From: Acidiferrobacteraceae bacterium
Lineage (GTDB): Bacteria > Pseudomonadota > Gammaproteobacteria > Acidiferrobacterales > SZUA-150
Reading direction: 5' to 3'
DNA: 34,617 nucleotides
NCBI GenBank assembly: GCA_003228915.1
Contig: QIGL01000011.1
Location: forward strand, 1 to 34,617
Positions 1 through 34,617 of this stretch are shown in pieces. Under the pieces are notes generated by a model. It worked only from the letters and a program-made list of their open reading frames with translations, was not told the origin of the DNA and ran no database searches. A program made the position numbers and the translations under genes. Within the stretch, counting starts at the first letter, position 1. Each line of letters opens with the position of its first letter.

Positions 1-120
1 ATCCCTGGCGGTCAGATGGAGGAGCTAGAGCAACGCATGGAGCAGTTGCCGAGAGATCTCAACCCACGGAACTTCAGTCGTACCAGGAAGTTCAAGATTC
101 CTCCGCTTCGGTCGGAATGA
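1..120 (+). CDS. C-terminal end of an unidentified protein (partial, 5' end outside window)
   Basis: Frame 1 is open from the first base to a TGA at 118-120, giving 39 residues rich in Glu, Gln and Arg (for example GGQMEELEQRMEQL). I do not recognise the family. The last ten codons lie within or beside a small palindromic repeat (97-118), and the stop codon is itself inside it, so the original C-terminus may have been replaced by repeat sequence. The open frame is short and could be chance. No neighbouring gene points to a function. Confidence 0.3.
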   Translation: MPGGQMEELEQRMEQLPRDLNPRNFSRTRKFKIPPLRSE

Positions 121-149
121 CAAACATATCTCGGAATGGCAAACATATA
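97..149. repeat. REP-like hairpin followed by a 19-bp tandem repeat
   Basis: ATTCC (97-101) pairs with GGAAT (114-118), and an inner CCG/CGG pair closes on CTT, giving a compact hairpin. Two near-identical 19-bp units follow directly (112-130 and 131-149, two mismatches), each starting TCGGAATG. The design (ATTCC...GGAATGAC) resembles the larger paired element at 13385-13516, suggesting a dispersed REP-like type. Spread in the genome is inferred. Confidence 0.5.
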
Positions 150-153
150 TTTA

Positions 154-945
154 TCAGAGTTTCCCTAACCAATCCGACCAGTCCTTAAATAACCCCTTGT
201 CTACTGCTGCCACTGAAGAACGAGGCTCGAGTTTGTTAATAAAAATCGGTTCGCCTGACAAAGTACTGGAAAATCCACCGGCCAGGTTGAAAATATAATT
301 GCCGGCGGCATAGTCCCAGATATGGGATGAACCATGGAGATAAAGATGGCAGCGCCCTGCTGCCAGCCAACACCAGTCAAGGGCAACCGAGCCAAAGCTA
401 CGCTGTGATGCATAAGGTCTTTCTGTTACCAGGCGGGTTGCCAATTCAACATCAAGACGCTTGAAGTCTATTAAACCTGTTGCCTGGCTTAAGTTAACAC
501 CTGCATCAGACAGTTTAAGCAGTTCCCCGTTTAACCGGGCCCCGTTTTTTTCATTGGCCGTAAAACACTCCTTTCGAATCGGGTCATATACCAGCGCTTG
601 TGTCACTTTTTCAGATTCTATTAACGCAAGTGACACAGAAAAATAGGGGATACCTGCAGCAAAATTACTGGTACCGTCAAGGGGATCCAGGCACCAGACA
701 GGCTTGGCTGAAGACAAAAGTGCAGCCTGTTCATCGTGGTTCATTTCCTCGCCCAGGAATACTGTGCCCGGCCAAAGTTTGATTAATACATCAGCTATAC
801 GCTGCTGCATGATTAGGTCTGCCTCAGTTAAAAAACTGCCATCGGCCTTGTGTTCACGTTTAACTTTTGCGAAACGAGGAATCAGTTCTTCACTGGCGAT
901 GGCAATCACATTATCCTGAACTTCCTTAATATCGATTTTTTTCAT
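154..945 (-). CDS. Inositol monophosphatase family phosphatase
   Basis: A 263-residue protein of the Mg-dependent inositol monophosphatase/CysQ/FBPase superfamily, cytoplasmic, expected to remove phosphate from a sugar- or nucleotide-type monophosphate. The metal-site signatures are present: GEE at residues 65-67, DPLDGTSNF at 87-95 and WDYAAG at 210-215, so it should be active. Length matches the family. The substrate cannot be told from sequence; SuhB-like, CysQ-like and histidinol-phosphatase-like members share these motifs. It lies 48 bp downstream of the zinc peptidase on the same strand, so co-transcription is likely. No clear Shine-Dalgarno precedes the ATG. Confidence 0.85.
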   Translation of the reverse strand: MKKIDIKEVQDNVIAIASEELIPRFAKVKREHKADGSFLTEADLIMQQRIADVLIKLWPGTVFLGEEMNHDEQAALLSSAKPVWCLDPLDGTSNFAAGIPYFSVSLALIESEKVTQALVYDPIRKECFTANEKNGARLNGELLKLSDAGVNLSQATGLIDFKRLDVELATRLVTERPYASQRSFGSVALDWCWLAAGRCHLYLHGSSHIWDYAAGNYIFNLAGGFSSTLSGEPIFINKLEPRSSVAAVDKGLFKDWSDWLGKL

Positions 946-993
946 ATTATTTTAACTACATTTTTGCTTGTGGAAAATTACTATACGAGACTA

Positions 994-1689
994 TTAACGC
1001 TTTAGAATCCTAATCCATCTGAACAGGTTAAACAGGTTGGCCAGTGAACCCGCGACATAGGTATAAGCCGCGGCTTTTAGTATGACGCGTGCATGTCTAG
1101 ATTGACTCTCGGAGATGTATTTTCCAGATTTAAGCATTGGTAGCGCCCTGTTAAAACTGGCGTCCAGCTCAACGGGTAAGGTTATAAAATGCACCAGGGT
1201 GCCAAGCGCAATCCCGGCAATGCCCAGCCCAAAAATAAGACCACTGACAGCGGGGGAACGTGTAATGAGCGCAACAACAGGCATGGCAATAATTGCTGCA
1301 CTTCCCATTTTTTCTGCGACTTGGGCAATGCGAACCATCGAAAGTCGTAAATTAAATAGCTTAGACCCGCTCACATGCTGCATCACATGGCCGACTTCGT
1401 GGGCAGCGACAGTAATGGCAGTTAATGATTTTCCTGAATAGATATCGGGAGACAAACGAACAACTTTTTCGACCGGATCATAATGATCCTGTCCTGGGTC
1501 AGTTTGCTCGACAGTAACGTTTTTTATTTTTAATTCTTCAAGTAAGTAGTTTGCAAGCTCGCCGCCGGTACCGTCGAAAAGATCGTCAGGTGAGCTATAT
1601 TTTTTAAAAACACGCTGCACCCATATTCCGGGTCCGTAAATTAACCCAAGAAATAAACCAAGACCAATAATGATTAATATTATTTGCAC
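994..1689 (-). CDS. Membrane zinc metallopeptidase, YugP type
   Basis: A 231-residue predicted inner-membrane protein of the YugP-like neutral zinc metallopeptidase family. It has an N-terminal membrane segment (about 1-20), the zincin motif HEVGH at 97-101, and further hydrophobic segments in the C-terminal half (about 130-175). The family is widespread but its substrates are poorly known. The start is a GTG at 1689; no internal Met precedes the catalytic motif in a better place. An intrinsic-terminator-like hairpin ends only a few bases upstream of this GTG and no Shine-Dalgarno is visible, so expression may rely on read-through from tusE or a leaderless message. The phosphatase gene follows after 48 bp. 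Confidence 0.82.
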   Translation of the reverse strand: MQIILIIIGLGLFLGLIYGPGIWVQRVFKKYSSPDDLFDGTGGELANYLLEELKIKNVTVEQTDPGQDHYDPVEKVVRLSPDIYSGKSLTAITVAAHEVGHVMQHVSGSKLFNLRLSMVRIAQVAEKMGSAAIIAMPVVALITRSPAVSGLIFGLGIAGIALGTLVHFITLPVELDASFNRALPMLKSGKYISESQSRHARVILKAAAYTYVAGSLANLFNLFRWIRILKR

Positions 1690-1691
1690 AA

Positions 1692-1726
1692 ATAAAAAGC
1701 CCGGGTTGAATAAACAAAACCGGGCT
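1692..1726 (-). terminator. Intrinsic terminator downstream of the tusE-like gene
   Basis: AGCCCGGGTT (1698-1707) pairs with AACCGGGCT (1718-1726) with one bulged base. Read on the minus strand the stem is followed by TTTTTATT. It lies 42 bp after the tusE-like stop codon and its U-tract almost touches the GTG of the peptidase gene, which is unusual for a simple gene boundary. Confidence 0.7.
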
Positions 1727-1767
1727 AACTAAAATTCAGAAAGGAAGCTGAAAAAAGGAATTATTTA

Positions 1768-2058
1768 TTAAACACAGCCCGTTGGTTTTGGTAAACCGCC
1801 AAATTTGGCAATTTTTTTCATGGGACCACCACCAAATAACTCATTAAGCGGGCCGGCCTTGCGGTCCATGCCATGAAGTTTGGCAAAAACACGTAGCGCC
1901 GGTACGGTACCTTCCTGGTCAAAAACCTCGCGCGCAGACAGGATATATTTAATATGCTCATCAGATAGTTCGAAATCATCCTTTTTGGAAAGCTCTACCA
2001 TTACTTCCTCAGACCATTCATCCCGGTTCAATAAAAATCCGTCGCCGTCAGTTTGCAT
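1768..2058 (-). CDS. tusE: TusE/DsrC family sulfur-carrier protein
   Basis: A 96-residue small soluble protein ending in the family signature LPKPTGCV, with the conserved penultimate Cys at residue 95 that carries persulfide. The second Cys of true DsrC proteins, about eleven residues earlier, is absent (Ala84), which favours the TusE-like sulfur-relay type (as in 2-thiouridine synthesis of tRNA) over DsrC of dissimilatory sulfur metabolism. No tusBCD or dsr genes are in this window, so the partners are elsewhere and the symbol is provisional. The gene stands between msrA (about 100 bp away) and a terminator hairpin. Confidence 0.85.
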   Translation of the reverse strand: MQTDGDGFLLNRDEWSEEVMVELSKKDDFELSDEHIKYILSAREVFDQEGTVPALRVFAKLHGMDRKAGPLNELFGGGPMKKIAKFGGLPKPTGCV

Positions 2059-2160
2059 TACAACACCTCAAAGTTACTCATTAGATTAATTTCCAATGGC
2101 GGTATTTTACCCGATTAACAAGCCACTAAGCACCCAAATTTTGTGGGTATATGACAATTT

Positions 2161-2775
2161 TTAAGGTGCTTTTCCCCAAAGTTCCTCGAGGCGTGCATCC
2201 CGGCGGCAACCATAACGGTACAATTTATATCGATATGAGTTCTTTTTATAGTAATCCTGGTGGTAATCCTCGGCCGGGTAGAATTTACCCGCTTTTATGA
2301 GCTCAACTTTAAGCGGCGCACTAAATGGTTTCGTTTTTTCGATTTTTTTCACCGACGCCAGTGCCAACTTATGCTGGTTATCATTTTGATAAAATATTGC
2401 CGGTCGATACTGGGGTCCCGTATCACAAAACTGGCCATCGTTGCGGGTTGGGTCGATGGTCGGCCAGTAATGATCCAGGATATCGCTATAACCAAGCTTA
2501 TCGGCATCATAGCTCACCTTCACTACTTCTATGTGGCCAGTGGTGCCCGCAGAGACCTGCTTGTAGGTCGGGTTTTTAACATGGCCGCCGGCATAACCGG
2601 ATACCGCGCTTAGTACTCCATCCAGTTTTTCAAAATCTGCCTCGGTACACCAAAAACACCCACCTGCCAGGATTGCCGTTTCGGTATTGACGGCAGCGTC
2701 GCCTGCCTGGCTCGGCTCGGCCAGTACTGTTAATGGTGACAGTAGTAATAGAGCAAGCATAGTAAATAAGCGCAT
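2161..2775 (-). CDS. msrA: Peptide methionine sulfoxide reductase MsrA, exported
   Basis: MsrA reduces methionine-S-sulfoxide in proteins. The catalytic motif GCFWC is at residues 39-43 (nucleophile Cys40), followed by conserved features such as GYAGGHVKNPTYKQV, FCDTGPQYRPAIFY and the C-terminal YGC resolving region. I start at the ATG at 2775 (204 residues), not the longer upstream frame, because AGGA lies at good spacing and translation then opens with a typical Sec signal (MRLFTMLALLLL...VLA). The enzyme should be periplasmic. It is divergent from msrB, about 140 bp away, and the shared region probably holds both promoters. Confidence 0.93.
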   Translation of the reverse strand: MRLFTMLALLLLSPLTVLAEPSQAGDAAVNTETAILAGGCFWCTEADFEKLDGVLSAVSGYAGGHVKNPTYKQVSAGTTGHIEVVKVSYDADKLGYSDILDHYWPTIDPTRNDGQFCDTGPQYRPAIFYQNDNQHKLALASVKKIEKTKPFSAPLKVELIKAGKFYPAEDYHQDYYKKNSYRYKLYRYGCRRDARLEELWGKAP

Positions 2776-2916
2776 AGGGATACATTCCTGATGTAATGAA
2801 TTCAATGGTTAGTGCGAGTAACGCCTGATAAGTTCAAAATTGAACTAACTGGGCAAGATGTTTGTCTATACTTAACAACAAGCCATGATCGACTATTAAC
2901 CACAGGAAATACACAC

Positions 2917-3405
2917 ATGAACAGAAGGCGATTTATTACCCAGACCCTTGGCTTACTGACACTACCCGTCGTCGGCTCGAAGGTGCTGGCCAGCAAGATT
3001 GCTGAAACCGGCAGTTTCAAAAAAATTACCCGGACCAGGGAGGAATGGCGCAAAATCCTGACCCCCAAACAATACTACATCCTGCGCGATGAAGGCACCG
3101 AGGCACCCAATTCCAGTATTTTGAACAAAGAAAAACGCAAGGGTGAATATGCTTGCGCCGGTTGTGATTTGCCGCTTTTTAAATCCGATATGAAGTACGA
3201 CAGTGGTACCGGTTGGCCAAGTTTTTTTACCACTATACCTGGTGCGCTCGAAACCAAAACGGATTACAAAATGATATTACCCAGGACAGAATATCATTGC
3301 GCCCGCTGTGGTGGCCACCAGGGACATGTATTCAAGGACGGTCCCAAACCAACGGGTAAGCGCTGGTGCAACAATGGCCTGGCATTAAAATTTATTAAGG
3401 CTTAG
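2917..3405 (+). CDS. msrB: Peptide methionine-R-sulfoxide reductase MsrB with twin-arginine signal
   Basis: MsrB reduces methionine-R-sulfoxide, complementing MsrA. The 162-residue protein has two CxxC pairs (Cys80/83 and Cys128/131) forming the structural zinc site, the GTGWPSFF segment, and the catalytic motif RWCNNGLALKF with Cys151. The ATG at 2917 is preceded by AGGA and gives an N-terminus MNRRRFITQTLGLLTL, a twin-arginine-type signal, so the protein is probably exported folded, perhaps already holding zinc. The upstream in-frame extension lacks a good ribosome site and would bury the signal. Its end overlaps the convergent phosphoesterase gene by 11 bp. Confidence 0.93.
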   Translation: MNRRRFITQTLGLLTLPVVGSKVLASKIAETGSFKKITRTREEWRKILTPKQYYILRDEGTEAPNSSILNKEKRKGEYACAGCDLPLFKSDMKYDSGTGWPSFFTTIPGALETKTDYKMILPRTEYHCARCGGHQGHVFKDGPKPTGKRWCNNGLALKFIKA

Positions 3406-4048
3406 GGCCTGACTGGGAGGCCTGTTCCTGAAAAAAGAGGCTCCAGTTCCAGGTCATGACCGGTTCTTTATTGGATAACGAAAGAATTTCCACGGTCATC
3501 TCCGGCAGGGTGAGCAACATACAAGTGTGGTTAAAACAGGTACTGCCCGGATTAATGACAAGCAAAGAGCCAAAATATTCTGCGAACACCTGGTGAGTAT
3601 GGCCGACAATCAGGATATCGCTTTCCAGGGAACTCAATTTATTCAGCCAGGGCGATTTTTTTTCCTCATCAACCTTACCCTGCGGATCCATGATCTTGAT
3701 GCCCCCATGCAGGCTGTCTGGTGGATGGGCGTGGACCACAACAATTTTTTTTCCTTCAACCAGCAATTCAATTTTTTTTGGTAGATTATTAAAATAAGAC
3801 TGCAGCACTGCCCTGCTGGCCGGGTCGGTCACCGTATCAGAAACCACGTCATGATTACCAATCACTGTCAGGCAGTTATATTGACGCAAGAGTGCAATTG
3901 TTTCTTCAGGATTGTCCTCGCCATAAGCGACAACATCACCCGCGCAAATAATGTGTTCAACACCTTTGTTGGTGAAAATATTCAGCGCCTCGCGCAAGGG
4001 GGCGGTCGTTGCATGGGTGTCACTAATAATGCCGATCCTGGTAGACAT
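3395..4048 (-). CDS. Calcineurin-like metallophosphoesterase, YfcE/MJ0936 type
   Basis: A 217-residue cytoplasmic metallophosphoesterase with all motifs in order: SDTH near residue 9, GDVVAYG near 41, GNHD near 64, HAHPP near 109 and GHTHQ near 149. This set builds a two-metal centre hydrolysing phosphodiesters or phosphomonoesters. The compact size, without a C-terminal domain, matches the small YfcE-like branch; the natural substrate is unknown. It converges on msrB with an 11-bp overlap of the 3' ends. GGA lies upstream of the ATG. Confidence 0.85.
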   Translation of the reverse strand: MSTRIGIISDTHATTAPLREALNIFTNKGVEHIICAGDVVAYGEDNPEETIALLRQYNCLTVIGNHDVVSDTVTDPASRAVLQSYFNNLPKKIELLVEGKKIVVVHAHPPDSLHGGIKIMDPQGKVDEEKKSPWLNKLSSLESDILIVGHTHQVFAEYFGSLLVINPGSTCFNHTCMLLTLPEMTVEILSLSNKEPVMTWNWSLFFQEQASQSGPKP

Positions 4049-4136
4049 ATCAAGTTCCGGTTATTGCCTGAGAGGTAAGTATCTCACCTGGCCCGTTAAC
4101 CTGCACCAGTAACATTTATTCAGCCAAATTTACCTT

Positions 4137-4916
4137 TTAATGACAACCTTTCAGATCGCCTTCTATCACAGGACGATATTTTTCTTTGGCACCGCCAATG
4201 ACAGGCTCGCCATGGCCTGGCAAAACATGGTCAAACTCCAGATCAAGTATGGACCGCACTTCAGCTGCATTAGGCTTGGCAAATTGTAACCAGCCCGGCC
4301 CAACATTATATTCTTTGAAAAAACCCATTTTTCCCATCATTTTCCTTGCCAGGAAACTTACGTACTCGTCTGGTTTCGCGGTATTCTGGAGCGAGTCGCC
4401 AGCAAGTAATACACCGCCATCTTGTTGCAATAACAATAGCGCTTCGGGTGGATTTGATGATTCAAATATTTTTAACCTGGCTAACTTGATTGGCAATGGG
4501 CTATCCTTGTCCAGGTAACTATCAGCCTGCATGTATTCTTTTGGGCTCGACTTTTGATCAAACTTGCGAATATAAACCTGTCCTTTAATCGCATAAACTG
4601 TGGCGCCATAACGCTGCCGGTAAAAACCATCGTCGCGGCCATGAAAACCGGCAATGCGAATCACGTTCGTCACCTTGCCCAGTTTTTCCAGCGCTGCCAG
4701 CCCCGTTTCTGATAAACGCATGCTATTGACCAGCGTTAACTCGTCGCTGTCTGCGTCTTTTAAAATAACCATAGAACGTGAAATTTTCATGGGCATTAAC
4801 ATAGGCATTTTCATCGCGCCTTTCACGACCCAGATATTATTGAAGAGTTTTGTAATGGTGCCATGCGCCATTGCCGGCAAAAGTTTGTGCGTGTCTTGTT
4901 TGACTTTTTGATCCAT
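4137..4916 (-). CDS. MBL-fold metallo-hydrolase-like protein
   Basis: A 259-residue protein with a metallo-beta-lactamase-like fold: LVNSMRLSE strand region, HGRDDGFY at 92-99, LLAGDSLQ at 170-177 and LPGHGEPV at 232-239. The usual HxHxDH metal motif is replaced by HxxDD, so it belongs to a divergent branch and metal binding is uncertain. The start at 4916 is chosen over a longer frame because a near-perfect AAGGAGGT lies just upstream. It is divergent from the HxlR regulator, with a perfect palindrome between the two, so it is the most likely regulatory target. Substrate unknown. Confidence 0.72.
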   Translation of the reverse strand: MDQKVKQDTHKLLPAMAHGTITKLFNNIWVVKGAMKMPMLMPMKISRSMVILKDADSDELTLVNSMRLSETGLAALEKLGKVTNVIRIAGFHGRDDGFYRQRYGATVYAIKGQVYIRKFDQKSSPKEYMQADSYLDKDSPLPIKLARLKIFESSNPPEALLLLQQDGGVLLAGDSLQNTAKPDEYVSFLARKMMGKMGFFKEYNVGPGWLQFAKPNAAEVRSILDLEFDHVLPGHGEPVIGGAKEKYRPVIEGDLKGCH

Positions 4917-4967
4917 GGAAAGACCTCCTTGTATGGTTATTTTTAAAGAATAATACAGGCTACTGAT

Positions 4968-4990
4968 AATACTTGCATAATGCAAGTATT
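4968..4990. promoter_or_regulatory. Perfect inverted repeat, candidate HxlR operator
   Basis: AATACTTGCA (4968-4977) and TGCAAGTATT (4981-4990) are perfect 10-bp inverted arms separated by TAA. The site is between the divergent MBL and hxlR genes, 17 bp before the hxlR start. HxlR-family dimers bind such palindromes in divergent promoters of their target. A weak plus-strand promoter (TTGCAT 4973-4978, CATACT 4996-5001, 17-bp spacer) would overlap it, which fits repression. Confidence 0.7.
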
Positions 4991-5007
4991 TAAACCATAC
5001 TTTAGCC

Positions 5008-5421
5008 GTGCCCCGAGTAAAAAAACGCAGATCCGATTGCCCGATTAATTTCGCACTGGAAATTTTTGGTGATAAATGGTCGTTACTGGTTATTCGCGAC
5101 CTGATGTTTATGGGCAAAACAACTTACGGGGAATTCCTGAAAGGACCTGAGGGGATCGCAACCAACATACTGGCAAATCGCCTGGAAAAACTGGAAACGG
5201 CTGAATTGATTGTCAAGGCACCGGATCCAGACAACGGCACCCGGTTTGTTTATTCGTTGACCGAACGGGGTAAAGATTTAATCCCGGTCATGCTGGAAAT
5301 TGTAAGCTGGAGTGGCAAACATGACCCCAAAACCCCTACCCCAAAAGCAATGCTGAAACAGATCGCCACGAACAGGCAGGCAGTGATCAGCGAGATCCGG
5401 AAAAAACTAATCTCAACCTAA
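5008..5421 (+). CDS. HxlR family winged-helix transcriptional regulator
   Basis: A 137-residue DNA-binding protein with the HxlR hallmark: an early Cys (CPINFALEIFGDKWSLLVIRD, Cys11 of the protein), the region MGKTTYGEFLKGPEGIATN and the winged-helix section NRLEKLETAELI. Members often sense oxidative or electrophile stress through that N-terminal Cys, which is inference here. It starts at GTG with no visible Shine-Dalgarno; the predicted promoter would place transcription start almost at the GTG, so the message may be leaderless. A related 3' fragment is found beyond the NHL gene at about 7784-7897. Confidence 0.88.
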   Translation: MPRVKKRRSDCPINFALEIFGDKWSLLVIRDLMFMGKTTYGEFLKGPEGIATNILANRLEKLETAELIVKAPDPDNGTRFVYSLTERGKDLIPVMLEIVSWSGKHDPKTPTPKAMLKQIATNRQAVISEIRKKLIST

Positions 5422-5492
5422 AGTCATCATTGCCAAATTCTTTAGAGGCGCTTTACATACCGCATATAAATAATTTTAAATAGTCATTATAT

Positions 5493-5526
5493 TAAAAAAA
5501 ACCGACGAGCAAGGCTCGCCGGTTTT
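5493..5526 (-). terminator. Terminator hairpin between hxlR and the NHL gene
   Basis: AAAACCGACGAGC (5498-5510) pairs with GCTCGCCGGTTTT (5514-5526) over a 3-nt loop with one mismatch. On the minus strand it is followed by a run of eight U, an ideal terminator for the NHL gene. On the plus strand it ends in TTTT and could also serve hxlR. Confidence 0.85.
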
Positions 5527-5547
5527 CACTTATATGGTAAAAAAGAA

Positions 5548-7665
5548 TTACTGAATGGCGCGGACAGTCGCATTACTAGTGTCGGTAATAAAGAGCCGGT
5601 TGCCGTCAGTAGTAATGCCTCTCGGATAATTAAACGATGCTGCTGCACCAACACCGTCGGCCGATCCAACAGTATTCGCCATGCCCGCAACCGTGGAGAC
5701 GACGCCAGTCGTAATCACAATTTTACGCACGGTGTTGCCGAACTCATCTACGACGTACAGGTTAACACCATCACTGGTAATCTGCCCAGGATTGTTAAAT
5801 CTGGCCGCGGTGCCGATACCATCAAGCTCACTTGAAATACCGTCTCCCGCCAGCGTGGTCACTACGCCGGTGGCGATGACAATGCGCCGGATTCTGTTGT
5901 TACTAGTGTCTGCTACAAAAAGATAGGTGCCATCGGTGGTAATACCCCCCGGATAGTTAAACAAGGCCGCCGCACCAGCACCGTCAGCAAAGCCCGAGGT
6001 AGTCGCACTACCGGCCAATGTGGTCACATCCCCGGTGGCGAGAACCATCTGGCGAATAGTGTGGTTATTGGTATCGGCGATATAAAGATTAATTCCGTCA
6101 GTAGTTATGCCACTGGGGACATTGAACCTTGCAGCAGCACCCATACCATCTACGATTCCAGACATAAAGGCAGTACCGGCAATGGTAGTCACATCTCCTG
6201 TGGCGAGAACCATCTGGCGAATAGTATTGGCACCTGAATCCGAGAGGTACAGGTTAGTGCCATCGGTGGTAATCCCCTGTGGGGAACTGAACCGGGCACT
6301 GGTGCCATTGCCGTCTGCAGAACCTGCACTATTGAGTCCACCTGCGATTGTGACCACGTTATTGGTAGCAATCTCAATCTGTCGAACTACTTTATTCACA
6401 TTATCAACAAGATAAACATAGGTACCATCCGAGGTAAGATTACGCGGTGAATAAAATCGCGCATCGGCTGCCACCCCATCCGTCCCGGCTGCAATACTGG
6501 CCAACGTTGTGACATTGGCCCCCGCAATCGCCAGTTGGCGAATTGTAAGGTTGCCACCATCAACAATATAAAGATTGGTGCCAACGCCAGTGATGCCGGT
6601 AGGATACCGGAATCGGGCTGCGTTGCCCGTGCCGTCGTCTGAACCAGATGTATATGCCGTACCTGCCGGCGTGGTCACCATGTTTGTAGAGAGATCTACC
6701 TGGCGAATAGTGTGACTGTTATTTGTCACATACACATTGGTGCCGTCAGTGTAAACCCCGATTGGCGTGTTAAATCTCGCTACCGTTCCAGCGTCACCGT
6801 CGGCTATGCCAGAACTACCCGCCAAACCTCCGGTGTTTACCATGCCCGTAGAAAGGACTATTCGGCGAATGGTGTGGTTTTTACGATCTGCCACATAGAG
6901 ATTGGTGCCATCCGTGGTAATGCCATAGGGGTAATTAAAACTAGCCACGGTACCAATACCATCGGCGCTGCCGGAAATGCCAACCGTGCCAGCAATGGTC
7001 GTAACCACACGTGAAGAGAGAACCATTTGGCGAATGGTGTGATTCGACGAGTCACTAATATAGAGGCTGGTCTTATCTGTGGCAATGGTAATACCGCCCA
7101 CCGAGCCAAACTGAGCCAGAGTGCCAATACCATCAGTGGTGCCAGAGGTGCCATTACCTGCAATGGTGGTCACCGCACCAGTGGCAATCACAACCTGGCG
7201 AATGGTGTAACTCCAAAGACTCGACACATATAGATTGATGCCATCCGTGGTAATGCCAGTGGGAAAACTGAATCTTGCAGTGGAACCAGTACCGTCCGCG
7301 CTGCCCGGTTGCCCGGCCTGTCCCGCAAGCGTAGACACCACACCCGTGGCAATCACGATCTGGCGAATAGTGTGGCTAGTAATACCAGCAACATACAGAT
7401 TGGTACCATCAGTCGTGATATGGGCTGATGGTGCAAAATTGGCTGCCGAACCGCTACCATCCGCACTCAGCGCTGTGCCTGCGATCGTACTCACAGCACC
7501 ACTTAAGCTAAGGGTGTTGCCCTGAAGCGAACCACCCATTTGAACCGGAGGAGAACCAGGTGAACCCCCGCCCCCACCCCCGCCGCTACTACTACTGCCG
7601 CAACCCTGCAGGGTCAGTAAAGAAATGATTATTATAAATGATATAAATAACGTGCGAATGTTCAT
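5548..7665 (-). CDS. NHL-repeat beta-propeller lipoprotein
   Basis: A 705-residue lipoprotein. It opens with a signal and lipobox LLTLQGC (Cys at about 22), then a Ser/Gly/Pro-rich linker with seven consecutive Gly. The rest is a ladder of twelve units of about 53-56 residues, each with a TIAG-like strand, a DG.G.AA.F.P segment, GITTDG.NLY and a .TIRQ...ATG.V turn. This is the NHL pattern; twelve blades would fit two six-bladed propellers. No enzyme domain is visible, so a binding or scaffold role at the outer membrane or surface is likely. Blades 5-7 are the most degenerate. It sits between hxlR and an hxlR fragment, and ends at a strong terminator. Confidence 0.85.
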   Translation of the reverse strand: MNIRTLFISFIIIISLLTLQGCGSSSSGGGGGGGSPGSPPVQMGGSLQGNTLSLSGAVSTIAGTALSADGSGSAANFAPSAHITTDGTNLYVAGITSHTIRQIVIATGVVSTLAGQAGQPGSADGTGSTARFSFPTGITTDGINLYVSSLWSYTIRQVVIATGAVTTIAGNGTSGTTDGIGTLAQFGSVGGITIATDKTSLYISDSSNHTIRQMVLSSRVVTTIAGTVGISGSADGIGTVASFNYPYGITTDGTNLYVADRKNHTIRRIVLSTGMVNTGGLAGSSGIADGDAGTVARFNTPIGVYTDGTNVYVTNNSHTIRQVDLSTNMVTTPAGTAYTSGSDDGTGNAARFRYPTGITGVGTNLYIVDGGNLTIRQLAIAGANVTTLASIAAGTDGVAADARFYSPRNLTSDGTYVYLVDNVNKVVRQIEIATNNVVTIAGGLNSAGSADGNGTSARFSSPQGITTDGTNLYLSDSGANTIRQMVLATGDVTTIAGTAFMSGIVDGMGAAARFNVPSGITTDGINLYIADTNNHTIRQMVLATGDVTTLAGSATTSGFADGAGAAALFNYPGGITTDGTYLFVADTSNNRIRRIVIATGVVTTLAGDGISSELDGIGTAARFNNPGQITSDGVNLYVVDEFGNTVRKIVITTGVVSTVAGMANTVGSADGVGAAASFNYPRGITTDGNRLFITDTSNATVRAIQ

Positions 7666-7783
7666 TTGCCATCTCCATAAGAAAGTTTCATGGCTTATCC
7701 TACTACCAATAACCTTACACAGGACTTACAAAAACCTGGAAATAAAACCGATCGGCTCACTAAAAGAAGATTTGGCGGGTTGA

Positions 7784-7897
7784 TCTGTCAAAAAATATGA
7801 TAAATATCAAACAGTAAACACCACCCCAAAAGAAATACTAAAACAGATCGCTACAAACAGGCGAGCAGTGATTAGAAAGAAACTTTCGTCAGGTTAA
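7784..7897 (+). pseudogene. Remnant of an HxlR-family gene (3' end)
   Basis: The plus-strand reading TPKEILKQIATNRRAVI closely matches TPKAMLKQIATNRQAVI at the C-terminus of the intact HxlR protein (codons near 5336-5389), and ends at a TAA at 7895-7897. Differences from the intact gene are mostly at third codon positions, so this was a diverged paralogue rather than a recent copy. Just before, an in-frame TGA (7781-7783) falls where the intact protein has a Trp (TGG). No winged-helix section can be recognised upstream, so the gene is truncated and dead. Confidence 0.7.
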
Positions 7898-7947
7898 ATG
7901 CTGATTGCGAGATAGCGATCACTAATTCTGTCGTTTGATTTAAAGAT

Positions 7948-7976
7948 TTACCCGCTTGTCATACACAAGCGGGTAA
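7948..7976 (-). terminator. Hairpin downstream of the DUF302 gene
   Basis: TTACCCGCTTGT (7948-7959) and ACAAGCGGGTAA (7965-7976) form a perfect 12-bp stem with a 5-nt loop, 17 bp past the DUF302 stop. On the minus strand the sequence after it is only moderately U-rich (ATCTTTAAAT), so it could terminate weakly or protect the 3' end. Confidence 0.6.
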
Positions 7977-7992
7977 CAACTGAGCCCGCAGT

Positions 7993-8580
7993 TTAAAAAT
8001 CGCCAGCGGCACCCCGGTTCATAATATCCAGGATAATGGTCTTGACCTTGATAGCCTCTTTCTTTAGTTCCGGTGGCAGGATTTTACCGCCATAAATCAT
8101 GGCATCCATATTCAGTGAATAAATCCAGAGTTGTTTATTCTTGTCCTCTACCAGGGTCACACGGCAAGGCAAGTAAGCCGAATAGGCATCATTATAATCC
8201 AGCATCAGGGCCGCGGTCATGGCATTGCAAAACATATAAATTTTTACGAATCTATAAGGTTTTTCTGTCATTGCCTCAACTTGCTTGTACAACGGTAGTT
8301 CGCCAACATTTTTAATATTGTGCTCGTTGGCAACAATTTTCATGGTCTCTTCTACGTCGGCCGCTGACAAACCTTTTTTGACCTTCACTTTCCAAACCGT
8401 GGCCTCGGCGGCACTGCCGGTTTCGATCAGTTTATCCATCATGTTCTTATAGGTTTCCATGGCTTTTGCATCAAAACCATTGAACTGCGATGACATGGAA
8501 TACATGGTCGGTATGGCCAGCGCGGCAAGGATCACTGCAATCAAGCCGATTAAAGCGAGTAAATTCTTAACAATATTCAT
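7993..8580 (-). CDS. DUF302 domain membrane-anchored protein
   Basis: A 195-residue protein with one N-terminal membrane segment (about 7-28) and a DUF302 domain. The C-terminal half carries the family signatures: MFCNAMTAALMLDYNDAYSAY, SAYLPCRVTLVEDKN, YSLNMDAMIYGGK, LPPEL and IMNRGAAGDF. DUF302 proteins are common in gammaproteobacteria; the biochemical role is unknown, and the conserved Cys residues (here in MFCN and LPCR) suggest redox or ligand binding. AAGGAAAA before the ATG supports the start. The orientation after the membrane segment suggests the domain is periplasmic. Confidence 0.85.
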   Translation of the reverse strand: MNIVKNLLALIGLIAVILAALAIPTMYSMSSQFNGFDAKAMETYKNMMDKLIETGSAAEATVWKVKVKKGLSAADVEETMKIVANEHNIKNVGELPLYKQVEAMTEKPYRFVKIYMFCNAMTAALMLDYNDAYSAYLPCRVTLVEDKNKQLWIYSLNMDAMIYGGKILPPELKKEAIKVKTIILDIMNRGAAGDF

Positions 8581-8709
8581 AACTTTTTCCTTGTTTTTTA
8601 TTGTCGAAATTCGGTCTCATGGAGACCGGAATTTATATTTGAAATCTGGGCGGGTTTTAAAATCCGCAAATAAATAATATCCGGGGCCAAACGCCCGCAG
8701 GAAAACTAC

Positions 8710-8726
8710 AGCTCCAGACAGGAGCT
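8710..8726. other. Small hairpin downstream of the RRM gene
   Basis: AGCTCC (8710-8715) and GGAGCT (8721-8726) form a 6-bp stem with loop AGACA. On the minus strand, downstream of the RRM gene, it is followed by GTAGTTTTCC, a poor U-tract. On the plus strand TTAAATTTTT follows. It could be a weak terminator for the RRM gene. Confidence 0.35.
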
Positions 8727-8795
8727 TTAAATTTTTAGACTATGTTGATGATAAAGAGACAAACTGCGCAAAACCGGCAGTCAGCCCCGGTAAAT

Positions 8796-9062
8796 TTAAC
8801 GGCGTTTGCCCTTAAAACCTTTTCGTACTTCTTCGAACTTAACCTTAATAAGGTTGCCTTCAAAAGACTTGCCATCAAGGCCGGCAATAGCAGCGCGGGC
8901 TTCGTGGCCTTCCATTTCCAGGAATCCAAAACCTTTACAGTTGCCTGAAAAAAGATCTTTAACAAGCTTGATAGAACGCACCGTACCAAACTCTGAGAAC
9001 AGGGCCTGCAGGGATTCTTCAGTGGTGGTGGGCGGCAAACTGCCAACAAATAATTTCTTCAC
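8796..9062 (-). CDS. Single-RRM RNA-binding protein
   Basis: An 88-residue protein consisting of one RNA recognition motif. RNP2 is KLFVGSLP at residues 3-10 and RNP1 is CKGFGFLEM at about 42-50, with the aromatic residues that stack on RNA bases in place. A short basic tail (KGFKGKRR) follows. Such small RRM proteins in bacteria are often cold-induced and bind single-stranded RNA. It follows the cold-shock protein gene on the same strand, but a terminator hairpin separates them, so it is expressed by read-through or from its own promoter in the roughly 85-bp gap. Confidence 0.9.
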   Translation of the reverse strand: MKKLFVGSLPPTTTEESLQALFSEFGTVRSIKLVKDLFSGNCKGFGFLEMEGHEARAAIAGLDGKSFEGNLIKVKFEEVRKGFKGKRR

Positions 9063-9088
9063 GTGGAAGCTTCCCCTTCTTCAATGAG

Positions 9089-9121
9089 TAAAAATAATCC
9101 CTGCGATAACCGCAGGGATTA
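9089..9121 (-). terminator. Intrinsic terminator after the cold-shock gene
   Basis: TAATCCCTGCG (9095-9105) and CGCAGGGATTA (9111-9121) form a perfect 11-bp stem with loop ATAAC. On the minus strand the stem runs into TTTTT. It is 28 bp past the csp stop codon and about 30 bp before the RRM start, so it may also set the ratio of the two products. Confidence 0.8.
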
Positions 9122-9148
9122 CTCGAAACACAAGCTTACAAATGGTCG

Positions 9149-9349
9149 TTAGACCGTAACGTTGGCTGCTTGTGGGCCTTTAGGTCCGTCTTCCACGTCG
9201 AAAGTCACTTCCTGACCTTCAGCCAGTGTCCGAAAACCATCACTGGAAATAGCAGAAAAATGTACGAATACATCCTTGCTGCCATCGGAAGGAGAAATAA
9301 AGCCGAAGCCTTTGGATTCGTTAAACCATTTAACGGTTCCTGTTGCCAT
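9149..9349 (-). CDS. CspA-family cold-shock protein
   Basis: A 66-residue single cold-shock domain. The nucleic-acid-binding motifs are KGFGFI (RNP1, about 13-18) and VFVHF (RNP2, about 27-31), preceded by GTVKWFN. Length is typical for CspA-type RNA chaperones that melt structure in single-stranded RNA. AAGAGG lies eight bases before the ATG. The long non-coding stretch upstream could include the extended leader that many cold-shock genes use as a thermosensor, but this is not shown. Whether it is cold-induced or constitutive cannot be told from sequence. Confidence 0.95.
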
Positions 9350-9893
9350 GTTAATTACCTCTTAAAAAATTGAAATATATTTACTATTTGTTGCAAACAT
9401 TACTAGGTAATTAACAGGAGAGAACTTCAAGAAAACTTCTGACAAGAACCAGGGTAGTATGTAGCAGCCGGGATTCTAACCTGTTTTTAACCAAAAACAC
9501 CACACATTGCACCATAAAATATGGACATTTTGTGAGCCATAACCACTCAAAACTACCACTATTCATGCAGTTATTAGTAAAATCATGATTTTGGGCTAAA
9601 TTTGCCCCTGGAGACAGTAAAATCGCTGGCTTTTCAGCAACTCTGCCCGTATAGTCGCGCCTCTTCGCTGGCACGGCCAGCGCAAGAAGCCACGTTACTG
9701 ACCCCCCGTGTATTAACAATCACAAGCAATCTGGTTGGTTACGTAAGGCCCCAACAGGCATGACATTTCAGTGTCAGCCAACCGGGGGCCACATGTGAAC
9801 CAGGTCGCGCGACCCCTATTTTAGGTTTCTACGCCCACGTTCGTATTTTCTGATATTAAGCGTCTGCCGAAGCCGACAGACAGGGGAGTTACT
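9350..9893. other. Intergenic region between csp and rhlE with several palindromes
   Basis: This 544-bp stretch holds the divergent leaders of csp and rhlE. No convincing gene is present; one minus-strand frame of 102 codons has an implausible composition. Visible structures are a perfect 14-bp palindrome AAAATCATGATTTT (9579-9592), a hairpin CGCTGGC-ACG-GCCAGCG (9666-9682), a long imperfect hairpin (9747-9790) and GGTCGCGCGACC (9803-9814). The density of structure suggests regulated leaders. Confidence 0.6.
9747..9790 (+). ncRNA. Candidate structured leader element upstream of rhlE
   Basis: GGCCCC (9747-9752) pairs with GGGGCC (9785-9790), inside which GGC/GCC and TGACA/TGTCA continue the stem to a TTTCAG loop. 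It lies about 105 bp before the rhlE start and lacks a U-tract, so it is not a simple terminator. An alternative pairing GGTTGG (9733-9738) with CCAACC (9778-9783) could compete, giving two mutually exclusive forms. Function is inferred. Confidence 0.4.
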
Positions 9894-11240
9894 TTGTCAT
9901 TTGAAAAACTAAATTTACATTCTGACCTGCTCAAGGCCGTTAAGGCATGCGAGTTTGACCAGCCCACAGATATTCAAACGCAGGCGATCCCGGTCATCCT
10001 GTCCGGTCGTGACCTCATGGCCTCAGCCCAAACCGGCACCGGCAAAACTGCGGCTTTCGTTTTACCGGCAATGCAGCAATTACTCGTACCTGCAAAAATC
10101 AAAGGCAAAGGGCCACGGGTTTTGGTGTTAACACCTACCCGTGAACTGGCCATGCAAGTGAATGATAACATTCGCCAATTCGGCCGCTTCACACGTTTTG
10201 TCAACGGTAGTATTGTCGGTGGTTTGCCCTACCCGCCACAAATTAAAATGTTGCGCAATCCAGTAGACCTGCTGGTCGCCACGCCCGGCCGGTTAATGGA
10301 TCACATGGAACGGGGCCGCATCGATTTTTCACGACTTGAAATGCTGGTACTGGATGAAGCCGATCGCATGCTCGATATGGGATTTGTTAATGATGTTAAA
10401 ACAATCGCCAGGGCCATGCCGGAAACTCGCCAGACTTTATTATTTTCTGCCACACTTGAAGGCGAAATATTAAAAATTGCCAAACAAATTCTAAAAAATC
10501 CGGCACGAATACAGCTTGCCAGTAATCAAAAAACCCACGATTCCATCACTCAACACGCCCACCGCACTGATGATGTCAATCACAAACACAAGCTACTCTC
10601 TCATTATGCCCGGGATGTATCTTTGCACCAGGCAGTCATATTCACCGCCACCAAACGTGGCGCTGACAAATTATCTAAAAAATTATTGGCCGATGGCCAC
10701 GCCAGTGCTGCCCTCCATGGTGATATGAACCAGGGTAAACGGAAACGAACGGTGGATAATATGCGTCGCGGTAAAATCCGTTTGCTGGTCGCCACCGATG
10801 TAGCTGCTCGCGGCCTCGACATCAGGGGCATTAGCCACGTAATTAACTTTGATATGCCCATGGTGGCTGAAGATTACATTCACCGCATTGGTCGTACCGG
10901 TCGCGGTGGCGCCAAAGGCACGGCAATTTCCCTGGTGAGTTCTGACGATCATGGCAAGGTAATCGACATTCAAAAGCTCACGGGCAGTCATTTAAACTGG
11001 GAAATAATTGAAGGCCTGGAACCCACTCGTGCCGAACCGAGACGCAAACAGCCACGACCCGGAAAAAATAAAAGACATTTTAAACACAAACCTGGTCAGG
11101 GCAAAAGACCCGGCGTCCAGTATAAATCCAAAAGACGTTCACAAGGTGGCGGTGCTAAATCAACCGGTGCTGGACAACATAACCGTATTAGTAATGGTAA
11201 CCGGAAACCACAGTCTCGTGTTCGAGCCGCGATGATTTGA
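9894..11240 (+). CDS. rhlE: DEAD-box ATP-dependent RNA helicase, RhlE type
   Basis: A 448-residue RNA helicase. All core motifs are present: Q motif with Gln28, Walker A AQTGTGKT at 45-52, PTRELA at 81-86, TPGR at 130-133, DEAD at 154-157, SAT at 185-187 and [10 protein letters not shown] at 330-339. A basic, Gly/Arg/Lys-rich tail from about 370 on should add RNA affinity. Such helicases help ribosome assembly and mRNA decay, especially in the cold. The start is TTG at 9894, supported by GGGGAG seven bases upstream and by alignment of SFEKLNL with the family N-terminus. A clear terminator follows. A second RhlE paralogue is at 23899-25275. Confidence 0.92.
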   Translation: MSFEKLNLHSDLLKAVKACEFDQPTDIQTQAIPVILSGRDLMASAQTGTGKTAAFVLPAMQQLLVPAKIKGKGPRVLVLTPTRELAMQVNDNIRQFGRFTRFVNGSIVGGLPYPPQIKMLRNPVDLLVATPGRLMDHMERGRIDFSRLEMLVLDEADRMLDMGFVNDVKTIARAMPETRQTLLFSATLEGEILKIAKQILKNPARIQLASNQKTHDSITQHAHRTDDVNHKHKLLSHYARDVSLHQAVIFTATKRGADKLSKKLLADGHASAALHGDMNQGKRKRTVDNMRRGKIRLLVATDVAARGLDIRGISHVINFDMPMVAEDYIHRIGRTGRGGAKGTAISLVSSDDHGKVIDIQKLTGSHLNWEIIEGLEPTRAEPRRKQPRPGKNKRHFKHKPGQGKRPGVQYKSKRRSQGGGAKSTGAGQHNRISNGNRKPQSRVRAAMI

Positions 11241-11252
11241 TAAGCAGGAAAT

Positions 11253-11294
11253 AGCAGCGCTCACTCGTTTATGGGTAAGTGCTACTATTTTTTT
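11253..11294 (+). terminator. Intrinsic terminator of rhlE
   Basis: A 14-base arm at 11253-11266 (AGCAGCGCTCACTC) pairs with 11273-11286 (GGGTAAGTGCTACT), using two G-U pairs and two mismatches, with a 6-nt loop. Seven T follow (11288-11294). It begins 13 bp after the rhlE stop codon. Confidence 0.75.
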
Positions 11295-11327
11295 AGCCGT
11301 GCAAACCCTGAGCCATTTGTCTGTGCA

Positions 11328-12089
11328 TTAGCTCTTCAATCGATACCCCGATTTGAATATCCACCAGATTGCAGACAAACATATCAACATAAAAACAAAA
11401 ATCATAGCCACACTAACAACAACGTTTACGTCGGCTACGCCGTAAAAACTCCAGCGGAAACCACTAACCAGGTACACCACCGGGTTAAACAGAGTCACCT
11501 TTTGCCAGAACGGTGGCAACATATTAATAGAATAAAATGCGCCCCCCAGAAATGTCAGGGGCATAATCACCATCATGGGGATAATTTGCAATTTCTGGAA
11601 ATCGTCCGCCCAGAGCCCAATCACAAAACCAAACAAACTGAATGTCGTGGCCGTCAGCAGCAAAAAGGTAACCATCCACACCGGGTGCATGATCTCGTAA
11701 TCCACAAACAGGCGCGCCGTGGCCAGTATTAACAACCCAAGAATGACTGATTTTGTCGCAGCCGCGCCCACGTAACCAACAACGATCTCGATTGGTGATA
11801 CCGGTGCCGACAATAATTCGTAAATAGAGCCTGAGAATTTTGGAAAGTAGATGCCGAACGAGGCATTGGAAATGCTCTCACCCAGTAATGACAGCATGAG
11901 CAGACCGGGGACAATAAACGAGGCATAGCTTATGCCATCAATCTCGCCCATGCGCGATCCAATAGCCGCGCCGAAAACAACAAAGTACAGGGAAGTAGTA
12001 AGAATTGGCGAGGCCAGGCTTTGCATTAATGTCCGCCACATACGCGCCATTTCAAATAAATAAATTGCCCGGACACCGTAGAGATTCAT
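11328..12089 (-). CDS. ABC-2 type transporter permease
   Basis: A 253-residue inner-membrane protein with about six hydrophobic segments and the ABC-2 permease architecture: a cytoplasmic N-terminal stretch ([19 protein letters not shown]), the [11 protein letters not shown] segment, and the conserved region around [18 protein letters not shown] that couples to the ATPase. Together with the overlapping ATP-binding gene it forms an exporter of the drug/polysaccharide/NodJ-like class. The substrate is not indicated. Its ATG overlaps the TGA of the ATPase gene (ATGA), so translation is coupled. Confidence 0.88.
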
Positions 12090-13012
12090 GATTTGTCCTT
12101 TACCAGGCTAACAAAAATATCTTCCAGGGAGCTTTCGCTGGAATGTAAATCCTTAAAATCAATATCGTGTTTACCTAGCTTACGCAATAACTCGGGGATA
12201 CCCGTATGCTCCTGGTGAACATCGAAGGTATAAGTTAAACAATTTCCATCTGCCGACAAGGTCAGCGGGTAATTGGTAAGTTCATTCGGGATATTGCTTA
12301 AAGGCTGCTGCAAGGTCAGGGTCAGTTGTTTTTTGCCCAACTTGTTCATGAGTACGGTTTTGTCTTCGACCACGCCAATCTCGCCATTGTTGATCACACC
12401 AATACGATCAGCCATTTCTTCGGCTTCATCTATATAATGCGTGGTTAAAATAATTGTCACACCGTTTGCCCGCAGGTCCCGGACCATGTCCCACATATCG
12501 TGTCTTAGCTCAACATCAACACCGGCAGTGGGCTCATCGAGAAATAAAATTTCTGGCTCATGCACCAGGGCCTTGGCAATTAATACGCGCCGTTTCATGC
12601 CGCCTGATAGCGCCATAATTTTCTCATGACGCTTGTCCCATAAGGACAAATCACGTAATAATTTTTCAATAATGGCCGGGTTGTCCGGCTTGCCGAACAA
12701 ACCCCGGCTGAATTTCAAGGTCGCTAACACGCTCTCGAAAGGTGCATTAGCCAACTCCTGGGGTACCAGGCCAATTTTGGATCGCGCCGCACGAAAGTCT
12801 GACAGGATATCGTGACCATCTACCAATACCGTGCCCCCACTGGGCGTGACAATACCGCAAATAACACTGATCAGGGTTGTTTTGCCCGCTCCGTTTGGAC
12901 CCAGCAAGGCAAAAATCTCTCCCCGGCGAATATCCAGGTTGATATTATTAAGTGCACGCAAGCCCGTGCCATAAGTTTTGTTGAGATTTTTTATAGAAAT
13001 GACCGATTCCAC
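12086..13012 (-). CDS. ABC transporter ATP-binding protein
   Basis: A 308-residue nucleotide-binding subunit. Walker A is GPNGAGKTT (about 38-46), the signature is LSGGMKRR, Walker B is [12 protein letters not shown], and the H-loop is in [13 protein letters not shown]-terminal extension of about 80 residues (LTLTLQQPL onward) is typical of ABC-2 exporter ATPases. I place the start at a GTG (13012) because GGAGG sits four bases upstream and translation opens [14 protein letters not shown], where the family begins; a longer frame to 13081 adds 23 residues without homologous character. Permease gene follows with a 4-bp overlap. Confidence 0.88.
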
Positions 13013-13125
13013 AGAACCTCCGTCATGGTGGAAATTAATAAGCGGACAATATACCTGAAGCTTATGTATATTTCCTGCCAAACAGGTTGGTGATTAGTAG
13101 GGTAACTGGCAGGCCCAAACCCGGT

Positions 13126-13290
13126 TCACTTTCGTAGTATATAGATCAGCATACCGAGATTAACTGTCAACAACACTATCCACGCCATCGAACCATACGA
13201 GGTATGATTGATTACCATGGCACTGGCAAATGACACTACCATCAGGGCGGTCAGTAACAAATAACTTATAATTTTGTTTTCTTGTGACAT
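13126..13290 (-). CDS. Small two-helix membrane protein
   Basis: A 54-residue frame from an ATG at 13290. It has a short polar N-terminus (MSQENK) and two hydrophobic segments (about 8-27 and 33-52) ending ILRK. No family recognised. There is no clear Shine-Dalgarno. A longer in-frame start at 13389 would take its first residues from the palindromic repeat next door and is less likely. Its place between an ABC transporter and a repeat gives no functional hint. Confidence 0.4.
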   Translation of the reverse strand: MSQENKIISYLLLTALMVVSFASAMVINHTSYGSMAWIVLLTVNLGMLIYILRK

Positions 13291-13384
13291 TTTGAACAAA
13301 GAGATTAGCAAATTGATTTCTGGTGTATTTATCGAAATTTTTACAACTCTAGCGAATGGCACTGACTTAAGTAAAAAAAGCACG

Positions 13385-13516
13385 GTCATTCCGGGCGAAA
13401 CAAAGTGCAGACCCGGAATCCAGAAGTTTAAAACTTTGCCGGTCGGTCACATGAGTAACACCCACGTTACCGGTCAGTACCATTATATTCTGGATTCCCG
13501 CTTCCGCGGGAATGAC
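13385..13516. repeat. Paired REP-like palindromic element
   Basis: Two palindromic units lie in opposite orientation. In the first, ATTCCGGG (13388-13395) pairs with CCCGGAAT (13412-13419). In the second, ATTCCCGC (13494-13501) pairs with GCGGGAAT (13506-13513). The outer ends are GTCATTCC and GGAATGAC and both units share TTCTGGATTCC facing inward, so the whole 132 bp is a composite inverted element. This fits the interspersed REP/BIME-type sequences common in proteobacteria. No transposase is nearby. Confidence 0.7.
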
Positions 13517-13583
13517 AACGACAGGAGGTAATAACACTACTCCACATCTCTTGGGCTTAAGTCAGCGCCATTCACATCTCTAA

Positions 13584-13949
13584 CTATTTATTATTCAGCA
13601 GTTCCTTTAAATCAGCAAAAGGCTTATTGGTCGCATCCTTTTTTTTGGACTTGTCTTCGCCGACACCATAAATTTCAAGTTGTCGCTGGTGCTCATTATC
13701 ATGGCAATACATACATAATAATTCCCAGTTGCTGCCATCAGCTGGATTATTGTCATGATCGTGATCCCGGTGATGCACTGTCAGCTCGGTAAGATTCTGG
13801 CGGGTGAATTCACGGCTACAACGACCACAAATCCAGGGGTACATGTTTATCGCCAGTTCACGATAAGAATTAGCACGTTGATCCTGGTAACGGCGATTCT
13901 CGGCAACAATCTGATCCAGTCTTGCTTTTGAAGATTTGTCTTTTTTCAT
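13584..13949 (-). CDS. yajD: YajD family HNH nuclease
   Basis: A 121-residue protein closely matching the YajD pattern: YPWICGRCSREF, LTVHHRDHDHDNNPADGSNWELLC, MYCHDNEH and a C-terminal PFADLKELLNNK. The paired CxxC motifs (in CGRC and CMYC) would hold structural zinc and the HH...N...H set is the HNH active site that nicks or cuts nucleic acid. The cellular target of YajD is not established. AGG precedes the ATG at about ten bases. It is flanked by a palindromic element downstream and by the promoter of the M15 peptidase cassette upstream. Confidence 0.9.
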   Translation of the reverse strand: MKKDKSSKARLDQIVAENRRYQDQRANSYRELAINMYPWICGRCSREFTRQNLTELTVHHRDHDHDNNPADGSNWELLCMYCHDNEHQRQLEIYGVGEDKSKKKDATNKPFADLKELLNNK

Positions 13950-14068
13950 GTTTTCAGCCTGGCCCTATAGAACAGATCCAAACCTCTAATATTGTTAATG
14001 TAATACATCGCAACGGTTGATACCTATATTTAATTATATGAATACTTCTGGACAATTCCACGGCGATT

Positions 14069-14074
14069 TATAAT
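14069..14074 (+). promoter_or_regulatory. Candidate -10 box for the M15 peptidase cassette
   Basis: A perfect TATAAT lies 54 bp before the peptidase ATG. At 17 bp upstream is only a weak -35 (TTCTGG), so the promoter is tentative. No other start signal is evident between yajD and the cassette. Confidence 0.35.
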
Positions 14075-14127
14075 GATATAGTCTCTCATTGAATACAACA
14101 GTAAAAAACGTGGCAAAGGAAAACACC

Positions 14128-15006
14128 ATGATACTTGAACAGGGAAGTAAAAATAATACCGTCACCCAGCTCCAAAAAGCACTAAACCGCCTGGGTTTTG
14201 CCAGTGGCAAGGCAGATGGCCAGTTTGGTGATAAAACCGAACATGCAGTCACTGCTTTCCAGGAAAGTGAAAATCTTTATGCCGATGGCATTGTCGGGCC
14301 CGTAACTTTTGCAGCACTACAAGACGCCCTGCATCGACTTAACCTTGAGCTGTATGCGCCAGACCAGGAAAACAATCGCCTGCCACTGGTCAGGGCCGAT
14401 GCCGATCCAGTGGGTGAGGGTTATAACAGGTTTAACCTGCGGGCCGATGTCGCCGATGCCTATAACCATGTTCGTAAAACCGTGGTTAGCGCAGGTGGCA
14501 TCATCACTTCCTCGGGCGCTATACGGTCACTCACCACACCGGTAAACCCAAGCAGAAGCGCCACATCCCTGCATTACCTGGGTCGTGCCCTGGATCTCTA
14601 CATTTGGAGCGGCATGCAAAATCCCGAAAAGGATCCCTTTATAATAGTCTATGAGGGCGAGCGTTATTTTCGTGTTTATGCGCGCGCCAGCAAAGGTAAA
14701 CACAAAACATTAAAGGCTGCGACCGAACACCATCGTGATAGTGGCGATAAAGTCAGCGCCAAGGTGATTGATTTGACTGCCCTGTTTGAAGATCAGGGGT
14801 TTACGCGTATCAAGGCCCGGCGGTCATTTTTTCGTGGCGGCGCCTACCTGGGTGCAGAGTGGTGGCACTTCCAGAACATGAATGGATTGTTTTCGGGAGT
14901 CACCACTTACGGTAGCGAGTTACTGCGCCTGTACTCTGAACACAAACTTGAAAACACGCCGCCGTGGGCCCATCGGGATAAGGTTTATGACAAAGGCTGG
15001 GCATAA
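14128..15006 (+). CDS. Peptidoglycan-binding and M15-type peptidase protein
   Basis: A 292-residue cell-wall hydrolase candidate. Residues 1-70 are a PG_binding_1 domain (VTQLQKALNRLGF, DGQFGDKTEHAV, DGIVGPVT). The C-terminal part has the M15 zinc peptidase signature: SLHYLGRALD with His149 and Asp156, then EWWH with Glu244 and His247. This would cut peptide cross-links (DD- or L,D-type). There is no signal peptide, as in phage endolysins or secreted effectors. The ATG at 14128 has AAAGGA seven bases upstream, better than the TTG at 14089. A lipoprotein and a helical protein follow in the same direction at 26 and 9 bp. Confidence 0.82.
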   Translation: MILEQGSKNNTVTQLQKALNRLGFASGKADGQFGDKTEHAVTAFQESENLYADGIVGPVTFAALQDALHRLNLELYAPDQENNRLPLVRADADPVGEGYNRFNLRADVADAYNHVRKTVVSAGGIITSSGAIRSLTTPVNPSRSATSLHYLGRALDLYIWSGMQNPEKDPFIIVYEGERYFRVYARASKGKHKTLKAATEHHRDSGDKVSAKVIDLTALFEDQGFTRIKARRSFFRGGAYLGAEWWHFQNMNGLFSGVTTYGSELLRLYSEHKLENTPPWAHRDKVYDKGWA

Positions 15007-15032
15007 TTTAACAGCAATAAAATGGAACAGAC

Positions 15033-15509
15033 ATGAATTCTTTGATTAATAATAAAATTACTTACAGGCACAACCCTGGTTACCTGGTTAAATTTATTTT
15101 AATTAGTGTCGTTTTTTTAGTGGCATTAGCGGGCTGTACCGGTATCCCGTTATCCTATTACGACACAACTACCTATAAGAATTTAACAAACCTCAAAGTT
15201 GAAACGACCATGCTGGTTGCAAGTTTTGATTCGAAAAGTGTTAATAAAAACGCCACAAGAATTGAAAGCGTAACTATGAACCTGAGAAAAGCCTATGAGT
15301 ACGAAAAGGGAAAAGGAGAAGCGAATAGTGAAACCATGCGGCAATTCAGAAAAATAGTTAAGCTATTCGAAGGTGACGTAAAAGACTATCGTGAGAACGG
15401 CCCAAAAAGCCTGGGTAAAAAATACTATCGGGAAGCAGCAGTCGTGCTTGGGCAGGCATTTGATATTGCCATTAGCACCGAGAATCTTAAAAATAAAGAC
15501 AAACGTTAA
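15033..15509 (+). CDS. Uncharacterised lipoprotein in the M15 peptidase cassette
   Basis: A 158-residue lipoprotein. After a polar N-terminus, a hydrophobic stretch (about 18-33) leads to the lipobox ALAGC (Cys at about 35). The mature part is short, charged and mostly helical (ESVTMNLRKAYEYEKGKGE), without Cys or enzyme motifs. I do not recognise the family. Placement between a peptidoglycan peptidase and a small helical protein, with tight spacing, suggests a periplasmic partner, possibly protective. GGAAC lies before the ATG. Confidence 0.75.
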   Translation: MNSLINNKITYRHNPGYLVKFILISVVFLVALAGCTGIPLSYYDTTTYKNLTNLKVETTMLVASFDSKSVNKNATRIESVTMNLRKAYEYEKGKGEANSETMRQFRKIVKLFEGDVKDYRENGPKSLGKKYYREAAVVLGQAFDIAISTENLKNKDKR

Positions 15510-15518
15510 GGAAGGGCA

Positions 15519-15842
15519 ATGAGTAAATTTACTGTTTTTATTGATAGCATTAAAGATGAAAGCGAAAAGCTGGCAAAAGGTGAATTAAAAAAACTTATAG
15601 CCGATGCCAAAAAAGATACATCTGATTTTGTAAAACTGCAAGCTGCCAATTTTGAACGCTGGACTATCATGCTTGCCGAAGGGGATCTTACGGTTAAAGG
15701 TTACAAGTTACTGATCCGGAAAATGGAAGTACTGAACCAGCTCGATACCATCAGGTTAACCGTAAAGGCAAAAGCCAGTGCCCAACGCCTGGCAACGGGT
15801 ATTACTGACATTGTAATTAAAAGCCTGTTTGCGTTAATTTAA
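15519..15842 (+). CDS. Small helical protein, end of the M15 peptidase cassette
   Basis: A 107-residue, Lys-rich, strongly helical protein of unknown function. No signal peptide or full membrane span is seen; the last 20 residues (RLATGITDIVIKSLFALI) are amphipathic to hydrophobic and might associate with a membrane. AAGGAAGGG precedes the ATG and overlaps the stop region of the lipoprotein gene (9-bp gap), so the two are translationally linked. It converges on the SPOR-like gene with 45 bp between. Confidence 0.7.
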   Translation: MSKFTVFIDSIKDESEKLAKGELKKLIADAKKDTSDFVKLQAANFERWTIMLAEGDLTVKGYKLLIRKMEVLNQLDTIRLTVKAKASAQRLATGITDIVIKSLFALI

Positions 15843-15887
15843 TTACGGCGTGGCCAGGAAACCCTGTCAATTTACCAGTTCAGTTAA

Positions 15888-16634
15888 CTAGTACTTTATA
15901 ATTCTGACACTAAACTGCGGGTCGTTAATTGCCAAAATTTTGTAAATCCGCCTGGCATCTTTATCAGAGTGGGATGTTGAGAATGATAATACAAATCTTC
16001 TTTCGCCCAGCTTGTTCACACTCAGATTTTTCTGGACGTAACGCTCCGACCTGAGTTTCCTGGCCGCTATATCATTATAAGCGGCCCACGCTGCTTTCGC
16101 TGACTGATATTCTCCGATCACGATCAGGTAGTTAGGTCCACTTGATGCAACTAGAATTGTTTCTGGCCTGTCTGATGCCACGGCCACAGCAAAGACCGAA
16201 TCCAGAAATCCAGTTGCAGCAGGTTCTTGATGTGAAGCCGGGTGAGGCACGGCTTCGATTGAAATTACCTTTTCTATCGTAATCTCGTTACTTTGGCTCA
16301 CCAGTGCTGTCGCTTTTTCCAGAGCAGACTCAGCCTCAAAATTTGCGCTCAGGTTACTAACCGTGGCAATCAAAATAGCAGGCAAGCCAAGCGAGTAAAA
16401 AAAGATTTCCTGGGGTTCTCGCTTGCCAAAACTTGTCGTGAAAATAATACTGGTAATTGCCCCAATTAACAGCCCCGTTACGATAATTGCGGAGTAGTTA
16501 GGGGGTGTAATGCTCAATGTGGGGTTTAGCATGGATGGCAGGAGTTGCATGAACAAAAAAGGTGCGACCCCTGCTATTGCCCCGATAAAAAAAGTGATTG
16601 CAGCAGATTTTCCTATTGCCAGGTTTTTTTTCAT
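15888..16634 (-). CDS. Membrane protein with a C-terminal SPOR-like domain
   Basis: A 248-residue protein with three hydrophobic segments (about 11-34, 47-67 and 76-95), a linker, and a C-terminal region that resembles SPOR-type peptidoglycan-binding folds (YLIVIGEYQSAKAAWAAYND, VNKLGERRFVLSFS). The similarity is pattern-based and I would not call a family firmly. Such proteins often act at the cell envelope or division site. AAGGAAGG before the ATG makes the start certain. It faces the M15 peptidase cassette, another peptidoglycan-related locus. Confidence 0.6.
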   Translation of the reverse strand: MKKNLAIGKSAAITFFIGAIAGVAPFLFMQLLPSMLNPTLSITPPNYSAIIVTGLLIGAITSIIFTTSFGKREPQEIFFYSLGLPAILIATVSNLSANFEAESALEKATALVSQSNEITIEKVISIEAVPHPASHQEPAATGFLDSVFAVAVASDRPETILVASSGPNYLIVIGEYQSAKAAWAAYNDIAARKLRSERYVQKNLSVNKLGERRFVLSFSTSHSDKDARRIYKILAINDPQFSVRIIKY

Positions 16635-17236
16635 TTTTTACCTTCCTTGTAATAAATCGGCATAGATTTACAGATGTGAAACAGGCTTGATCGAAATTTA
16701 TAAAAAAACCAGTGCATCATCCTGTCCTTAGCGCCAAATCATATCATAAATTTTATTAACCATCCCCTGTTTGCCAAAAAACCTGACGAATAAACACGCT
16801 GTTAGCCTGGAAGCATCAGCATATGCTTATTAACTGTTAGTTAATTTCAATACCGGTGTGCTTTGATGCACATGGGAAACTTACCTGAATCCATTGTTCC
16901 TTGAATCGTTGTTCTTGACCGCGTTAGAAATTCTCTGGTTTATTTTATATTCCTCTTAATTACGACACTATCGCGCACATCAAAAATCGTGGCCATGCAG
17001 GACCTAAAAAGAAACCGTGCTGCAGGTTGGCGCTGAGGCACGAAACCCAACAGCAGTAAATATTTGCGCAATCCATTGTTGGGCTTTATTCTTCAGCCCA
17101 ACCTGCAAAAACACAGTATTATCGGAACCCTTTGTTCATATTGTCTGGGACAGTTGTAGCCACTAAGCTCCGTTTTATCACATCAGTTATATTTATAATC
17201 AGCCTGATTTTTTATTAAACAACAGTGTCGCATTAC
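16635..17236. other. Intergenic region with a hairpin repeat
   Basis: No gene is supported in this 602-bp stretch. It has the upstream region of the SPOR-like gene, small palindromes (AGCATATGCT near 16818; GTGC/GCAC near 16860), the hairpin repeat at 17021-17107, and an AT-rich segment with AATCAG/CTGATT (about 17199-17212) downstream of the LpxR-like gene that might help end its transcript. Confidence 0.55.
17021..17107. repeat. Hairpin repeat, copy 1
   Basis: An 87-bp element with long imperfect inverted arms: 17021-17052 starts TGCAGGTTGG and 17077-17107 ends CCAACCTGCA. The inner arms are CCCAACA and TGTTGGG. A second copy, about 80% identical by eye, is at 32960-33042. It has no coding potential and looks like a MITE- or REP-type dispersed sequence. 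Confidence 0.75.
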
Positions 17237-18358
17237 TCAATATGATTTACTAACCGTGATGCCGCCCCATGTCGGGGCACTGGCACCCGGTATTTTCAAT
17301 GCGGCAGTTCGCTGGCGTCGAAACAAACTGATACGAATACCTTCAAAAAATTCCCGTGTAATACCCATAGTGATCTCGTATGTGAATTTTTCTATCTCAT
17401 CGTCATCAAAAGTCACTGCGCTCTTTCTGAACTGGCCTTGTAATATTGCGTTATAGATTCGGTATTGAACACTGCTGCCCAGCCAGATAAAAAACTCGGG
17501 CTTATGAGTACGCTCACTATTATTGACAATGGGGACACCCATATTAATGTAATCACTCAGATGTGGATTAAAACTCCACCAGGGTGTAGTAATGCGACCC
17601 CATCGCCACATAAACCCTGCTGAAGCATTAGTAGAAAAGCCCAGGTTGGCTTCGGTTGTTAATTTAAATTCATGCCTGGTGTATTGACTTGCCTGGCCAC
17701 GATTGAGCATTTTTTGAGCTGCAAATGTGTATTTTGCAGTAGGTTCACCACCAGAAGAAATTTGATTGTCCCAGCCCATGGGCTCAGCAGCACCAAACAC
17801 TCTATGCATGGCTTTCTGGATATCTTCTGCGATATCCAATCCTAAAAAACCGATAGAGAAAATAGACTGATAAACAATGTCGTCTTCAGGCACAACAATT
17901 TCATTTGAATTTGAAATATACAAGTAACTGGCATAAGGATGATCATTAAAAATGGGCTCTGTTGCACCAAGGTCTGCTGGTGTAAATAATGTCATACCAA
18001 AAGAAAAGCTGTGCAGATTGAAATGCGACTTTTTTTTATATAAAGAATCCAGCGACATCCATTTTGTGAGCGTTTCGCGCCAGCTATCTATTGAGATTGG
18101 ATAACTGGTGGCCCTACTACCGGAAAGTGTAACCGAAATACCGCCCGTGTAATCCCGATCTATTTTACCCGCAGATACCAACACATCGTTATCTATATAC
18201 AGGGCCCAACCCGTATCATAAGCCTCGTTTAAAAGCTCATACTCTATACCTGACTCAGAGGTCTGTTTGCCACTTGTATAATCGGTGTCTTGTTGATGTT
18301 GCGCAATATGGTCGGCGTAAGCGCTGTTGGCCTGGAACAACAACACCATAACAATCAA
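17237..18358 (-). CDS. LpxR-like lipid A deacylase, outer-membrane protein
   Basis: About 373 residues. The hydrophobic stretch ending NSAYA is a signal peptide, and the rest has an alternating beta-barrel pattern ending in SKSY. Family marks are YIDND (about 54-58), DRDYTGG (about 68-74), HPYASYLYIS, and HRVFGAAEPMGWDNQ, as in LpxR/DUF2219 proteins that remove the 3'-acyloxyacyl chain of lipid A at the outer membrane. The start is uncertain: the frame has no ATG or GTG before the signal core, only TTG at 18358, while an ATG with AGGGG upstream (18374) is out of frame. The c-di-GMP gene lies upstream on the same strand. Confidence 0.8.
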   Translation of the reverse strand: MIVMVLLFQANSAYADHIAQHQQDTDYTSGKQTSESGIEYELLNEAYDTGWALYIDNDVLVSAGKIDRDYTGGISVTLSGSRATSYPISIDSWRETLTKWMSLDSLYKKKSHFNLHSFSFGMTLFTPADLGATEPIFNDHPYASYLYISNSNEIVVPEDDIVYQSIFSIGFLGLDIAEDIQKAMHRVFGAAEPMGWDNQISSGGEPTAKYTFAAQKMLNRGQASQYTRHEFKLTTEANLGFSTNASAGFMWRWGRITTPWWSFNPHLSDYINMGVPIVNNSERTHKPEFFIWLGSSVQYRIYNAILQGQFRKSAVTFDDDEIEKFTYEITMGITREFFEGIRISLFRRQRTAALKIPGASAPTWGGITVSKSY

Positions 18359-18482
18359 ACAGGTAACAACCCATTTATTGGCCCCTGAAAACAGGGCATG
18401 ATCACTTTTTGAAACATACTGATTGTGACAATTTAAACTGGCTTGAGTTTCAACCTGGTTCGGACTTTATCTGTATTTTTTC

Positions 18483-21400
18483 TCAGGAAGCCTGTTTCCT
18501 GGTATTGTAAATTGTTGAAAAATCAATCGCCGAACAGGGCTTGGCATATAAATAGCCCTGCACATTACAACAACCGGCATTTCTCAGAAATGTTTCCTGG
18601 GGTTTGGTTTCTACGCCCTCGGCAATAACATCAAGATTCAGACTTTTTGCCATTGCCAAAATTGCTTTTACTATTTCGGCATCTCCTGGGTCACTGATGA
18701 CATCATTAACAAAACTCTGGTCAATTTTTAGTGTATTAATCGGGAAACGTTTCAAATAACTCAGGGAAGAATAACCTGTACCAAAGTCATCAATTGCGAG
18801 ACGAATACCGCTCTGGTTCAACTGCTCCAGGACATCAACTGTGTACAGATCCTTATGCAATAACAGGCTCTCCGTGATTTCAAATTCCAGGCGCCCTGTA
18901 TTTACGCCACATTCCTCAATAATTCCAAGAATAGTATCAATAAAATTTTTGTCGTCAAACTGGCGTCCTGAGAGATTAATGGACATTCTCTCGAGATAAA
19001 TACCCTCCTTGTGCCAGCGCATTAATTGATCACACGCCTGTTTAATCACCCAGCCACCAACGGGGATAATTAATCCTGTATCTTCAAGTAACGGGATAAA
19101 TGCGTTTGGTGAAATAATGCCTTTATCTGGATGTCGCCAGCGCAAAAGTGCTTCTGCACCAAAGATAGCGCCTGTCTCCAGATTTACCTGGGGCTGGTAA
19201 AAAAGTTCCAGTTCATTTCGATCAAGCGCATGCCTGAGGCTCGTCTCCAGGCTAAGATATTCCCTTACCTTGGCGCCCATTTCTGCAGAATAAAACTGGT
19301 ATGTATTTCTGCCCTGGTCCTTGGCCCGGTACATGGCATTGTCAGCATTCTTTAACAGGGTTTTTGGATCTGTACCATCATCCGGGTAAATACTGATGCC
19401 AATACTGGCAGAACTAAATAATTCATGGCCGCTAATATGAAACGGGATTGACAAGGCACTTAGTATCTTCCTGGCAATAGGAACTACATCGTCAGCAGTA
19501 TAAACATCTTCCAGCAATACCGTGAATTCATCTCCGCCAAGGCGGGCAACAGTATCGCCCTCTCGTACCGACTCCTTCAATCGTTCACTAACAGACTGCA
19601 ACAAGCGGTCGCCAGTATCATGTCCGTGAGTATCATTAATATTTTTAAATCGATCCAGGTCAAGAAATAATACTGCGCAGATTTGTTCGCGCCGATCCAG
19701 TACTGTTAATACATGTCCCAGACGTTCCAGGAACAGGATACGATTTGGCAAATCTGTGAGCACGTCGTGGTGGGCAAGATAATACATGCGTTCCTGTGTT
19801 TCCATGCGCTCGGTAATATCCTTGCCAGTTGAAATAAAACTTGTCACCTTACCGCTACTGTCTAATAGCGGTGTAATCGTTTTTTCCTCGTAGTAGAGAA
19901 ATCCATCCTTTGCCTGGTTTATAAGAACATCACTAAAAACCTCTCCAGCCAGGATCGTATCCCAAAGCCGTTTGTAAAATTGCTTGTCATGTTTGCCTGA
20001 TTTTACAATACTTGGAGTTTTTCCTATTAGCTCTTCACGAGAATAACCTGTTGCTCTCTCATAGGCCGGGTTGACATATTCAATGATGCCCTTGTGATTT
20101 GTAATCATTACTGAATCAGCTGACTGATCCAGAGCGCGGGCGTGCTTGTCTCTCTCGGCTTCGGCCAGAATACGCTCGGTAATATCGTTACCCAGTGCGA
20201 CAACAAATGATATTTTGTTACCATTACTGCTGATAACGCTATTAGACCACTCAATCATATGTTTCTTACCGTCTTTTGATATCCAGTTATTTTTAGAGTT
20301 GCTGGGGAATATGCTGTTACGCAGGTTTTTAAATATTTTCTTAACTGGTTCTACATCTTTTTCTTCCAGTAAATTTTCCCATAAAAACTTACCGCTAATA
20401 TCATTGAAGCTATAACCCGTCAGTTGTTCGCAAGCACGGTTAAACCTAATAACGCGACCCGTATTGTCCATTACGACCAGTAATGAGTTAGCAGTTTGTA
20501 AAATAGCGCTGACAAAGTTTTTTTCATGTCGCAGTGCTTCTTCTGCAAGTTTTAAATCAGTGATATCCTGTACCGTACCAATCCGCCTGACCATTTCACC
20601 GTTTGCATTCACTACCGGCTCACCTTCTCCCAAGACATACCTTACGCTGTCATCAGGCATAATAATCCGGTATTCTATCGATACCCTGGTGGCATTTTTT
20701 ACACTTTCTTCTGTTGTAGCCGTCATACGTGGTAAGTCATCGGGGTGAATGCGCTCCTGTATAATCTCCCACACATCAACAGATTTATTTTCTGGGTCTG
20801 CGCCATGCAGTCGGTACATTTCATCTGACCACGTAATCTCACTAGTGGCCATATCCCAGGTCCAGTCACCGACGCGGGCAATGCGCTGTGCTTGTTTCAT
20901 GCTAGCTTCACTGGCACGAATTTTTTCCGTAATTTTCTTTTTCTCGGTTATGTCTATAAACGTACCCACAACTTTAACCGGTGTACCGATGTCATCAGAA
21001 ACAACTGTTCCGCGGCTATGGATCCAGATCAAACTGCCATCACCAGTAATGATGCGGTGTTCAACATCATAAGAGGGGCCTCGGCCTGCTATATAATCTT
21101 TCATAGCCAGGGTAATCCAGGGTAAATCGTCAGGGTGGATATGATGTCGCCATTGCTCTGAACGATATAAGTTTTCATCTCCAATTACACCAACGATGGA
21201 TTTTGCCTTGGGTGATAAATAAATTTGCTCACTCTCTATTTCCCATTCCCAAACACCATCACGGGTAGCCTCAGTTGCTATTTGGTAACGTGTTTCACTT
21301 TCTGTTAATTGTTTTTGTCGAATGACCTCAACTTCATCACGAAAATACCGTGCCAGGATAACGGCAGTACTGGTGAAAAAAATGAAAAATGGAACGACAA

Positions 21401-21869
21401 ACGGATCACCGAAAGGGACGCTAACGGGATAAATCAGGATTAATGATGTAACAATAATGAAAGCAGCGATGGCTGTCAGGCTAATTTTAAGTAAACCCAG
21501 AAAAGTGCCAGCCAGTAGCACAGGTATAATCATAAAAAAGTAAACACCGGATTCCCTATAATCTATAACAAGAATACCGATACTGCCAGCCATGATCGCG
21601 ACAATGGTGATAACGGTAGCAAGCTCGTACTGGCCACGTTTGGCAAAAAAAAAGGCTACAGAAATAGATGCAAGAATTGCAGCATCAACAAGAAAAACAT
21701 GCAACCGTTCGGGAAAAATTAGATAATGCGATATGACCGCCAGCAGGCCAAATGCGATAAATATAAACAGGATGCCGGACAATAAGCCAGAGGCTCGGCG
21801 ACGTTCCAGGCTGGTAATGCTGGAGGACGGTTCAAAAAGACCGCTGAAGACTCGTTTGAGCAGGGTCAT
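18483..21869 (-). CDS. Membrane PAS-GGDEF-EAL c-di-GMP protein
   Basis: An 1128-residue inner-membrane signalling protein. Order: about six membrane segments (30-180), four PAS/PAC units (about 190-310, 325-440, 445-565 and 575-690), GGDEF (about 700-860) and EAL (about 870-1120). GGDEF is intact at 778-782 with an inhibitory RxxD site (Arg769, Asp772). EAL is intact at 906-908 with NLSGRQF, IDDFGTGYSS and AEGVET, so both synthesis and breakdown of c-di-GMP are possible. The two PAS units with HPDDLP motifs are PAS_3-like; no haem or flavin site can be asserted. It precedes the LpxR-like gene on the same strand. Confidence 0.93.
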   Translation of the reverse strand: MTLLKRVFSGLFEPSSSITSLERRRASGLLSGILFIFIAFGLLAVISHYLIFPERLHVFLVDAAILASISVAFFFAKRGQYELATVITIVAIMAGSIGILVIDYRESGVYFFMIIPVLLAGTFLGLLKISLTAIAAFIIVTSLILIYPVSVPFGDPFVVPFFIFFTSTAVILARYFRDEVEVIRQKQLTESETRYQIATEATRDGVWEWEIESEQIYLSPKAKSIVGVIGDENLYRSEQWRHHIHPDDLPWITLAMKDYIAGRGPSYDVEHRIITGDGSLIWIHSRGTVVSDDIGTPVKVVGTFIDITEKKKITEKIRASEASMKQAQRIARVGDWTWDMATSEITWSDEMYRLHGADPENKSVDVWEIIQERIHPDDLPRMTATTEESVKNATRVSIEYRIIMPDDSVRYVLGEGEPVVNANGEMVRRIGTVQDITDLKLAEEALRHEKNFVSAILQTANSLLVVMDNTGRVIRFNRACEQLTGYSFNDISGKFLWENLLEEKDVEPVKKIFKNLRNSIFPSNSKNNWISKDGKKHMIEWSNSVISSNGNKISFVVALGNDITERILAEAERDKHARALDQSADSVMITNHKGIIEYVNPAYERATGYSREELIGKTPSIVKSGKHDKQFYKRLWDTILAGEVFSDVLINQAKDGFLYYEEKTITPLLDSSGKVTSFISTGKDITERMETQERMYYLAHHDVLTDLPNRILFLERLGHVLTVLDRREQICAVLFLDLDRFKNINDTHGHDTGDRLLQSVSERLKESVREGDTVARLGGDEFTVLLEDVYTADDVVPIARKILSALSIPFHISGHELFSSASIGISIYPDDGTDPKTLLKNADNAMYRAKDQGRNTYQFYSAEMGAKVREYLSLETSLRHALDRNELELFYQPQVNLETGAIFGAEALLRWRHPDKGIISPNAFIPLLEDTGLIIPVGGWVIKQACDQLMRWHKEGIYLERMSINLSGRQFDDKNFIDTILGIIEECGVNTGRLEFEITESLLLHKDLYTVDVLEQLNQSGIRLAIDDFGTGYSSLSYLKRFPINTLKIDQSFVNDVISDPGDAEIVKAILAMAKSLNLDVIAEGVETKPQETFLRNAGCCNVQGYLYAKPCSAIDFSTIYNTRKQAS

Positions 21870-22178
21870 GGGGCTCGTTTACAGGTACGAAATAGTTTAT
21901 CCATTTTTTTAAGTATAGGAGAGAAAAAGCCCCTTTTCTTCACATTACACTACTATAAAACAGGCGTTTTTTCTGCTTTAAGCTTTTTTAGATGCGAAAA
22001 CTAACTTTTTAATCAATAAATTACCCGGAACTAATTTACGGGTATTATCATGCTTTTCTAGTGTATAGACATAACCATACAAAGTTATCTAAAGGTATTC
22101 AATAAATTAAATTTCAATGACATAAGTCATGTTACGAGCACGTTACATGACAACCAGCTGCTTCCACGGAAAAATTAA
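21870..22178. other. Divergent intergenic region between the c-di-GMP and NYN genes
   Basis: No gene is supported in these 309 bp. The region is AT-rich, with a TACCCG/CGGGTA inverted pair (22022-22027, 22039-22044) and the overlapping inverted repeats at 22117-22151 immediately before the NYN gene. It presumably holds both promoters. Confidence 0.55.
22117..22151. promoter_or_regulatory. Overlapping inverted repeats upstream of the NYN gene
   Basis: ATGAC-ATAA-GTCAT (22117-22130) is a perfect inverted repeat. Its second arm also begins a larger one: GTCATGT (22126-22132) and ACATGAC (22145-22151), with inner ACG/CGT and loop AGCA. The shared GTCAT means the two hairpins exclude each other in RNA. 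As DNA it offers three half-sites for a dimeric regulator. It ends 27 bp before the ATG. Confidence 0.5.
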
Positions 22179-22652
22179 ATGAAAAAAATTGCAATTTTTG
22201 CAGATGTGCAAAATATTTATTACACCACACGCCAGGCCTATAGCCGCCAGTTTAATTACCGGGAACTGTGGCAACGCATAAGCCATGAGGGTGAAATAAT
22301 TGCTGCAACCGCTTATGCAATTTACCGAGGTGATGACAGACAAACAAAATTCCAGGATGCCCTTAAACACATGGGCTTTACGGTAAAATTAAAACCCTTT
22401 ATTCAGCGCAGTGATGGTTCTGCCAAGGGCGACTGGGATGTGGGTATCACTATTGATATTATGGAAGTCGCACCAACGGTAGATACGATTGTTTTATTAT
22501 CTGGCGATGGCGACTTTGCCATGCTGCTTGATAAAATAAAAAAGGATCATGGTATTAATACTGAAGTTTATGGCGTACCTGCTCTCACTGCCAAAACACT
22601 GATTGATGTGGCCAGTACCTGGCACCCCATCGAAGAAGATTTATTATTATGA
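22179..22652 (+). CDS. NYN domain protein, LabA/DUF88 family
   Basis: A 157-residue single NYN domain (PIN-like nuclease fold). The acidic metal-site residues are in IFADVQN (Asp9), KGDWDVGITIDIM and LLSGDGDF, the usual set for the family, so RNA cleavage is plausible. No C-terminal OST-HTH or winged helix is attached, which is the short LabA/DUF88 form. A weak GGAAA precedes the ATG. It converges with rlmA with 11 bp between stop codons. The RNA target is unknown. Confidence 0.88.
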   Translation: MKKIAIFADVQNIYYTTRQAYSRQFNYRELWQRISHEGEIIAATAYAIYRGDDRQTKFQDALKHMGFTVKLKPFIQRSDGSAKGDWDVGITIDIMEVAPTVDTIVLLSGDGDFAMLLDKIKKDHGINTEVYGVPALTAKTLIDVASTWHPIEEDLLL

Positions 22653-22663
22653 CGATTGCAAAC

Positions 22664-23587
22664 TTATTTATTTTCTAACACACTAAATACCATATCTACT
22701 GTTATCTCTATTTCTTGTAATTTTAATGTAACTTCGCGGCCCGTTTTATTCGCCCTGTAAAAATGCGGTGTCATCAATAACAAATTTTTTATTTGTTCAT
22801 TATTATTGATTTTAGTTTTATATAACAGTGGCTGATTATCCACAATTTGAAATCCATTTTCCCCGGCCAAAGAAGATCTGGTTACGTCGGTTATTTTTTG
22901 GTCATGATAAATTATTTCCCGCAATTCTTTTAAGTGGCCTTCTCCGGGCTCGACAAGAATAATTCTACCGCCCTTTTTTAATATTTTTCTGAATCCCGGA
23001 TAATGCTGAAATCCAAACACGCACAAAATAATATCCACGCTATTTTTTAGCACCGGTGGTTGCCGATTGCTACCAACAATCCAGCTTATTTGATTGTTTC
23101 TTTTTGCCGCACTAACGATTGCAGGTTTCGAGATGTCCAGGCCAATCCAGGAAAATGTGTTATTTGCGTGATTGAGTTTTTTATTATTTATTTCAAGTTT
23201 GTTATATATAAAATCAAGATAATAACCTTCGCCACAACCTGCATCCAAAAAGCTGGTCTCTTGTTGATCCGGATGATTGTTTGAAAGTTGGCTTGAAAGT
23301 ATTTCAGTCAATTTGTTGGCGACCGGCGTATAAAAACCAGAATTTAAAAATTCTGTTCGTGCGACCACCATCTCCTTGCTGTCACCGGGTTCTTTTGAGC
23401 GTTTATGCTGAACCGGCAACAAGTTCACGTAACCTTGCCTGGCAACATCAAAACTATGGCCGTTTTTACAAACAAGCTGTTTTTCATGAAAGACAAGCGG
23501 CTCGCCATCAATGGGGCAAGCCAGGTTTGAGGCTTTTGAAATAAGCACGGGCCTAGTGCCAGAGAGGTCTGGACAACATAACATCAT
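22664..23587 (-). CDS. rlmA: 23S rRNA guanine-N1 methyltransferase, RlmA type
   Basis: A 307-residue SAM-dependent methyltransferase. The N-terminal zinc-ribbon-like part (CPIDGEPL, VCKNGHSFD) is followed by the RlmA hallmark GYVNLLPVQHKRSKEPGDS, then a Rossmann fold with DAGCGEGYY as the SAM site. RlmA methylates G745 of 23S rRNA. The second zinc ligand is Asp rather than Cys (CPxD), so the metal site is altered. The true start may be further in, for example the GTG 13 codons later, because the first residues have no family match and no Shine-Dalgarno precedes them. Confidence 0.85.
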   Translation of the reverse strand: MMLCCPDLSGTRPVLISKASNLACPIDGEPLVFHEKQLVCKNGHSFDVARQGYVNLLPVQHKRSKEPGDSKEMVVARTEFLNSGFYTPVANKLTEILSSQLSNNHPDQQETSFLDAGCGEGYYLDFIYNKLEINNKKLNHANNTFSWIGLDISKPAIVSAAKRNNQISWIVGSNRQPPVLKNSVDIILCVFGFQHYPGFRKILKKGGRIILVEPGEGHLKELREIIYHDQKITDVTRSSLAGENGFQIVDNQPLLYKTKINNNEQIKNLLLMTPHFYRANKTGREVTLKLQEIEITVDMVFSVLENK

Positions 23588-23631
23588 GACCAGTCATGGC
23601 GCTATGTGCCCAGGTAACTTAACCGTAAATT

Positions 23632-23895
23632 TTAAGTTTTCTTGCGTGGCGCATAAGCAGAACTGCCGCCCCGGCGCAAATTAAGCTCACTGGCAAAAGC
23701 CTCGGCATGCAGGGTAACGTCCTTCAGGGTGCCTGGTTTTTTACCTTCTACTTTCGAGGTGCCCTGGCCAACCACATAACGATACCAGTTATCACCAGTG
23801 AGCCCTTCCGGAGGCGTGGTCTTTTCAACCATTTCGACCTGGTACTTAAACTTGTTTTTAATATCTTCCTGTATATTTTTAATTTCTTCTTCCAT
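23632..23895 (-). CDS. Small conserved protein coupled to the second RhlE helicase
   Basis: An 87-residue hydrophilic protein of unknown function. It has a Lys/Glu-rich helical start (MEEEIKNIQEDIKNKF), a central WYRYVVGQG and a C-terminal Arg-rich segment with RRGGSSAYAPRKK. The pattern matches small uncharacterised proteins I associate with gammaproteobacteria, but I cannot name a family. Its ATG lies 3 bp after the helicase stop codon, so the two are co-translated, suggesting an RNA-related role. The basic tail fits nucleic-acid contact; this is inference. Confidence 0.7.
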   Translation of the reverse strand: MEEEIKNIQEDIKNKFKYQVEMVEKTTPPEGLTGDNWYRYVVGQGTSKVEGKKPGTLKDVTLHAEAFASELNLRRGGSSAYAPRKKT

Positions 23896-23898
23896 AGC

Positions 23899-25275
23899 TT
23901 AATACCCTCGTGGTTGGCTTTGTCTTGTATTACCGTTGGCATCACCACTGTTTTTGACATTGCCACTGGATCGGTTGGTTCTTGTTGCGTAAGTTGAAGA
24001 CTGTGAACTGCGACCGCGGCGCTTTTGAGACTCATGTTTATGGGAATGTCTTCGGCCACTACCAGGTTGGGTACTGCTTGACCTACCACCCGATCTGGCA
24101 CCCCGGCCCCGGTTAATGGGCTCAGGTTTAATGGACAGATCAGGCTCATATCCTTCAAACGTGACCTTGGGAATTTCGCGTTTTAAGAGTCGCTCGATAT
24201 CTTTTAGCAAACTGAGCTCGTCAACACAGACCAGTGACATGGCTTCACCTTCATGGCCGGCACGACCCGTGCGGCCGATACGATGGATGTAATCTTCAGC
24301 AACGTTCGGTAATTCGTAATTGACCACATGTGGCAACTGGGTGATATCAATACCGCGGGCAGCAATATCTGTTGCCACCAGCACCCGTACCTTGCCAGAT
24401 TTAAAATCGGCCAGTGCCCGGGTACGGGCACCCTGGCTCTTGTTACCATGAATGGCCGCAGTCGTAATGCCATCCTTGTCCAACTGGTCGGCCAGGCGGT
24501 TAGCGCCATGTTTAGTGCGGGTGAAGACCAGTACCTGTTTCCAGTCATTACCGCCAATCAGGGCAGAAAGTAATTCACGTTTGCGTTTTTTATCAACCGG
24601 GTGCACCACCTGGGTAACACTTTCGGCTGCCGTATTTTCCCGTGCCACTTCAATCAGGGCTGGCGACTTTAATAAATCATTGGCCAGTTTTTTAATTTCA
24701 TTCGAAAACGTCGCTGAAAACAAGAGTGTTTGCTTTTGCTTGGGTATCAACGCAAGCACTTTTTTGATATCGCGAATGAAACCCATATCGAGCATACGAT
24801 CGGCCTCATCGAGCACCAGGATTTCAACTTTAGATAAATCGACAGATCGCTGGCCAACGTGGTCCAGCAAGCGGCCCGGGGTCGCAACCAGGATATCCAC
24901 GCCCCTGTTAATTTTATCTTTTTGAGGGTTAATGCTGACGCCGCCAAAAACCACGGTGGATTTTAAAGGCAGGTGTTTGCCATAGGTAGCGACGCTTTCA
25001 GCGACCTGGGCAGCCAGCTCTCTTGTTGGCGTCAATACCAGGGCGCGAATGGGCCGGCGGCCTTTTTCTTCCTTGTGTGCCGACATCAATCTTTGTAATA
25101 AAGGCAGGGTAAAACCAGCGGTTTTTCCGGTACCAGTCTGGGCACCGCCCATGAGGTCGCGACCTTCAAGAATAATAGGAATGGCCTGTTGTTGTATGGG
25201 GGTAGCCGTGTCGTAACCTTTTTCAGATACAGCACGGAGCAATTCGGCCGACAGACCGAGGGATTCAAATGACAT
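23899..25275 (-). CDS. rhlE: DEAD-box ATP-dependent RNA helicase, RhlE type (second)
   Basis: A 458-residue RNA helicase with AQTGTGKT at 45-52, PTRELA near 83-88, GG at 111-112, DEAD at 156-159, SAT near 187-189 and [10 protein letters not shown] in the C-terminal core. The tail after about 375 is rich in Arg, Gly, Ser and Gln, typical of RhlE-like enzymes that act on ribosomal or structured RNA. GGAG precedes the ATG. It differs clearly from the helicase at 9894-11240 in tail and core, so the two are old paralogues. The 87-aa gene follows 3 bp after the stop. Confidence 0.92.
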
Positions 25276-25532
25276 GTAAGATATTCTCCAAAATATGTTT
25301 GGGATTCAGCCTGCTACCAGATGCACATGCTTGGGCATGGAACGGTCCAGGCGGAAACTAATTTTCGTTCTAAGAGGTGAATCGGGTTGGATTACCTATG
25401 CGAAGCATTATACCAGATTTTCCGTGTTAATTGGCGATAAAAGCGAGCAATCGGCCATAAAAGCTAATGACGGGGCCATACAATAAATTACGTCCATGGA
25501 TATCACTGGAATATTTCTCCAGTTTATTCATC

Positions 25533-27062
25533 TTAAGCAATCTGGTCATCGGCCACGCGATATTGCGGATCTTCCAATACGTTAACTTCCACCAGGTTGC
25601 CGGCTTTTTTCAGCAATACCCGGCATTCTTCGCTCAAGTGGCGCAAATGCAATTTTTTGCCCGCCTTGATATATCTTTCCGCCAAGGTGTCAATGGCCTC
25701 AATGGCCGAATGGTCCGAGACCCGTGAATTTTGAAATTCAATAATGACCTCATCAGGATCATTTTCCGGATTAAACAATTCGAGGAAATTTTTCACGGAA
25801 CCAAAAAATAACGGGCCATTAAGCTCATGAACACGCGCACCCTGCTCATCGTCATAGGTTTTGATATTGATATGCTTGGCATGTTCCCAGGCAAATACCA
25901 GGGCCGAGACAATCACGCCCACCACCACGGCAATGGCTAAATCCGTAAACACAGTCACCGCTGACACCAGGAATAAAACAAAAGCATCGCTAGCGGGTAT
26001 TTTTCTCAATATGCGCAGGCTCGACCATTCGAAGGTGGCCATGACCACAATAAACATGACCCCCACCAGGGCCGCCATGGGAATGCGTTCAATCAGTGGT
26101 GAAGCGAATAAAATAAATATTAACAGGAATGTCGCTGCCGCCACGCCGGATAAACGCTGGCGACCGCCAGAGTTCACATTAATCATGCTTTGACCAATCA
26201 TGGCGCAACCACCCATGCCGCCAAAAAAACCGGTCACGGTATTGGCAATGCCCTGACCGACACACTCACGATTACCGCGACCACGGGTATCGGTGATTTC
26301 ATCGATCAAGCTCAAAGTGAGCAATGACTCGATCAAGCCCACCGCTGCCAGGATAAATGCGTAGGGCAAAATAATGCCCAGGGTCGTTAAATTAAATGGC
26401 ACCAATGGCAGATTAAATTCTGGCAAGCCGCCTTTGATGCTGGCCAGGTCACCGACGGTGGCGGTATCCAGGTTCAGGCCAATCACCAACAAACTAACAG
26501 TAATAATTGCCGCTAACGAGGCCGGGAAAGCGCCGGTCAGTTTTGGTAAATAATGAATTATTAACATGGTCAGAATGATCAGGCCGCCAAAAATCACCAA
26601 GGGCTCACCGGTCAGCCATTGTTTGACACCCTCTGCCGAGGTCACTTGAAAACTTTCTAACTGGGCCAGGAATATCACAATAGCCAGGCCATTGACAAAA
26701 CCCAGCATTACCGGGTGCGGCACCATGCGAATAAATTTGCCCAGGCGCAAGGCACCGGCACTGATCTGGATCACACCGGTCAACACCACCGCGGCAAACA
26801 AGTATTGCACACCATGCTCGGCCACCAGGGCGACCATGACCACGGCCATGGCACCAGTGGCACCGGAAATCATACCCGGCCGGCCACCAAAAATCGCCGC
26901 CAGCAGGCCCACCATAAAAGCTGCGTACAATCCTACCAGGGGATCAACACCCGCTACAAAGGCAAAGGCCACCGCTTCTGGCACCAGGGCCAGGGCCACG
27001 GTTAAACCAGACAGTATTTCGTTTTTAAAACATACGCGGCTCGCGCAACCAAGCTTGAACAT
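25533..27062 (-). CDS. SulP family anion transporter with STAS domain
   Basis: A 509-residue inner-membrane carrier. The first 390 residues contain the SulP transport core ([19 protein letters not shown] at the start, [20 protein letters not shown] in the middle) and the last 110 form a cytoplasmic STAS domain ([35 protein letters not shown]). Members carry sulfate, bicarbonate or dicarboxylates; the substrate is not decided by sequence here. The ATG has AGAGGAAGG directly upstream. No carbonic anhydrase or sulfur gene adjoins. Confidence 0.9.
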
Positions 27063-27286
27063 GGCCTTCCTCTGTGAATTTAGACTGTAAACCGGTTTGG
27101 CCGATCAAAAGGCCGCGCAGTGTATCAGTATTTGCTTATATATGATACGGAAATGGCCAGCCGAGATCGGTGGCCAGGTACTAGGTACACAGTTGTTACA
27201 GGTTATATTAATTGTTACCTGGCCCTGGCATAAAAAATTTAAAGAGACTGACAAAACAATCTTGCAGAGGTTAAGCTAATCCTGCC

Positions 27287-28501
27287 ATGCCTGCCCAGAC
27301 CAACAAAACCACCCAAGTCGATATACTTATTATAGGTGCCAGTGCTGCCGGTCTCATGTGCGCCATTGAGGCGGGCAAACGGGGACGCAAGGTCATGGTG
27401 CTGGATCATGCCAGCCAGGCCGGTAAAAAAATACTCATGTCTGGTGGCGGCCGCTGTAATTTTACCAACACAAATATCAGTGCCGACAATTACATTTCCC
27501 ATAATCCGCATTTTTGCAAATCAGCCTTCAGCCGGTATAACCAACAGGATTTTATCGAGCTGGTAAAACGGCATGGTATTCATTTTCAGGAAAAGGATCA
27601 TGGCCAGTTATTTTGTGAGGACAGCGCCAACGATATACTCACCATGTTACTCACTGAATGTAAGCAGGCAGGTGTGGCCATAGAGCTCAATACCGAGATT
27701 AAACAAATTGAAAAAACAGACACAGACAATCAACGCTTCCGGATCAAAACAAAACATACTATATATATAACCCAGTCACTAGTAGTGGCCACGGGCGGTT
27801 TATCTTTCCCGAAAGTGTGTGCCACACCCCTGGGTTATAAAATTGCTGAACAGTTCGGCATTAAGATTTGGCCCACATGCGCCGGGTTGGTGCCCTTTAC
27901 CCTGCAACCAGCAGACAAGGATTGTTTTACGCCATTATCGGGCATTTCACTCGATTGTTTGGTAAGCAATGAAACCAGCAGCAAAAGCTTTCGCGGGAAA
28001 CTTTTATTTACTCACCGGGGTTTAAGCGGCCCGGCCATCTTGCAAATATCTTCTTACTGGCGGCCCGGCGAGGCCATTCATATCAAGCTGTTGCCGGATA
28101 TTAATCTTAAAGAAGAACTGGAAAACGCCCAAGTGTCACACCCGAAACTACTATTAAAAACCTGGCTGTCCCAGCACTTGCCCAAGCGAGCGATTAACAC
28201 CCTGCTGGATACCGATTTGATCAACAGCCCGTTACAATTATTATCAAAAAAACAAATATTAACTGTTCAGGTGCAATTGCAATCATGGGTCATTAAACCC
28301 AATAACACCGAAGGTTACCGCACTGCCGAGGTCACATTAGGCGGCGTTGATTGTGATGCCCTCTCCAGCAAAACCATGGAGGCCAGATCAATACCAGGAT
28401 TATATTTTATCGGCGAAGTGGTCGACGTCACCGGCTGGCTGGGCGGATACAATTTTCAATGGGCCTGGTCATCGGGATGGTGTGCCGGCCAGTACGTGTA
28501 A
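27287..28501 (+). CDS. HI0933-type FAD-dependent oxidoreductase
   Basis: A 404-residue flavoprotein of the HI0933/YhiN (BaiN-like) family. The FAD-binding start IIGASAAGLMCAIEAGKRG lies near residues 15-33, GKKILMSGGGRCNFTN near 46-61, and the closing motif GWLGGYNFQWAWSSG near 385-399, which binds FAD at the C-terminus. The physiological reaction is unknown for most members. Its stop codon is directly adjacent to that of mtfA on the other strand. There is only a distant AGAGG before the ATG. Confidence 0.9.
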   Translation: MPAQTNKTTQVDILIIGASAAGLMCAIEAGKRGRKVMVLDHASQAGKKILMSGGGRCNFTNTNISADNYISHNPHFCKSAFSRYNQQDFIELVKRHGIHFQEKDHGQLFCEDSANDILTMLLTECKQAGVAIELNTEIKQIEKTDTDNQRFRIKTKHTIYITQSLVVATGGLSFPKVCATPLGYKIAEQFGIKIWPTCAGLVPFTLQPADKDCFTPLSGISLDCLVSNETSSKSFRGKLLFTHRGLSGPAILQISSYWRPGEAIHIKLLPDINLKEELENAQVSHPKLLLKTWLSQHLPKRAINTLLDTDLINSPLQLLSKKQILTVQVQLQSWVIKPNNTEGYRTAEVTLGGVDCDALSSKTMEARSIPGLYFIGEVVDVTGWLGGYNFQWAWSSGWCAGQYV

Positions 28502-29260
28502 TCAGGCAATGGGATCCTGACGATAAAATTGTCGTAGCAAGTCATAAACCTGGGGATAGTGATTTTGGATGAGCTGAGGTCGTTCAAAAAATACCTCGCT
28601 TAACACGGCAATAAACTCAGCCGGATCACTGGCACCATAAGTATTAATGCCAATATCAATTCCGGCTGCGGCCTTGGCCTGGAAATCCGCAAAGGCTGTG
28701 GTAAAGGTGTCCGTCCATTGATCCACATCCATCTCCTTGTGGATCGGTGGAAACCCATTGGCCGAGCCGGTCAACATATCGAGCTTGTGGGCAAACTCAT
28801 GAAGCACCAGGTTTTCACCATCCATGACACCGGCATTCGCAGTCGCTTCCCAGGATAAAACCACCGGGCCACGTTGCCACGCCTCACCGAGCATGGCATT
28901 ACTCACCTGGTGCACTACGCCTGCCTCGTCGGTGACATTATGGGTGGTGGCATAACCACCGGGGTAAACAATAACCTCAACCCAACCGTCAAACCAATGG
29001 ATATCGAGATAAAGGATGAGCAAACAAGCCTGTAGGGCAATGACCAGAACCATTTCATCGGTCACCACCAGTCCCTGGGCACCATGGATAGCTTTTTTGT
29101 GCATAAACAGAATCGCTAAACGCCGCAATTGCTGACGTTCTGATTTGGTTAGTCGTTTGAGTAATGGCAAGCGGGCAAATGCACCCGTCCATTGATCATC
29201 GGTGATTTGTGATTGTTTGACAATGCGATCGTGCCACCAGTTAGTGATAAAACTAAACAT
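28502..29260 (-). CDS. mtfA: MtfA family zinc peptidase (Mlc titration factor)
   Basis: A 252-residue cytoplasmic protein of peptidase family M90. The zinc motif HEFAH is at residues 154-158, followed by KLDMLTGSANGFPP and the downstream acidic stretch EFIAVLSEVFFERP, which supplies the third ligand. In Escherichia coli MtfA binds the repressor Mlc and controls glucose uptake; no Mlc or PTS gene is here, so the local role is open. It is the last gene of a minus-strand run starting at 32888 and lies 30 bp after the phosphoesterase-like gene. Confidence 0.92.
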   Translation of the reverse strand: MFSFITNWWHDRIVKQSQITDDQWTGAFARLPLLKRLTKSERQQLRRLAILFMHKKAIHGAQGLVVTDEMVLVIALQACLLILYLDIHWFDGWVEVIVYPGGYATTHNVTDEAGVVHQVSNAMLGEAWQRGPVVLSWEATANAGVMDGENLVLHEFAHKLDMLTGSANGFPPIHKEMDVDQWTDTFTTAFADFQAKAAAGIDIGINTYGASDPAEFIAVLSEVFFERPQLIQNHYPQVYDLLRQFYRQDPIA

Positions 29261-29290
29261 AAAAATTAATCAGCCGGTCTTAACTGTTTA

Positions 29291-30199
29291 TTATGGTTTG
29301 CGTACTGAGAAACTATCAATACGCTTGCCGTGGGTATTATAATAGTCAAAGCAAATCGTGGATTTGTTTGCGGTAACAAGCATGGCCCCGTAATTTTTTC
29401 GGTATCGAACCTTGCTATTGGGATCGATTTCTCCGAAGTGGCTCACCGTACTGCCACCACCTCCGTTGATGAAGTACGGAATACCATCAATGCTCAAGCG
29501 CTCATACACGTGGTAGTAACCTGAAAGCAAGGCGTTGGCCCCCCACGCCGCAAACGGCCAGCGCATGCGGTAAATATCTTCAACCGTGTGCGAGGTGTAA
29601 GGGGCATGGCTGGCGTAAACAAGTTTCCAGGGAGATTTTGATGCTTGTAACTTTTTCTGGAGCCAACGCGCCTGCACCGAATCCTCGACGGCCCCGTCGG
29701 GCTCGCGCGTGTCGGTGTCAAGCATGAAGAAGTGTACCGGGCCGGCGACAAAATCATAATAGCGTTCGTTGCCGGGCAACTCAAAATAGTCAAGATAAGT
29801 TGCCAACTCATCGGTATCCCAGTCCCGATGACCCGGGATCGGAAAAAAACGATTAACCTTGGCGCCTGCTCCGTACTTGCCCCGGTAGGGGCTGATGAAT
29901 TCCTGGTAATACCGGCCGATGTTGGCGTCGATCGTTTCCGGCGAACCTACAGGGTAATTATTGTCGCCAACCGTGGTCACGAAGTCGGGTTCCCAGCGCT
30001 TGACCAATTCCGAGACGCCCCACTCGTGCCGGCTCCCCGAGCCGTAGTCACCGATCACGGCAAACCGTACCGTACCGCCGCTGGTACAAATCGCATCGGC
30101 GGGCGGGACACTGTTTGTGCTACAACCGGCCAGGATCAAAACAAATAAAATCAGCAACAAAGACATTAAAGAGTGAAATAAATTACTGCTATGTTTCAT
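29291..30199 (-). CDS. Phosphoesterase-like lipoprotein with altered metal motifs
   Basis: A 302-residue protein with a signal and lipobox LAGC (Cys26), related to purple acid phosphatase-type metallophosphoesterases. DYG (51-53), GDNNY (78-82) and SHAP (His198) are intact. But the expected PGNHDW reads PGHRDW (123-127) and GHxHxYER reads GYYHVYER (227-234), so an Asn and two His that bind metal or act in catalysis are lost. I infer reduced or changed activity. The ATG at 30199 has GGAG upstream; a TTG 15 bp earlier is less likely. It lies in the minus-strand run between the SPOUT and mtfA genes. Confidence 0.82.
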   Translation of the reverse strand: MKHSSNLFHSLMSLLLILFVLILAGCSTNSVPPADAICTSGGTVRFAVIGDYGSGSRHEWGVSELVKRWEPDFVTTVGDNNYPVGSPETIDANIGRYYQEFISPYRGKYGAGAKVNRFFPIPGHRDWDTDELATYLDYFELPGNERYYDFVAGPVHFFMLDTDTREPDGAVEDSVQARWLQKKLQASKSPWKLVYASHAPYTSHTVEDIYRMRWPFAAWGANALLSGYYHVYERLSIDGIPYFINGGGGSTVSHFGEIDPNSKVRYRKNYGAMLVTANKSTICFDYYNTHGKRIDSFSVRKP

Positions 30200-30248
30200 A
30201 ACAACTGACTCCAAATACCATATATTCTGTTTGAAAAGTTTTCACAGC

Positions 30249-30782
30249 TTACCTGACCTTAACATTATTATTTCGATCCCGACTTGTACGAATCAGTGTA
30301 TTGTCATCAAGGCTCGACGCATAGCTAGCAGATAATTTTGATAAACGATCATACAACACCACGTTAACCGTGGCCGCCAGGTTCATGCAACCATTGGTTG
30401 GCACATAAACAACGGCATCTGCCCGGTCGATCACATCCTGGCTAATAGATCCGTCTTCGGGCCCGAAAATATAAAAGGCATCACCAGGGTGCTGGTACCC
30501 GGGTAACGGTAACGCATTCTCGGCAAACTCAACACAGATAATTTTTAATTTACCCACCACATCGTTATCCAGAATATTACTAACGCCAGTTAGCGGAATA
30601 TCATGGCTGACCTGGCGGCCCATATTTGGAATATCCGGGTTCAGCCTGACCGCGCGCGGATAACGCTCGCCGGTATAAAAAACACTGTCTACTCGAAAAT
30701 TACCAGCAGCTCGCATGACTGAGCTGACATTCTCCGGTGTTTTGGGGTTGATTAAACCAATGCTGATTTTTGGGTTTTTCAT
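30249..30782 (-). CDS. SPOUT-class RNA methyltransferase (TrmH family)
   Basis: A 177-residue knotted methyltransferase. The three SpoU motifs are TPENVSSVMRAAGNF (about 15-29), YIFGPEDGSIS and VYVPTNGCMNLAATVNVVLYD, the last forming the trefoil knot that binds S-adenosylmethionine. It is close in size to TrmL-like enzymes that modify the 2'-O of tRNA nucleotides, but the target is not certain. The start codon overlaps the stop codon of the 66-aa gene by four bases, giving coupled translation. Confidence 0.9.
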   Translation of the reverse strand: MKNPKISIGLINPKTPENVSSVMRAAGNFRVDSVFYTGERYPRAVRLNPDIPNMGRQVSHDIPLTGVSNILDNDVVGKLKIICVEFAENALPLPGYQHPGDAFYIFGPEDGSISQDVIDRADAVVYVPTNGCMNLAATVNVVLYDRLSKLSASYASSLDDNTLIRTSRDRNNNVKVR

Positions 30783-30979
30783 TTATTTGGTTGAAATTCC
30801 TCAGCCAGGGTTTGAACAATGGCTTTAAGAATTTCAATAAAGTGGTCGATGCCCACCTGGTTATGATTGCGACGACAGGCATTTAATGCGGACAGGGTGA
30901 GGTTAATAGCCGCATGATAGTTGCCTTTATCGACAAAGACCTGAATTCTGTCAGTTTCTGATTCAATATCCAGGGTCAT
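30779..30979 (-). CDS. Small protein coupled to the SPOUT methyltransferase
   Basis: A 66-residue soluble protein, predicted almost wholly helical (INLTLSALNACRRNHN, IEILKAIVQTLAEEF). Unrecognised. The 4-bp overlap (ATGA) with the methyltransferase gene and a 7-bp gap from the glycosyltransferase gene upstream argue that it is real. A role linked to the methyltransferase is only a guess from position. Confidence 0.65.
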   Translation of the reverse strand: MTLDIESETDRIQVFVDKGNYHAAINLTLSALNACRRNHNQVGIDHFIEILKAIVQTLAEEFQPNK

Positions 30980-30986
30980 GCGTATA

Positions 30987-31736
30987 TTAATACACCTGTT
31001 GTAACTTATGCGCCAGCAGTGATTCGATCACTTGTTCCATTTCCCTGCCAGGCACCTCATTGTTATCACAACTGGAAATGCAAAGATTGGCCCCGGCAAT
31101 AGTTGCAGGTGAATTTGTCGTAAATAATTCCAATGCCGGCCCGCCGCCATTAACCAACTCTTTAATCACCATAGGACTCAGCATGCCGGCGGTTTCCAGC
31201 ACCGGTAGTTTGCCGACATTGTGAAGGGCCGTGAGTAATTTCGGCCCGATAAATTGTGGCGACATAGAGCCGGTATTTTCTCGCACTAACCGTTCGGCGG
31301 TGTCGGTATAAAAATCCAGGAACGGGTTGCCCTGACGAAACATCAAAAACGCATTGTGGACTTTTTTGTAAGCCTTAAGTTTGCCGTTCTTATCCAATTG
31401 TACCCACACTTCTCGCCCCACCGCATAGGGCTGATCCGGCAAGACAAATGCTTCCGGGCTAAAAATCAAAAAATCTGCATCCAGCCAAACCACCGTTTGG
31501 TAATTTTGCAAAGCATCCTGAAGCACGAATAAGCGTGCGAAATCAGCCGTGATCATTTTTTGCTGCCGGGTTTTCTCTAAAATATCGGCTGGTACATTTT
31601 CAAATAACTCGTCACCGATGAATTGATATTTATATTGATTCAGCTCACACCAGTTACGTACCGACCCAAGACAGGATTCAATCCAGGTATAAGGCAAAGG
31701 AGATCGGTGTGACTGGATAACGAGAGTCTGGGACAT
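30987..31736 (-). CDS. GT-A fold glycosyltransferase-like protein
   Basis: A 249-residue protein resembling capsular-polysaccharide or GT32-type sugar transferases. The core is KMITADFARLFVLQDAL (about 60-76) leading to VVWLDADFLIF with the nucleotide-sugar DxD at Asp86/Asp88. Downstream are VHNAFLMFRQGNPFLDFY and FIGPKLLTAL, typical for this group. No membrane segment, so probably cytoplasmic or membrane-peripheral. Acceptor and sugar are unknown. It starts 27 bp after the membrane phosphoesterase stop. No clear Shine-Dalgarno. Confidence 0.75.
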   Translation of the reverse strand: MSQTLVIQSHRSPLPYTWIESCLGSVRNWCELNQYKYQFIGDELFENVPADILEKTRQQKMITADFARLFVLQDALQNYQTVVWLDADFLIFSPEAFVLPDQPYAVGREVWVQLDKNGKLKAYKKVHNAFLMFRQGNPFLDFYTDTAERLVRENTGSMSPQFIGPKLLTALHNVGKLPVLETAGMLSPMVIKELVNGGGPALELFTTNSPATIAGANLCISSCDNNEVPGREMEQVIESLLAHKLQQVY

Positions 31737-31763
31737 GCTGCTAATTGATTAAACTTTAATTGA

Positions 31764-32888
31764 TTACACAGGCTCAATAAAAATCTGGCTGATTTCACTG
31801 GGCGCCAGGAATCGTAGTGGTGGCCCCCAGTAACCAGTACCACGACTAACAAAAATTTGGCGACCAGGGGCATGGGTGTGCAGGCCCGCGAGATAAGGCT
31901 GTGCCGCCATCACCAATAAACCAAACGGAAAAATCTGGCCACCGTGGGTGTGGCCGCTTAACATCAAGTCACAACGATAGTTATCCATTTCGTCAATCAT
32001 TTTAGGTTGATGGGCCAATACGAGACATGATTTTTTTTGATCGACACCCTTGTATGCCGCCGCCGCATCCGGTGGATAAGAATCCACTCGCCTGCCAATA
32101 ACATCAGTCAGGCCAACAAGATTAAACTGTTGCTTGCCCTTACCAATAACAACATGCTCGTTTAATAACGGGGTAATGCCCAGCTCCCTGATATAGGCCA
32201 CCGTATCAGCCACACCATGGAAATACTCATGATTGCCCACGATAAAATAAACAGGCGCCTGCAAATCTTTTAGTGGCTCCAGATCATGTTTGATGCGACT
32301 AATCGGCAAATCTACCAGGTCACCGGTAATGACAACGATGTCGGGGTTAAGCGCGTTGGTCTCCTGCACCAACCGCTCGATAAAATCTTGCTTAATAGTT
32401 CTGCCGACATGGACATCTGTAAGCTGGACAAGGCTGAACTTAGCCAGTGGAAAATCCTTTACCTGCACCCGCACCTGGTTTACTTCGGGAAATTTAATGC
32501 CCTGGCTAAACCCCCGCAGTAAATAGGCAAAGGCCGCCACCAGCATGGTCACATCAAAAATAAGTTTCAAGGTCCGGCGGCGGGAGTGATCCACTGGCAC
32601 CCGTTTTGATACGGTGATGGTCAAATCATAAATCACGGCCACCACGAACATCATGAAGGTAATACCAACAAAGCTACTGGTGACAATATACAGCGCCGGC
32701 GAATCAGGAATTAAATTGGTCGCGATATCAACAATGAAAAAAAAATCACCAAGCAACAGCACAACAGGTATGGCCAGCAACACACCTTTCCGGTCATAGG
32801 CAAGCAGACGCAAAAATCGCCGCCAGGTGTAAACATTCATCAGCACCATGACCAACAGGAAGACTGACGCAAAAATAAGAAAATTCAT
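31764..32888 (-). CDS. Membrane-anchored metallophosphoesterase, YaeI-like
   Basis: A 374-residue protein with four hydrophobic segments in the first 130 residues (about 3-20, 36-57, 66-88 and 107-125) and a C-terminal calcineurin-like phosphoesterase domain. All metal motifs are present: DVH (158-160), GDLVD (189-193), GNHEY (218-222), AHQP (His293) and GHTHGGQ (312-318). Relatives act on UDP-diacylglucosamine or other phospho-compounds, but no substrate can be asserted. It is the first gene of the compact minus-strand run. A hairpin repeat and non-coding DNA lie upstream. Confidence 0.88.
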   Translation of the reverse strand: MNFLIFASVFLLVMVLMNVYTWRRFLRLLAYDRKGVLLAIPVVLLLGDFFFIVDIATNLIPDSPALYIVTSSFVGITFMMFVVAVIYDLTITVSKRVPVDHSRRRTLKLIFDVTMLVAAFAYLLRGFSQGIKFPEVNQVRVQVKDFPLAKFSLVQLTDVHVGRTIKQDFIERLVQETNALNPDIVVITGDLVDLPISRIKHDLEPLKDLQAPVYFIVGNHEYFHGVADTVAYIRELGITPLLNEHVVIGKGKQQFNLVGLTDVIGRRVDSYPPDAAAAYKGVDQKKSCLVLAHQPKMIDEMDNYRCDLMLSGHTHGGQIFPFGLLVMAAQPYLAGLHTHAPGRQIFVSRGTGYWGPPLRFLAPSEISQIFIEPV

Positions 32889-32959
32889 GGTGTTAGTATA
32901 CCGACTTTGGCTTGTTCAATTAATCGTGGTCTGTCCCTGGTTTGTGTGGTTTTCTTGTC

Positions 32960-33042
32960 GTAGGTTGGTGCTGAGGCACGAAGCCCAACGTCAATATATT
33001 TACACAATCCACTGTTGGGCTTCATTCTTCAGCCCAACCTAC
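32960..33042. repeat. Hairpin repeat, copy 2
   Basis: An 83-bp imperfect palindrome starting GTAGGTTGG and ending CCAACCTAC, with the inner GCCCAAC/GTTGGGC pair. It matches copy 1 (17021-17107) in both arms and in the loop segment ACACAATCCACT / GCGCAATCCATT. It lies between the membrane phosphoesterase and a small exported protein gene. Confidence 0.75.
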
Positions 33043-33090
33043 AAGTGATGCTGAACACTGGCTTTCCAACAACCTTACAGGTGAGAACCT

Positions 33091-33468
33091 TCAGGGGAGT
33101 CTAATGTCCTTGAACCTGAGAACAGTCCCCTCCAGCCTGAGCCCGTTACCCAAGCCAATTCGTTTTTTAAACTTTCCCTTCACTGCAGCCTCCAGGAAAA
33201 AAGCCCCCAAATTAATCAGTTCTTTATCCTCCAGGACACCGAGATCGATGGTATAACTGCCGTCCTTGTTGGTCGAGGTCACGTCCATACCGACATTGTC
33301 GGGCCCGATCAGGTGGACAGTGGCATCGCCAATCCCGGTACCACTGCCAGTCCGCACGACCCGGCCCGTTAATTCCGTGGCATTCACATAGGCGGGGTTA
33401 CCGTAAACCCAGGGAGAGAATACGAGCATTAAAACTACAGGGAGCAAGGCAGTAAAAACGTTCCTCAT
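33091..33468 (-). CDS. Small exported protein with carboxypeptidase-regulatory-like domain
   Basis: A 125-residue protein with a Sec signal (about 1-23, cut after VYG) and a beta-sandwich-like region (ELTGRVVRTGSGTGIGDATVHL, TNKDGSYTIDLG) matching the Gly-rich carboxypeptidase-regulatory/CnaB pattern. It is too short to hold another domain; a periplasmic binding or structural role is likely. The gene is divergent from the rhomboid gene, 65 bp away. Confidence 0.75.
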   Translation of the reverse strand: MRNVFTALLPVVLMLVFSPWVYGNPAYVNATELTGRVVRTGSGTGIGDATVHLIGPDNVGMDVTSTNKDGSYTIDLGVLEDKELINLGAFFLEAAVKGKFKKRIGLGNGLRLEGTVLRFKDIRLP

Positions 33469-33533
33469 AACACCATAAGGATACCAGACCCTCTATACTA
33501 AGGGTACGCCCCTAACTGGTTGAATAATAAAAG

Positions 33534-34617
33534 ATGTTCATACCCTACCGCCCTCGCATAAAAATCACCCGGTTCCCCTGGATAACCGTCATTGTGACAG
33601 GGCTCGTTGTCTTAATTTACGCCGCCCAGGAAAGTAATGAGCAAGAAGTTATCGATTCCGCGGTCGCTTATTGCACCGGGGAAATTGCCGAGACGGTAGA
33701 ATTTGTCCAAAAACAATATATCAAAGACGATTCAGCCTGCTGGGAAGTTCTCGCCTATACCTATATATCGGTATTTCCCGAGGAACATGTACAGGAGTCC
33801 CTCGATACCATTCGCGCCGCGGGAGATGAAACATCGGCCCAGGATTTTTTACGCTATTACCGCTCCTTTGCCGCCCAGGCACCGGGGTATCTCACGGGCC
33901 GGCTTTGGCAAGAACAGGGCAGTTTTAATCCGCTGAAAATGCTGAGCGGGTCATTTGCCCATGCCGACTGGGATCATGTAATCGGCAACTTGTTCTTTTT
34001 TGTTTCTTTTGGATTGGTAGTAGAAGCCATCGTCGGCGGCATCATCTATACCGGCTTAATCCTTGGCTCGGCCCTGTTTATTGGTACCCTGGGCAGCCTG
34101 CTTCAGTTTGGGTATATCACCGGCGCCACGCTTGGCTTATCCGGCGTGGTCTCGACCCTGATGGCGCTGGCTGCCTATCTCGCCCCGCGCGTCAAAATCA
34201 ATTACTTTTATTTCTTTTTTGTTTTTATCGGTGTACTGAGCTATCCCTTGTGGGCGCTGATTGTCTGGAATGTCGGTTGGGATTTGCTTGATTTTATTTT
34301 TTTTCGGGATGTCAACAATATCAATTACACCGCCCACCTATCCGGCGCCATATTTGGTTTCTCCGTCGGCCTGCTCCTGTTTCGAGATCGCCGCAAATGG
34401 GTCAAGGAAAATCTCATCCCGGACGAACGACCCTTAACTGAAGATGAACCGTGGTTACACACGCTCAATGCCATTGGAACCGTGGTTACACACGCTCAAT
34501 GCCATTGCGGGTATTCCCGTCGTAATTTATTTTGTCTTGATATACACAATATTGGCTTTTGTCCTGGTTACCTGGTTCGTAAAAACATTCGCCATCCAGT
34601 TGTTGATCGCCGCCCCC
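33534..34617 (+). CDS. Rhomboid family intramembrane serine protease, frameshifted and partial
   Basis: The frame opens at an ATG (33534) and runs off the window. It encodes a rhomboid with a large N-terminal insert after the first membrane segment. Catalytic features are intact: HADWDHVIGN (His143, His148, Asn152), GLSG with nucleophile Ser203, and AHLSG with His268. Near residue 305 a 31-bp tandem duplication shifts the frame: after it the original frame reads implausible Cys/His-rich sequence, while the other frame continues with a clear membrane segment (AGIPVVIYFVLIYTILAFVL). Without one copy the gene would be normal. The stop codon is outside the window. Confidence 0.85.
   Translation, partial: MFIPYRPRIKITRFPWITVIVTGLVVLIYAAQESNEQEVIDSAVAYCTGEIAETVEFVQKQYIKDDSACWEVLAYTYISVFPEEHVQESLDTIRAAGDETSAQDFLRYYRSFAAQAPGYLTGRLWQEQGSFNPLKMLSGSFAHADWDHVIGNLFFFVSFGLVVEAIVGGIIYTGLILGSALFIGTLGSLLQFGYITGATLGLSGVVSTLMALAAYLAPRVKINYFYFFFVFIGVLSYPLWALIVWNVGWDLLDFIFFRDVNNINYTAHLSGAIFGFSVGLLLFRDRRKWVKENLIPDERPLTEDEPWLHTLNAIGTVVTHAQCHCGYSRRNLFCLDIHNIGFCPGYLVRKNIRHPVVDRRP
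34446..34507 (+). repeat. 31-bp perfect tandem duplication inside the rhomboid gene
   Basis: Unit 34446-34476 is repeated exactly at 34477-34507 (each begins GAACCGTGG and ends GCCATTG). As 31 is not a multiple of three, two copies break the reading frame. Either a recent slippage-type mutation or an assembly artefact could produce it. Confidence 0.95.

Follow-up and report, generated by a model that had tools for sequence, protein, structure and literature searches.

The Rhomboid Gene and Its Tandem Duplication

The window analyzed here, 34,617 nucleotides in length, is the entire contig C17 of a draft assembly comprising 116 contigs and 2.66 Mb. At its right side, on the forward strand, lies the 5′ part of a rhomboid-family gene (33534–34475), whose product aligns with orthologs and matches the Pfam rhomboid domain PF01694 at residues 136–284 (E value of 2.6e-15; 57.3 bits against a gathering cut-off of 22.6). 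Candidate catalytic residues, Ser203 (within GLSG) and His268, are each encoded upstream of the duplication described below. By virtue of its domain score and these candidate residues, the ORF beginning at 33534 can be classed as a rhomboid protease with predicted activity.

As assembled, the gene holds an exact, 2.0-copy array of a 31-bp unit at 34446–34507, detected in the window by TRF with a 100% match and no indels. This result confirms the original prediction of two exact units, with copy 1 at 34446–34476 and copy 2 at 34477–34507, both on the forward strand. Since only ~1e-14 exact 31-bp tandems would be expected by chance in 34.6 kb, the array is far beyond what chance would produce. 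The right edge of the window is also the end of C17, and the duplication lies just 110 bp away from it, in keeping with an earlier suspicion that a contig end was nearby.

Codon 305 had been proposed as the point after which the frame shifts. The window does contain the shift, but codon 305 is where the first 31-bp unit starts, and the conserved frame is left only after residue 314 (nt 34475). Thereafter, the shifted frame remains open up to the end of C17, giving 361 aa with no premature stop in the window. The frame beginning at 34477, EPWLHTLNAIAGIPVVIYFVLIYTILAFVLVTWFV..., agrees with the orthologs, so the claim that subtracting one unit returns the gene to a frame entering a hydrophobic segment was right.

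One Copy in Another Contig and in a Same-Genus Genome

When the last 318 bases of C17 were used as a query, a second match was found at the end of C112, a 3,055-bp contig of the same assembly. Read as its reverse complement, C112 starts at the base equivalent to 34386 and thus overlaps the end of C17. It contains the 31-bp unit once, and its frame is open, continuing into Sel1 repeats (PF08238) before reaching a stop. The flanks that the two contigs have in common are identical. Just past the single unit, at a segment corresponding to 34508–34543 of C17 (forward strand), seven codons differ, four of them synonymously, and C112 therefore looks like another strain’s allele (allele B, with allele A being that of C17). 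Allele A is itself probably real: some of its differences from B are synonymous, and apart from the second unit it would pass as a strain variant. A separate 12-bp tandem duplication is found in C112, as is, 3′ of the gene, a metallophosphoesterase-like ORF; similar DNA lies downstream of the ortholog in G004, a metagenome-assembled genome of an uncultured member of the Acidiferrobacteraceae belonging to the same genus (CAJVXY010000003.1).

A comparison of the gene in relatives had been suggested along with the original prediction, and the G004 ortholog proved to be intact. Its product, 83% identical and 542 aa long, contains both a rhomboid and a Sel1 domain, and the gene has a single 31-bp unit and lacks the 12-bp duplication. 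Remoter orthologs, with open frames of ~530–580 aa, showed no repeat at the duplication site. The original headline of a disrupted rhomboid protease gene probably does not hold for the organism, in which the gene is probably that of an ordinary, intact rhomboid-Sel1 protein. The intact gene would most likely span ~540 codons, and its product would be an intramembrane protease of the rhomboid type that ends in a Sel1-repeat domain.

A second protein of the rhomboid-Sel1 type is encoded in the same genome (C33:10226–11098, minus strand; 558 aa; 41% identity), and it has a counterpart in G004.

k-mer Length and Contig Boundaries

Matches between contig ends in this assembly were mostly exact runs of 91 bases, with 33 cases among 73 contigs (66 of them whole when taken, and with the masked contigs C113–C115, which read as N, left out of the count). 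Because exact 91-bp end overlaps dominate, the k-mer length of the final assembly was most likely 91. The 33 overlaps are mostly end-to-end and, as such, are blind to the next base.

Repeats were also observed at or near several contig ends. Positions 1–168 of the window belong to a dispersed intergenic repeat family with the core GGTCGGAATGACAAACATAT and 56 matches in the genome, and the left end of C17 falls inside this repeat. Positions 2207–3175 of C109, a contig whose ends share 91 bp, encode a Y1 transposase (IS200-like) whose tail shows a weak DnaA-like helix-turn-helix. Transposases of this kind are often tied to REP-like repeats, and it is conceivable that this one is related to the dispersed family. 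A heptamer tandem, (CCACTAG)n, occurs at the ends of C83 (1–91), C76 (1–69), and C69 (start), and is long enough to halt an assembly at k = 91. Finally, C53 appears circular by its 91-bp end overlap, but rather than a plasmid it looks like a cluster of ribosomal, rpoBC, fusA, and tuf genes that was cut at a repeat, which may be another copy of tuf.

The boundaries of the rhomboid gene’s two contigs can be read against this k-mer length. The 91-mer that opens the reverse complement of C112 (its positions 1–91) is identical to 34386–34476 of C17, on the forward strand. It stops exactly where unit 1 does and thereby marks the fork between the alleles. The next base is C after unit 2 of C17 and G after the single unit of C112; one-copy versions of alleles A and B would therefore fork exactly at this 91-mer. 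After unit 1, C17 continues with G just as C112 does, and the shared run is 92 bases, unlike that of a true fork at k = 91. At the other boundary, the last 91-mer of C17 (34527–34617, forward strand) starts where alleles A and B reconverge, provided that the 12-bp duplication of C112 is disregarded; with that duplication counted, the two share only 74 bases. Because fork and reconvergence both match one-copy alleles, the two contig boundaries fit a graph from which both duplications are absent.

This geometry bears on the possibility that a real 31-bp duplication arose recently in the allele-A lineage, truncating or altering the protein past its rhomboid core. Tandem duplications of ~31 bp do occur, and the remainder of allele A, with its partly synonymous differences from B, has the look of a plausible strain variant. 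However, a truly two-unit allele A would have G as its next base, placing the k = 91 fork one base past the start of C112. The relatives also carry a single copy, and unrelated genes, including polA, are broken at similar positions in the same assembly (see below), such that a fresh duplication is very unlikely.

The boundaries bear as well on the notion that C17 and C112 are genuine paralogs at separate loci, the former with two units and the latter with one. A rhomboid-Sel1 paralog does exist in the genome, but it is the protein of C33, with 41% identity, and C112 instead opens with the 91-mer of the fork, provides the 3′ portion of the gene that C17 lacks, shares identical flanks with C17, and carries the metallophosphoesterase-like ORF after the gene as in G004. 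As C112 continues the C17 gene, its status as a paralog was rejected, and the chance that two loci are involved is negligible.

The Same Fault at Other Forks

Comparable faults were found elsewhere in the assembly. On C96, an exact 38-bp tandem duplication (5217–5292), situated 259 bp from the contig end, throws an alpha/beta-hydrolase-like gene out of frame, and the unit is present in one copy in C2 of the same assembly and in G004. C2 starts with a 91-mer that finishes at the end of the first C96 unit, and the shared run is again 92 bases; this duplication is probably an artefact of the same type as that of C17. In C94, 8 bp are missing near position 5854, at a 91-mer fork with C91, and the frame of a gene that we take from its translation to be polA is broken. 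The shared run is once more 92 bases, and both C91 (1–368) and G004 are intact at the site. A further pair, C78 and C54, differs in length right at its fork, and the 12-bp duplication of C112 counts as another instance of the fault. Thus, indels lie at the join in the strain-allele forks examined among the contigs taken (C17/C112, C96/C2, C94/C91, and C78/C54). No such indel pattern was seen at C80/C50, the sole case that is not allelic but reflects a dispersed repeat.

This recurrence is pertinent to two readings in which the two-copy state would be a living one. First, the population could conceivably mix two-unit allele-A cells with one-unit cells, with the rhomboid tail and Sel1 domain being reversibly lost in part of it. 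A genuine mixture, with allele A in one-copy and two-copy forms alongside a one-copy allele B, would be compatible with the fork evidence too. Nevertheless, a mixture is disfavoured because it leaves the same fault in unrelated genes unexplained, and it is considered extremely unlikely. Second, the units could act as a reversible slippage switch, with cells toggling between one and two units and thereby gaining or losing the Sel1 domain and the membrane tail while the rhomboid core is kept. A 31-bp change does shift the frame, and one-unit and two-unit copies are both present in the assembly. However, the one-copy C112 also differs downstream, in the seven codons beside the units, and for this reason C17 and C112 are strain alleles rather than two states of one sequence. 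Moreover, there is no repeat tract at the site in G004 or in the remoter orthologs, and the two-copy state sits at an assembly fork as do the assembly’s other errors. With the one-copy contig being a different allele and the relatives lacking the repeat, phase variation was rejected; the likelihood of a switch is vanishingly small.

An Assembly Artefact as the Best Explanation

Taken as a whole, the sequences make it highly probable that the second 31-bp copy (34477–34507) is an assembly artefact, generated from a population in which two or more strains were present. This reading is favoured because C112 and the sister genome carry one copy and because similar errors break other genes of the assembly. 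C112 lacks the indel, the duplication’s first unit ends where the 91-mer overlap ends, and the fault recurs at unrelated loci. Of the three options originally offered for the locus, an assembly error near a contig end is thus strongly supported by the single copies in C112 and G004, the fork geometry, and the other forks; the reversible switch found no support, and the fresh null mutation is disfavoured.

Mechanistically, an assembler working with a k-mer of 91 would have come to a fork immediately past the 31-bp segment, at the point where the strain alleles part. The shared trunk may then have been joined imprecisely to the allele-A arm, with the 31 bases at the join being written twice. Presumably, the software step at fault was one of joining, and the source reads would hold one copy.

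The duplication is biologically unimportant in that the gene is probably intact, and its value is one of caution. In the assembly studied, conserved genes (rhomboid, alpha/beta hydrolase, and polA) are broken by exact short duplications or the loss of a few bases where 91-mer forks lie close to a contig end. When a frame-breaking tandem duplication is located no more than a few hundred bases from the end of a contig, it should be checked against the other contigs of the assembly before it is called a mutation or a switch.

Comparison with Known Systems

Literature searches on rhomboid-Sel1 proteins and rhomboid phase variation, and on assembly duplications at contig ends, yielded nothing directly relevant. 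The gene itself resembles those of rhomboid proteases (PF01694) with a C-terminal Sel1 domain (PF08238): the GLSG serine and a later histidine are encoded in the window, and Sel1 repeats are present in the G004 ortholog and in the part of the gene continued on C112. Within the family and order, there are orthologs of ~530–580 aa, and, relative to such proteins, the duplication is the sole oddity found.

As to the fault, many apparent bacterial pseudogenes have been found to be technical in origin, with the purported pseudogenes being bona fide genes (PMC11017572). The present case is similar in that a conserved gene seems broken in a draft for technical reasons and is intact in relatives. It differs in that the earlier work dealt mainly with coverage, read quality, and the choice of assembler in isolates, whereas the cause here looks like the imprecise joining of a strain fork in a metagenome-type assembly.
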